From Silvibacterium sp. (GTDB taxonomy: Bacteria; Acidobacteriota; Terriglobia; Terriglobales; Acidobacteriaceae): DNA of 45,383 nucleotides. Each line of letters opens with the position of its first letter. Within the stretch, counting starts at the first letter, position 1. The position numbers and the translations under genes are program-made. The stretch covers positions 1 to 45,383 of the forward strand of contig JAFAKX010000244.1 of assembly GCA_019234945.1 (NCBI GenBank). Direction: 5' to 3'. This document shows, in pieces, positions 1-45,383 of the stretch. The notes under the pieces are model-generated. The model saw only the letters and a list, made by a program, of their open reading frames with translations, was not told where the DNA came from and made no database searches.

Positions 1-1
1 C

Positions 2-214
2 GCGGGAGCAATGATCCACGCCCGGCTGAAACGGCTCATCTATGGAGCAAGAGATCCGAAAGCAGGAGCGGTCGGATCGGTGCTCGATGTGCTGAACCAT
101 CCCCGGCTGAACCATCAGATGGAAGTCACGGACGGTGTGCTCAACGAGGAATGCGGCGAACTGCTGCGCGAGTTCTTCCGGCAACGGCGCGCCGAGTCGA
201 TCAGACTCGAGTAA
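2..214 (+). CDS. tadA: tRNA-specific adenosine deaminase, C-terminal part (5' end outside the window)
   Basis: The reading frame is open from base 2 and reads AGAMIHARLKRLIYGA, then DPKAGAVGS and LNHPRLNHQMEV, ending near ECGELLREFF. These are hallmarks of the C-terminal half of TadA, which deaminates adenosine 34 of tRNA-Arg(ACG) to inosine. The zinc-binding HAE and PCxxC motifs lie mostly upstream, outside the window; the AGAM stretch follows the second motif. The gene converges with the DUF985 gene and the two coding ends overlap by 14 bases. Identification is firm for the visible part; the N-terminus cannot be assessed. Confidence 0.88.
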   Translation, partial: AGAMIHARLKRLIYGARDPKAGAVGSVLDVLNHPRLNHQMEVTDGVLNEECGELLREFFRQRRAESIRLE

Positions 215-704
215 GTAATTCGATAAGCTCGGCAAATGCCGGATAGTCGCGATTTAGCTCGGTGCGGCGGCCAGTCTCATAATCAGCGTAGTCGAAGCCA
301 GGGCTGACGGTGCAACCGAGAAGAGCGACCTCGCCTCCAGGCAGCAGGCGGGAGCCCTGCCACACATTTTTTGGAACAATGAGCTGCGGATGCTGGCCGC
401 CCGCAAAATCGCCGCCGAGGATCACCGTTCGTCCGGAACCGTTGGGCAGAAGCTGGAGCATTTCGACGGGATCTCCATGGTAGAAGTGGAAGATCTCGTC
501 AGAGGCGAGGCGGTGCATCTCGGAAAATGTGCCCGGCTCAAGCAGGTAATAGATGCAGGTTCCAGCCGCCCGAGCGGCGGAGTAGCGGGAAGGCAACGCG
601 GCGTGTGGGATCTCCTCTTCGGAACGCCAGGTCTGGCGGAACCAGCCTCCCTCACACGGGTGCGGCTCGAGCTTGAGGAGTTTCTTGATCTCGTCGGCAG
701 TCAT
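201..704 (-). CDS. DUF985 (Cupin_5) family protein
   Basis: This 167-residue protein fits the DUF985/Cupin_5 family in length and motifs. It has the opening EIKKLLKLEPHPCEGGWFRQTW, then IYYLLEPGTFSEMHRLASDE, EIFHFYHGDPVEM and VPKNVWQGSRL, and ends in the typical VSPGFDYADYE segment. The family adopts a double-stranded beta-helix fold. The histidines around MHRL and FHFYHG are candidate metal ligands. No reaction is established for most members, so none is assigned. The ATG at 704 has no strong ribosome site. The 3' end overlaps the end of tadA in convergent orientation. Confidence 0.85.
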   Translation of the reverse strand: MTADEIKKLLKLEPHPCEGGWFRQTWRSEEEIPHAALPSRYSAARAAGTCIYYLLEPGTFSEMHRLASDEIFHFYHGDPVEMLQLLPNGSGRTVILGGDFAGGQHPQLIVPKNVWQGSRLLPGGEVALLGCTVSPGFDYADYETGRRTELNRDYPAFAELIELLTRV

Positions 705-803
705 GAAGGCATGATAGCCGGTAAAGGAGCAGCGGTTACCGCAGGCAAAGGTGCCCCACGACCGAAGGAACGGACATGGGGCACGTTGGTCGATTTACCG
801 TGA

Positions 804-1295
804 CTATTCCTTCGCCTTGCCTGATCTCTTGTCGGCAAGAGCCTTGAATTCCGCCAGAACAGGAGTCCAGCCCTCGTTGACGGACTCGGCGATCTTTGCA
901 CCACCCTCATGACGCTCGAAGTGGCGATGTTCGAGTTCGACGAGCGTGGCTGAGTCTCCCATGGGCGTGAAGCGGACCTCGACCTCGCTCGATTTGCTGA
1001 GGTCGGGAGAGAACTTCCAGTCTCCTTGCAGGCCCCAGGCGAAGACGACCTTCTGCGGCGGGTCCCAGGCCAGAATGCTGCCCCACTGGCAGGTGGTTCC
1101 GTCCTGGTCGACTTCGAACCATCCGCCGCCGACGCGCGGCTCGATGACGATCTCAACGAAAGGCGTTGACCCGATATGGTGGGTGGCCGGCCACCAGGCG
1201 GCCATATCGGAAGTGAAGAGTTGAAACGCGTCGAGTGGAGTGAGTTCCACTTCAATGGACTTTCTTACGGGCTGGACTGCCAGTGCTTCGGTCAT
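804..1295 (-). CDS. SRPBCC (AHSA1-like) domain protein
   Basis: This 163-residue protein belongs to the SRPBCC/START-like fold, AHSA1 branch. Visible features are the opening KSIEVELTPLDAFQLFTSDM, the AAWWPATHHIG segment, RVGGGWFEVDQDG, a GSILAWDPPQKVVFAW strand pair and a C-terminal helix with GWTPVLAEFKALA. The fold makes a hydrophobic pocket, but the ligand is unknown. The open frame extends to 1448; I chose the ATG at 1295 because the domain begins right after it and GAAGGGAAG precedes it. This start lies inside the arsR coding end (44-base overlap), so the two are probably translationally coupled. Confidence 0.85.
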   Translation of the reverse strand: MTEALAVQPVRKSIEVELTPLDAFQLFTSDMAAWWPATHHIGSTPFVEIVIEPRVGGGWFEVDQDGTTCQWGSILAWDPPQKVVFAWGLQGDWKFSPDLSKSSEVEVRFTPMGDSATLVELEHRHFERHEGGAKIAESVNEGWTPVLAEFKALADKRSGKAKE

Positions 1296-1617
1296 CGCTA
1301 CTTCCCTTCTCTCTGGATTTTTTATCTGCCGCCGCCTGAAAGGCTTTGAGGTTGCGCTCCCACACCTGATCGAAGTATTTGCGAAGCGCCTCGATACCCT
1401 CAGGCCGGACCTCGTAAACGCGGCGCGTCCCATTTTTGACGTCTGCAACCAGGCCCGCCTCCTTGAGCACGCGCAGGTGTTGCGACACGGCCGGCCGGCT
1501 TACGGGCAAGTGACCAGCGATTTCGCCGACCGCGTGTGGACGCGTGGCGATCCGCTGGAATATCGCCAGCCGTGTAGGATCGCCGAGAGCTTCAAACGCC
1601 TTTTCGAGGTTAGCCAT
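1252..1617 (-). CDS. ArsR/SmtB-family winged-helix transcriptional regulator
   Basis: This 121-residue protein carries an ArsR-type winged helix over about residues 1-90: FEALGDPTRLAIFQRI, the recognition region VSRPAVSQHLRVLKEAGLV and the wing NGTRRVYEVRPEG. No Cys or His metal-sensor motif is visible, so metal sensing is unlikely. It matches the ArsR subgroup that commonly precedes an SRPBCC gene, and here that partner overlaps it by 44 bases. It probably represses its own two-gene operon. The C-terminal tail after about residue 100 is basic and Ser-rich and encodes the overlap region. Confidence 0.9.
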   Translation of the reverse strand: MANLEKAFEALGDPTRLAIFQRIATRPHAVGEIAGHLPVSRPAVSQHLRVLKEAGLVADVKNGTRRVYEVRPEGIEALRKYFDQVWERNLKAFQAAADKKSREKGSSDDRSTGSPARKKVH

Positions 1618-1627
1618 TGCTTACGTT

Positions 1628-1657
1628 AGTTTGCACTTACGGATAGGAAATTGTCAA
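1628..1657 (-). promoter_or_regulatory. Candidate promoter/operator of the arsR operon
   Basis: On the minus strand a perfect TTGACA (-35) lies at 1657-1652. A weak -10 (CAAACT, 3 of 6 consensus bases) follows after 18 bases, just ahead of the ATG at 1617. The pentamer TTACG occurs twice nearby (1621-1625 and 1637-1641). An ArsR-family repressor would be expected to bind here. The weak -10 keeps confidence low. Confidence 0.35.
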
Positions 1658-1668
1658 GGGCTCAGGGC

Positions 1669-1701
1669 ACCTGTTCCCTGCTACCTGTGCCCTGTTCCCT
1701 G
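1669..1701. repeat. Two-copy CCTGTTCCCTG short repeat
   Basis: CCTGTTCCCTG occurs at 1670-1680 and again at 1691-1701, a period of 21 bases, between the arsR start and the permease stop. The 12-mer CCCTGTTCCCTG at 1690-1701 recurs exactly at 37632-37643, also between genes. It is therefore a small dispersed repeat rather than random composition. Function unknown. Confidence 0.55.
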
Positions 1702-1703
1702 TC

Positions 1704-4214
1704 TTACTCGTTCCTTAGCACCTCGATGGGGTCCACTTGGGCGGCGCGGCGCGCAGGCAGGCTGGCGGCGAGGGCTGCCGCTCCGATTAGCAAAGCGAGG
1801 CTGGCGGCGATGGCGATCGGGTCGGCGGGTTTCGTCTCGTAGAGCAGGCTGCTGACCCAGCGTCCGGCGATGAAGGCGAGGCCGAGACCGACCGTGGATC
1901 CGGCGAGCACGGGCCAGGCAGCCTGCTTCAGCACGAGGGCCGTCAGCCGCGATTTATCGGACCCGAGGGCGATGCGAATCCCGAACTCCTGCTGGCGGAG
2001 CGAGACCGAATAGGCCAGTACTCCGTAGACGCCGAGGAGAGCAAGCAGCAGGGCGGCGGCGCCAAAGGTCGAAAGCAGGAGGGTCTGGAAGCGGTCGGTG
2101 GCAACCGAGTCACTGACCTGATCGTCGAGCGATTTGACGATGGGGATAGCGACCTGCGGGTCGATACTCCATAGGACACGGCGCATCTCGGGCATGATGC
2201 CGGAGCTCGGCTGCGAACTACGGACAACGAATGAGAGCGACCACGGGACGTAGGCGAAATAAGGCACGTAAACGACGGCAGCCGTGTCTTTCAGTCCGTT
2301 GATTCGGGCATTGGCGACGACGCCAATCACGGTTACGGCGCTATTGCCCGTCTTGCCGGATGGAACCGGAACAATATTATCGATCTTGTGGCCGATCGGA
2401 TCCTCGCCGGGGAAACCGTCATGCACGGCACGGTCGGAGAGAAGTACAACGCAAGGATTGTTGCGGTCAGCCTCAGTGAAATTGCGTCCGCTCAGCAGAG
2501 GAATGCCCATGGTTTGCAGAAATTCTGGGCTGATCCAGCGCACGTTGATCGGGGGTTGCTCGGCTTCGGGCACAGGGTGGTCGGGACGGACAAGACTGTC
2601 GATCCAGGTTTCGCCGGCCAAAGGCATTACGCTCGTTATGGCAGCAGATCGGACGCCGGGCAGCTGGCGGAGAGCAGTCAGGGTGCGGTCAACAAACGCG
2701 GCTTTGGCAGCTTCGAAGCCGGGCTTGGAGTCATCGTATTTCGCGGCGTAGAGCTGCACCTGGGCCAGAGTCACGTGGCTGGAATCGAAGCCGCGATTCT
2801 GCCGCAGTAGCTGGGAGAAGCTGCGCAACACCAATCCGGTGACCACAAGCAGCACGACGGTACAGGCTATCTCTGTCGCGACGAGCAGATTGCGCGTGGC
2901 GCTTCCCTGGCGGGTGTTGGCGACACGAGAAGGATTTGCCCCCAGTGCTGTTTGAGGATTGACGTGCAGCGAGCGCAGCGCAGGCAGCACACCGGAGAGC
3001 AGCGCCGTAATGAGCGACAGTCCCACGGCGAAGAACAGCACGGGCAGGCTTACAGCTACTTCGTTCAGCCGCGGAACATTGGCCGGCGCAACCGCCACAA
3101 GGAGCCGCACTCCAGCGAAGGCCACGGCTACGCCACCTATGCCTCCAATGGCGGCTAGTATCAGGCTCTCTGTGAGCCGCGAAACAACAAGGTGGCCCTT
3201 GCTCGCCCCGAGAGCGGCACGAACGGCAATCTCGCGCTCCGCCGCGACTGCCCGCACCAGTTGCAGGTTCGCGAGATTCGCACAGGCGATCAGCAACACT
3301 GCTCCCACCGCGGCAAAGAGCAGCCAGAGGGCTGTGCTGATGTTCGAGGTGACGTCTTTTGCGAAGGGCGTAAGAGCGATGCCGAGGGGAACAGCCAGAT
3401 GTGCGGAACGCGTGTAAGCCTGCTGCAACCCTTCAAGCTCGGCCTGGGCCTGGGCGAGAGTCACCCCCGTCTTCAGCCGCGCAATCGCTTTGTAGTTATA
3501 GTCCGCCGTATCCTCTTTGAGATCCCAGTCGCTGGGAACGAGGGGCTCTAAGGCGAGAATCTCCGGCGCTGCTCCGGAGGCTGTCTGGGAAGGCATGTTG
3601 GATGCCCATGCTATATCGGGAAACTTTACGCCCGACGGAAGCACGCCGATCACTGTACTGGGCTCTCCACCGTTGCGCAGCGTCTGGCCGATCACATTGG
3701 GGTCGCCGTTAAAGAGCGTCTGCCAGCCGTTCCAGGTCAGGATGACTACACTGCTGGCGCCCTTCACGGCATCCTGGGCGACAAAGTCGCGTCCCATGAT
3801 CGGCTGCACTCCGAAGACGCGAAGGATATTGGGCGAGGCCGCGATGGCGCCCACAATGTGCGGATGATCTCCAGTGGGCGAAACGCTCACACCGTGGTTC
3901 TGGAAGATCGCGGCGTCGGCCAACGTCTTCGAATCCTTCCGTAGGCGTAGGAAGTGACGATAGTTGTCAGGAATCTGGTTGGACGGGCTGCCCTCACGCA
4001 TGACAACCAGCCTCGCCGGGTCGGGGAAAGCGAACGGCTTGAGGAGGACGGTGTTTACCACACTGAATACCGAGGTGACAGCACCTATGCCAAGCGCCAG
4101 GGTCAAAATAGCAGTGAGGGCGAATCCAGGGGACTTGCGGAGGCGGCGAATGCTGAACCGGATGTCGCCAGGACCCGGAAATGGAAGCCGCGGAAGCGGG
4201 GCGGAGTTGGCCAT
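1704..4214 (-). CDS. ADOP-type MacB/FtsX-like ABC permease
   Basis: This protein of about 836 residues has the architecture of acidobacterial duplicated orphan permeases. The N-terminal helix is preceded by IRFSIRRLRKSPGFALTAIL. A periplasmic MacB core domain spans about residues 50-290, and an FtsX-like three-helix block follows near 300-430. A second MacB core and a second FtsX block make up the C-terminal half, ending SLPARRAAQVDPIEVLRNE. The signature LTLALGIGA is clear. No ATPase gene is adjacent, as is usual for these orphan permeases. The substrate is unknown; lipid or peptide export and mechanotransmission are family possibilities. I prefer the ATG at 4214, with GGAG 9 bases upstream, over the in-frame ATG at 4229. 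Confidence 0.9.
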   Translation of the reverse strand: MANSAPLPRLPFPGPGDIRFSIRRLRKSPGFALTAILTLALGIGAVTSVFSVVNTVLLKPFAFPDPARLVVMREGSPSNQIPDNYRHFLRLRKDSKTLADAAIFQNHGVSVSPTGDHPHIVGAIAASPNILRVFGVQPIMGRDFVAQDAVKGASSVVILTWNGWQTLFNGDPNVIGQTLRNGGEPSTVIGVLPSGVKFPDIAWASNMPSQTASGAAPEILALEPLVPSDWDLKEDTADYNYKAIARLKTGVTLAQAQAELEGLQQAYTRSAHLAVPLGIALTPFAKDVTSNISTALWLLFAAVGAVLLIACANLANLQLVRAVAAEREIAVRAALGASKGHLVVSRLTESLILAAIGGIGGVAVAFAGVRLLVAVAPANVPRLNEVAVSLPVLFFAVGLSLITALLSGVLPALRSLHVNPQTALGANPSRVANTRQGSATRNLLVATEIACTVVLLVVTGLVLRSFSQLLRQNRGFDSSHVTLAQVQLYAAKYDDSKPGFEAAKAAFVDRTLTALRQLPGVRSAAITSVMPLAGETWIDSLVRPDHPVPEAEQPPINVRWISPEFLQTMGIPLLSGRNFTEADRNNPCVVLLSDRAVHDGFPGEDPIGHKIDNIVPVPSGKTGNSAVTVIGVVANARINGLKDTAAVVYVPYFAYVPWSLSFVVRSSQPSSGIMPEMRRVLWSIDPQVAIPIVKSLDDQVSDSVATDRFQTLLLSTFGAAALLLALLGVYGVLAYSVSLRQQEFGIRIALGSDKSRLTALVLKQAAWPVLAGSTVGLGLAFIAGRWVSSLLYETKPADPIAIAASLALLIGAAALAASLPARRAAQVDPIEVLRNE

Positions 4215-4348
4215 AGATCGATTCTCCATCGCCTGAGTTGCATGCAGCCGGCCAGCTGCTGAGTTAGCCCATGTGTGTATAAAGGCAAGAGATAGAATGA
4301 CGAGATGCGACCCGTGCAGGGAGCGATGTGTCCGGAGCGCGGTGTGGG

Positions 4349-4366
4349 CTGTCCGTTAGCGGACAG
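4349..4366. promoter_or_regulatory. Perfect inverted repeat in divergent intergenic region
   Basis: CTGTCCGTTAGCGGACAG is a perfect 7-base inverted repeat around TTAG. It lies in the 232-base region between the ADOP permease (minus) and the secreted-protein gene (plus). No T tract follows on either strand, so an operator for a dimeric regulator is more likely than a terminator. Confidence 0.5.
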
Positions 4367-4446
4367 GGTAAAGCTGAACTTTAATAACCGGACCAGCCAT
4401 CCATTTCGGCGGCATGGGCATCTTACAGCTTTCGGGGTGAGGGGCT

Positions 4447-5058
4447 ATGCCAGATATTTCAATGAAGTTACGGCTTGCAGCGGCACTGGTCGGGGCTGTG
4501 CTTCTTCCCTGCCCGGTGGTGTTTGCTGAGACGGGTTCGCCCGGGGTTGCAGCTGCTGCGCCGAGCGGCATGTCTGCCGGTCAGGCACAGCAGAATAACA
4601 AAGACCCGCTCAGCGAGGCGGAGGCCGACCAGGTTGCCGAGCTGCGCGACCAGCCCGTAGCGAGAATCAAGCTGTATCAAAAATTCATCGAGCAGCGGAT
4701 CAACGCAATCAAGGATCTGGGGGCGAATCCCAAGGCCGCAGACCGGAAGGCGGAGCTGCGCGCGCGTTATGAAGAATTCACCCGGCTATCTGATGAGTTG
4801 CAGGATAACTTGGACACCTTTGATGCGGCGCATGCCGATATCCGGAAGGCACTGAAGGACCTGGTTCCGGCGACCCAGAAATGGCCGGACGTGTTGAAGG
4901 CTGCGGCTCCCGATTCGGCGTACGACTTTTCACGCAAGACGGCGCTGGATGCGGCAGAAAGCACGAGTGACACGGCGAAGAAGCTTTACGACGAACAACT
5001 GAAATATTTCGCCGAGCACAAGGACCAGGCCGGCAAGAACGGGACAGGGCCGAGCTAA
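4447..5058 (+). CDS. Secreted alpha-helical protein of unknown function
   Basis: This 203-residue protein starts with a signal peptide (MPDISMKLRLAAALVGAVLL, ending near PVVFAET), so it should be periplasmic or secreted. After an Ala/Gly-rich linker, residues of about 55-190 are strongly helical and charged, with heptad-like stretches such as YQKFIEQRINAIKDLGA and YEEFTRLSDELQDNLDTF, suggesting a coiled coil or helical bundle. I recognise no catalytic motif. The start at 4447 is preceded by GAGGGG. It is transcribed divergently from the ADOP permease and is followed 49 bases later by the SprT-like gene. I do not recognise a named family. Confidence 0.7.
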   Translation: MPDISMKLRLAAALVGAVLLPCPVVFAETGSPGVAAAAPSGMSAGQAQQNNKDPLSEAEADQVAELRDQPVARIKLYQKFIEQRINAIKDLGANPKAADRKAELRARYEEFTRLSDELQDNLDTFDAAHADIRKALKDLVPATQKWPDVLKAAAPDSAYDFSRKTALDAAESTSDTAKKLYDEQLKYFAEHKDQAGKNGTGPS

Positions 5059-5107
5059 GAAAGGGTTCAGCGGCTGTTCCGATCCTCAGGCAGCGCAGTT
5101 TTCAACG

Positions 5108-5821
5108 GTGAAGAAATGTTTTAGCCTCAGGCCAGTGAGTTCTGAAATTGTTCGCTGGTTTGAGGAGGAGTATCGTGTGCTGCGGCCGCGGGCTCCGATG
5201 CCTCCTTTTGAAGTACGCTTCTACCATTTCACGAGCCTGAACACGACAATCCGGCTGCGCGAAGGTCGCATCAAGGCGAAGCTATCGGACCTGCTCGAGG
5301 GCGCGCCAGAGGCAGTGCTGCGGGCGATCGCGCATATCCTCATTGCGAAGCTGTATCGCAAGCCGATCGATGCGGCACGAGCGAATCGTTACCGGCGGTT
5401 CACATCGAGCGAGGCAGTGGTGCGGCAGAGTGAGCGCATCCGGCAGACGCGCGGGCGCAAGCGCATTTCAACGCCGAAGGGCGACCACTACGATCTGGAT
5501 GAGGTCTTCGAGGCACTCAACATGCGGTTCTTCCATGGACTGATGGGTCGTCCTCAGCTGACTTGGAGCGAGTACAACGCGAAACGGCTGCTCGGACATT
5601 ACGACGCGGCGCACAACACCATCATGGTGAGCCGGGTCTTCGACCGGAAGAACACGCCGCGGTTCGCGATCGAGTATCTGATGTATCACGAGATGCTGCA
5701 CCTCAGGCATCCTGTGAAGGCGAAGAACGGACGGCGATGTGTACATTCGCGCGAGTTTCAGGCCGAGGAGAAGCTGTTTCCGGAGCTGGAGCGGGCGAAG
5801 GCGTATTTGAAGACGCTGTAG
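5108..5821 (+). CDS. SprT-like zinc metallopeptidase-domain protein
   Basis: This 237-residue protein has an SprT-like zincin domain in its C-terminal half (about residues 125-237). The motif HEMLH (H194, E195, H198) gives two zinc-binding histidines and the general base glutamate. HSREFQAEE near residue 213 probably supplies the third histidine, as in SprT/Spartan-like proteins. The preceding LGHYDAAHNTIMVSRVFD is also typical. The N-terminal 120 residues are basic and of unclear role. The GTG at 5108 is the first possible start and lacks a clear ribosome site, so the true start could be slightly downstream. It converges with lgt, with stops 3 bases apart. Confidence 0.8.
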   Translation: MKKCFSLRPVSSEIVRWFEEEYRVLRPRAPMPPFEVRFYHFTSLNTTIRLREGRIKAKLSDLLEGAPEAVLRAIAHILIAKLYRKPIDAARANRYRRFTSSEAVVRQSERIRQTRGRKRISTPKGDHYDLDEVFEALNMRFFHGLMGRPQLTWSEYNAKRLLGHYDAAHNTIMVSRVFDRKNTPRFAIEYLMYHEMLHLRHPVKAKNGRRCVHSREFQAEEKLFPELERAKAYLKTL

Positions 5822-5824
5822 CTT

Positions 5825-6625
5825 CTAGCGCGAATCCGCGGTAACCGCGGTGGCCGGTGCGCCGCTAGCCTTTAACGCGGCCCGGCGGCGGGCCCACGCG
5901 ATCAGGGCGATGCCGGCGATCACCGATCCGATGCTCGCCATCTGCGCGTTGCTCATGCCCCAGTAGATCTTCGGGTTGATGCGGATAAACTCAACCAGGA
6001 AGCGGGCTATTCCGCTGAGGACGAGGTATTCGCCGGTAATCTGGCTGATGGGTCGGGGACGTGCCGGCGAGCCGCGACGCCACAGAATCCATGCAATCAG
6101 AAGGGCGACGATAAGCTCGTAGATGGGCGTGGGATGGACGCGAACTCCGGGCGGGGTTGGCACAAGGCCCTCGGGAAAGCCCATGCCCCAGGGCAGCTTT
6201 GTAGGAATCCCGTAATCGCCGTCGCCGGAGGTAAGGCAGCCGAGGCGGCCGAGTCCATAGCCGACGGCAGCGGCGGGTGTCGCGAGGTCGAGCATCGCGA
6301 GGCTCGTGATCCCGTAGGAGCGGCCCTGCCACATGAGAGCCAGGATGCCGGCAACGAGGCCTCCGAACCAGGCGAACCCGGCTCGGTCAAAAAGTGTCGC
6401 GGCCGGGTGCTGGATCAGCGTCTGCGGATCTTCGAGAACGTGCCAGAGCTTTGCGCCGATGACTCCTGCGACGGTGGAGATTGCGACGATGCCGATGGCA
6501 TCGGCATCAATCTTCCAGCGGCGAAAATTGAGGTGCAGTACCCATCCGGCACAGACAGCGGCCAGCCAGAGCATGATGCCGAAGGTGCCGATTGAAAAAT
6601 GACCAATGTGAATATACGGATACAT
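5825..6625 (-). CDS. lgt: Prolipoprotein diacylglyceryl transferase
   Basis: This 266-residue multi-span membrane protein matches Lgt, which transfers diacylglycerol from phosphatidylglycerol to the lipobox cysteine of prolipoproteins. Seen are the N-terminal YIHIGHFSIGTFGIML, the segment GAKLWHVLEDP, AGFAWFGGLVAGILA, the signature GYGLGRLGCLTSGDGDYG, HPTPIYELIVALLIA and the C-terminal ARFLVEFIRINPKIYWGMS. The signature has GDGDYG where the classical form has two cysteines, a variation I believe is tolerated in the family. It is divergent from the phosphoribosyltransferase gene, so promoters must be compressed into about 33 bases or lie within coding sequence. Confidence 0.93.
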   Translation of the reverse strand: MYPYIHIGHFSIGTFGIMLWLAAVCAGWVLHLNFRRWKIDADAIGIVAISTVAGVIGAKLWHVLEDPQTLIQHPAATLFDRAGFAWFGGLVAGILALMWQGRSYGITSLAMLDLATPAAAVGYGLGRLGCLTSGDGDYGIPTKLPWGMGFPEGLVPTPPGVRVHPTPIYELIVALLIAWILWRRGSPARPRPISQITGEYLVLSGIARFLVEFIRINPKIYWGMSNAQMASIGSVIAGIALIAWARRRAALKASGAPATAVTADSR

Positions 6626-6658
6626 GTAGAAGCTGCTTCTCCAAGTATAGCTTCCACA

Positions 6659-7240
6659 ATGGGTATTGGAGATATCCTAAGCACTGTGAGTCACGCGAAC
6701 ATCCACAAGGATTTCCCCGTCTTATTCACTGAGGAGGATATCGCCCGGCGCACTACCGAGATCGGCAGGCAGATTGACCTGGACTATGAGGGTCAGAGTG
6801 TGGTGCTGGTCGGAGTGCTGAAGGGCGCTGCCATTTTTCTCGCCGATCTTTCGCGCCGGATCACAATCGACTGCACATTCGATTTTGTGGCCGTCTCGAG
6901 TTACGGCAAGGGACAGCGAACCAGCGGCGCAGTAAAGATGATCAAGGATCTCGACCAACCGATCGAAAACAAAAACATCATCATCGTCGAGGATATTCTC
7001 GATACAGGCCTCACGCTGTGCTTTCTGCGGAGCCTGCTCGAGCAGCACAAGCCGCGCTCCCTGCGGATCGCCGCGCTGCTTGACAAGCCCTCGCGCCGCC
7101 TCGAAAAAATAGAGGCGAATTATGTGGGATTCAAGATACCCAACCACTTTGTGGTCGGCTACGGCATGGATTATGCGGAGCGGTTCCGCAATGTGCCAGA
7201 TATCCGGCTCATGCCACCCGATTATCCCGAGCTACACTAG
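6659..7240 (+). CDS. hpt: Hypoxanthine phosphoribosyltransferase
   Basis: The product converts hypoxanthine (and usually guanine) plus PRPP to IMP or GMP in purine salvage. Motifs present are VLVGVLKGAAIFLADL (the flexible loop base), DFVAVSSYGKG (catalytic loop), the PRPP-binding IIIVEDILDTGLTL, and the base-contacting NHFVVGYGMDYAERFRNVPD. The open frame runs back to 6599, which would overlap lgt by 27 bases. Family N-termini begin near the IHKDFPVLFTEEDI segment, so I use the ATG at 6659 (193 residues); the GTG at 6686 is also possible. No strong ribosome site precedes either. Confidence 0.9.
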   Translation: MGIGDILSTVSHANIHKDFPVLFTEEDIARRTTEIGRQIDLDYEGQSVVLVGVLKGAAIFLADLSRRITIDCTFDFVAVSSYGKGQRTSGAVKMIKDLDQPIENKNIIIVEDILDTGLTLCFLRSLLEQHKPRSLRIAALLDKPSRRLEKIEANYVGFKIPNHFVVGYGMDYAERFRNVPDIRLMPPDYPELH

Positions 7241-7262
7241 GGGCTGTTTAAAAGGCCCTGGG
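7239..7262. repeat. AGGG-CTG-GCCCTGGG motif upstream of deoC
   Basis: The sequence from 7239 (AGGGGCTG, a T/A spacer, then GGCCCTGGG) directly follows the hpt stop. It closely matches the element at 17302-17324, with one insertion or deletion and a few substitutions. Here the arms are imperfect; at 17302 they are perfect. Both copies sit just upstream of a gene start. Confidence 0.4.
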
Positions 7263-7290
7263 ACGCACTCGGCGAAAGGAGTCTATTGCG

Positions 7291-8037
7291 ATGACAGCCA
7301 CCGTCCTCCAGGAGATTGACGAACACGAAAGCACATTCGATACGGCGGGGTTCGCGAAGCAGGCCCTCGCAAGCCGCGAGTCGCTGGCCCGTGTAATCGA
7401 CCATACGCTGCTTAAACCCGAGGCAAGCCGTGAGCAGGTTCTGAAGCTCTGCGCAGAGGCCGCTGAGTACCGCTTCGCATGCGCGATGGTGAATCCGGCG
7501 TGGGTGCCGGCAGCCTATGCGGCGCTGGCGGGCACCGGGATTCCGGTCGGCGTTGTGGTGGGATTTCCGCTGGGCGCAAATCTTACGTCAACCAAGCGCG
7601 AGGAGGCGGCGGCGCTGGTGCGGCTGGGCGCGCGCGAACTCGACATGGTGCTGAATATCGGGCTGCTCAAATCGGGAGAAAACGCGCTCGTATTAAACGA
7701 TATCCGCGGAGTTGCCGAGATAGTTCACGATGGCGGGGCCATCCTCAAGGTAATCCTCGAGACCTCGCTGCTGAATCTGGAGGAAAAACTGCGCGCTTCG
7801 GAGCTTGCCTGCCAGGCCGGAGCGGATTTTCTAAAGACCAGCACGGGATTTTCGTCGGCAGGCGCCACCGCACCCGACGTGGCGTTGCTGCGCGGCGTTG
7901 CCGGGGGGCGGTGCGGTGTGAAGGCGTCCGGCGGAATACGCACACTTGAGGACACGCGCGCTATGCTGGAAGCCGGGGCAAATCGCATCGGCGCGAGCGC
8001 CAGTGTGGCGATTGTGCAGGCACTTTCGGCGGCATAG
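7291..8037 (+). CDS. deoC: Deoxyribose-phosphate aldolase
   Basis: This 248-residue class I aldolase cleaves 2-deoxyribose 5-phosphate to glyceraldehyde 3-phosphate and acetaldehyde in deoxynucleoside catabolism. Visible are IDHTLLKPEA, VVGFPLGANLTSTK, ELDMVLNIG (D118), the Schiff-base lysine in FLKTSTGF (K182) and the proton-relay lysine in VKASGGIRT (K211). The phosphate-binding NRIGAS segment is near the C-terminus. The ATG at 7291 has AAAGGAG upstream. The extra 30 N-terminal residues are not conserved core. It follows hpt by 50 bases, so the two may form a nucleoside-salvage operon. Confidence 0.95.
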   Translation: MTATVLQEIDEHESTFDTAGFAKQALASRESLARVIDHTLLKPEASREQVLKLCAEAAEYRFACAMVNPAWVPAAYAALAGTGIPVGVVVGFPLGANLTSTKREEAAALVRLGARELDMVLNIGLLKSGENALVLNDIRGVAEIVHDGGAILKVILETSLLNLEEKLRASELACQAGADFLKTSTGFSSAGATAPDVALLRGVAGGRCGVKASGGIRTLEDTRAMLEAGANRIGASASVAIVQALSAA

Positions 8038-8053
8038 CTGCCCGCTACCGGTG

Positions 8054-8072
8054 GCGCGCTCGGCTAGCGCGC
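8054..8072. terminator. GC-rich hairpin after deoC
   Basis: GCGCGCT and AGCGCGC form a perfect 7-base stem with loop CGGCT, 16 bases after the deoC stop. Only TTCGTCC follows, so there is no real U tract. It could stall or protect transcript ends, but intrinsic termination is uncertain. Confidence 0.35.
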
Positions 8073-8214
8073 TTCGTCCAAAAGACAAACGGGACGGGTC
8101 CGCGTCGCGGTTGAACGCGCTATCATGGCTCGTCCGCCAGTGCGCCTAGTTTGTGTCGTCGACGGCCGGTGAAAGGCGCACATTGCGCGGTGACACGAAG
8201 CCCCTGGGAGGGAT

Positions 8215-10026
8215 GTGAGCGAGGAAACAGCGAAGACAGGAACAATGCACTTCGGGTTTGAGGGCGACTATCGCCCCAGCACCGCTGCGCCGTCGCCTGC
8301 CCAGATTCACGTAGAGCCGCTGTCATCGGAGTTTCTGATGCGGCTCGCCGACGCCCTGAACACGACGCTCGATCTGCAGACGCTGCTCAAGCGGACGGCA
8401 GACCTGGTGAGGGCGGTGATCGATTACCGCATCTTCGCCATTCTGCTGGTGAACGACCGCACCCACGAGTTGAGAATGCGCTTCCAGATTGGCCACACGC
8501 CGGAAGCCGAGCGCATGCGCATCAAGATGGGCCAGGGCATCGTGGGCCAGGTGGCGCAGAACCGTCAGGCGATGCTCGTCAATGATGTGCGCGACATCGA
8601 GAACTACATCAGCGCAAATCCGGCGGTGCGTTCGGAACTGGGCGTTCCGCTGATCGTGAAGAACCGCGTGATCGGCGTAATCGATATCCAGTCTGAGCAG
8701 GTGGGGTACTTTTCCCCTACCCACATGCGGCTGCTGCAACTGACTGCATCGCGCATCGGACAGGCGATCGAGAACGCGCGGCTCTACACGCGGGTGGCGC
8801 GGCAGGCGCAGACGCTCGAAGTGCTGAACGAGATCAGCCGTGAGCTGACTTCAATTCTGGATGTAGACGCGCTGCTCGAGCGGGTGGGGCAACTACTGCG
8901 GAGGATTATCGACTTTCAGATGTTCTCTGTGTGGCTGCTTAACGAGAACGAGCAGGTTCTGGAAAGCAGCTACGCCGTGCGCTTCGGCCAACGGTTCGAT
9001 CCGGACGAGAAGATTCCGCTGCACCGCGGGCTCGTGGGAGTAGCGATCGATGAGCGGCGGCTGGTTCACGTGCCCGACGTGCGGAAGGACCCGCGCTATC
9101 AGATGTTCAATCCCGAAGCGCGGTCGGAAATGGCGGTGCCGCTGATCTACAAGGGCAAGGTGATCGGCGTTCTGGATATCGAGCACACGCGCACGAACTA
9201 CTTTAACGAAGATCACGAGCGCGCTATGACGACGCTCTCGGCGCAGATCGCCATCTCCATCGAAAACGCGCGGCTTTACCAGCGTGTCGCACAGCAGGAG
9301 CAGAGGCTCGAGAAGGACCTCGCGATGGCGCGGGAAGTGCAGTTGCGGCTGCTTCCTCCGGGGAAACCGAAGTATAAAAACGCCGAGTTTGCCACGCGGT
9401 TCATTCCGGCGCGGAGCATCGGCGGCGACCTCTACGACTTTGTGCCGTATGACGCGAATCGCAGCGCCATCGTGCTGGGCGACGTGAGCGGAAAGGCAAC
9501 GGCAGCGGCTCTGTATGCAGCTCTGGTCAGCGGCGTCATGCGGTCGGCGGCGAGCCAGCATCCCTCGCCTTCGGCGATGCTCGAGCTGCTCAACGATTCG
9601 CTACAGGAGCGGAAGCTCGACGCGCAGTACGTCGTGGTGCTTTATGCACTGTGGAATGATGAGAATCGCATGGTGCAGCTTGCCAATGCGGGCGCGAGCC
9701 AGCCTCTCTTTTGCAGCGCCGGCGAGGTAGATTTCGTGCACGCCGAGGGATTTCCACTGGGCATGTTTCCCAACGTGAAGTATGAGGAGTTCAGCTTGTC
9801 GACGCAGCCCGGCGACGCGCTGATTTTCTTCAGCGACGGCATCACGGATGCACAGAACATGGACGGCGATATGTTCGGCGACGAGAGGCTGATGGCCGTT
9901 GTGAAGAAAACTTCTCAGAAGCCCGCGTCGAAAATGGCCGACGCGATCATCGCCGAGGTCGCGAAGTTCCAGGGCGAGCGCGAACACTTCGACGATGAGA
10001 CGGTTGTGGTGCTGAAGGTGCTTTAG
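8215..10026 (+). CDS. GAF-GAF-PP2C (SpoIIE-type) serine phosphatase
   Basis: This 603-residue soluble protein has a first GAF domain (about residues 40-195, with MGQGIVGQVAQ), a second GAF domain (about 208-365, with LHRGLVGVAI), a short coiled linker, and a C-terminal SpoIIE/RsbU-like PP2C phosphatase (about 390-602). Metal-binding motifs are intact: SIGGDLYDF, VLGDVSGKATAAAL and FFSDGITDAQN. Such enzymes dephosphorylate anti-sigma antagonists or other Ser/Thr phosphoproteins, with the GAF domains binding small ligands. No anti-sigma partner is adjacent. The GTG at 8215 follows GGGAGG at a short spacing; an in-frame ATG at 8245 is the alternative. Confidence 0.92.
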   Translation: MSEETAKTGTMHFGFEGDYRPSTAAPSPAQIHVEPLSSEFLMRLADALNTTLDLQTLLKRTADLVRAVIDYRIFAILLVNDRTHELRMRFQIGHTPEAERMRIKMGQGIVGQVAQNRQAMLVNDVRDIENYISANPAVRSELGVPLIVKNRVIGVIDIQSEQVGYFSPTHMRLLQLTASRIGQAIENARLYTRVARQAQTLEVLNEISRELTSILDVDALLERVGQLLRRIIDFQMFSVWLLNENEQVLESSYAVRFGQRFDPDEKIPLHRGLVGVAIDERRLVHVPDVRKDPRYQMFNPEARSEMAVPLIYKGKVIGVLDIEHTRTNYFNEDHERAMTTLSAQIAISIENARLYQRVAQQEQRLEKDLAMAREVQLRLLPPGKPKYKNAEFATRFIPARSIGGDLYDFVPYDANRSAIVLGDVSGKATAAALYAALVSGVMRSAASQHPSPSAMLELLNDSLQERKLDAQYVVVLYALWNDENRMVQLANAGASQPLFCSAGEVDFVHAEGFPLGMFPNVKYEEFSLSTQPGDALIFFSDGITDAQNMDGDMFGDERLMAVVKKTSQKPASKMADAIIAEVAKFQGEREHFDDETVVVLKVL

Positions 10027-10084
10027 GATAGAGGAACATCACTCTGGAGTGTGTTTTTTTCCGGAGTTCTACCGGAGTTTCTTT

Positions 10085-11386
10085 TTGACTGAGGCAACAA
10101 CCGAACGCATCATCGAGCCGGCGCGCAATATTCTTGGCAGCCTTCAGCTGCCTGGCGATAAGAGCATCTCGCATCGTTACGCATTGCTTGGCGGTCTGGC
10201 GCAGGGAAAGACGCAACTGACGAACTTCTCTTCCGGAGCGGATTGTGCGAGCAGCCTTGCGTGCGTCGCCGCGCTCGGCGCGAAAGTGACACGGACTGCT
10301 GATGGAATCATTGAAATCACCGGAACAGATGGTCATTTTCGCCACGCCGAAGCGCCGCTCGACTGCGGCAATTCCGGCTCGACGATGCGGATGCTCGCCG
10401 GGCTGCTCGCGCCGCAGCGGTCCGCATACACGCTGATCGGCGATGCATCGCTAAGCCGGCGTCCGATGGAGCGGGTGCGCAAGCCGCTGGTGCAGATGGG
10501 CGCGGAAATCCAACTCACGGAAGGCCACGCGCCGGTGACCATCCGCGGCAGCCAGCTGCACGCGATCGACTACACGACTCCGGTGCCGAGCGCCCAGGTC
10601 AAGAGCGCGTTGCTGTTTGCTGGGCTGCAAGCTTCGGGGACAACGACAGTGCGGGAGGGCGTTCGGACACGTGATCACAGCGAACTGGCCCTGAGGGCGT
10701 TCGGGGCGACAGTGGAGCGGACGATCGATTCGGTTTCGATTGCGGGCGGCCAGCAACTGCGCGGGATCGAAGCCGCCGTGCCGGGCGACATGTCCTCTGC
10801 CGCTTTCTTTTTGTGCGCGGCGGCACTGTTTCCGGACTCCAATCTCGTTTTTGACGCGCTCGGGTTGAATCCCACGCGGGCCACATTGCTCGACGTGCTT
10901 ACGGCCCTGGGCGCGCACATCGGCGTCCTGAATCTCGAGGAGAAGCACGGCGAAATAGTCGGCACCGTGCAGGTGAATGCACCGTGCGACGGCATGACGG
11001 GGACAACCATATCGGGCGCGCTCGCCGCCCAACTCATCGACGAACTGCCGGTGTTGGCGGCCATCGGGCCGTACACGAAGCACGGCATCCGCATCCGCGA
11101 TGCGAAGGAGCTGAGAGTCAAAGAGTCGGACCGGATTGCGCTGGTGGCTCGCAACCTGCGCGCTATGGGCGCGGAGGTTGAGGAGTTCGACGACGGGCTG
11201 GACGTTCCGGGCGGCCAGCAACTTCACGCGGCGGAGATCGACTCTGGCGGCGACCACCGCATTGCGATGGCATTCTCGGTGGCGGCGCTTCGAGCGCGCG
11301 GACAGACCGTGATCCGGGGGGCCGAGTCGGCGGCGATTTCGTTTCCTGAGTTCTTCGAGATGCTGGATCGGGTGGCGGAGAGATAA
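10085..11386 (+). CDS. aroA: 3-phosphoshikimate 1-carboxyvinyltransferase (EPSP synthase)
   Basis: The enzyme joins shikimate 3-phosphate and PEP in the chorismate pathway. Motifs are LPGDKSISHRY near the start, GNSGSTMRMLAG, SRRPMERVRKPL, PVPSAQVKSALLFAGL, DEPLP-type substrate contacts in DELPVLAAIG, LRVKESDRIA and GDHRIAMAFSVAAL. The open frame reaches a GTG at 10049, but that would add a Phe-rich stretch. The TTG at 10085 has GGAG 7 bases upstream and gives a 433-residue protein of normal family length, so I use it. It ends 6 bases from the convergent vapC-like gene. Confidence 0.93.
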   Translation: MTEATTERIIEPARNILGSLQLPGDKSISHRYALLGGLAQGKTQLTNFSSGADCASSLACVAALGAKVTRTADGIIEITGTDGHFRHAEAPLDCGNSGSTMRMLAGLLAPQRSAYTLIGDASLSRRPMERVRKPLVQMGAEIQLTEGHAPVTIRGSQLHAIDYTTPVPSAQVKSALLFAGLQASGTTTVREGVRTRDHSELALRAFGATVERTIDSVSIAGGQQLRGIEAAVPGDMSSAAFFLCAAALFPDSNLVFDALGLNPTRATLLDVLTALGAHIGVLNLEEKHGEIVGTVQVNAPCDGMTGTTISGALAAQLIDELPVLAAIGPYTKHGIRIRDAKELRVKESDRIALVARNLRAMGAEVEEFDDGLDVPGGQQLHAAEIDSGGDHRIAMAFSVAALRARGQTVIRGAESAAISFPEFFEMLDRVAER

Positions 11387-11392
11387 GAGCCG

Positions 11393-11815
11393 TTATACGA
11401 ACGGATTCTTCACCTGTAGCCTCCCAAAACGCTGACCACTCTGCAGGTCTTCACTGTACAGGAGGTCACACCTGGCTTGTATGGCCGCTGCAACGATTAA
11501 GGAGTCGTACCAGGCAAGTTGGTAGCGGGCGTGCAAATGAAGAGCCTCGGCAAAGAGCACAGGCGAGGAATGGATCGACAGCAAAGGCCGGAGCACCTGA
11601 TAGAGATACCCCTCGGCCTCGCGCGTTGTCATCGGATCAGCAGCTTTTCGTAGCGCGAAGCTGAAGAATTCTTGCACGACCTGATAACTGACTACACCGT
11701 TGTTAGTGGCGAGCGCCTGCCTGATCAGTTCCGATGCTCGTTTTGCCTTGTTCGCATCGTTTTCATCGAAGGAATAAATCAGGACATTGGTATCCAGGAA
11801 ATACTTATCGCTCAT
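11393..11815 (-). CDS. vapC: PIN-domain ribonuclease toxin (VapC-type)
   Basis: This 140-residue PIN-domain protein has the acidic metal-binding set expected of a VapC-type RNase: D8 in FLDTNVLIYSFD, E49 in VVQEFF, D104 in WYDSLIVAAA and D123 in YSEDLQSG. VapC toxins usually cleave tRNAs or rRNA. Its start overlaps the upstream antitoxin gene by 11 bases, a layout typical of toxin-antitoxin operons. The gene symbol denotes the class; the RNA target is unknown. Confidence 0.87.
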   Translation of the reverse strand: MSDKYFLDTNVLIYSFDENDANKAKRASELIRQALATNNGVVSYQVVQEFFSFALRKAADPMTTREAEGYLYQVLRPLLSIHSSPVLFAEALHLHARYQLAWYDSLIVAAAIQARCDLLYSEDLQSGQRFGRLQVKNPFV

Positions 11816-12029
11816 TCAGCTCGTCTCGCGAGAAATGGCGGCCAGCCTTGACGTGCCGAAGCCGCCGCATGAGTTCGTCGTACTCTTTTGCACGGTCCTG
11901 CTGAGCCGTGAACTGGACGAGCCATTCGCGAAAAGCCGCATTCAGAGTGGTGTGCTGCTCCCTGGCCTTGTTTCGAGCCAGTTCGATGAGGTGTTCGTCA
12001 GCACTCAGGGTAATGTTTTTCACGAACAT
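11805..12029 (-). CDS. vapB: VapB-type antitoxin
   Basis: This 74-residue protein (MFVKNITLSADEHLIELARN and onward) has an N-terminal strand followed by helices, like ribbon-helix-helix antitoxins. A charged C-terminal part (QQDRAKEYDELMRRLRHV) would wrap the toxin. The open frame extends to 12161, but the ATG at 12029 fits the domain start. There is no ribosome site before it. A GTGTACAC palindrome lies immediately upstream, consistent with autoregulation. The stop overlaps vapC by 11 bases. Confidence 0.82.
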   Translation of the reverse strand: MFVKNITLSADEHLIELARNKAREQHTTLNAAFREWLVQFTAQQDRAKEYDELMRRLRHVKAGRHFSRDELNER

Positions 12030-12030
12030 A

Positions 12031-12049
12031 GTGTACACGGTTATCGTGT
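12031..12049. promoter_or_regulatory. Palindromic candidate operator of the vapBC-type operon
   Basis: GTGTACAC (12031-12038) is a perfect palindrome and overlaps a second inverted repeat, ACACG-GTTAT-CGTGT (12035-12049). Both abut the antitoxin ATG. A GATAAC hexamer on the minus strand (12045-12040) could be a -10 box, which would make the mRNA nearly leaderless. Antitoxins of this class normally bind such sites. Confidence 0.5.
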
Positions 12050-12239
12050 TAAGGAGCCCTTGATTGTGTCCGCCGCCATCGGGCCTCTGTGCGGAAATGG
12101 ACAAGCCTAGAACACGCTGTGCTAATCCGGATCGATTGAGTAGCCTTTTAACATCAACCACTTATCCTCCAAAGAAACCTCTGGCTGCATAGTTGCTGGT
12201 TGAATGAGATTGGGCTGAATTCGATCTTGAGAGGCGCCC

Positions 12240-14678
12240 ATGTCAAGCTTTCTGCAGGACATTCGCTTCGCACTCCGGCAGCTGCGGAATCATCCAGGCT
12301 TCGCGCTGACGGCAATCCTGTCACTCGCGCTCGGCATTGGCGCGACGGTTTCGGTCTTCAGCATCATCTATGCCGTCCTGATGAATCCCTGGCCGTATGA
12401 CGGGGCAGATCGCATCTGCCTGTTGTCCTTTCTGGACAAAGCAGGAAACGAGGACAACTGGGGCGGCCTGACCGGACCACAACTTCGGCAGCTAAGCCAG
12501 TCCCCTGCCATTGAAAGCGTGATGGGAATTAACTTCTGGAGCCTGACGGTCACCGGCAGCGACGTTCCGGAAGACGTGCAGGGGATTTATCTGACGGCAA
12601 ACAGCCTTCAGATGCTTGGGCTACCGGCGATGCTGGGGCGAAACTATGTCCCATCAGACGCGCCCGATGGCCAGGAGCCGCAGCAGGTGGTTGTCCTAAG
12701 CTACAAATTCTGGCAGCGGCACTACAACGGAGATCCAACGGTTGTCGGCAAGACTGTTCAACTTGTTCACAAGACCTACACGATTCTGGGCGTGCTGCCT
12801 TCGCGTTTTACCTGGCTGGATGGCGATGTCTATCTGCCGCTGAAATTGTCTTCATCGCAGACAGTCGAATACGGTGTGATGGTCAAGCTGCGACGCGGAG
12901 TTTCGACCGCAGCGGCAGCGGCCCAATTGCAGCCGCTGATCCAGCAGTTCGCCAAAGAGACGCCAAATCATTTTCCCAAACAGTACAAACTTGAACTCCG
13001 GAACATCAGCTATCGCTATCATGAGCAGTTAGGCGGCACTCTGGGCCTGCTATTTGGAGCTGTCGGGCTGCTGCTGGCCATTGGATGCGGCAACGTATCG
13101 ATCCTGCTGCTGGCGCGCGGATCCGCGCGGCAGCATGAGTTCGCGGTACGGTCGGCGGTAGGAGCAAGCGGCTTTCGCATCGTGCGTCAGCTTCTGACAG
13201 AATCGCTTATTCTGGCTCTCACGGGTGCGGGGCTTGGCGTAGTTTTGGCCTATCGAATCCTCGGATGGATAGTAGCCCGCCTGCCAGAGTACTCCTTTCC
13301 GCACGAAGCTGATTTTCACGTGAACCTTCCTGTGCTGTTCTTCAGCGTGGGCCTGGCTCTGCTCACCGGGATACTTTTCGGCTTGTTCCCTGCCCTGCAG
13401 CTCGCACGTCCGCAGATCAACCAGGTGATGCAATCGAGTTCGCGCAAAGTTGCAGGCACGGTGCGCGGTAAACGGTGGCATACAGTTTTGATTGCGGGCC
13501 AGATTGCGTTGACGCTGCTGCTGATGTCTGCGGCAGGCACGGCCATCGAGGGATTTGTGCGCATGATGCGGATTCCGCTTGGCTATGATCCTCATCACGT
13601 CATGTCGGTCGGAATTCCGGTGCACGACAATACCTACACAAGTTTGGCCGAGCGGGTCAGTTACTTCCAGCAGCTTCGAGAAAAGGTAGCGGCGCTGCCC
13701 GATGTAACCTCCACGGGGCTTTCGACGAATGCGACGCCTCCGTGGAGCGGGTGGGACCAGCCATTCGAGTTGCTGGGAAAGCCCGCAGGAGAAGAACAGA
13801 AGGGGAGAATCGAATTCGTCGATCCGGGATACTTCAGCACGCTGCAAATTCCGCTGATACGGGGACGCATCTGGGATGCAACTGAGGTAGCGCATAGCGC
13901 GCCGTTCGCCATCGTGAATGAGACTCTTGCAAAGCACTATTTTCCGAACGGCGATACCCTCGGACATTCTGTAAAGATTGCCACGTTGAAAAACGAGCCG
14001 CCTTATACACTAGCGCCGCCGGGAAGTGATGGGTGGCTGCAGATTGTCGGGGTGGTTGCCGATTCGCTGAACGACGGCCTCGATAAACCGGTGAAGCCTT
14101 CGATTTTTCTCCCCTATTCGCTCTACATGTGGATGCACACGCAGATCCTGGTGCGGAGCCGGGTCGATCCTTTATCCATTGTGCACAGTGTTCGGCAACA
14201 GATCGCTGCGGTTAATCCCGACCAGCAGGCGTTTGGCCATGTTGATGACCTGGAAACGTGGATCAGGCACGAACCGGAATATGCGCGGGGACGGCTTGTG
14301 TCGATCCTCTTTGGGGCGTTTTCTATTCTTGCATTGGTGCTCGCTGCTGTAGGTCTATTCAGCGTGGTGTCCTATTCGGTGGTGCAGAGGACGAACGAGT
14401 TCGGCATTCGCATGGCGCTGGGCGCACAGAAGAAAGACGTGCTTTGGATTGTGCTGGCGTCGGCAGCAGTGAGTGTCGGATCGGGACTGGCTGCGGGACT
14501 AGCGCTCAGTTTCGGGTTGAACAGGCTGATCGGCCGGTGGGTCGAGCACGCCGCGCATGATCCGCTGCTGATTCTGGCGACTTCTTTCGTAATTCTGGCG
14601 GTTGCCGGGCTGGCGTGTGTGGTTCCGTCTCGGAAGGCGTCGTCGGTTGATCCTATGACGGCATTGAGGTGTGAGTAG
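12240..14678 (+). CDS. ADOP-type MacB/FtsX-like ABC permease, second copy
   Basis: This 812-residue protein has the same plan as the permease at 1704-4214: FLQDIRFALRQLRNHPGF, a first transmembrane helix with LSLALGIGATVSVF, MacB core, FtsX block (about residues 270-410), second MacB core, and a final FtsX block ending VVPSRKASSVDPMTALRCE. Sequence differs substantially from the first copy, so this is family expansion rather than recent duplication. No ATPase or adaptor is adjacent. The ATG at 12240 has GAGAGG upstream. Substrate unknown. It converges with lepB, with 22 bases between the stops. Confidence 0.9.
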   Translation: MSSFLQDIRFALRQLRNHPGFALTAILSLALGIGATVSVFSIIYAVLMNPWPYDGADRICLLSFLDKAGNEDNWGGLTGPQLRQLSQSPAIESVMGINFWSLTVTGSDVPEDVQGIYLTANSLQMLGLPAMLGRNYVPSDAPDGQEPQQVVVLSYKFWQRHYNGDPTVVGKTVQLVHKTYTILGVLPSRFTWLDGDVYLPLKLSSSQTVEYGVMVKLRRGVSTAAAAAQLQPLIQQFAKETPNHFPKQYKLELRNISYRYHEQLGGTLGLLFGAVGLLLAIGCGNVSILLLARGSARQHEFAVRSAVGASGFRIVRQLLTESLILALTGAGLGVVLAYRILGWIVARLPEYSFPHEADFHVNLPVLFFSVGLALLTGILFGLFPALQLARPQINQVMQSSSRKVAGTVRGKRWHTVLIAGQIALTLLLMSAAGTAIEGFVRMMRIPLGYDPHHVMSVGIPVHDNTYTSLAERVSYFQQLREKVAALPDVTSTGLSTNATPPWSGWDQPFELLGKPAGEEQKGRIEFVDPGYFSTLQIPLIRGRIWDATEVAHSAPFAIVNETLAKHYFPNGDTLGHSVKIATLKNEPPYTLAPPGSDGWLQIVGVVADSLNDGLDKPVKPSIFLPYSLYMWMHTQILVRSRVDPLSIVHSVRQQIAAVNPDQQAFGHVDDLETWIRHEPEYARGRLVSILFGAFSILALVLAAVGLFSVVSYSVVQRTNEFGIRMALGAQKKDVLWIVLASAAVSVGSGLAAGLALSFGLNRLIGRWVEHAAHDPLLILATSFVILAVAGLACVVPSRKASSVDPMTALRCE

Positions 14679-14700
14679 CTAGGACTCTGCAAAGCACTTC

Positions 14701-15270
14701 TTAATGCACGACCCCGAGATCATCTGCCGGCCAGTAGACAAACGCGGCCTTGCCATAAATGAGGTCCCGTGCGACAGGCCCGAAGTCGCGGCTGTCGCTC
14801 GAGATGGAGCGGTGGTCGCCCATAACGAAATACTGATTTGCCGGGATGACGATCTCGGGCATGGAGCGCGAGTCGCGATAGGCGCGCGGGACGTACCCCT
14901 CGTCGATGCGCTCGCCGTTCACGTAGACGCGTCCGGCATCGATGCGCAGCGAATCGCCGGGAAGCGCGATAACGCGCTTGATGTAGCTCTTTTCGGGATC
15001 ACGTGGGTAGTGGAAGACGACAACGTCTCCGCGGGAGATCCTCTCAAAGCGATAGACGAACTTATTGATAAAGAGCCGGTCCTGATCGCGCAATTGCGGC
15101 TGCATCGAGGTGCCTTCCACACGCACCGGCTGATAGAGAAAGGTGATGATCATGAACGATGCGGCAATCGAGATCAGCACATCGCGAACCCACAGGCGCA
15201 GGTGACTGACAGTCGCATTTGGTTTTGAAGATTCGGGTTCTGAGGGTGCTGCTTGTGTCGTTTCGTTCAT
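14701..15270 (-). CDS. lepB: Signal peptidase I
   Basis: This 189-residue membrane-anchored serine protease removes signal peptides from exported proteins. One N-terminal membrane segment (about residues 27-46) is followed by the catalytic serine box GTSMQPQL (S55) and the catalytic lysine in KSYIKRVIALPGD (K98). Box D (YFVMGDHRSISSDSRDFG) is also present. It is a short form, close to Gram-positive length, as is common outside the Proteobacteria. The ATG at 15270 lacks a strong ribosome site. Confidence 0.95.
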   Translation of the reverse strand: MNETTQAAPSEPESSKPNATVSHLRLWVRDVLISIAASFMIITFLYQPVRVEGTSMQPQLRDQDRLFINKFVYRFERISRGDVVVFHYPRDPEKSYIKRVIALPGDSLRIDAGRVYVNGERIDEGYVPRAYRDSRSMPEIVIPANQYFVMGDHRSISSDSRDFGPVARDLIYGKAAFVYWPADDLGVVH

Positions 15271-15301
15271 GCTGCTTGCGGATGAAGTTTCTGCTTATAT
15301 T

Positions 15302-16219
15302 TTACTGACATCCGAAGGTTCCGAGCGGGCAAAGAACCTTCTGCGGTCTGGAGGGCTTTGGCAAAGGCTGCGGTTGGTTGCCCGTGGGCACGAAAGCAGT
15401 CCTGGGATTGCCGTCAGCCGAGGCCACATCGGCTTCCTTTAACTGCAGCGGCCGCTGAAAGACCATCTCGATCGTCTGGCCTTCCGGAAGCACGACCTCG
15501 TCGCCTCGGGTAAAAAGCGTGTAGAGGAGACCACCGGCAGCCCCGGCAGCAGCTCCGTAACCGACGCCCGCACCCGGGTGGTCTGAGGCCGCGCCGATAA
15601 TCCCTCCCAGGCCTGCGCCGGTAGCCGCGGTGGTCGCCACGGTGGCAGCATCTTTACCCTTGCCACTGGACTGCTCTATCGTGCCCTCGCCGTTCTTCTT
15701 CACGGTCGGGCCGTCGGAACCTGGCAGACCGTCCACGGCTCCCGGAATGCTCACCACCGATCCGTTCGGGAATATCAGGGTGGTGAAGTGCATCGTCACC
15801 TGCGCGCGGCCCTTCACCCGGCCCGGACGCACTACATTGTCGATAACTCCCTGGACGTAGACGCCGGAGGGGATGACCACATGGCCTCCTGCGACCACGG
15901 GGAACGCGGACGCGAGATAAACTCCGTCGCCGGGCTGAGCCGTTTTGGTATTCACGCCGCTGCGCAGGGCGAGTAGGACCTTGGTTCCGGCGGGCACTTC
16001 GATGGTCTTGCCTGCCTTATCAGCGGCCGCAGGCGCAGACTGGGAAGCAACGGCATTATCGGCAGCCTGGGGCGCGGCGGCAGTTTCTGGAACGGTTTGA
16101 GCCGCCGGAGTAGGGGTTGTCGGCGGCGGAGAGTCAGCGGATTGGCCCGTGGTCTGGGCAGCAGCGGCGACCGAGAGAGCGGCAGTTGCCCAGACAAGAA
16201 AGATCGGTGTTTTCCTCAT
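15302..16219 (-). CDS. Secreted VirB10/TrbI-like beta-domain protein with glycine zipper
   Basis: This 305-residue protein has a signal peptide (MRKTPIFLVWATAALSVAAA), a Pro/Ala/Thr-rich linker to about residue 75, and then a beta domain. That domain reads VPAGTKVLLALRSGVNTKTA, VVIPSGVYVQGVI, GRAQVTMHFTTLIFPNGSVV, resembling the order of strands in VirB10/TrbI C-terminal domains. A Gly/Ala-rich zipper (TGAGLGGIIGAA, AAAGAAGGLL) comes next, and a last strand TIEMVFQRPLQL. No other type IV secretion gene is present, so it acts in another setting. The ATG at 16219 has GAGAGGAGAG upstream and is preferred over the longer frame to 16321. The C-terminus has two cysteines (CPLGTFGC). Confidence 0.65.
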   Translation of the reverse strand: MRKTPIFLVWATAALSVAAAAQTTGQSADSPPPTTPTPAAQTVPETAAAPQAADNAVASQSAPAAADKAGKTIEVPAGTKVLLALRSGVNTKTAQPGDGVYLASAFPVVAGGHVVIPSGVYVQGVIDNVVRPGRVKGRAQVTMHFTTLIFPNGSVVSIPGAVDGLPGSDGPTVKKNGEGTIEQSSGKGKDAATVATTAATGAGLGGIIGAASDHPGAGVGYGAAAGAAGGLLYTLFTRGDEVVLPEGQTIEMVFQRPLQLKEADVASADGNPRTAFVPTGNQPQPLPKPSRPQKVLCPLGTFGCQ

Positions 16220-16305
16220 AAGAACTCTCCTCTCCGCTTGCCCCATTTTCGCCAGGTAGACCCGGTGCGCTGACAAATTTATAGACGCAGTTCCGCAAGA
16301 GCGAG

Positions 16306-17289
16306 TTAGCGGGGCGCCCATGCGTCAACAATTAGTTTAGCAAGGCGCGCCATGACCACTTCGCCCTGATTGTCGGGTGTCCAGCTCTGGTCCTGATTAG
16401 CCCAGGTGAATTCGGAGATCACGATCGGTCCATGCTTCGTGAAAACTACGCCGACATCGTTCCGAACGGCGTCGAGCGAACCGGTCTTGTTGCCGATGTT
16501 TGACTCAGCTTCGGACGTGTCCTGCGCTTCGAGGTAGCGTGGAATGCTGTTGTGATAGAACTGGTTCTTCAGCATGTGCATCGCAGCGTCGCAGGGCGGC
16601 TTCGTCTGCGCATTCGGCAGGTGATCCGTCCCCTGCGATTGTCCCGGAACCGCTCCTGATGCCCCGGGAGGGTCCAGGTCGCAGGCAACCAGGCGCTTCA
16701 TCACACTGGCCATCTCGCGGGCCGTTGTTTTGCCGAGGCCAAAAGTCTTCTGATCGGCAGGCATGGGTCCCAGGGGCGGTTTGTAGACCTTTTTATAGAG
16801 CCAGGTGTCTTTCAGGCCGAGCGAGACGATGCGGTCGTCAATGTTCTTGAGGCCGAGATGGTCGATGGCGAGGTTGGTCGCGGTGTTGTCGCTAAGGACG
16901 ATCATGAGCGTCAGCACGTCCTTGAATGTCAGCGTCTGCGGGGTATCAAAGAAAGGCAGGATTCCCGATCCTGAGACCTGATCGTCGTGACTGAGCATGA
17001 TTTTGTCTTCAAAGTGCGCCTTGCCTTCGCGAATCTGCTGGAGCGCTTCGTACAGGATCGTCAGCTTGATGACAGATGCGGTCTGGACGGGCGTGTCGGC
17101 ATCGAGAGCGACCGTTTTCCCGGTGGTCAGATCTTGGGCATAGAGCGCGACCTTGCCCGGGTGCGATGCGGCGATGGACTGAAGGCGTGACGCAAGCGCG
17201 GCATCCTCTTCTCCGTGCAGGGTGAGTGCGCAGAAAATAAGCGGCAAAAAAGCGGCGAACAGGAAAAGTCGTTGGGGCGTCCGGATCAT
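16306..17289 (-). CDS. Class A beta-lactamase-like serine hydrolase lacking the omega-loop Glu
   Basis: This 327-residue protein has a signal peptide (MIRTPQRLFLFAAFLPLIFC) and the class A serine-enzyme motifs: S72-x-x-K75 in ASVIKLTI, SDN (S133) in VLSDNTATNLAI, and K268-T-G in NKTGSLDA. Between SDN and KTG, where class A enzymes carry the deacylating glutamate in an ExxLN omega loop, residues 160-191 contain no glutamate. A 40-residue insertion with a cysteine precedes KTG. It may be a D,D-peptidase-like or penicillin-binding enzyme rather than an efficient beta-lactamase. It is divergent from the class-C-like hydrolase with only 44 bases between. Confidence 0.85.
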   Translation of the reverse strand: MIRTPQRLFLFAAFLPLIFCALTLHGEEDAALASRLQSIAASHPGKVALYAQDLTTGKTVALDADTPVQTASVIKLTILYEALQQIREGKAHFEDKIMLSHDDQVSGSGILPFFDTPQTLTFKDVLTLMIVLSDNTATNLAIDHLGLKNIDDRIVSLGLKDTWLYKKVYKPPLGPMPADQKTFGLGKTTAREMASVMKRLVACDLDPPGASGAVPGQSQGTDHLPNAQTKPPCDAAMHMLKNQFYHNSIPRYLEAQDTSEAESNIGNKTGSLDAVRNDVGVVFTKHGPIVISEFTWANQDQSWTPDNQGEVVMARLAKLIVDAWAPR

Positions 17290-17301
17290 TTCAGCTACTA
17301 T

Positions 17302-17321
17302 AGGGCCTGCTTACAGGCCCT
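17302..17321. promoter_or_regulatory. Perfect palindrome between two divergent serine-hydrolase genes
   Basis: AGGGCCTG and CAGGCCCT form a perfect 8-base inverted repeat around CTTA. It occupies nearly half of the 44-base divergent gap. A TATAGT hexamer on the minus strand (17302-17297) abuts it. One regulator could control both genes from here. A related element lies at 7239-7262. Confidence 0.5.
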
Positions 17322-17333
17322 GGGCAAACTCCT

Positions 17334-18500
17334 ATGCCTCCGCCGCAGGTTTCCATCCCGGCAAGCGCACTGAAGGGCCGCGATCGCTTTCGCGCGGCGC
17401 GTGAGGTGGTGGAGCGGGCAATCACAGAGCGCGCTTTTCCCGGTGCGGCCTGGGGAGTGCTGGTCGATGGCGAAGTTGTGGCGCTCGAGGCCGCGGGGTG
17501 CTTCACCTATGATCGCGATGCACGCGAGGTGACGCCCGCCACGATCTTCGATCTCGCCAGCTTGACCAAGGTGATGGTCACAACCGCAATGGCCATGATC
17601 CTCTACGACAAAAGCCGGGCGAAGCGTACCGGGTTCCAGCCGGATCCGCGCGGTGTGCTCGATCTGGAGGCGCGGCTGGGCGATATTCTGCCCGGCTTTG
17701 TCATCGGCAAGGAGCCGGGATCACACAAGGAGCGCGTCACAATCGGCATGCTGCTGGCCCACTCGTCGGGCCTGCCGGCTTATGGGCGGCTGTTCGAGAA
17801 GCATCACACCCCGGAAGCGATGATGCGGGCCTTGCTCCACCTTCCGCTTGAGGCGCAGCCAGGCACGCGGGCCGAATACTCGGATATCGGATTCATGCTG
17901 TTGGGAAAAACGCTCGAGGTGCTATCGGGCGACCTGATGCTGAGGTTCTTTTCGCGCGAGATCGCGTCTCCGCTGGGCCTCGAGACGGCGCGGTTCTGCC
18001 CGCCCGAGGACTGGAGACCGCATATTCCTCCGACGGAGGAGGACCGTGTATACCGGCGGAGGGTAATCCAGGGAGAAGTTCAGGACGAGAATTGCCACGC
18101 TTTGGGCGGAGCGGCCGGGCATGCCGGCCTCTTCGCGAATGCGCTCGATGTGCTCCGGTTCGCCGCTTGCGTTCTGAACGAGGGCCGGACGGCGCATGGG
18201 CGGCCACTGTTTCAGCCCGAGACGGTGAGACTGTTCGCAACCCGGCAGGCTGATCCGCCAGACACAACCCGCGCTCTGGGATGGGATACGCCCAGCGAGC
18301 CGTCCTCTTCAGGCAGGTATTTCTCGCGGAGCTCGATCGGGCACCTGGGCTACGCCGGAACTTCGCTGTGGATCGATCCGGAGCGAAAGCTTGCCGTGGT
18401 GCTGCTGACAAATCGCACCTGGCCCGACCGGTCAAACAAAGCGATCCAAAAAGTGCGGCCGGCATTCCACGATGCTGTTGCTGAAGGAATCAACCAATGA
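17334..18500 (+). CDS. Class-C-beta-lactamase-like serine hydrolase (probable peptidoglycan recycling)
   Basis: This 388-residue protein has no signal peptide and should be cytoplasmic. Motifs of the beta-lactamase/transpeptidase-like fold are S76-L-T-K79 in FDLASLTKVMV, Y182 in AEYSDIGFML (Tyr-Ser-Asp instead of Tyr-x-Asn) and HLG (H337) in IGHLGYAGTSLW. The segment DENCHALGGAAGHAGLFANA resembles the serine-hydrolase module found joined or next to NagZ-type glucosaminidases in some bacteria. It is followed 86 bases later by murQ, supporting a role on muropeptide fragments. Substrate unproven. The ATG at 17334 is just after the palindrome. Confidence 0.82.
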   Translation: MPPPQVSIPASALKGRDRFRAAREVVERAITERAFPGAAWGVLVDGEVVALEAAGCFTYDRDAREVTPATIFDLASLTKVMVTTAMAMILYDKSRAKRTGFQPDPRGVLDLEARLGDILPGFVIGKEPGSHKERVTIGMLLAHSSGLPAYGRLFEKHHTPEAMMRALLHLPLEAQPGTRAEYSDIGFMLLGKTLEVLSGDLMLRFFSREIASPLGLETARFCPPEDWRPHIPPTEEDRVYRRRVIQGEVQDENCHALGGAAGHAGLFANALDVLRFAACVLNEGRTAHGRPLFQPETVRLFATRQADPPDTTRALGWDTPSEPSSSGRYFSRSSIGHLGYAGTSLWIDPERKLAVVLLTNRTWPDRSNKAIQKVRPAFHDAVAEGINQ

Positions 18501-18548
18501 CACAAAAGTGTGCTACCGAATTCAAGAGCCAACGCTGATCCTTAGAGC

Positions 18549-18554
18549 TATAAT
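18549..18554 (+). promoter_or_regulatory. Candidate -10 box upstream of murQ
   Basis: A perfect TATAAT lies 32 bases ahead of the murQ start. No good -35 is found at 16-18 bases, so murQ may have its own weak or activator-dependent promoter, or be read through from the hydrolase gene. Confidence 0.35.
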
Positions 18555-18586
18555 AAGGAAGCACACGTTCCGGGAAAAAAACCTTT

Positions 18587-19558
18587 ATGGCCACTCTGAC
18601 GCACCCACAGGCTGAGCTCAAAAGTTCAAATCATAAGAGCATTCCCACAGCAAATTTACACGAGCTCATCACGGAAAGCCCCAACGACGCATCCCAGGGG
18701 TTCGACACCAAATCAGCACTTGAAATCGCCAGAATCATCAATCATGAAGACGCGAAGGTTGCGGCAGCAGTAAAGAAGGCGCTCCCGGAAATTGCGGAGG
18801 TTATCGATTCCGTCGCGCGAAGTCTGCGCGAAGGCGGGCGTCTCATCTATATCGGAGCAGGTTCGAGCGGACGCATTGCTTCCCTCGATGCATGCGAATG
18901 TCCGCCATATTTTTCCACCTCACCGCAGACCGTGCAGTACATTATGGCGGGCGGCCCTAAGGCGCTGGCTTCGCCGGTCGAAGTGAATGAGGACTCCGAG
19001 GAGCTGGGGCAGCGCGATATCGCCCGCCGGCGGCCGACGCGCAAGGACATGATCATCGGGTTGTCGGCCAGCGGCCGGACTCCCTACGTTGTAGCGGCCG
19101 TCGCCTATGCGCGCGCGCGTGGCGCAAAGACGGCATGCATCACCTGCAACTACAACATGCCCCTGGCTGCAGCAGCTGACATCGCGATTGTAGCGGAGGT
19201 AGGGCCCGAGGTAATCTCCGGTTCGACGCGCATGAAGGCCGCAACGGCGCAGAAGATGATCACGAACATGATCACCACCGGCGCCATGACCCGGCTCGGC
19301 TATGTGTACGAGAACCTGATGGTCAACGTGCACATGCAGAACTCAAAGCTGGTGGAGCGCGGGATCGCGATACTCATGCGCGCGTGCCATATCACCCGCG
19401 AAAAGGCCGTCGACGTGATCAAGTCCGCAGGTCGGAGCGTGCCGGTAGCGCTCGTCATGCTGAAAGCGGCCGTTGACAAGCCGGAGGCGGTGCGGCGGCT
19501 GGCGCGATCGGACGGGAATGTCCGACTCGCGATCGAAGATACGACAATGGATCTCTGA
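18587..19558 (+). CDS. murQ: N-acetylmuramic acid 6-phosphate etherase
   Basis: This 323-residue SIS-domain lyase splits MurNAc 6-phosphate into GlcNAc 6-phosphate and D-lactate during peptidoglycan recycling. Characteristic segments are LITESPNDASQGFDTKSALEIA-type start (LHELITESPND), IYIGAGSSGRIASLDA, CECPPYF with the likely catalytic glutamate, VNEDSEELGQRDI, IGLSASGRTPYVV, EVISGSTRMKAATAQK and MVNVHMQNSKLVERG. A 15-residue N-terminal extension precedes the core. The upstream serine hydrolase and downstream murA fit a wall-recycling setting. A strong hairpin terminator follows the stop. Confidence 0.95.
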   Translation: MATLTHPQAELKSSNHKSIPTANLHELITESPNDASQGFDTKSALEIARIINHEDAKVAAAVKKALPEIAEVIDSVARSLREGGRLIYIGAGSSGRIASLDACECPPYFSTSPQTVQYIMAGGPKALASPVEVNEDSEELGQRDIARRRPTRKDMIIGLSASGRTPYVVAAVAYARARGAKTACITCNYNMPLAAAADIAIVAEVGPEVISGSTRMKAATAQKMITNMITTGAMTRLGYVYENLMVNVHMQNSKLVERGIAILMRACHITREKAVDVIKSAGRSVPVALVMLKAAVDKPEAVRRLARSDGNVRLAIEDTTMDL

Positions 19559-19585
19559 ATCAGATTCTGAGTTCGGAATTCACAG

Positions 19586-19616
19586 GCCCGTCGCAAATGC
19601 GGCGGGCTTGCTGTTT
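19586..19616 (+). terminator. Rho-independent terminator after murQ
   Basis: GCCCGTCGC (19586-19594) pairs with GCGGCGGGC (19599-19607), with one G-T wobble and an AAAT loop. TTGCTGTTT follows. It lies 28 bases past the murQ stop and separates murQ from the toxin-antitoxin operon. Confidence 0.65.
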
Positions 19617-19630
19617 AACCCCTGCCACGT

Positions 19631-19651
19631 GGTTATAACCTTAGTTATAAT
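19631..19651 (+). promoter_or_regulatory. Promoter/operator of the AbrB-Doc operon
   Basis: GGTTATAACC (19631-19640) is a perfect palindrome, and GTTATAA is repeated 12 bases on (19644-19650). The second copy contains a perfect -10 TATAAT (19646-19651). GAGGAG (19659-19664) is the ribosome site. Binding of the antitoxin complex to the repeat would occlude the -10, the usual autoregulation mode. Confidence 0.65.
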
Positions 19652-19672
19652 CGGCGTTGAGGAGCTTGGACG

Positions 19673-19900
19673 ATGGCCAGGACTGTGAAAGTCACGACTG
19701 TCGGCAACTCTGTCGGGATTGTCCTGCCGAAGGAGATTCTCGCCCGCCTGAACGTCAAGAAGGGCGACACCCTCTATGTGACAGAGACGCCGGATGGGGT
19801 ACAACTGACGCCGTACAGAGCCGATTTTGATGAAACCATGGAGGTCGCCCAGGGCATCATGCGCCGGTATCGCGATACGTTGAGAAAACTAGCCGAATAG
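19673..19900 (+). CDS. SpoVT/AbrB-domain antitoxin
   Basis: This 75-residue protein has an N-terminal swapped-hairpin AbrB/MazE-type DNA-binding domain (TVKVTTVGNSVGIVLPKEIL, then LNVKKGDTLYVTETPDG) and a helical C-terminus (MEVAQGIMRRYRDTLRKLAE) likely to bind the toxin. Its stop codon is immediately followed by the toxin ATG. Doc toxins are classically paired with Phd, so this is an AbrB-Doc combination. GAGGAG lies 8 bases before the ATG. Confidence 0.88.
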   Translation: MARTVKVTTVGNSVGIVLPKEILARLNVKKGDTLYVTETPDGVQLTPYRADFDETMEVAQGIMRRYRDTLRKLAE

Positions 19901-20296
19901 ATGATCCTTTACTGGCTCACGAAACAGGAAGTGCTCGCAATGCACGCCCTGCAAATTACACACTTCGGCGGATCAAGCGGGATACGCGATGAAGGATTGC
20001 TGGAATCGGCGTTGGCGCGGGCACAAAACATCTCCACCTATGCTGAGTCGACGCCTTCGCTTGCGCGACTTGCCGCGGCCTACGGGGCTGGCATCGTTCG
20101 GAATCACCCATTCGTCGACGGAAACAAACGCACCGGCCTAATGGCAGCATTTGTTTTTATTGAACGAAATGGATCGCGGGTGACAGCTTCACAGGAAGAG
20201 GCCTATTTCGCCTTCTACGATCTGGCTGCAGGCAAGCTGTCCGAAGATGGGCTGGCACAGTGGCTTGAGGCTAATTCCGAACCGGTCTCAAAGTAG
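19901..20296 (+). CDS. doc: Doc-type Fic-fold toxin
   Basis: This 131-residue protein carries the Doc variant of the Fic motif, HPFVDGNKRTG (H69 to G79). The lysine in GNKRT replaces the glycine of AMP-transferring Fic enzymes, as in phage P1 Doc, which phosphorylates EF-Tu. The N-terminal LTKQEVLAMHALQI and GIRDEGLLESALARAQ are also typical Doc sequences. It directly abuts the AbrB-type antitoxin (TAG then ATG with no gap), so expression is coupled. The target is inferred, not shown. Confidence 0.9.
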   Translation: MILYWLTKQEVLAMHALQITHFGGSSGIRDEGLLESALARAQNISTYAESTPSLARLAAAYGAGIVRNHPFVDGNKRTGLMAAFVFIERNGSRVTASQEEAYFAFYDLAAGKLSEDGLAQWLEANSEPVSK

Positions 20297-20312
20297 CCAC
20301 TAACGCCGAGTT

Positions 20313-20338
20313 TTCCGCATCTCTTCCGCATTTACACT
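20313..20338 (+). promoter_or_regulatory. 11-base-period direct repeat and weak -10 upstream of murA
   Basis: TTCCGCAT occurs at 20313-20320 and 20324-20331, one helical turn apart, followed by TACACT (20333-20338), a 4-of-6 match to a -10 box. The repeat occupies the -35 zone, so an activator-type site is possible. Confidence 0.3.
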
Positions 20339-20367
20339 AGCCAGAGCAGGAGCGAAACCACAGCACT

Positions 20368-21678
20368 ATGGAAAAATTCGTAATTCGCGGCGGCAATCCG
20401 CTGCTCGGCACGATTCGTGTAAGCGGGGCAAAGAATTCGGCGCTGCCATGCATGGCAGCGGCAATCCTCACTGAAGATGAGGTGATTCTCGAGAACATTC
20501 CGCAGGTGCGCGACATTGAAACCGAGCGCAAACTGCTGGTCTCGATGGGCGCTGAGGTTGAGCTCGGCTATGGCCGCGCGCAGCACCGCACAAGCATCAG
20601 CTGCCGTGTGCTCTCCGACCCTGTGGCGAAGTACGAGATCGTCAAGACGATGCGCGCCTCTTCTCTGGTCCTGGGGCCGCTGGTGGCGCGCACGGGTCTG
20701 GCGCGCGTCGCGATGCCGGGCGGTTGCGCGATCGGCGGACGGCCGATTGACCTGCACATCAAAGGGCTCGAGACGATGGGTGCGACCATCAGCTACGAGC
20801 ATGGCTACATCGAGGCACGCGCGGAGCGCCTGAAGGGCGCGCACATCAACTTCGACAAGATTACGGTCACGGGTACCGAGGACATCCTCATGGCGGCGGT
20901 GCTGGCGGAGGGTGAGACGGTCCTCGAGAACTGCGCACGCGAGCCGGAGGTGACGGATCTCGCCGCACTGCTCACCGCAATGGGAGCGAAGATCCAGGGT
21001 GCAGGAACGTCAGTGATTCGCGTGCAGGGCGTCGAGCGACTGCACGGCGCGCGGCATCGTATCAATCCCGATCGGATCGAGGCTGGAACGTTTCTGGTCG
21101 CAGGCGCAATAACCGGCGGCGACCTTGTAGTCGCGAACTGCAATGCGGCGCACTTGGGCGCAGTGATCGTAAAGCTCGAAGAAGCGGGTGTCCGGATCGA
21201 TGTGATCGGCAAGGACTCGATCCGGGTACGCAGCGAAGGCAATCTGAAGGCGGCCGACGTGTCGACGGAAGAGTATCCGGGCTTCGCGACGGATATGCAG
21301 GCACAGTATATGGCGCTCGCAACGCAAGCCGAGGGCAGCTCAGTGGTGACGGAGAACATCTTCGAGAATCGCTTCATGCATGTGCAGGAGCTGGTGCGCA
21401 TGGGTGCAAACATCAAGGTGGATGGCCGCTCGGCTACGATTCGCGGCAAGTCTCCCTTGTCCGCGGCTGCTGTGATGTGCTCGGACCTGCGCGCGTCGGC
21501 CTCGCTGGTGCTGGCGGCCCTGGTTGCCGATGGCGAGTCGATTCTGGATCGCGTGTATCACATCGACCGCGGCTATGAGCACATCGAAGAGAAGCTCCGC
21601 GGTGTGGGTGCGCAGATCCGGCGCATGGGGAATGTGTTCGCGGACAAACGAGAGCTAGCGGCAGTCGAGGCAGATTGA
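20368..21678 (+). CDS. murA: UDP-N-acetylglucosamine 1-carboxyvinyltransferase
   Basis: This 436-residue enzyme adds enolpyruvate from PEP to UDP-GlcNAc, the first committed step of peptidoglycan synthesis. Motifs are SGAKNSALPCMAA (K22, N23), GPLVARTGLARVAMPGGCAIG with the catalytic cysteine C120, GRPIDLHIKGLETMGA, INPDRIEAGTF, STEEYPGFATDMQAQYMA and DRVYHIDRGYEHIEEKLR. A cysteine at the active site predicts fosfomycin sensitivity. The start ATG at 20368 gives the exact family N-terminus (MEKFVIRGG). It is downstream of the toxin-antitoxin pair by 71 bases. Confidence 0.96.
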   Translation: MEKFVIRGGNPLLGTIRVSGAKNSALPCMAAAILTEDEVILENIPQVRDIETERKLLVSMGAEVELGYGRAQHRTSISCRVLSDPVAKYEIVKTMRASSLVLGPLVARTGLARVAMPGGCAIGGRPIDLHIKGLETMGATISYEHGYIEARAERLKGAHINFDKITVTGTEDILMAAVLAEGETVLENCAREPEVTDLAALLTAMGAKIQGAGTSVIRVQGVERLHGARHRINPDRIEAGTFLVAGAITGGDLVVANCNAAHLGAVIVKLEEAGVRIDVIGKDSIRVRSEGNLKAADVSTEEYPGFATDMQAQYMALATQAEGSSVVTENIFENRFMHVQELVRMGANIKVDGRSATIRGKSPLSAAAVMCSDLRASASLVLAALVADGESILDRVYHIDRGYEHIEEKLRGVGAQIRRMGNVFADKRELAAVEAD

Positions 21679-21730
21679 TATTTGTGTTGTAGGTCTTCTT
21701 TATAGCGTCTAACTCCCGCAGGAGAGACGA

Positions 21731-22211
21731 ATGTCTTCGGACGACAAGGCTTTACGCGATCACTTGCTTGAACTGCTCCGCGGCAGCAGCGCCCACGTGG
21801 ATTTGGCAACGGTCGTCGATGACTTCCCGGAAAAGTTGCGTGGCACCCGGCCGGAAAAGACGCCGTATTCCGCATGGCAGCTGCTCGAGCACATGAGAAT
21901 GGCTGTCAATGACCTGCTGATCTTTTCGACCGATCCAAGCTACGCTGCGCCAAATTGGCCGGACGACTACTGGCCGGCGAAGGAAGGCGCCGCAGCCCGG
22001 AGAGTGGGAGAACTCAGTAAAAGCGCTGAAAGCCGATCTTGCGGCCTTCGCGGACCTGGTGCGCGATCCCAAGGCCAACCTCTACGCGAAGATTCCCTGG
22101 GGCGATGGTCAGACCCTGTTACGGGAGATCATGCTTGCCTGCGACCACACCAGCTATCATCTGGGCGAGATGGTCCTGATCAGGCGGCAGCTTGGCGCAT
22201 GGCGAAAATAG
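21731..22211 (+). pseudogene. DinB-superfamily protein gene disrupted by a frameshift
   Basis: The first frame from the ATG at 21731 (AGGAG upstream) gives a DinB-like N-terminal half: TPYSAWQLLEHMRMAVNDL and WPDDYWPAKEG. After about 21985 that frame becomes meaningless. The +1 frame then continues the family fold with PGEWENSVKALKADLAAF, then LYAKIPWGDGQTLLREI and ACDHTSYHLGEMVLIRRQ, ending at 22209-22211. The summed length, about 160 residues, is normal, and the likely metal histidines (EHM; DHTSYH) are retained across both frames. A one-base insertion near 21980-21990 explains it. It could be a decayed gene, a sequencing error or a programmed frameshift. Confidence 0.85.
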
Positions 22212-22229
22212 GGAAGAGGTGTAGGAAAA

Positions 22230-22640
22230 CTACTTCCAGCTCACGGCCAATTGCCAGCGAAGATTGCGCAGATCGGTCTTGCGCAGAACCCGCTCGTATT
22301 CTTCGAGCTCGGTGATGACATAGCCGGTCTCGGAACCGAGCGCCGTGGGCACATTCTTCAGGTAATCCAGCAATGTAATAACGGTGGTCAGACCGTCCTG
22401 CGGAGAGAACCATTGCGGAGGAGGCAGCGTCTTCGCCCACTCGGGATCGCCGGCGCCTTCTTCCAGCAGCAGCGCCATGGAATTCTGGTCAGCCGAGAAG
22501 AATTCGAGCAGCGGCTTGACTCCGAGGCGAATGGCGAGCTTTTCGAGTGCGTCTTCGTTGCGGGCGAGGGCATGTCCGTTGACGAAGATGTCGTAGCCAG
22601 GGTCGTCACCCTCAACGACGATGTACATGGACGCGCTCAT
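22230..22640 (-). CDS. Conserved-looking protein of unknown function
   Basis: This 136-residue acidic soluble protein opens with MYIVVEGDDPGYDIFVNGHA a few residues in, continues with DALEKLAIRLGVKPLLEFFSAD and PPQWFSPQDGLTTVITLLDYL, and ends with LEEYERVLRKTDLRNLRWQL. No membrane segment, signal or catalytic motif is evident. Codon use resembles the neighbours and no longer open frame competes, so it is probably real. I do not recognise the family. It is convergent with the broken DinB gene. Confidence 0.65.
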   Translation of the reverse strand: MSASMYIVVEGDDPGYDIFVNGHALARNEDALEKLAIRLGVKPLLEFFSADQNSMALLLEEGAGDPEWAKTLPPPQWFSPQDGLTTVITLLDYLKNVPTALGSETGYVITELEEYERVLRKTDLRNLRWQLAVSWK

Positions 22641-22667
22641 AGCCGCTCTGCCTTCTGTGCTTCCATC

Positions 22668-23594
22668 CTACTTCAGACTCCGATGCGGCGGAGCCTCGAA
22701 TTGCAGGCTTGTTGCCGGAGAAGTTACCAGCGTGGCTCGTGAAAGCAGCCAGACCGCGGCTCCAATGATGAAGACGGCCCCGACTATCTGCCCGGTTGAG
22801 GGCCTGGCGCGCAGGAGCCAGGCCGCCTCCGCGACGGCGATGAGGGTGGAAATCCACTGCAGGAGAGCAGTCTGCCATGCCTCCAGGCTTGTCAGCAGCC
22901 AGTACAACAGCGGCAGACTTACTCCGCTGATCAGCACGCCGAGAATCAGGATCGGAAAGACCGTCGCCGAGTTTGGGGCGAATACCCGGGAACGCTCCGT
23001 CGCAAGACTGACCGCGCCCAGAAGAAAAGCAGCAAAGGCGAACTGGATCGAAGATGAAAGCAGCAGATCACGGGTTCGAAGTTGCTTCTTTGCATAGTTG
23101 AGGGAGAAGGCCCCGAGGACGACTGCACACAGGACGATAAGTGCTCGGCCGAGTTGCGTGAGCGTGAAGGACAAGGCGGGGGCAACGAGCAATGTTACTC
23201 CGGAGATGCCGATTGCAAGAGATGGAATCGCGCTGCTCGCTATTTCCCCGCTCATCAGAAGGGCGATGAGCGGCATGAATGCAAACAAAACAGGGATTAC
23301 CGCGGGCGAAAGGTGCGGCGATGCCCGGATGATGATGGCGTAAGGTACCGCGAGGACCGTCAGGCTGAGGACCAGAGCGTCGCGGAAGAGTGCGGCGGAA
23401 AAGCGGGTCGATGTCGTACGATGACGAAGGCGTGCGATGAGGGCGAGAAGCGCTGTAAAGACGGCCGCGATGGAGAAACGCAACGCGCCGGCACGCAGTT
23501 GAGGAGTCTGCTTCAGGACCTCGGTAGTTGGGATCCAGGCGCTGCCCCACAGAAATCCGATGAGGGCAAACGCCAGTGTTGCGCGCCGGTTCAT
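22668..23594 (-). CDS. EamA/DMT-family permease
   Basis: This protein of about 308 residues is hydrophobic throughout, with roughly ten membrane helices in two EamA repeats. The opening FALIGFLWGSAWIPTTEVLK and the second-half ILGVLISGVSLPLLYWLL are typical drug/metabolite transporter sequences, and P-G-x-I-V-like GQIVGAVFIIGAAVWLL closes the second repeat. The substrate is unknown. The open frame includes a GTG at 23615; the ATG at 23594 with GGAG upstream starts directly at the membrane domain. The pnp terminator lies between this gene and pnp. Confidence 0.85.
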   Translation of the reverse strand: MNRRATLAFALIGFLWGSAWIPTTEVLKQTPQLRAGALRFSIAAVFTALLALIARLRHRTTSTRFSAALFRDALVLSLTVLAVPYAIIIRASPHLSPAVIPVLFAFMPLIALLMSGEIASSAIPSLAIGISGVTLLVAPALSFTLTQLGRALIVLCAVVLGAFSLNYAKKQLRTRDLLLSSSIQFAFAAFLLGAVSLATERSRVFAPNSATVFPILILGVLISGVSLPLLYWLLTSLEAWQTALLQWISTLIAVAEAAWLLRARPSTGQIVGAVFIIGAAVWLLSRATLVTSPATSLQFEAPPHRSLK

Positions 23595-23615
23595 CGACTC
23601 CGATGATACAGGCAC

Positions 23616-23648
23616 AACAAAAAGGGCCGCGCGATGCGCAGCCCCTTT
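23616..23648 (-). terminator. Rho-independent terminator of pnp
   Basis: On the minus strand, AAAGGGGC, then a GCGC-ATC-GCGC hairpin core, then GCCCTTT form an interrupted stem ending in a run of five T, within 10 bases of the pnp stop. AAAGGG/CCCTTT and GCGC/GCGC pair, with one mismatch and one bulge between. Confidence 0.7.
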
Positions 23649-23657
23649 CGGAATTGC

Positions 23658-26129
23658 TTACTGCGGTCCGCGACCGCCGCCACCGCTGCCGCCGGGTCCA
23701 CGACCGCGTCCGCGACGACGGCGACGTTGGCCGCCTCCCCCTTGTCCCTGACGGCGCCCACCGCCGCCGGCTTCGCCCACAGGAACCGGAATGCCGTCGG
23801 CGCGGTTGAAATTCATCTCTACGCCGTCGTCCTCGGATCCCTCGAAGTCGTCTCCGCCTTCGATGGTGATGGTGCTGGCGTTCGACGAAGGCTGGCGCTC
23901 GACCGGCTCCGGACGAGGCTGGCGGCGCGGGCGATCCTCCGACTGGGCTGGTGCGGCCGGGGCAGGTTCGCTTGAGGCAGCGATATCTCCGACGGGAGCA
24001 CCCTGAGCGCCGGGCTCCGGCAGGCCCATCTTCTGGCGCTGCTCGCGAAGCAGAGCCTTGCGCGAGAGCTTGATGCGGTTGCCCTCGACGCCGAGGACCT
24101 TGACCATCACCTGATCACCTTCGCGAAGCTCGTCCTTGACGTCCTTCACGCGATGCTCGGCGATCTCGCTGACATGTAGCAAACCGTCGGTCCCAGGGAA
24201 AATTTCGACGAATGCGCCGAAGTCGGCCAGCCGAACAACCTTGCCGAGATAAGTCTTGCCGATCTCGGGCACGGCGGTCAGGTCGTTGATCATGGCGAGC
24301 GCCTTCTTGAGGCCCTCCTCGTCGCTCGATGCCACGTTCACACGGCCCGTGTCGTCGACGTCAATTTTGACCTGAGTGGCCTCGATGATGCCGCGGATGG
24401 TCTTGCCGCCCGGCCCGATAAGGTCACGAATCTTGTCGGTCGGAATCTGCAGGGTGCGAATCTGCGGCGCGTACTTCGATTTGATGTCGCGCGGGCCGCT
24501 GAGCGCCGCGTCCATCGTGTCGAGCAGGAAGAGGCGGCCGCGACGTGCCTGTTCGAGAGCTTCGCGCATGATCTGGCCAGTGATACCGCTGATCTTGATG
24601 TCCATCTGAAGGGCGGTAATTCCCTTCCGGGTGCCCGCCACCTTGAAGTCCATATCGCCGTAGTGGTCTTCGGCGCCGGCGATGTCGGTCAGGATGGCGT
24701 ATTCCTCGCCTTCCTTCACGAGGCCCATGGCGATGCCGGCCACGGCAGACTTGAGCGGGATGCCCGCGTCCATAAGGGCGAGGCTGGCTCCGCACACCGA
24801 CGCCATGGACGACGAGCCGTTCGACTCAAGGATGTCGGAGACGATGCGCAGCGAGTAGGGCGAATCCTCTTCGCTAGGCAGGACGGCGCTGACGGCGCGC
24901 TCAGCGAGCGCGCCGTGGCCGACTTCGCGGCGGCCGACACCGGTCATGCGACCAACTTCGCCGACCGAGAACGGCGGGAAGTTATAGTGCAGCATGAAAG
25001 TCTTGCGCTGCTCGCCCTCGAAGGTTTCGAGGCGCTGCGAGTCGTCGGCGGTGCCGAGAGTTGCGGTGACCAGGGCCTGGGTTTCGCCGCGCGTGAAGAG
25101 CGCCGACCCGTGCGTGCGCGGGAGTACGCCGACTTCAATAGTGATGGGACGAATCTCGTCGAAGGCGCGCCGATCGGGACGGATGCGCTCTTTTGTGACT
25201 TGCTCGCGGAAGATGTTCTCGCGCAGTACTTCGTAATACTTGGCCAGTTTCTGCTTCTCCGCTGCAGCGTTGTCGCCCGCGGGGATCTCGGAGGCCAGCT
25301 CGTCCTTGATCTGCTTGACGAGGGCGTAGCTCGCGGTCTTCGCGTGCTTTTGCGTGTTGAGCGCATCGGCCAGACGCTCGCCGATTTTCGCCTGCAAAGC
25401 TGAGTAATAGGGCGTGTCGAACTCCGGCGCGGCAACTTCGCGCTTGGCCTTGCCGGCGAGCGAAGCGAGCTGCTCAATGCCGGCGACGATCTTCTTGATC
25501 TCCTCGTGAGCGAAATCGATCGCACCGACTACGATTTCTTCGGGGACTTCATTCGAGCCGCTCTCGATCATGACGATGCCGGACTTCGTTCCGACAACGA
25601 CGATGTTGATCGTGCTGTCACGACGCTCGGTGTACGTCGGGTTGACGATGAATTGTCCATTCACCTGTCCGACGCGGACGGCACCCACCGGTCCGTTAAA
25701 GGGAACATCGGAAAGAGCGAGCGCGGCGCTCGCGGCATTAATGCCAATGACGTCGGGGTCGTTTTCACGATCGGCCGAGAAGACCAGGACGATAACCTGG
25801 GTCTCGTTGCGGAAGCCTTCTGGAAAGAGCGGGCGAATGGGGCGGTCGATCTGGCGCGAGGTGAGAATCTCGCGCTCGCTGGGACGGCCTTCGCGTTTGA
25901 TGAATCCGCCGGGGATACGGCCACCGGCGTAGGCGTATTCGCGATAGTCGACGGTAAGGGGGAAGAAATCGATCCCCTCCCTGGCGTCGGGAGCGGCAAC
26001 GGCGGTGCCCAGCACCACCGTTTCTCCCTCTTTGACAAGCGCCGCGCCAGAGGCCTGCTTGGCCATCCGGCCGGTTTCAAAACTTAGCTGCCTGCCTCCG
26101 GCAAGGTCAACTGTAACTTCGTGCTTCAT
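23658..26129 (-). CDS. pnp: Polyribonucleotide nucleotidyltransferase (PNPase) with Arg/Gly-rich tail
   Basis: This 823-residue enzyme degrades RNA 3' to 5' by phosphorolysis. It has two RNase PH domains (GRIPGGFIKREGRPSEREIL; TRGETQALVTATLGT), the inter-domain helices, a KH domain (DKIRDLIGPGGKTIRGIIE) and an S1 domain (LADFGAFVEIFPGTDGLLHV). A tail of roughly 129 residues follows the S1 domain. It is Pro/Glu-rich, then acidic (GGDDFEGSEDDG), then strongly Arg/Gly-rich (GGGGQRRRRRGRGRGPGG). The ATG at 26129 has GAGGA upstream and matches the family start; the longer frame to 26198 is leader sequence. rpsO lies upstream as in many bacteria. Confidence 0.96.
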   Translation of the reverse strand: MKHEVTVDLAGGRQLSFETGRMAKQASGAALVKEGETVVLGTAVAAPDAREGIDFFPLTVDYREYAYAGGRIPGGFIKREGRPSEREILTSRQIDRPIRPLFPEGFRNETQVIVLVFSADRENDPDVIGINAASAALALSDVPFNGPVGAVRVGQVNGQFIVNPTYTERRDSTINIVVVGTKSGIVMIESGSNEVPEEIVVGAIDFAHEEIKKIVAGIEQLASLAGKAKREVAAPEFDTPYYSALQAKIGERLADALNTQKHAKTASYALVKQIKDELASEIPAGDNAAAEKQKLAKYYEVLRENIFREQVTKERIRPDRRAFDEIRPITIEVGVLPRTHGSALFTRGETQALVTATLGTADDSQRLETFEGEQRKTFMLHYNFPPFSVGEVGRMTGVGRREVGHGALAERAVSAVLPSEEDSPYSLRIVSDILESNGSSSMASVCGASLALMDAGIPLKSAVAGIAMGLVKEGEEYAILTDIAGAEDHYGDMDFKVAGTRKGITALQMDIKISGITGQIMREALEQARRGRLFLLDTMDAALSGPRDIKSKYAPQIRTLQIPTDKIRDLIGPGGKTIRGIIEATQVKIDVDDTGRVNVASSDEEGLKKALAMINDLTAVPEIGKTYLGKVVRLADFGAFVEIFPGTDGLLHVSEIAEHRVKDVKDELREGDQVMVKVLGVEGNRIKLSRKALLREQRQKMGLPEPGAQGAPVGDIAASSEPAPAAPAQSEDRPRRQPRPEPVERQPSSNASTITIEGGDDFEGSEDDGVEMNFNRADGIPVPVGEAGGGGRRQGQGGGGQRRRRRGRGRGPGGSGGGGRGPQ

Positions 26130-26518
26130 AGGGTCCTCATTTCTGAAAGGCGATGGCAGCATGGCTTCCGAACGCCGCACACTGCGGCGCTTCGTCAAAG
26201 CAGGAAGCCGGAGCCAAATGGGCCGGCGGGAAGCCTGAATGACGCATCGCGGGTGGGATAAGTGGGTCGGAAAGACGGGCAGAATCGATCGGGGTCAGGG
26301 CCAAAGCTGCGCAGCCTGCGGGCGCGCGCCCCAATCGCCCGGGAACAGAACGCTCGGGGAGGGTTCGCATCACGGCGAAACTCTCCTGTGCCGGCGGTGC
26401 AATCCATACAGGCCGCACGCCGCCAGCGAATACACCGACGCCCCCTTTGGGGCCCGCGCATTCCATCCTGAGATCGATTTCCGTCGCGTCAGGTTGAGGG
26501 ACAATGGAATCGAGTTGG
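26130..26518. other. Non-coding rpsO-pnp intergenic region (389 bases)
   Basis: Open frames on both strands here have no recognisable protein character and conflict with each other. The part next to pnp (26163-26235) is rich in complementary segments and is described separately. CCCCTTTGGGG near 26442 is a second small hairpin without a U tract. No clear promoter was found. Confidence 0.6.
26163..26235 (-). promoter_or_regulatory. Structured pnp leader (nested hairpins)
   Basis: An outer stem GGCTTCC (26163-26169) with GGAAGCC (26203-26209) encloses an inner hairpin CGCCGCA (26173-26179) with TGCGGCG (26183-26189), loop CAC. A second GGAAGCC (26229-26235) can replace the first as partner of the outer arm. 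This gives two mutually exclusive folds starting 34 bases upstream of the pnp ATG. E. coli pnp is autoregulated through an RNase III-cut leader stem, so a similar role is plausible. Confidence 0.5.
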
Positions 26519-26785
26519 CTACTTGCGTAAGCCGAGCTTGCCGATGACTTCGCGATACCGGTCGGAGTCGTTCGTTTTGAGGTAGTCCAGCAGGCGGCGT
26601 CGCTTGCTCACGAGCATCAGAAGACCGCGGCGGGAGCCATGATCCTTCGCGTGGGTTTTGAAGTGCTCGGTCAGCTCGCCGATGCGCTCGCTGAGGATCG
26701 CGATCTGCACTTCAGGACTGCCGGTATCGGCGTCATGCGTGCGAAAACGCGTGATAATTTCGGATTTTTTCGTTGGGGCCAGCAC
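26519..26785 (-). CDS. rpsO: 30S ribosomal protein S15
   Basis: This 88-residue protein is S15, which binds the central domain of 16S rRNA. Diagnostic are [38 protein letters not shown] and [16 protein letters not shown]. The GTG at 26785 begins [10 protein letters not shown]; an AGGAG lies about 13 bases upstream, a slightly long spacing. It precedes pnp in the conserved rpsO-pnp order, with a 389-base gap. Confidence 0.97.
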
Positions 26786-26883
26786 GGTGCGTGCGTCACT
26801 CCTGTTTCTTGTTCGTTACACTTCCTAAGTGTCTGCATCAAGAATAACATGGCGGGGGTTGAGGGGCAATTTCTTGTAATGCC

Positions 26884-28353
26884 TCACTGCGGCATGATGA
26901 TCCGGAAGTTTCCGCTGCAGTGCAGCATACTCATCAGGTACAACATGCCGTCATAGTAGCGCTGCTCTCCGGATGGAATCGGCAAGTTCCAGAGCTCTTC
27001 GAGAAACGCCTTCGAAATAGGCCCCGCCTTCGCGGCGAGGCCGCCCACGGCGGTTGTCGCAACCATGCCCGTCGAGTGCCGATTGGAGAGCGGCTTGCCG
27101 TCCAGCGTGTACTTGTCGGCGAAGCTCTTGATTCCCTGCCCGCTGAGAAATCCCTGAATCCGGTCGCTCAACCCGGCTTCGCGCGGGTCCTTTCGCCACC
27201 ACGAATAATCCACCGACCAGTTGCTCACGCTTCTCCATGAGTCGTAGCCGAAGGGCCACGAGCCGTCGTGGCCGGCGATCTGCGTCATGTCGAAATTGTT
27301 GCGGTCGGGGGTCAGGCCGGTCTGCGGTCCGGTCACCCTGGTGAACATTTCGCGGCTCACGTCGGCAGCTTTGGCCCAGAAGGCACGGTCCTCGACGGGT
27401 CCCCAGCGCGACCACAGCTCATAAAAAGCGGGAAGGTGATACGAGGCATCTGTGTAACCGCCGGGCTCGTCGGGTACAAACCGGACCATGAAGTAGTTCT
27501 CCTCGACCATCGGCCCAATTGTTTCCGTATGCGGTGGAGGGCGGAAGACTGTATTCAGAGATTTCCCTTGCGCGAGGGCGCGATTGTTGGGGCTGGGCCA
27601 GGCATGGTCCGGAGGAATGAACGGCGGATCGTCGGGATGGATGCGGAAGGGGCTCGTTCCCGCGAGTACCGCATGATGCCGCATGCCGCGGAGGATTTTG
27701 TCGGCCTCGGCCTGATAGTTATAGATGCCCTTGCCGTTGCCCCATCGATTGGCGGCGAAATACAGGGCCATCACAAAGTACTCTTCCCCGTCGGGAGCGG
27801 CCCCAGTTGCCCGCGGCGTGCCGTCGGTGTTCATCGACCAGGCAAAATAGCCGACCGAAGGGTTCTTCGGATCCGTGATGAGCATGTAGGTGTTGGCCCA
27901 GTTCCAGATGGCGTCAAACTCGCGCTTCTTGTCGAGCTGGACGGCGATCATCATGCCGTAGCTCATCCCTTCGGTGCGCGCATCGTTGTTCGCCCAGTCG
28001 GTGATGTAGGCCAGAGGCCCGTTGGCATTCGCGCCGGTTTCGAAGTAAATCCGCTCCTCCTGTCCGTCGCCATGGAAGAGCTGCTGGAAGGCCTTATCGA
28101 TCTTGACGCGGCTCTCGGCCTGAGTATGCCCAAGTTCTCCAAAGAGGTCCCGGTAGTGCCCCGTCCGGTAAGCGCCGTCACCATCCCCGGGCATGCTGGG
28201 AATCTCGGGCAGAGGGGCATTCTGGTGCTGCCACGGCTGCACGAGCAGTGGTGCGGATTGCTGCGCAGGCTTGTTTACCTGCGCGCCAGCTGCTCCGACC
28301 AATTCAAAAGCAAGAACAGAAATACTGAGAGCCCAAGACCAAGACGAAAACAA
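26884..28353 (-). CDS. Secreted GH8 glycosidase (oligoxylanase-like)
   Basis: This 489-residue protein has a signal peptide (MFSSWSWALSISVLAFELVG, ending near GAAGAQ) and a glycoside hydrolase family 8 domain. The acid catalyst is likely E128 in NDARTEGMSYGMMIAVQLD, a signature of reducing-end xylose-releasing exo-oligoxylanases. WPFGYDSWRSVSNWSVDYSW holds the candidate base aspartates. Other GH8 subfamilies act on cellulose or chitosan, so substrate is inferred. The TTG at 28353 has GAGGG about 7 bases upstream. A GH10 xylanase 8 kb away supports xylan use. Confidence 0.88.
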   Translation of the reverse strand: MFSSWSWALSISVLAFELVGAAGAQVNKPAQQSAPLLVQPWQHQNAPLPEIPSMPGDGDGAYRTGHYRDLFGELGHTQAESRVKIDKAFQQLFHGDGQEERIYFETGANANGPLAYITDWANNDARTEGMSYGMMIAVQLDKKREFDAIWNWANTYMLITDPKNPSVGYFAWSMNTDGTPRATGAAPDGEEYFVMALYFAANRWGNGKGIYNYQAEADKILRGMRHHAVLAGTSPFRIHPDDPPFIPPDHAWPSPNNRALAQGKSLNTVFRPPPHTETIGPMVEENYFMVRFVPDEPGGYTDASYHLPAFYELWSRWGPVEDRAFWAKAADVSREMFTRVTGPQTGLTPDRNNFDMTQIAGHDGSWPFGYDSWRSVSNWSVDYSWWRKDPREAGLSDRIQGFLSGQGIKSFADKYTLDGKPLSNRHSTGMVATTAVGGLAAKAGPISKAFLEELWNLPIPSGEQRYYDGMLYLMSMLHCSGNFRIIMPQ

Positions 28354-28492
28354 GGCAAACCCTCTTCGGGAATGAATTGCGGGGGAGGCCTAGATGCACC
28401 TCCATTTCACTCCAGAAGCGGACTTTCGTCGAGACTGAAATGAATATGGGGATTACGAGCAGTGCCTCGTCAGAGTTCCAACTAAAGTCGTC

Positions 28493-30208
28493 CTAAACCA
28501 GATCCAGTTCGATCCTCTTCATTCCCACATCGAGCTTTGCTATGCGAAAGCTGCGAATCTGGCCGGTCTTCACTGGCTCGGGTTTCGCGGCTCCCAAAGA
28601 ACCGGAGACGGACCCGCCTTTCCAGCGTGCCTGGAGCATCGATGTCAACGATGAGAGGTCAGTCTTGGCGGTTGCGGCTGACTGGTCGGTGGCACCAGCG
28701 GCGGCGCGGGCAGTCGCGATAATTCCCTCGCCCAACTCGACGCGGAGCAGATCTCCCGAGTCGTCGAGCAAACGGCCGGTGACGACGTCTCCGGGCTTGT
28801 GCTCGGCGAGAAATTCGTCGAGTCCGGTCGGGACGAGCTTCTTGATGCTCAGCCGAAGCTGGCGCTTTTCCGAATCGATGGAGAGAACCTGCGCCTTAAC
28901 GCGCTCTCCGCGGTGAAGGGCGTCGGAGGGGTGGTTCAGGCGGCGCTCGGCACTGATTTCGCTGATATGGATCATGCCCTCGACGCCTTCCGCAACCTGA
29001 AGGAAGGCTCCGAAGTTGGTGAAGCTGACGATGGGGCCTTCGACCTGCGAGCCTGGAAGCAGGTTGCGGGCGGCTTCGGCCCAGGGATCTCCAAAGGCTT
29101 GCTTGAGTCCGAGAGAGAGGCGGCGCTCAGGAGCGCTGATGCCGAGGATAACGGCTTCGACGGTCTCGCCCGGCTTGACTACATCGGTGGGCTTGCGGAC
29201 CTTCTTGCCCCAGGCCATCTCTGAAATGTGAATAAGGCCCTCGATGCCGGGCTCGAGTTCGACAAATGCGCCGAAATCGGTAGTGCGGGTGATGACGCCA
29301 GTGACGCGCTGGCCGAGTGAGTACTTGGCGGGCACGGCGTCCCACGGATGCGGCTGAAGCTGCTTCATGCCGAGCGAGATGCGTTGCTTCTCGGGGTCGA
29401 TACGAAGGACCTTTGTTTCGATCTGCTGGCCGATTTTGAGCACATCGGCGGGGTTGGCGATGCGGGTCCAGGAGATTTCTCCCACGTGGAGCAGGCCGTC
29501 AACGCCGCCCAGATCGATGAAGGCTCCGTAGTCGGCGAGCGAGCGGACGGTTCCAGTCACGATCTCGCCTTCCTTCACTTCGGCGTAGCGGCGGTCGCGG
29601 GTCGAGCGGGCTTCTTCCTCGAGCACAACACGGCGGTCGACGACAACGTCCTCATCCGCAACATCGAGCTTGATGATGCGGCAGACGATCTCCTGATCGA
29701 CGAGCTTTTCCATTTCGGCAGCATCGCGCGCGCCGCTTCGCGAAGCAGGCATGAAGGCGCGGACACCGACGTCGACGCTGAATCCGCCCTTGACGGCGCT
29801 GGTGACGCGCCCGGGGATGGGCGTGTGGTCATGGAAAGCTTTTTCGAGGGATGTCCAGTCTTTTGGCTGCGCGACCTTGAAGCGCGAGAGCGAGTAGTAG
29901 CCCTCCTCGTTGCGGCCTTTGACGGAGACGAGCACGCGGTCTCCGGGCTTGAGCGGGTCTGTTTCTGTCGCGGAGAGCACGCCCTCGATCTTGAAGCCTA
30001 TGTCGACGAAGACCTGCTCGGGCGTGACGGCAACGACCACGCCTTCGATCTGGTGTCCGCCTTCCTGGGGCTCGCGGGGGTGGGTCTTTTCGTATTCCGC
30101 GAAGAGGGCGTCGAACGACTCCGTATTGGGGGATTCGGTCGAGGGCAATTCGGTCGATGCGGATGGTTCCGGCGTGGATTTCAGTTCGGGAGTTTCTGAA
30201 TTGGGCAT
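28493..30208 (-). CDS. rpsA: 30S ribosomal protein S1
   Basis: This 571-residue protein consists of about six S1 RNA-binding repeats. The clearest are near residues 217-286 (GTVRSLADYGAFIDLGGVDG), 303-372 (VITRTTDFGAFVELEPGIEG) and 388-457 (VSFTNFGAFLQVAEGVEGM). The first two and the last are diverged, as in other S1 proteins. A Ser/Thr/Pro/Glu-rich leader of about 45 residues precedes repeat one. S1 helps the ribosome take up structured mRNAs. The ATG at 30208 has GAAGGG 8 bases upstream. Confidence 0.94.
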   Translation of the reverse strand: MPNSETPELKSTPEPSASTELPSTESPNTESFDALFAEYEKTHPREPQEGGHQIEGVVVAVTPEQVFVDIGFKIEGVLSATETDPLKPGDRVLVSVKGRNEEGYYSLSRFKVAQPKDWTSLEKAFHDHTPIPGRVTSAVKGGFSVDVGVRAFMPASRSGARDAAEMEKLVDQEIVCRIIKLDVADEDVVVDRRVVLEEEARSTRDRRYAEVKEGEIVTGTVRSLADYGAFIDLGGVDGLLHVGEISWTRIANPADVLKIGQQIETKVLRIDPEKQRISLGMKQLQPHPWDAVPAKYSLGQRVTGVITRTTDFGAFVELEPGIEGLIHISEMAWGKKVRKPTDVVKPGETVEAVILGISAPERRLSLGLKQAFGDPWAEAARNLLPGSQVEGPIVSFTNFGAFLQVAEGVEGMIHISEISAERRLNHPSDALHRGERVKAQVLSIDSEKRQLRLSIKKLVPTGLDEFLAEHKPGDVVTGRLLDDSGDLLRVELGEGIIATARAAAGATDQSAATAKTDLSSLTSMLQARWKGGSVSGSLGAAKPEPVKTGQIRSFRIAKLDVGMKRIELDLV

Positions 30209-30276
30209 GGGGTTAACCCTTCATTCTTGCACAACAGAGCATTGCTGATCCCAGCTCTCTGAACCCTGCTGTTTTT

Positions 30277-31623
30277 TCAGTTCCCTGCCTGCTCCTCGAC
30301 GAGCTCCGGCGGAGCCTCCACGATGCCGAGCTGAATGTAGATGGGGCGCATCTCGTCGCGAATATCGTGACGGCGCGCCCAGAACCATGCCGCGCCGAGG
30401 ATGCAGCAGGTTCCGGTCAGCATGACCGTGTGCGGAGCCCCGATCCAGTGCGCGAGCGACCCGGCCAGCAGGCTGCCGAATGGGGCCATGCCGACGAACG
30501 CCGCCGTGTAGTAGCTCATCACACGTCCGCGCTTGTCTTCCGGGACAAGCGTCTGAATGATCGTGTTACTCGCGGTCATGCCCTGCATCATGCCGAAGCC
30601 GACGATGACCATCAGCAGCATCGAGAGCCAGACGTAGCGTGAGAGGCCGAAGCAGATGAGCCCCACGCCGAACATGAGGGTGGCGATAGGGATCATCTTG
30701 AGCAGGCCGCGCACGGTTTTGCGAAGGACAAGAGAAAGGGCGGAAATGAGGGCTCCGACGCCTGCCGCCCCCATGAGGAAGCCGAGAGTGTGCGGGCCTC
30801 CATGGAGCACTTGTGCGGCGAATACGGGCATGAGGACCACGTAAGGCATGCCCATGAGGCTGACAAGGGCGAAGAGCGTGAGAATGCTGCGCACGGGGAT
30901 GAAAGTGGAAACATAGTTCCAGCCCTCGCGCATCTGAGCGAACATGGAATCGGCGGTGCGCCTCGCTTCGTCGACACGCACGCGCATGAGCAGCAACGAG
31001 ACGATGACAGCGATGTAGCTGATCCCATCGATGAAGAAGCACCAGCCTTCGTTGGTGGCGGCGATCACGATTCCGGCGAGCGACGGGCCGATGAGCCGGG
31101 CAAGGTTGACCATCGAGGAGTTGATAGCGATGGCGTTCGAAAGATCGGAGCGGTCCGCGACCATTTGCACCATGAAGGACTGCCGGCTCGGCATGTCAAA
31201 GGCATTGATGGCGCCCTGAAGCACGCTCAGCGCGAGCACGTCGTGGATGGTGATCCGATGGCTGAGCGTGAGGAACGCCAGCGCAAGCGACTGGACCATC
31301 GCGAGGGTCTGCGTCCAGACGAGCACCTGGCGGCGATTGAGGCGGTCGACCAAGACCCCGGCGAAAGGAGCGAGCAGGAACGTGGGGATCTGACCGACGA
31401 AGCTGACGGTTCCGAGCAGCAGGGCCGATTTCGTGAGCCGGTAAACGAGCCACGAGGTGGCGACGCGGGTCATCCACGTGCCGATGAGCGAGATGCTCTG
31501 GCCGCCGAAGAAGAGCCGGAAGTTGCGATGCCGCAGCGCGCGCCAGGCGTGCGAGAAGTCGCGGCGTGCTTCGGGAGCGTTCGGCGATTCTTCAGCCGGT
31601 GCGGCAGGGCGATTCGTGTTCAT
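30277..31623 (-). CDS. MFS exporter (EntS/MFS_3-like)
   Basis: This 448-residue, 12-helix major facilitator has an EntS-like pattern: FRLFFGGQSISLIGTWMTRV, PFAGVLVDRLNRRQVLVW (motif A-like) and AINAFDMPSRQSFMVQMV. Such proteins export siderophores, macrolides or other small molecules. It is the last gene of a same-strand group with the outer-membrane-type protein 57 bases upstream, so it may be part of the same export unit. A cytoplasmic N-terminal tail of about 25 residues is Ala/Pro/Glu-rich. Substrate unknown. Confidence 0.88.
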   Translation of the reverse strand: MNTNRPAAPAEESPNAPEARRDFSHAWRALRHRNFRLFFGGQSISLIGTWMTRVATSWLVYRLTKSALLLGTVSFVGQIPTFLLAPFAGVLVDRLNRRQVLVWTQTLAMVQSLALAFLTLSHRITIHDVLALSVLQGAINAFDMPSRQSFMVQMVADRSDLSNAIAINSSMVNLARLIGPSLAGIVIAATNEGWCFFIDGISYIAVIVSLLLMRVRVDEARRTADSMFAQMREGWNYVSTFIPVRSILTLFALVSLMGMPYVVLMPVFAAQVLHGGPHTLGFLMGAAGVGALISALSLVLRKTVRGLLKMIPIATLMFGVGLICFGLSRYVWLSMLLMVIVGFGMMQGMTASNTIIQTLVPEDKRGRVMSYYTAAFVGMAPFGSLLAGSLAHWIGAPHTVMLTGTCCILGAAWFWARRHDIRDEMRPIYIQLGIVEAPPELVEEQAGN

Positions 31624-31680
31624 TCGGGCTCGGCAGAGTCCTTCGGACTCCAGCAGATTGGATACGGCAGCAAGTGGATT

Positions 31681-32979
31681 CTATCTCTGTCCTTGACCGA
31701 CGGCCCGTATGCGCAAAAAGACGACAACGCCGACCGGATCGGAGCCATACACAGGCCTGAGGACCGGCCCCGGCGTGTAGGCTGTGACCTGCGCGCCCAG
31801 CGCGGTGCGGAGGTGAGGCAGCACATCGAAGTCGCGGTCGTATCCGAAGGTGTAAGCCCGCACTCGTCCTGCAGGTTGTTCTTCGAAGCCGGGCGGCCCG
31901 GGTTGTTCGCCGAGCAGCAATTCAGTGGTGCGATCCACATTCTCGATGCGTGTCCAGACATAGTTTTTCACGGCAAAGTGCAGGGTGGATTCGAGCAGAT
32001 AGCTGTTCTGGATCAGGTTCGTCGGGATCGCGCGGGTGCGGCCCCAGGCCAGCGTAGAAGCCCAGTTCCCTTTTGCACCGTTGCCGAGTGGGCGGTTGTA
32101 CATGAGCGAGGCAGTCATGCGCTCCTGGTCTTCGGTCGGGTTGAGTTGCTCGGGGCTGTGCAGGCGTCCGTACGAGTACTGGCCGCTCCAGTTGCGGCGG
32201 GGCTGGACGGTCAAGCGCGTCGACCATGAATCGATGGGCCCCTGCTGCACCTGCCAGCGGTGCTCGTCTGGCTCGCGCCCGTGGAAACCGCTGGCTTCGA
32301 TGCGGAAGATCCCATGTGTCAAGCCGACGGTTACGACGTCGTCGGCGATGTGCGTCGAGTCTTCCTGGTGATGTCCCAGCGTGGCGACGGGGTTCTCCGC
32401 GGCTGAGGCACGGTGCGGATAGGCAACGGGACCGATGGCAGGATCCCCAACAGGCGCGGCATAGAAGCTGAGCAGCGTTCGCTCGCCCACACTCCAGTCA
32501 TAGAGCGCGGCCAATTCCATGACGAAGTCGTGCGGATGCTGCCCATCGACGATAGGCTTGCCGTAGGCGGTTTCTCCCTGCTGGAAGAGCAGTGGATATT
32601 GGCGCTCTGACACAGTCGCCGGTTCGAGGCTGAGCATGGTGCGGAACGTCAGCTGGCCATGGCCGAGCGTATGCTGAGCCATCGGCATGAACCAGTTGGT
32701 CGAAAAGAATTTATCCGCGCCGCGCGGGTTGGTCTGCTGAATGTCCGCAACAAAGGCAGTCGCATGGAACATGAGCATCCAGCCGTCATACATGGCCATC
32801 ATCATCGGCATTGGGGTCGAGCCTGGCTCGGCGCTGGTGCCGGATGTTGCGTGCATCTCAACCGACTCAAGGAAGCTGTCGGCTCTGCCGCTCATATTCA
32901 TCGGCATGGACATTTCGGGCTGCTGGGCTGCGGCGGAGGCAGTTATCCCGAGCAGCAGAACGATGCATCGTACGTACAC
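31681..32979 (-). CDS. Met-rich outer-membrane-type beta-barrel protein
   Basis: This protein of about 432 residues starts MYVRCIVLLLGITASAAAQQ, a clean signal peptide. The mature N-terminus is very Met-rich (PEMSMPMNMSG; TPMPMMMAMYDGWMLM), suggesting soft-metal ligands such as Cu(I). Later parts alternate polar and aromatic residues like an outer-membrane barrel (SGQYSYGRLHSPEQLNPTED; WASTLAWGRTRAIPT). The motif DGQHPHDFVMELAALYDW is notable. It is not TolC-like. The GTG at 32979 with GGGAG 7 bases upstream is preferred over the GTG at 33033, which lacks a ribosome site and a usable signal. Function inferred only. Confidence 0.72.
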   Translation of the reverse strand: MYVRCIVLLLGITASAAAQQPEMSMPMNMSGRADSFLESVEMHATSGTSAEPGSTPMPMMMAMYDGWMLMFHATAFVADIQQTNPRGADKFFSTNWFMPMAQHTLGHGQLTFRTMLSLEPATVSERQYPLLFQQGETAYGKPIVDGQHPHDFVMELAALYDWSVGERTLLSFYAAPVGDPAIGPVAYPHRASAAENPVATLGHHQEDSTHIADDVVTVGLTHGIFRIEASGFHGREPDEHRWQVQQGPIDSWSTRLTVQPRRNWSGQYSYGRLHSPEQLNPTEDQERMTASLMYNRPLGNGAKGNWASTLAWGRTRAIPTNLIQNSYLLESTLHFAVKNYVWTRIENVDRTTELLLGEQPGPPGFEEQPAGRVRAYTFGYDRDFDVLPHLRTALGAQVTAYTPGPVLRPVYGSDPVGVVVFLRIRAVGQGQR

Positions 32980-33053
32980 GAAATTTCTCCCGATCAAGAG
33001 GAAGGCTTTGCTGAGAACAAACGTCCGCAGCACGGCTGGACGATCGGAGAAAC

Positions 33054-33395
33054 TCAGATTCGCAGATGGAACAGAGGCGGGGAGACAGCTTCGGACGCTG
33101 CTACGGGTCCCGTGGAAAGAACGGCCGGCTCCGGCGTAATAGCGAGAGTCTGAACAACAAACGGGACCAGAGCGGCGGGAACAACCGGCTGAGCCGAGGG
33201 CAGCCGTGTTGGATGCGTACAGCCTTCGATCTGGGAAATGCTATGCTGGCCATGAGCTGCGGGGCCGACGCAGCATGCGTGCGGATCGTGGGGCAAAACG
33301 CAGCTCGTTTCACAAAGCGCCGCCGACCACGACGCAGCGATCATAATCGCTGCCAGCAGGATCGCAAGTGCGGGACGAAGCCTCACGGAACCCAT
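33054..33395 (-). CDS. Small exported Cys/His-rich protein
   Basis: This 113-residue protein begins MGSVRLRPALAILLAAIMIA, a signal peptide ending near SAALCET. The mature part has a dense metal-ligand patch, CETSCVLPHDPHACCVG followed by HGQHS and EGCTHP, then a Pro/Val/Ala-rich tail with no cysteines. The ATG at 33395 lies one base after the stop of the DHA2 exporter gene (TAG-A-ATG), implying coupled translation. The longer frame to 33431 has no ribosome site. It resembles small periplasmic metal-binding proteins of copper-resistance loci in style only; I do not recognise the family. Confidence 0.68.
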   Translation of the reverse strand: MGSVRLRPALAILLAAIMIAASWSAALCETSCVLPHDPHACCVGPAAHGQHSISQIEGCTHPTRLPSAQPVVPAALVPFVVQTLAITPEPAVLSTGPVAASEAVSPPLFHLRI

Positions 33396-33396
33396 T

Positions 33397-35004
33397 CTAA
33401 TGCACTGCGATCTCGCCGCTCCCTCCTCCATGCGGATGATTTTTCTGTAGTAAAAACGTCAGCGGAACCATGAGGATTGCGGCCACGCACATGATGTAGA
33501 AAACGTCGATATAGGCAAGCACCTGCGATTGCTGGATCAGCTGGCTGTAGATCCGCCCTTGAGCCAGATGCCCTGCGTTGCCGGGACCCATGCGGGGGTC
33601 GAAGTAGTTGGTAAATGAGCTTACCTGCTGCTGGAGATTTGCGTTTACGGGGTTCAGATACTTGAGCAATTGGTCCTGGTGAAACTGGGCGCGCTCCACG
33701 ACGCCTGCATTCGTCAGCGAGATGAGAATGCTGCCGCCGATGTTACGGACGAAGTTGATGAGTCCGGCGACCTGGTTGTTCTTCTCGCGCGGCATGCCGA
33801 AATAGGCGGCCGTTGTTACGGATATAAAGACCAGAGGAATGGAATACACCTGGAGGATGCGGAGCCATGAGTTTTCGCCGAAGCCCAGGCCAAGGTTTAA
33901 CCTTCGCGCCGTGATGAAATACGCAAAAGCGAAGCCAGCAAAGCCGAAGGCTATGATGTTGCGCGCGGGAAAATGCGTAACGAGCTGTCCGGCGATGGGA
34001 ACAATCAGCAGCAGCACGAGTCCGCCGCCGGAAAGAGCAAGGCCGGCCCACGTGGCGGTATAGCCAAGGGAACTCTGCATGAATTGGGGCTGGAGCACGG
34101 TAGTCGCGTTCAAAAAGCCGCCCGTGAGCAGCATGAGAAAGCAGCAGACGGCGAAATTGCGGTTCTTGAGAAGTTTCAGGTCCATCACCGGACTTTTTGC
34201 GAACCACTCCCACAGGATCAAAGCCACGAAGGATGCGATGAAGGTAACGGCGCAGGTGACGATGAAATGCGAGCCGAACCAGTCATTCTCCTCGCCTTTA
34301 TCGAGCATGATCTGAAGGGAGCCCATGGAAATGACAAGCAGGGCCACACCGGTATAGTCCAGCCGGAAGAGGTTCTCGCGGTCAGCTCCCATCCAGGGAG
34401 GATCTTCAACAAGCCGATTTGTGAGAAAGATCGCGAGGATTCCGACCGGGATGTTGATGTAGAAAATCCAGTTCCAGCTGTAATTGTCGGTGATCCAGCC
34501 GCCGAGCGTGGGGCCGATGGAGGGTGCGAGCACGGCGACGATTCCGTAGAGGGCAAAGGCCAGTCCCCGCTTCGCCGGCTCGAAGGAATCGGCCATGATC
34601 GCCTGCGCCATGGGCTGCAGTCCACCGCCTCCCGCTCCCTGCAATACCCGAAACAGGAGGAGGAGGGGGAGGGATGGAGCGATTCCGCATAGGAATGAGG
34701 CGATCGTGAAGATCACGATGCAGGTCATGAAGAACCGCTTGCGGCCCAGGACGCTGGCAGCCCATCCGCCCATGGGAAGGACGACGGCGTTCGATACGAG
34801 GTATGCAGTCAGGACCCAGGTGCTCTCGTCCTGGCTGGCGCCGAGACTGCCGGCGATGTGAGGAAGCGCCACGTTGGCAATGGAGGTGTCGAGCACCTCC
34901 ATGAATGCTGCCATCGCGACAGTCGCGGCGATGACCCAGGGGTTGGCCCTGGGCCTCCAATTCTCCAGCGCGACTAACTTTGGCTCGGCGGTGGCTGCTG
35001 CCAT
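33397..35004 (-). CDS. DHA2-family (EmrB/QacA-like) MFS exporter
   Basis: This 535-residue membrane protein has about 14 helices and the DHA2 pattern: AFMEVLDTSIANVALPHIAG, LTAYLVSNAVVLPMGGWAA, SVLGRKRFFMTCIVIF (motif A), FRVLQGAGGGGLQPMAQAIM and PTLGGWITDNYSWNWIFYIN (motif C). EmrB proteins normally work with an HlyD-type adaptor (EmrA) and TolC; neither is next to it. Instead the next genes encode a Cys/His-rich exported protein and a Met-rich barrel. The ATG at 35004 follows palindromes at 35031-35062. Substrate unknown. Confidence 0.9.
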   Translation of the reverse strand: MAAATAEPKLVALENWRPRANPWVIAATVAMAAFMEVLDTSIANVALPHIAGSLGASQDESTWVLTAYLVSNAVVLPMGGWAASVLGRKRFFMTCIVIFTIASFLCGIAPSLPLLLLFRVLQGAGGGGLQPMAQAIMADSFEPAKRGLAFALYGIVAVLAPSIGPTLGGWITDNYSWNWIFYINIPVGILAIFLTNRLVEDPPWMGADRENLFRLDYTGVALLVISMGSLQIMLDKGEENDWFGSHFIVTCAVTFIASFVALILWEWFAKSPVMDLKLLKNRNFAVCCFLMLLTGGFLNATTVLQPQFMQSSLGYTATWAGLALSGGGLVLLLIVPIAGQLVTHFPARNIIAFGFAGFAFAYFITARRLNLGLGFGENSWLRILQVYSIPLVFISVTTAAYFGMPREKNNQVAGLINFVRNIGGSILISLTNAGVVERAQFHQDQLLKYLNPVNANLQQQVSSFTNYFDPRMGPGNAGHLAQGRIYSQLIQQSQVLAYIDVFYIMCVAAILMVPLTFLLQKNHPHGGGSGEIAVH

Positions 35005-35309
35005 TCCTGGGTCGAATTCCCTTCCGGTCTTCCGCCGCGCGGCGGACGCACAGGTTGAACCTTTGATGACAAGAGACTAGATGCAGAACGGGCGCTGCGC
35101 GAATCAAAAATGTATCCTTGCCGAACGATCAATCAGCTCAGGTTTTTGGCCAGAAATTCGAGTGAACGGGCACGCGCAAGCTTTGCGGACTCCGTATCAA
35201 AGCTTGAACGGGGTTCGCAGTTGGCCATCGGCGGCGGTCAGGCGCACTGCTTCGCTCATTTCAACTCCAGTGATGGTGTGAGAATTCTCTGCGAGATAGA
35301 TGCCCCATA
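35005..35309. other. Non-coding region upstream of the export gene group (305 bases)
   Basis: Short open frames on the plus strand here show no protein-like character. The part nearest the exporter start holds two palindromes (separate entry). No clear sigma-70 promoter is visible; TTGTCA on the minus strand near 35068 lacks a matching -10. The remainder shows nothing recognisable. Confidence 0.5.
35031..35062. promoter_or_regulatory. Paired palindromes upstream of the DHA2 exporter
   Basis: TCCGCCGCGCGGCGGA (35031-35046) is a perfect 16-base palindrome, and AGGTTGAACCT (35052-35062) a perfect 5-1-5 inverted repeat. They begin 27 bases upstream of the exporter ATG, within its presumed leader or promoter. 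Operators for a local repressor are the simplest reading; a leader hairpin is the alternative. Confidence 0.45.
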
Positions 35310-36443
35310 CTAAGGCGTAGGGTTCCCAGATTGAGCGGGCACGGCAGATGGCGAGGGTGACGCGTCATTTACTGCCCAATAGCTGGCTCGCGCTACGACA
35401 TGCGCGCCATAATCCTCAGCAAGCGAGACCTTGATGGTGTGGAGGCCCGGAGTCAGGTCCGTGGGGCGAAAGCTCAGCATGTAGCGGTTGTGGGCATGAT
35501 TCGCAACTTCGGCCACGCGATTCTCGAAGCCTTTTTCGGTGGTGAAGGTGCCGTATTCGCCTCCACTCATCGAAGCCAGCGTCTTCGGAGTGTTCTTGCG
35601 CATCGCATTGATCGCCATGACTACGGGCGCAAGCAGATTCAGCTCGGTGCCTCCATTGGTGTTGCCTTTGCCCCAGTCGATGAGTTCCGCCGTGGCGGGT
35701 GAAAATGTCAGGCTGAGCACAAGCGTATTGCTGGCGCCGATGCGCTCAACGAGTTGAGGAATGGTTACGACGCGGCTGCCGTGGTCGCGCGTCTCGCTGA
35801 TGAGCAGCAACACGCGGCGGTGGTCCGGCGGCCGTTTCTCGAGCAGCCCAATCGAGAAGCCCGCGGCGTCGAGTATCGCCGCGCCTCCATCACCCGGCGG
35901 CAGCTGCTGAAGGTCACGCTGGATGTAGGCGATGTTTTTCTGGAATTCCTCGAGATAGACGGGCTTCGAGTCAAAGACGACCAGAGCGACCTCGCCGCGG
36001 TCCTCACCGGTAAAGAGCTCGAGCAGCGGGCCAAGGTGAGCAAACTTGTCGAACTCCAGGGCGGCGTCACGGCCACGCTCCACACAGATGACCAGCGACA
36101 CGGGAGACGAATCGAGGTCCTCGTCCACGTGCACGCTTTGCCGTACACCGTTGTCGAGCAGGGTAAAGTCTTTGGGCTGGAGACCGTACACGACAGCTCC
36201 GGAAGACTTTTCGATAAGTGTGGGAACCAGCACGACGCTGGTATTGATGTGGATCGTCGGTGGCGCAAGCTGATCGGCCGGTATCGGAGCCGGCAAGTTC
36301 ACGGCGGGCACGGGCTGCCTCGCGGCAGGCGGCTGCGGTTGCTGCGGCGGCTCTCCGGGAAATGGCTCCTGCGCCCCGCAAACGGCCGACATGGCCGCGA
36401 CGAGCAGCAGCAGGTGAAATGTTTTTCTGATCCTGCTCAACAA
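35310..36443 (-). CDS. Secreted VWFA-related acidobacterial-type protein with degenerate metal site
   Basis: This 377-residue protein has a signal peptide (KTFHLLLLVAAMSAVCGAQE), a Pro/Gln-rich linker, and a beta segment (INTSVVLVPTLIEKSSGAVV, LQPKDFTLLDNG) that typifies the acidobacterial VWFA-related family. A von Willebrand A-like domain follows (about residues 110-300), ending in YMLSFRPTDLTPGLHTIKVS. Where the MIDAS motif DxSxS is expected, the protein reads SLVICVERGRDA, so the metal site is lost. The TTG at 36443 is preceded by GGGGA at good spacing. Function unknown; surface interaction is the family guess. Confidence 0.85.
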   Translation of the reverse strand: MLSRIRKTFHLLLLVAAMSAVCGAQEPFPGEPPQQPQPPAARQPVPAVNLPAPIPADQLAPPTIHINTSVVLVPTLIEKSSGAVVYGLQPKDFTLLDNGVRQSVHVDEDLDSSPVSLVICVERGRDAALEFDKFAHLGPLLELFTGEDRGEVALVVFDSKPVYLEEFQKNIAYIQRDLQQLPPGDGGAAILDAAGFSIGLLEKRPPDHRRVLLLISETRDHGSRVVTIPQLVERIGASNTLVLSLTFSPATAELIDWGKGNTNGGTELNLLAPVVMAINAMRKNTPKTLASMSGGEYGTFTTEKGFENRVAEVANHAHNRYMLSFRPTDLTPGLHTIKVSLAEDYGAHVVARASYWAVNDASPSPSAVPAQSGNPTP

Positions 36444-36500
36444 GACATGTCCCCAGTTCTCATGACACCAGATACAGCGGGCGATGCCAAGCCGGTTGAA

Positions 36501-37631
36501 TCAGCGCCCCGCCAAACGTGTATCAACCGCGTCGCGAAGTGCGAAAAACGCCGGAGCGGGCTCGTAATCCGCATAAAAGGGCAGACAGCGCTGCGGCTTG
36601 CCGTCGGGACGCGCCCACTTCGGTCCATTCAGCCATGTGTAGCGATCGGTAATGCCCCAGGTAAGCACGGCATCCACGTTGGGCTCTGCAACCATCATGG
36701 TTACGTAATCGCGATAAATGCGGGCGATGGCCGCATCACGCTCCGACTCGGAGCCTTCGAGCTTTTTCTCGTCGACGTCGAGTTCGGTCACAAAGACACG
36801 CAGGCCCATCTGGCGAAGCTCGCGTACAAAGTCGCGCAAGCCCTTGCCGGGCGCGGGGTTCTGCGTCTTTAGATGACTCTGGACGCCGACGGCGTCGATG
36901 GGCACGCCCCGTTTCTTCATCCCGCGGACAAGCGCCAGCACGGCCTCACGCTTTTCGGTCTCGTCCGGAGCGTCCGTTTCGATGGCGTAATCGTTATAGG
37001 TGAGCAGCGGGGCTGGGTCCGCCTCGCGCGCTGTGCGGAAGGCGAGGTCAACGTAGTCCGGACCAACAAGCTCGAGCCATGGCGATTTGCGCATGCCGTT
37101 GGGAAGCCCGCTCTTCGGGTCGATGGCCTCGTTAACCACGTCCCAGGAATGCAGCTTGCCGGCGTACCGGCCGGCCACGGTCCTGATGTGTTCGGTTAGA
37201 ATCTGGCGGGCGTTGTCCTTCGTGACTGTCGCGGCAAACCAGTCTGGAATGGCCACATGCCAGCAGAGATTATGCCCGCGCACCTTCCGCCCGTGCGCGG
37301 AGGCGAAAGCGACGATAGTATCGGCTCCGCTGAAGTTGAACTTATCCGGAGCGGGTCGCAAAGCTTTCCACTTCATCGCGTTTTCGGGAACGAGGATGTT
37401 CGATTGCGCCGAGACCAGGCCGGCGTATTCAGGCTCGCCGGTCAGCTTTTCGGGGACAACAGCACAGCCGACCAGCAGGCCGTGCGCGTCGGCATGTGCC
37501 TGAAGGGAGTTCGCACCCGATACGTCGGGAACGGCGGCTGTCCGACCGGTTTGTTCTGCCCAGAGGTGTTGTGTCGCACTTGCAGCCGCACCTACGGCTG
37601 CCACCCTCAGGAACTCCCGGCGTGTCTTCAT
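36501..37631 (-). CDS. GH10 endo-1,4-beta-xylanase, probably Tat-exported
   Basis: This 376-residue protein starts MKTRREFLRVAAVGAAASAT, a twin-arginine signal (RREFL). The GH10 barrel shows VPENAMKWKALRP, RGHNLCWHVAIPDWF, the acid/base glutamate in WDVVNEAID (E168) and the nucleophile in VFVTELDVDE (E283). It hydrolyses internal beta-1,4 links of xylan. The start overlaps the stop of the 77-residue gene by 4 bases (ATGA). Together with the GH8 enzyme it could convert xylan to xylose. Confidence 0.94.
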   Translation of the reverse strand: MKTRREFLRVAAVGAAASATQHLWAEQTGRTAAVPDVSGANSLQAHADAHGLLVGCAVVPEKLTGEPEYAGLVSAQSNILVPENAMKWKALRPAPDKFNFSGADTIVAFASAHGRKVRGHNLCWHVAIPDWFAATVTKDNARQILTEHIRTVAGRYAGKLHSWDVVNEAIDPKSGLPNGMRKSPWLELVGPDYVDLAFRTAREADPAPLLTYNDYAIETDAPDETEKREAVLALVRGMKKRGVPIDAVGVQSHLKTQNPAPGKGLRDFVRELRQMGLRVFVTELDVDEKKLEGSESERDAAIARIYRDYVTMMVAEPNVDAVLTWGITDRYTWLNGPKWARPDGKPQRCLPFYADYEPAPAFFALRDAVDTRLAGR

Positions 37632-37861
37632 CCCTGTTCCCTGCTCCCGCTGGCGTGCTTTTCAACTTGTCCTGTCCACTTAAGGAAATGCAGCAGATTC
37701 CAGCGCTCGCGCCAGACGAAGCGCGCCATGTCGGAGGGCTTGATTTCCTCCGCCTTCATGCCCGAGTAAGTCTCGATTCTCCATTTGAGATATTCGCTGC
37801 GCCACGGACGCAGGCGATGGCCGCGCGTTGCGTTCCACACGAATCGTATTGCCCCAAACAA
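37628..37861 (-). CDS. Small basic protein of unknown function
   Basis: This 77-residue protein reads MFGAIRFVWNATRGHRLRPW, then RSEYLKWRIETYSGMKAEEI and FVWRERWNLLHFLKWTGQVE. It is rich in Trp and Arg, with no signal or clear membrane helix. The motif-like RLRPWRSEYLKWRIETY looks conserved in style, and the stop overlaps the xylanase start by 4 bases, supporting a real gene. Function unknown; nothing links it to xylan beyond position. Confidence 0.6.
   Translation of the reverse strand: MFGAIRFVWNATRGHRLRPWRSEYLKWRIETYSGMKAEEIKPSDMARFVWRERWNLLHFLKWTGQVEKHASGSREQG
37632..37643. repeat. CCCTGTTCCCTG dispersed repeat copy
   Basis: Exact match to the 12-mer at 1690-1701. It lies inside the end of the 77-residue gene just upstream of the xylanase start. 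Confidence 0.5.
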
Positions 37862-37913
37862 AGCTGCTGCACCTCAGTCCTGAGTATAGGAGTGTTCAAT
37901 AGTCCGACCGGAA

Positions 37914-38513
37914 CTATGGACCAGCGTTGGCGGCAATCCTGGGAGCCTCTTCGAGAGCGCGTGCCCTGGCACACAGCTTCTTCAGCTTGCCTTCGATCGC
38001 CTCATCGCCAATCTGCTCGTCCTGCAAAATGCCCTCGGCGTCGATCGAAAATGTGTGCGGAATTGCATTTACGTTGAAAAGGCGGGAGACGGGGCCTCTG
38101 AAACCTCCGTCGCGGTACTGTAGCCAGGTCATGTTATTTCTCGCAACGAAGGCTTTCCACTTCGCTTCATCACTGTCCAGGCTCACGCTGAGGATGACCA
38201 ACGGCTGCCCCTGAAACTCCTGGGCAATCTGGTGGATATGAGGCAGCGCTTCAAGGCATGGACCACACCATGTCGCCCAGAAATCCATAAGGACCACTTT
38301 GCCCCGCAGATCGTCGAGCGAGATTCGTTCTCCATCGATCGTCGTAACGGTGAAATCCGGAGCCATTCGGGCCCACACCATCTCCGGCTTTTCCGCGTGG
38401 AGCTGCGCGCGCTCGCGAGTTGCGAGGGCATTTTGAGGATTCTTAACAAACTGGGCCTTCGGCCCCGCCACAGCAAATCCGCATACCAGGCTCAAATACA
38501 ACAAGCGTTTCAT
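37914..38513 (-). CDS. TlpA/ResA-like periplasmic thioredoxin-fold protein
   Basis: This 199-residue protein has a signal peptide (MKRLLYLSLVCGFAVAGPKA) and a thioredoxin-like AhpC/TSA-type domain: APDFTVTTIDGERISLDDLR, VVLMDFWATWCGPCLEALP with the redox pair C83 and C86, and the cis-proline region NAIPHTFSIDAEG. Such proteins reduce disulfides in the periplasm, for example for cytochrome c maturation or protein quality control. Client unknown. AGGAGGT precedes the ATG at 38513, a near-ideal ribosome site. The N-terminal 45 residues before the domain are unusual and basic. Confidence 0.9.
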   Translation of the reverse strand: MKRLLYLSLVCGFAVAGPKAQFVKNPQNALATRERAQLHAEKPEMVWARMAPDFTVTTIDGERISLDDLRGKVVLMDFWATWCGPCLEALPHIHQIAQEFQGQPLVILSVSLDSDEAKWKAFVARNNMTWLQYRDGGFRGPVSRLFNVNAIPHTFSIDAEGILQDEQIGDEAIEGKLKKLCARARALEEAPRIAANAGP

Positions 38514-38582
38514 GCCACCTCCTCCGGCGGAAGTAACGTATCACGGCGGGACGAAAGAGCGGAGAGGTTTGCAGGGCGGAAG

Positions 38583-38975
38583 TTACTTCCGCGTTTGCGG
38601 AACTGCAGGCGCCGGTGTCCGGTTCGTGTTATGCGGAGCGTTCAGCGTGTAGATGACCTCGCCCTGGCGGGCATAGTGCAGCCGCTCGCGGGCCTCGCGC
38701 TCAATCGCGTCGGGGTCGCTCTTAAGGTGCTCGACGTGGTCCTTCAGGCGATCGTTTTCCTGCTCCAGACTTTCCATCTGGCGGCGCAGCTCGCCGTCTT
38801 CGACACGCTTCTGCTCGTAAGCGCTGACACCGTTCCGCCCCACAACGACGTGATAGCCGAAAAAGACAGCCAGCACCACAGCCAGTGCTGTAGCGATGCG
38901 GCGGCGGATGCGGAAGAGGAACCCTCCGACTCGGGCCTTGAGCGTGATTTTCGGTTTTGGTCCGCCGGTGCTCAC
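38583..38975 (-). CDS. FtsB/DivIC-type septum formation initiator
   Basis: This 130-residue protein has a short cytoplasmic N-terminus, one membrane helix (IATALAVVLAVFFGYHVVVG), a periplasmic coiled coil (YEQKRVEDGELRRQMESLEQ, then ENDRLKDHVEHL) and the family tail DPDAIEREARERLHYARQGE. FtsB/DivIC joins FtsL and FtsQ/DivIB in the divisome and controls septal wall synthesis. The GTG at 38975 has AAGGGA 7 bases upstream. A G6/C6 hairpin lies about 20 bases further upstream. Confidence 0.88.
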   Translation of the reverse strand: MSTGGPKPKITLKARVGGFLFRIRRRIATALAVVLAVFFGYHVVVGRNGVSAYEQKRVEDGELRRQMESLEQENDRLKDHVEHLKSDPDAIEREARERLHYARQGEVIYTLNAPHNTNRTPAPAVPQTRK

Positions 38976-38995
38976 GTTTATATCCCTTGATCACA

Positions 38996-39019
38996 GGGGG
39001 GTCGAAAAAGACACCCCCC
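38996..39019. other. G6/C6 hairpin upstream of the FtsB-like gene
   Basis: GGGGGGT (38996-39002) pairs perfectly with ACCCCCC (39013-39019), a 7-base stem with a 10-base A-rich loop. It would sit in the 5' leader of the minus-strand FtsB-like gene. No T tract follows on either strand, so it is not a normal terminator. Confidence 0.45.
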
Positions 39020-39176
39020 AGACGTTTATCATCGGCGCGAATCAGCCTGATGCGAACGCATCACAGATCAAAAACTTGCATCCGGGAATCTAATACGGCA
39101 CCGGGGCGGGAAATGATGTAGTTCGCATCGCATTTCTTCTCTGCAGAAATGGAGATAGGATGCTTTGGGACAACTT

Positions 39177-39512
39177 ATGCTCAGTAAAGCCACGACAGGG
39201 CGGCTCGTGCTCTCGACCGCGGGATCACCCGAGGAAGCGGCCCGCATCGCCGGCACGTTGGTTGAGAGGCGGCTTGCTGCGTGCGTGAGCCGGCTGCCCG
39301 GTCTGGTGTCGGTCTATCGATGGCAGGGCGCGGTCGAGGAAGCGAACGAGGTGCTTCTGCTGATCAAAACTTCCGAGGAACGGCTCGCGGCCCTCGAGGC
39401 GGCGCTCCGCGAATTGCATTCCTATAAAGTCCCCGAGTTTCTGGTGCTGCCGGTCTCAGCGGGCAGTGACGCATATCTCGAGTGGCTTGCTTCGTCGGTC
39501 ACTCAGGGATGA
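39177..39512 (+). CDS. cutA: CutA1 divalent-ion tolerance protein
   Basis: This protein of about 111 residues matches CutA1 trimeric ferredoxin-like proteins: TAGSPEEAARIAGTLVERRL, AACVSRLPGLVSVYRWQGAV, EEANEVLLLIKTSEERLAAL and the ending HSYKVPEFLVLPVSAGSDAY. Links to copper tolerance are historical; its molecular role remains unclear. The open frame starts at a TTG (39165); the ATG at 39177 follows TTGGGA at normal distance and is my choice, with the TTG (AGGA upstream) as the alternative. Confidence 0.92.
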   Translation: MLSKATTGRLVLSTAGSPEEAARIAGTLVERRLAACVSRLPGLVSVYRWQGAVEEANEVLLLIKTSEERLAALEAALRELHSYKVPEFLVLPVSAGSDAYLEWLASSVTQG

Positions 39513-39584
39513 TTGCCGGCCACAAAACGGCATCGAACTCCATGGCAGTCCACAATCGCGTTTGTTATCCTTGAGCAGGTTTCC

Positions 39585-39740
39585 ATGCGTATTTTGATTG
39601 CTGTCTTCGTATTGAGCCTGGCGGCGCTGGTCTGGACCATCCTGGCTGTGCGACGCCACATAAAGGATCACGACAGGCGAGGCAGCGAACCCCTGCGGCT
39701 GGACCGCGGTAGCGACGATCCGCTCAGGAATCTGGAATGA
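39585..39740 (+). CDS. Small single-pass membrane protein
   Basis: This 51-residue protein has one N-terminal membrane helix (MRILIAVFVLSLAALVWTIL) followed by a charged cytoplasmic tail (VRRHIKDHDRRGSEPLRL). The ATG at 39585 has GCAGGT upstream; an in-frame start at 39513 would add a non-hydrophobic leader. It lies between cutA and bioY in the same direction. No family recognised. Confidence 0.5.
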   Translation: MRILIAVFVLSLAALVWTILAVRRHIKDHDRRGSEPLRLDRGSDDPLRNLE

Positions 39741-39762
39741 AATAGCTTTTGGGAGAACACGG

Positions 39763-40374
39763 ATGAATCATGCACAAATAGCAATTCCCGCGAGCGATTC
39801 GCAGTCAAAGGCTGTATCCCGGATTCTTCTCCAGGTGACTTTGGCGATTCTGGGCAGCATGCTGGTTGCAGTCTGCGCCCATGTCTCGATCCCGCTGCTG
39901 TTTACTCCCGTGCCGTTGACTTTGCAGACCTTTGCGGTGCTCCTGCTTGGGCTTACCATGAGTCCCGCGACGGCGTTTGCAGCTCTGGCGCTTTATCTCG
40001 CGGAAGGCGCAGCCGGTTTGCCGGTGTTCAGCCCGCACGGCCCCGGCGGGCTTCTGCAGATCATTGGCCCGACGGGTGGATATCTCCTCTCGTATCCCTT
40101 CGCTGCAGCCTTGACTGGGTTCGTGGCCAGGCGCCTCCGGCGCATGTCGTTCGCGATCTATGCATTATCGGCGGCCCTGGGCAGCATAGTAATCCTCGGG
40201 CTCGGCGCATCATGGCTGGCGGTCGCCGCCCAACAGTTTCCGATAACAACGCTTAAGCTGGCCGTGTGGCCTTTTCTGCCGGGCGACGCGCTGAAGGTAT
40301 GCGCAGCATCCGGCGTTGCAATGGGTTTGCAGTGGGCGCGCAACCGGTTTCAGAGCTTGCCTGCCATCTTCTAG
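39763..40374 (+). CDS. bioY: Biotin transporter BioY
   Basis: This 203-residue protein has about six membrane helices and the BioY pattern: HVSIPLLFTPVPLTLQTFAV, LLGLTMSPATAFAALALYL, EGAAGLPVFSPHGPGGLLQI, GPTGGYLLSYPFAAALTGF and PFLPGDALKVCAASGVA. BioY is the biotin-binding S component of an energy-coupling factor transporter. No EcfA or EcfT gene is adjacent; solitary BioY or a shared module elsewhere are both possible. The ATG at 39763 follows GGGAG. Confidence 0.95.
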   Translation: MNHAQIAIPASDSQSKAVSRILLQVTLAILGSMLVAVCAHVSIPLLFTPVPLTLQTFAVLLLGLTMSPATAFAALALYLAEGAAGLPVFSPHGPGGLLQIIGPTGGYLLSYPFAAALTGFVARRLRRMSFAIYALSAALGSIVILGLGASWLAVAAQQFPITTLKLAVWPFLPGDALKVCAASGVAMGLQWARNRFQSLPAIF

Positions 40375-40452
40375 ACGTTCATCCGTGATTCAAGACAACT
40401 CCCTTCGAACCCAGTGAGGCTCGTCTCCTCCGTTGAAAGGATCGAAACTGCA

Positions 40453-41337
40453 GTGAGTGCAATACCCTCCATACCCATTGACGCACAATCGCCTTCATCG
40501 CAGGTCCGCGAGATCACAATCGCTCACAGTCCGGACTCCGATGACGCGTTCATGTTCTATGGACTGGCGACCAACAAGGTCCGTGTGCCGGGCTACAAAT
40601 TCACGCATACGCTCACCGATATTGAAACACTGAACCAGAAGGCCATTCACGAAGCCTTTTATGACGTGACGGCTATCTCGTTCCACGCGTATCCGTACAT
40701 CCAGGACAACTATGCCCTGATGGCGTGCGGAGGGTCGGTCGGCGAGGGCTACGGCCCGATGATCGTCGCGAGTCGGACATTCAGTCTGGACGACATCAAG
40801 CGCGTCCGGGTCGCGGTCCCGGGCAAGCTGACCACAGCATACCTCACTCTGAAGCTTTTCGCGCCTGAGATTGAAACCGCCGTGGTTCCCTTCGACCGCA
40901 TCATTCCGGAGATCCAGGCCGGCAACTTCGAGGCCGGCTTGATCATTCATGAAGGGCAGCTCACCTACGCACAGAGCGGACTCCGCAAGGTGATCGATCT
41001 GGGACAGTGGTGGCGCGACCAGACGCGTCTGCCCCTGCCGCTGGGCGGCAATGCGATTCGGCGGTCATTGGGCGACCAGAGAATACGAGTCGTGACCCAG
41101 GCACTCCGCGACAGCATTCAGCACGGCCTCGATCATCGGGAGGAAGCTCTCACCTATGCGATGCAGTTCGCCCGCGATCTCGACCAGGTGCAAGCGAATA
41201 AGTTCGTGGGCATGTATGTCAACGAGCGCACGCTGAATTATGGCGAGGACGGCCGCGAGGCGATCCGCAAGCTGCTATCCATGGGGCACGAGCGCGGCAT
41301 CATTCCGCATCCGGTGAAGGTGGATTTCGTCGGCTAA
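40453..41337 (+). CDS. mqnD: 1,4-dihydroxy-6-naphthoate synthase (futalosine menaquinone pathway)
   Basis: This protein of about 294 residues has the periplasmic-binding-like fold of MqnA/MqnD. ITIAHSPDSDDAFMFYGLA, DIETLNQKAIHEAFYDVTAI, GEGYGPMIVASR, PGKLTTAYLTLKLFAPE and EAGLIIHEGQLTYAQSGL are closest to MqnD, which turns cyclic de-hypoxanthine futalosine into 1,4-dihydroxy-6-naphthoate. It implies menaquinone synthesis by the futalosine route; other mqn genes are not in the window. The frame opens at a GTG (40414) without ribosome site; the GTG at 40453, with AAAGGA upstream, is preferred. Confidence 0.85.
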   Translation: MSAIPSIPIDAQSPSSQVREITIAHSPDSDDAFMFYGLATNKVRVPGYKFTHTLTDIETLNQKAIHEAFYDVTAISFHAYPYIQDNYALMACGGSVGEGYGPMIVASRTFSLDDIKRVRVAVPGKLTTAYLTLKLFAPEIETAVVPFDRIIPEIQAGNFEAGLIIHEGQLTYAQSGLRKVIDLGQWWRDQTRLPLPLGGNAIRRSLGDQRIRVVTQALRDSIQHGLDHREEALTYAMQFARDLDQVQANKFVGMYVNERTLNYGEDGREAIRKLLSMGHERGIIPHPVKVDFVG

Positions 41338-41406
41338 CACGACTGCGCTGATCAGGCTTCGCAAAGCGCGGGGGCCGGAGATTTAGAGCCCGAACGCGCT
41401 CGCCGC

Positions 41407-42921
41407 TTAGGTTCCGGTGCCGCGCACGACCACTTCCGCTGTCCGGAGCAGTATCTTCAGATCGAGCCAGAAGCTCCAGTTTTCGACGTAGGCTGTGTCA
41501 AGCGCAATGTACTTGGCGAATGAGGCGTCCTGCCGCGCCTGGATCTGCCAGAGGCCGGTCAGTCCGGGCAGCACCTCGAGCCGGCGGAAGTGCTCCAGCT
41601 CATACTTCTCCACCTCGCTCGCAATCGGCGGGCGGGGACCGACAATGCTCATCTCTCCGCGCAGCACATTGAAGAACTGTGGCAGCTCATCGAGGCTGTA
41701 CTTGCGCAGGAATCGCCCGATTCGCGTAATGCGCGGGTCGTTGCTCACCTTGAAAAGAATGTTGTCGCGCTCGTTCATGGCGGCGATGTTCTGCTTAAGC
41801 TGCTCCGCATTCTTGACCATGGTGCGGAATTTGAAACACGGGAAGACCCGGCCGCGCTTACCAATGCGTTCCGAGACAAAGAAAATCGGGCCTTTGCTGT
41901 CGAGCCGTATGAGCAGGGCGATGGCCGCCATCAGCGGAAACACGGCCGTGAGGGCCAGCAGCGAAAGCACGATATCGACCACCCGCTTGAGGAACAGAGC
42001 GATGGTGCGTGGGTCGCGGCGATGCAGGCTGACGACGGGGAAGACGCCGAGGTACTCTAGCGGGGCGTTCGCAGTGAGTTCGCCGTAGTATCCGGAGATG
42101 GATCGGATGTCGATTTCGAGATCCCGGGCCTCTTCAACCAGCCGGATGGCCTGCTCGATCGCGCAAGGCTCAGCAATCACAATCTCGTCAATGAAATGCA
42201 GGCGCGTGAGCTGCCGGATGCGGTCGACCCCGCCGAGAACCTGGTGTTCCGGCACCTCAAGGCTGGAGATGCAACCGGGCGAGATCAGGAAGCCGCGCAA
42301 CTTGTAGCCGAGTCGGTAATCCTTGGCGATGTGTTGGCCGAGAGCGTAGCTCAGGTGATTGGTTCCAAGGATAACAACATTCCGGGTTTCGAGGCCGCGC
42401 TCGAATTGGCGATAACGGGCCAGCCTCCAGACCACTCGACTGATCGACAGCGTGATGATGGCGCTCAGAATGAGCAGCAGCACCAGACCCCGCGAGATCA
42501 TGAAGTTGTTGGTCATGTAAAGCCCGCCGCAGAGAAGCAGGCCGGCATTCAGGCAGGCCTGTACGGTGAGGCGAACCTCGTGCGCTCCAGTGGAAAGCGG
42601 AACCGGCGAGTAGAGGCCGTAACGCCTCGCGACCAGCGCATAAGCGAGGATGAACCACACCAGATAGATCAGATTGACGGGTGCGCTTGTGAGGCTGTGG
42701 AAAACCGCCGTGAACTGCGAGCCTTTGTCAGCAATGGCCGAGCGTAGAATCAGTGCGCTTCCAAATGCCAGCAGAATGGCAAAGGCGTCGTTCATCATCA
42801 TGAGGAGCGACGTTACCATCTGGGGCCCGACCACTCCGGCCCGAGACCGCCTGCGCGCCGGAAAGCCGGTTGCTGGCTGATCTGCAGTATTCGTCTTCCG
42901 AACGTATTCCGAAGTAGCCAT
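41407..42921 (-). CDS. Polyprenyl-phosphate sugar-1-phosphate transferase (WcaJ/exopolysaccharide type)
   Basis: This protein of about 504 residues has N-terminal membrane helices (about residues 35-165), a Rossmann-like CoA-binding_3 domain (ETRNVVILGTNHLSYALGQH) and a C-terminal bacterial sugar transferase domain. The last starts with KRVVDIVLSLLALTAVFPLM and shows KGPIFFVSERIGKRGRVFPC, FKFRTMVKNAEQLKQN, YSLDELPQFFNVLRGEMSIV and LPGLTGLWQIQARQD. It starts exopolysaccharide or capsule repeat-unit assembly on undecaprenyl phosphate. The frame begins GTG-ATG; I use the ATG at 42921. No other polysaccharide genes are nearby. Confidence 0.92.
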   Translation of the reverse strand: MATSEYVRKTNTADQPATGFPARRRSRAGVVGPQMVTSLLMMMNDAFAILLAFGSALILRSAIADKGSQFTAVFHSLTSAPVNLIYLVWFILAYALVARRYGLYSPVPLSTGAHEVRLTVQACLNAGLLLCGGLYMTNNFMISRGLVLLLILSAIITLSISRVVWRLARYRQFERGLETRNVVILGTNHLSYALGQHIAKDYRLGYKLRGFLISPGCISSLEVPEHQVLGGVDRIRQLTRLHFIDEIVIAEPCAIEQAIRLVEEARDLEIDIRSISGYYGELTANAPLEYLGVFPVVSLHRRDPRTIALFLKRVVDIVLSLLALTAVFPLMAAIALLIRLDSKGPIFFVSERIGKRGRVFPCFKFRTMVKNAEQLKQNIAAMNERDNILFKVSNDPRITRIGRFLRKYSLDELPQFFNVLRGEMSIVGPRPPIASEVEKYELEHFRRLEVLPGLTGLWQIQARQDASFAKYIALDTAYVENWSFWLDLKILLRTAEVVVRGTGT

Positions 42922-43215
42922 CACTGTCCCAAAAGCTGCAAATCAGAAACTTACCCGCACTGGAACACCCTTTGCCATGACCATCAGACAAGTGCTTCAC
43001 AGGTGAGGGGCTAAGAATACTGCAATATATTTTTCTTTCGATCTCTGACTTACGGGGTACAACCCGGGGTGGAAGCCTTAGTTTCTCTACAAAGCCAACG
43101 CTGCGGCAAATTATTTGGAGGATCTGTGGGTCTTTGCGAATGCGTTACGACCCGATTTCTTGACACTATACCATGATTGAGTCCGATGACAGTGACGAAT
43201 CGATAACAGCAAGAT

Positions 43216-43236
43216 GAATTTGGGTTGGCCAAATTC
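43216..43236. promoter_or_regulatory. Perfect 8-base inverted repeat in the sugar-transferase leader
   Basis: GAATTTGG (43216-43223) and CCAAATTC (43229-43236) form a perfect inverted repeat around GTTGG. On the minus strand only a weak T-containing stretch follows. It may be an operator or an attenuator-like hairpin. Confidence 0.4.
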
Positions 43237-43321
43237 CTCAAGACCGACCCTCTTTTCTTTTTCCCCAGCTTCGCAGGAATTGCCCAGAGTGTTTCCTTCC
43301 CGACAACGGACGACAGTCGAA

Positions 43322-43349
43322 ATAACAAGTGTCATCGTCGTTGTGTCAA
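43322..43349 (-). promoter_or_regulatory. Candidate sigma-70 promoter for the sugar transferase gene
   Basis: A perfect TTGACA on the minus strand (43349-43344) is followed after 16 bases by TGTTAT (43327-43322), a 4-of-6 match to TATAAT. Transcription from here would give a leader of about 390 bases. Confidence 0.3.
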
Positions 43350-43492
43350 ATATGTTAACGGCGGTCGCCAACGTTTCACATAAATTCTGCTTTACCGGCT
43401 GTGTGCATCGCCCTGTCTGCTTTCAGATTGGTAACTTGCGTGCCTTGCCTCGCGGGGGTTAAAAGCTCCACCCTTTGGGCTAGACTGGCGCC

Positions 43493-44098
43493 ATGCCCTA
43501 TGAATTTCGCAGTTTCATCGCTGGCATTATCGCGAGCGAGGCGCGTCCCGTTGAAAAGTATGGACACCAGCCACGCCTCTATAACCTGACGCGCCGGATC
43601 GGCGAAGGGCTCGACTATGATGACGACGTAGTCTATGCGGCTGCGTGGTTGCATGATATCGGCGTATTTGTGGGCAATCGCCCCGAAGATCCCGAGCTTC
43701 TGCGGCGCTGGGACCACGTGGCTTATGCCTGCGAACGCGTACCGGTCATTCTCACCGCGGCCGGATTTCCTGCAGAGAAAATTCCTGCAGTTCTGGATGC
43801 AATCCGCACGCATCAGCCGAAAGACGACCCTCAAACCACTGAGGCGGTAATCCTGCGAGACGCCGACATTCTCGAGCAGCTTGGCGCGATCGGTCTTCTG
43901 CGGACTATTTCGAAAATTGGACGTGATACGCGGTACGCGCGTTTCAGCGACGTTCTCCATGTGATGAGGAGCGCCCTGGCCGAGTTGCCTGCGAAGCTGC
44001 GTACGGCACGGGCAAGAGAGCTTGCCGTACCGAAGGTCCGGCTGCTTGCCGAGTTTCTCCATGCGCTTGACGGCGAGGCGGGGGACGCACTCTTTTAG
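43493..44098 (+). CDS. HD-domain phosphohydrolase-like protein
   Basis: This 201-residue protein has an HD domain: the HD pair H54-D55 in YAAAWLHDIGVFVG, H75 in WDHVAYACERV, H107 in IRTHQPKDDP and the aspartates in ILRDADILEQLGAIG. These supply the metal-binding residues of HD phosphohydrolases acting on nucleotides or similar phosphates. Substrate unknown. The ATG at 43493 has no clear ribosome site. The aminotransferase gene follows in the same direction; they may share a transcript. Confidence 0.85.
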   Translation: MPYEFRSFIAGIIASEARPVEKYGHQPRLYNLTRRIGEGLDYDDDVVYAAAWLHDIGVFVGNRPEDPELLRRWDHVAYACERVPVILTAAGFPAEKIPAVLDAIRTHQPKDDPQTTEAVILRDADILEQLGAIGLLRTISKIGRDTRYARFSDVLHVMRSALAELPAKLRTARARELAVPKVRLLAEFLHALDGEAGDALF

Positions 44099-44164
44099 GC
44101 AATGCCATCCAGCGCCGCCAGCGGCTATCGAGCGCTATATTACGAAGAACAGGAGAAGAAGGAA

Positions 44165-45367
44165 GTGGACGAGTTTTCGAGAATCAAACGGCTGCCGGCC
44201 TATGTGTTCAACATCACGGGAGAGCTCAAGGCGGCAGCCCGGCGGCGCGGCGAAGACATCGTTGACTTCGGCATGGGGAATCCGGACGGAGCCACGCCCC
44301 CGCATATCGTCGAAAAGATGATCGAGGCGGCGCGCAAACCCGATACGCACCGCTACTCTCTTTCCCGCGGCATTCCAAGGCTGCGCAGGGCGATCACGAA
44401 CTGGTACGAGCGGCGCTACAACATCTCGCTCGATCCGGAGACCGAGGCCATCGTAACGATCGGCTCGAAAGAGGGGATCGCACATCTCTGCCTGGCCACG
44501 CTCGATCAGGGTGACGTGGTGCTGGTTCCGAATCCGAGCTACCCGATCCACATTTATGGCCCGGTAATCGCAGGGGCGAACATCCGGAGCGTTGCGATCC
44601 ACAACACCGACCTCTTTCTGGCGGAGCTCGAGGAGACGATTCCGCTGACGTATCCGAAGCCGAAGATGCTGATTCTGAATTTTCCGGCGAACCCGACGAC
44701 GCAGTGCGTCGACCTGTCGTTCTTTGAGCGCGTGGTAGCGCTCTGCCGGCAGCACGGCATCTATCTTGTTCACGACCTGGCTTACGCTGACCTGGTCTTC
44801 GACGGATTTCGCGCGCCGTCGATCCTTGAAGTGCCCGGGGCACGAGAGATCGCCGTTGAGTTCTTCACGCTTTCGAAAAGCTACAACATGCCGGGATGGC
44901 GCGTCGGATTCATGGTCGGAAACAAGACACTGGTCGCGGCCCTGGCGCGTCTGAAGAGCTACTTCGATTACGGAACATTCACGCCGATCCAAGTCGCGTC
45001 GATCTTGGCGCTCGAAGGGCCACAGGAATGCGTGACCGAGATCTGCGAGAATTATCGGCGGCGGCGTGATGTCCTTGTACAGGGCCTGAACAAGCTCGGA
45101 TGGCAGGTTGCTCTGCCCAAAGCCACGATGTTCGTCTGGGCTCCAATACCGCAGCCATTCCGGCACCTCGGTTCGCTTGAATTTTCAACCATGCTTCTTC
45201 GCGAGGCAAAGGTTGCGGTGAGTCCCGGAATTGGCTTCGGCGAGTACGGCGACGCGCACGTGCGCTTCTCTCTTATCGAAAACGAAGAGCGCACACGCCA
45301 GGCGCTTCGCTGCATTCGGCAGATGATCCAGAAGGACCGCGTGGGGTTACATGCCGCCGCTCACTGA
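44165..45367 (+). CDS. alaC: PLP-dependent class I/II aminotransferase, AlaC-like
   Basis: This protein of about 400 residues closely resembles glutamate-pyruvate aminotransferase Ala[92 protein letters not shown] and the PLP lysine (K238) in [18 protein letters not shown]. It probably makes alanine, though related enzymes use other amino acids. The frame extends to an ATG at 44102 with no ribosome site; the GTG at 44165 has AGGAG 9 bases upstream and matches the family start. Confidence 0.87.
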
Positions 45368-45383
45368 ACTGCTGGCGTATTTT
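45351..45383 (+). CDS. Possible start of the next gene (truncated by the window end)
   Basis: An ATG at 45351 opens a frame reading [11 protein letters not shown] to the window end, overlapping the aminotransferase stop by 17 bases. It could be the first codons of a coupled downstream gene. Too short to identify, and no ribosome site is evident. Confidence 0.25.

Follow-up and report, generated by a model that had tools for sequence, protein, structure and literature searches.

The small Cys/His-rich, putatively exported protein encoded just ahead of an unnamed outer-membrane barrel in this DNA is probably a metal-sensing regulatory leader of that barrel, whichever the sign of the control; the soft metal to which the two are tied is most likely copper, to judge from the barrel's gene neighbours. 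The pair is one of two modules that lie side by side in the window (the whole stretch analysed, 45,383 nucleotides of a Silvibacterium sp. contig); the other comprises an orphan DHA2 exporter and an EntS-like MFS protein. Computational support lies in the tail of the leader, the pairing of an RNA arm with the barrel's Shine-Dalgarno (SD) sequence, the barrel fold, the copper neighbourhood and the independence of the modules. The features are as follows:

30277..31623, minus strand: MFS_3 / EntS-like exporter (Pfam MFS_3), which occurs with the DHA2 gene with or without the leader-barrel pair
31681..32979, minus strand: porin-like outer-membrane beta-barrel, Met/His-rich, with conserved QHPHDFVMEL; proposed target of the leader
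32980..33053, minus strand: 74-nt intergenic stem-loop from leader stop to barrel start (predicted fold, permutation test)
32983..32995, minus strand: 3' arm GATCGGGAGAAAT, containing the barrel SD GGGAGA (arm-SD pairing)
33042..33053, minus strand: 5' arm GTTTCTCCGATC, anti-SD, starting at the base after the leader stop (arm-SD pairing)
33054..33395, minus strand: small protein of 113 aa, rich in Cys and His and putatively exported; candidate nascent-chain leader that would sense metal, with CETSC, CC, a His cluster and C-terminal SPPLFHLRI-stop
33057..33083, minus strand: leader tail codons SPPLFHLRI, candidate arrest motif (tail-blind test, codon variety)
33397..35004, minus strand: DHA2 (EmrB-type) MFS exporter without adjacent EmrA or TolC; a neighbour module, not a fixed partner

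A first-pass annotation had described the four genes, and its descriptions stand. All four ORFs lie on the minus strand where it had placed them, and the spacing it gave (1, 74 and 57 bases) holds for the starts chosen (ATG at 33395 for the small protein; for the barrel a GTG six bases past GGGAGA, with an alternative ORF reading from 33033). The DHA2 gene is of EmrB type (TIGR00711, 420.6 bits against a cut-off of 230.2); the HlyD adaptor and TolC said to be missing locally are so, with no TIGR00998 (EmrA-type) or PF02321 (OEP) match on the window contig; the second exporter is an MFS protein (Pfam MFS_3, the EntS model matching below its cut-off); and the soft-metal ligands are where it had seen them, as Met-rich stretches in the barrel and as CETSC (a CxxxC motif), CC and several His in the small protein.

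The leader and its known counterparts

The argument for a leader starts from the C-terminus. The survey covered 117 loci (126 less nine duplicates). A tail rule recognised 80 leaders, 79 after the doubtful L091 was dropped; under this rule an Arg at -2 is guaranteed by the way leaders were picked, so that its constancy is circular, which is why a tail-blind test was used. The tail-blind pick, a Cys-rich exported ORF upstream of the barrel, was found in 65 of the 117 loci; [LIM]R[IVTL]-stop ends 62 of these 65, against 1 of 79 control ORFs (the control for the tail rule counted the LR tail alone, and tails of RPPRA or RFRA type make up 4 of the 80). The codons for the Leu, Arg and Ile of the tail vary synonymously; constraint therefore acts on the peptide. 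The body upstream is loose, with a mean top residue frequency of 0.21 at positions -4 to -50 from the C-terminus, and the last three residues are kept. Stop-codon identity was tried as a signal and rejected (TGA 47, TAG 21, TAA 7 of 75).

Other elements recur at a distance from the tail. CxxxC is present in 37 of the 79 leaders and in 13 of 13 near relatives, compared with 26% of shuffled bodies; in the window a hydrophobic N-terminal stretch, read directly from the sequence, precedes it. Of the 62 LR-tailed leaders with a CC, 40 carry it at a distance of 55-61 residues from the C-terminus, and PP falls within the last 15 residues in 57 of 79. By the tail rule 37 of the 117 loci have no leader: in three of them (L018, L067 and L084) the sequence upstream is short or absent, and none was recognised in the remainder, the near relative L014 included. 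In other clades, leaders ahead of relatives of the barrel carry RAPP near the end (L205, L218) or RPPRA (L040, L043, L044); among 40 phylum-wide loci beyond the family, three have an LRI tail, two RAPP and three another tail.

In the literature consulted, two cases of a nascent exported protein that senses copper have been worked out, CutF and CruR. CutF of Rhodobacter capsulatus is described as having CxxxC, a C-terminal ...GPPPRL and a stem-loop that takes in the SD of the gene downstream (PMC9973294, PMC8456105). The window leader is likewise a short, putatively exported protein (its 113 aa fall below the 150 aa set for CutF-like proteins in PMC9973294) with CxxxC, PP near the C-terminus and an Arg-hydrophobic end; it too is followed by a short intergenic stem-loop over the next SD, and copper genes are among the neighbours of some such loci. 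It differs in its LRI tail and in what follows: a multicopper oxidase lies downstream of CutF, the unnamed porin-like barrel downstream of the window leader. The LRI/barrel loci are, moreover, mostly acidobacterial, and the main text of neither paper names acidobacteria. CutF's own tail gave no stall in one fusion test (PMC9973294); arrest of both CutF and CruR was called undemonstrated in 2024 (PMC10987492), and was later shown for CruR (PMC12992588).

CruR (DUF2946) is an exported, Cys-rich uORF product whose gene precedes that of an outer-membrane protein, with a 162-nt Rho-dependent spacer, and copper relieves its pause (PMC9426467). The window leader is also Cys-rich, putatively exported and encoded by a uORF ahead of the gene for an outer-membrane protein; the fairly fixed spacing from Cys motif to C-terminal motif, and RAPP in L205 and L218, are further likenesses. 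Unlike CruR, it has CxxxC rather than CXXC, ends in FHLRI without a C-terminal RAPP, and is followed by 74 nt with an SD stem. A scan of it and of 19 further small upstream ORFs gave no PF11162 (DUF2946) match; the small protein belongs to no Pfam family, and the window's own protein has no NCBIfam match either.

The barrel and its copper neighbourhood

The label 'barrel' was well chosen, though the window protein has neither a Pfam nor an NCBIfam match. The AF2 model has 16 strands (counted from the DSSP line; pLDDT 85.5, pTM 0.85), and among the best 50 Foldseek matches listed nearly all are general porins, 8jto at the top (E 5e-12; TM 0.47 by query, 0.58 by target). The barrel has a predicted porin fold and belongs to an unnamed family. 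One of 35 members matched Porin_4 weakly (E 0.015), and by sequence no solved relative was found (best E 0.67 and 1.1). The likeness to the general 16-strand porins (OmpF/OmpC/Omp38) is one of predicted fold; the window barrel differs from them in its identity of about 10% and its Met/His-rich N-terminus, and its family in the invariant QHPH.F and in H189, H203, H204 and H210, which lie in long loops. The porin fold alone is uninformative on copper.

CopB and PcoB are outer-membrane barrels with a Met-rich part, found in copper gene neighbourhoods. The window barrel resembles them in being a predicted outer-membrane, Met-rich protein whose family is sometimes near copper genes, but PF05275, which we take to be the family of these copper outer-membrane proteins, is unmatched in the 35 barrel members (E up to 1). 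No assignment to DUF2946, to CopB/PcoB or to any other Pfam family was kept, as no match rose above chance level.

The barrel is present in 171 of 300 family genomes and in 69 of 297 across the phylum. Its named neighbours are efflux and resistance genes. Copper-type ATPases occur in 9 of 76 barrel loci, about 0.45 being expected, and two of the nine are the source of the search seeds. A plasmid search by protein gave 3 records of 72,556. In a Pontibacter plasmid the barrel gene is flanked by the gene of a copper P-type ATPase on one side and that of a four-helix copper-binding protein on the other. The leader reading offers a lead on the family itself.

The stem-loop, its proposed working and rival accounts

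RNAalifold on a MAFFT alignment of nine near-locus spacers gave no consensus pairs, which is put down to stem registers differing between loci; a permutation test took its place. In 66 loci with spacers of 55-140 nt, pairing of the arm with the SD is locus-specific: -12.77 kcal/mol, against -10.74 when permuted, a value that none of 5000 permutations reached. In 39 loci the spacer is long enough for a control arm shifted by 28 nt, away from the stop; there the signal is lost (p 0.87, versus 0.003 for the true arm). The intergenic RNA folds more stably than its shuffles, at a median z of -1.75 in 67 loci (spacers of 30-140 nt, SD energy -4 or better) versus -0.05 in 53 control gene pairs (p 7e-8). 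In the same test SD burial at p<=0.05 was seen in 18 of 67 loci and 5 of 53 controls, which does not stand clearly above control (p 0.09 by rank test); for the SD core of the window itself p was 0.54. The window arm-SD duplex does beat mononucleotide shuffles (z -2.96, p 0.01), in a test that covered 78 of the 79 leader loci. Predicted fold and locus-specific pairing together describe a stem-loop that, as in CutF, would bury the SD of the following gene. An Rfam scan gave nothing at gathering score and one chance-like match inside the second MFS gene; promoter- and terminator-like sites are about as frequent as in shuffles, which lends no support to a promoter of the pair's own.

The mechanism we infer, covering stalling, the identity of the metal, the sign and copper handling by the barrel, treats small protein and barrel as one unit, in which the leader acts during its own translation at the membrane. 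While its PP...LRI tail sits in the exit tunnel, the Cys/His part would already be out of the ribosome and, beyond the cytoplasm, would meet the metal (most likely copper). A ribosome pausing at the tail would cover the 5' arm; the stem would open and the barrel be translated. With no pause, the stem would close and the barrel stay off. In the more likely sign, that of CutF, copper would raise the pause and hence the barrel, which may handle copper at the surface or let copper species through. DHA2 and the second MFS form a separate exporter module, next to the leader-barrel pair in a few genomes.

The opposite sign fits the leader reading as well, and takes the smaller share of its probability. 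Copper would then relieve the pause and lower the barrel, an uptake porin for copper or something else: CruR itself has this sign, the RAPP tails of L205 and L218 match it and a porin fold suits uptake. Efflux and resistance genes as the barrel's named neighbours are what speaks against it, as does the short spacer with its SD stem, which resembles CutF and not CruR; this sign is, on balance, unlikely.

Another account, which we hold to be rather improbable, is plain translational coupling: the small protein would function in the periplasm as a genuine copper binder, and the stem would simply make the barrel depend on its translation, with no nascent-chain sensing. Because the stem follows the stop codon directly, it would be opened by every ribosome that completes the small protein, and a stable protein could plausibly use CxxxC and CC to bind copper. 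Such a protein sits poorly with a body hardly conserved by position while the last three residues are kept in the tail-blind test, and with RAPP, a known arrest motif, in the tails of two loci of another clade.

The leader reading can be carried further, at somewhat less than even chances: a new class of arrest leader, ending in Leu-Arg-Ile-stop and not RAPP, may sense copper as a nascent exported chain and switch on a new copper-porin family in Acidobacteriota, the porin having been re-wired across clades to LRI, RAPP and RPPRA leaders. Leader and target would then be interchangeable in evolution. The leader reading as such would extend the known cases by a phylum, by a new end motif that can be tested for arrest of the ribosome, and by a protein of the outer membrane with a likely part in copper handling. 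It would also give a role to the unnamed short ORFs ahead of the barrel (62 of 117 loci, tail-blind rule). Whether ribosomes stall at a Leu-Arg-Ile end next to the stop codon becomes directly testable.

The neighbouring exporters

The first-pass annotation had suggested that all four genes form one export system for a metal or metal complex, with periplasmic and outer-membrane parts other than the known ones. The soft-metal link (most likely copper) and the non-standard outer-membrane part survive for small protein and barrel; the single four-gene exporter does not. Barrel and DHA2 show no preferential co-occurrence across the family genomes: the barrel is present in 40 of 80 genomes with this DHA2 and in 131 of 220 without (300 genomes; Fisher p 0.15, kinship ignored), and a four-gene export complex was rejected on co-occurrence. 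The two genes are adjacent in at least seven genomes among the rows listed; in a set of 36 barrel loci DHA2 lies beside the barrel in two and is absent there in 34. Close packing in the window, and the order DHA2, small ORF, barrel, MFS repeated in L149, L150, L151, L153 and L154 (where the contig end cuts the MFS), leave the one-exporter reading very improbable against these counts, against DHA2 and the second MFS standing together without the pair in L139, L141 and L145, and against an orphan EmrA in 78 of the 80 genomes with DHA2 but 73 of the 220 others (kinship ignored).

The window DHA2 is an EmrB-subfamily protein, as in EmrAB-TolC, but has neither EmrA nor TolC beside it. Elsewhere in the genome, on contig C76 and unlinked to DHA2, lies a TolC-EmrA pair that has no EmrB next to it; the 'missing' partners of DHA2 may therefore simply be unlinked, and this pair is a candidate for them.

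Two modules in the four-gene run

The four minus-strand genes and the gaps between them (1, 74 and 57 bases) are confirmed as they were first annotated:

33397-35004 (-), DHA2, an EmrB-subfamily exporter (TIGR00711, 420.6 bits)
33054-33395 (-), putative leader, a small exported Cys/His-rich protein
31681-32979 (-), barrel, a porin-like outer-membrane protein
30277-31623 (-), second MFS gene, MFS_3; its EntS alignment scores below the EntS model cut-off

For the barrel, the favoured start is the GTG at 32979, which lies six bases past GGGAGA and leaves the 74-base spacer after the putative leader. The window is contig C139 of a genome (G000) with a completeness of 72%; its origin is acidobacterial, the nearest named relatives being Silvibacterium and Acidobacterium records. 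Pfam and NCBIfam models gave no match for the window's small protein or barrel, and a Pfam scan of 35 barrel sequences reached best E values of 0.015-0.2, each in one or two members. A gene for a VWA-like protein (35310-36443) lies upstream of DHA2, and on either side of the region are glycoside hydrolases of families 8 and 10 (26884-28353 and 36501-37631).

The run is two modules, leader plus barrel and DHA2 plus second MFS, instead of one unit. The first-pass annotation saw a single four-gene export unit; this is not supported, as barrel and DHA2 show no preferential co-occurrence. A search of 300 genomes from the same family found the barrel in 171 (E<=1e-3) and DHA2 in 217 (E<=1e-150); under a stricter count (matches of at least 650 bits) DHA2 is found in 80, and the barrel is present in 40 of these 80 vs 131 of the 220 remaining genomes (Fisher p 0.15). 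Barrel relatives occupy 36 loci in records labelled Acidobacteriota, Rhodanobacteraceae, sphingomonads, Hyphomonadaceae and Caulobacteraceae, with DHA2 adjoining in two (L009, L013); a weak match to DHA2 in L014 is a different MFS. Within the family, adjacency occurs in at least seven genomes among the matches listed (G000, G175, G159, G160, G119, G070 and G072).

Twenty stretches were fetched around DHA2 or barrel genes. DHA2 is followed directly by the second MFS, with the leader-barrel pair absent, in L139, L141 and L145; a 1164-residue outer-membrane protein sits between DHA2 and the pair in L148; L155 has barrel and MFS with DHA2 absent; L140 stops at a contig edge. The VWA-like gene is upstream of DHA2 in 11 of 16 DHA2 stretches (L139-L154), with a dienelactone hydrolase in between in L149.

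Elsewhere, G000 carries complete-looking OEP-EmrA-MFS sets on contigs C119 and C144, and on C76 an OEP-EmrA pair with a VTT/rhodanese gene after it and no EmrB:

G000 C76 14561-17322 (L167 4562-7323), TolC-EmrA pair without adjacent EmrB

Relatives of the C76 EmrA (E<=1e-125) are found in 78 of the 80 DHA2 genomes vs 73 of the 220 others, by statistics that ignore kinship. That this EmrA and the orphan DHA2 of the window work together unlinked is only a lead.

The putative leader and its C-terminal tail

Barrel loci numbered 117 (126 collected, including the window, minus nine duplicates). A tail rule sought a same-strand ORF of at least 60 codons with two or more Cys and a tail of the LR[IVTL]-like, RPPRA or RFRA kind; the ORF had to end within the 420 nt preceding the barrel or in the first 30 nt of the barrel. 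Such an ORF was found at 80 of the 117 loci; of 3073 control windows, 12 held one with the LR tail. Because this rule itself looks at the tail, the search was repeated with the last 40 residues ignored. A Cys-rich exported ORF was then found at 65 loci; 62 of the 65 end in [LIM]R[IVTL], 51 of them exactly in LRI, vs one of the 79 control ORFs that satisfied this body rule. Different synonymous codons encode the tail residues, and each of the three stop codons occurs. PP occurs within the last 15 residues of 57 of 79 leaders. CC is present in 62 LR-tailed leaders and lies 55-61 residues from the end in 40 of them (71 in the window leader). CxxxC, which CutF also has, is present in 37 of 79 leaders and in all 13 near relatives.

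A phylum-wide set of 40 loci from other families (one, L214, holds no upstream sequence) contains the LRI tail in three (L185, L208 and L216) and other leader types in five:

L205 7197-7610 (-), RAPP leader with CxC motifs before barrel, tail SRAPPRR
L218 4210-4641 (+), RAPP leader with CxC motifs before barrel, tail SRAPPRL
L199 409-783, CC-rich leader with [FY]LRxxS-type tail, FLRNSSLIR
L206 3938-4330, same type, FLRNVSILS
L215 4443-4832, same type, YLRHASILC

The two RAPP leaders are Cys-rich and exported, and gave no DUF2946 match; no leader was recognised by these tails at the remaining 32 loci. Three Hyphomonad-labelled loci (L040, L043 and L044) have a leader ending in RPPRA, and on two Sphingobium plasmids ORFs with the ends APPPPRIA and APPPPKIA lie two genes upstream of the barrel. 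CruR has RAPP as its arrest motif, and PMC12992588 presents toeprinting of CruR. To us, the best sign that the LRI protein does the same kind of job as the arrest leaders is the variety of arrest-like leaders found ahead of a single barrel family. Separately, an ORF that is very rich in Cys and looks exported, with none of the arrest-like tails, lies some 390 nt before the barrel in L195, and the ORF before the barrel on a Pontibacter plasmid (L137 8265-8720) is Met-rich and lipoprotein-like, not a Cys-rich leader.

Intergenic RNA and the proposed sign of regulation

In CutF, copper on an exported Cys motif delays the nascent chain through a C-terminal motif, and the delayed chain leads to opening of a stem over the Shine-Dalgarno (SD) of the next gene; in a LepB fusion the tail by itself caused no stalling (PMC9973294). 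The sequence parts of this scheme are present in the leader-barrel locus. In the window, the arm GTTTCTCCGATC begins at the first base past the leader stop codon and, in the predicted fold, pairs with GATCGGGAGAAAT, which contains the barrel SD; the fold from the stop has -28.6 kcal/mol over 82 nt.

Across 78 loci, the arm-SD duplex surpassed mononucleotide shuffles at p<=0.05 in 24 and p<=0.01 in 11. When arms were permuted among 66 loci, the true pairing was reached in none of 5000 tries (0.0002 for the 12 near loci and 0.0002 for the 54 others). At 39 loci with spacers of at least 82 nt, the true arm gave 0.003 and an arm taken 28 nt further on 0.87. We read this locus-specific pairing as covariation. 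Spacers are also more stable relative to dinucleotide shuffles (median z -1.75, 67 loci) than those of 53 other same-strand gene pairs (-0.05; p 7e-8). SD burial alone did not differ significantly from control gene pairs (p 0.09), burial of the window SD core was no greater than in shuffles (p 0.54), and no consensus fold of the spacers could be drawn.

CruR has the opposite sign to CutF: copper relieves it (PMC9426467). With a stem covering the barrel SD, a pause would turn the barrel ON; since this is so, and since the named neighbours are resistance genes, copper-induced expression of the barrel seems somewhat the likelier sign.

The leader-barrel system is probably a variant of CutF/CruR-type regulation, apparently new in its LRI tail and its barrel. 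Among the matches listed, a literature search returned CutF, CruR and RAPP leaders, and neither an LRI leader nor this barrel. The string 'acidobact' is absent from the main texts of PMC9973294, PMC9426467, PMC10987492 and PMC8456105, and occurs once in PMC12992588, in a phylum-wide motif count. A list of 5,334 CutF-like proteins may already include some of these leaders, unnamed.

Copper neighbourhood and barrel fold

Copper-type P-ATPases occur at nine of 76 barrel loci, two of which (L017, L024) were the source of search seeds. The expectation is 0.45 (background: 56 profile matches in about 117.6 Mb from 31 genomes), a profile count set against a tblastn count, so that the ratio is rough. 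At L017, L024, L025 and L031 the P-ATPase is directly downstream on the same strand, three of the four being named by profile. At L028 and L030 the barrel has as neighbours a histidine kinase with a response regulator, followed by TolC and an RND adaptor; the L028 kinase and regulator fit heavy-metal models best, below those models' cut-offs. The Pontibacter plasmid has the barrel flanked by a four-helix copper-binding protein and, with one small gene intervening, a copper-translocating ATPase; neighbours of the barrel on the Sphingobium plasmids are MerR, glutaredoxin and DUF305 genes, joined on one of them by a heavy-metal ATPase. In the window, none of the adjacent genes is a known copper gene, and most of the 76 loci have none of the genes named here.

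AlphaFold2 with 35 sequences predicted a barrel in which 16 strands were counted (pLDDT 85.5, pTM 0.85). Nearly all of its best 50 Foldseek matches are general porins, the top one at E 5e-12; identity is about 10%. The two long loops, 117-152 and 179-211, contain the invariant His residues 148 and 150 (QHPH), 189, 203, 204 and 210.
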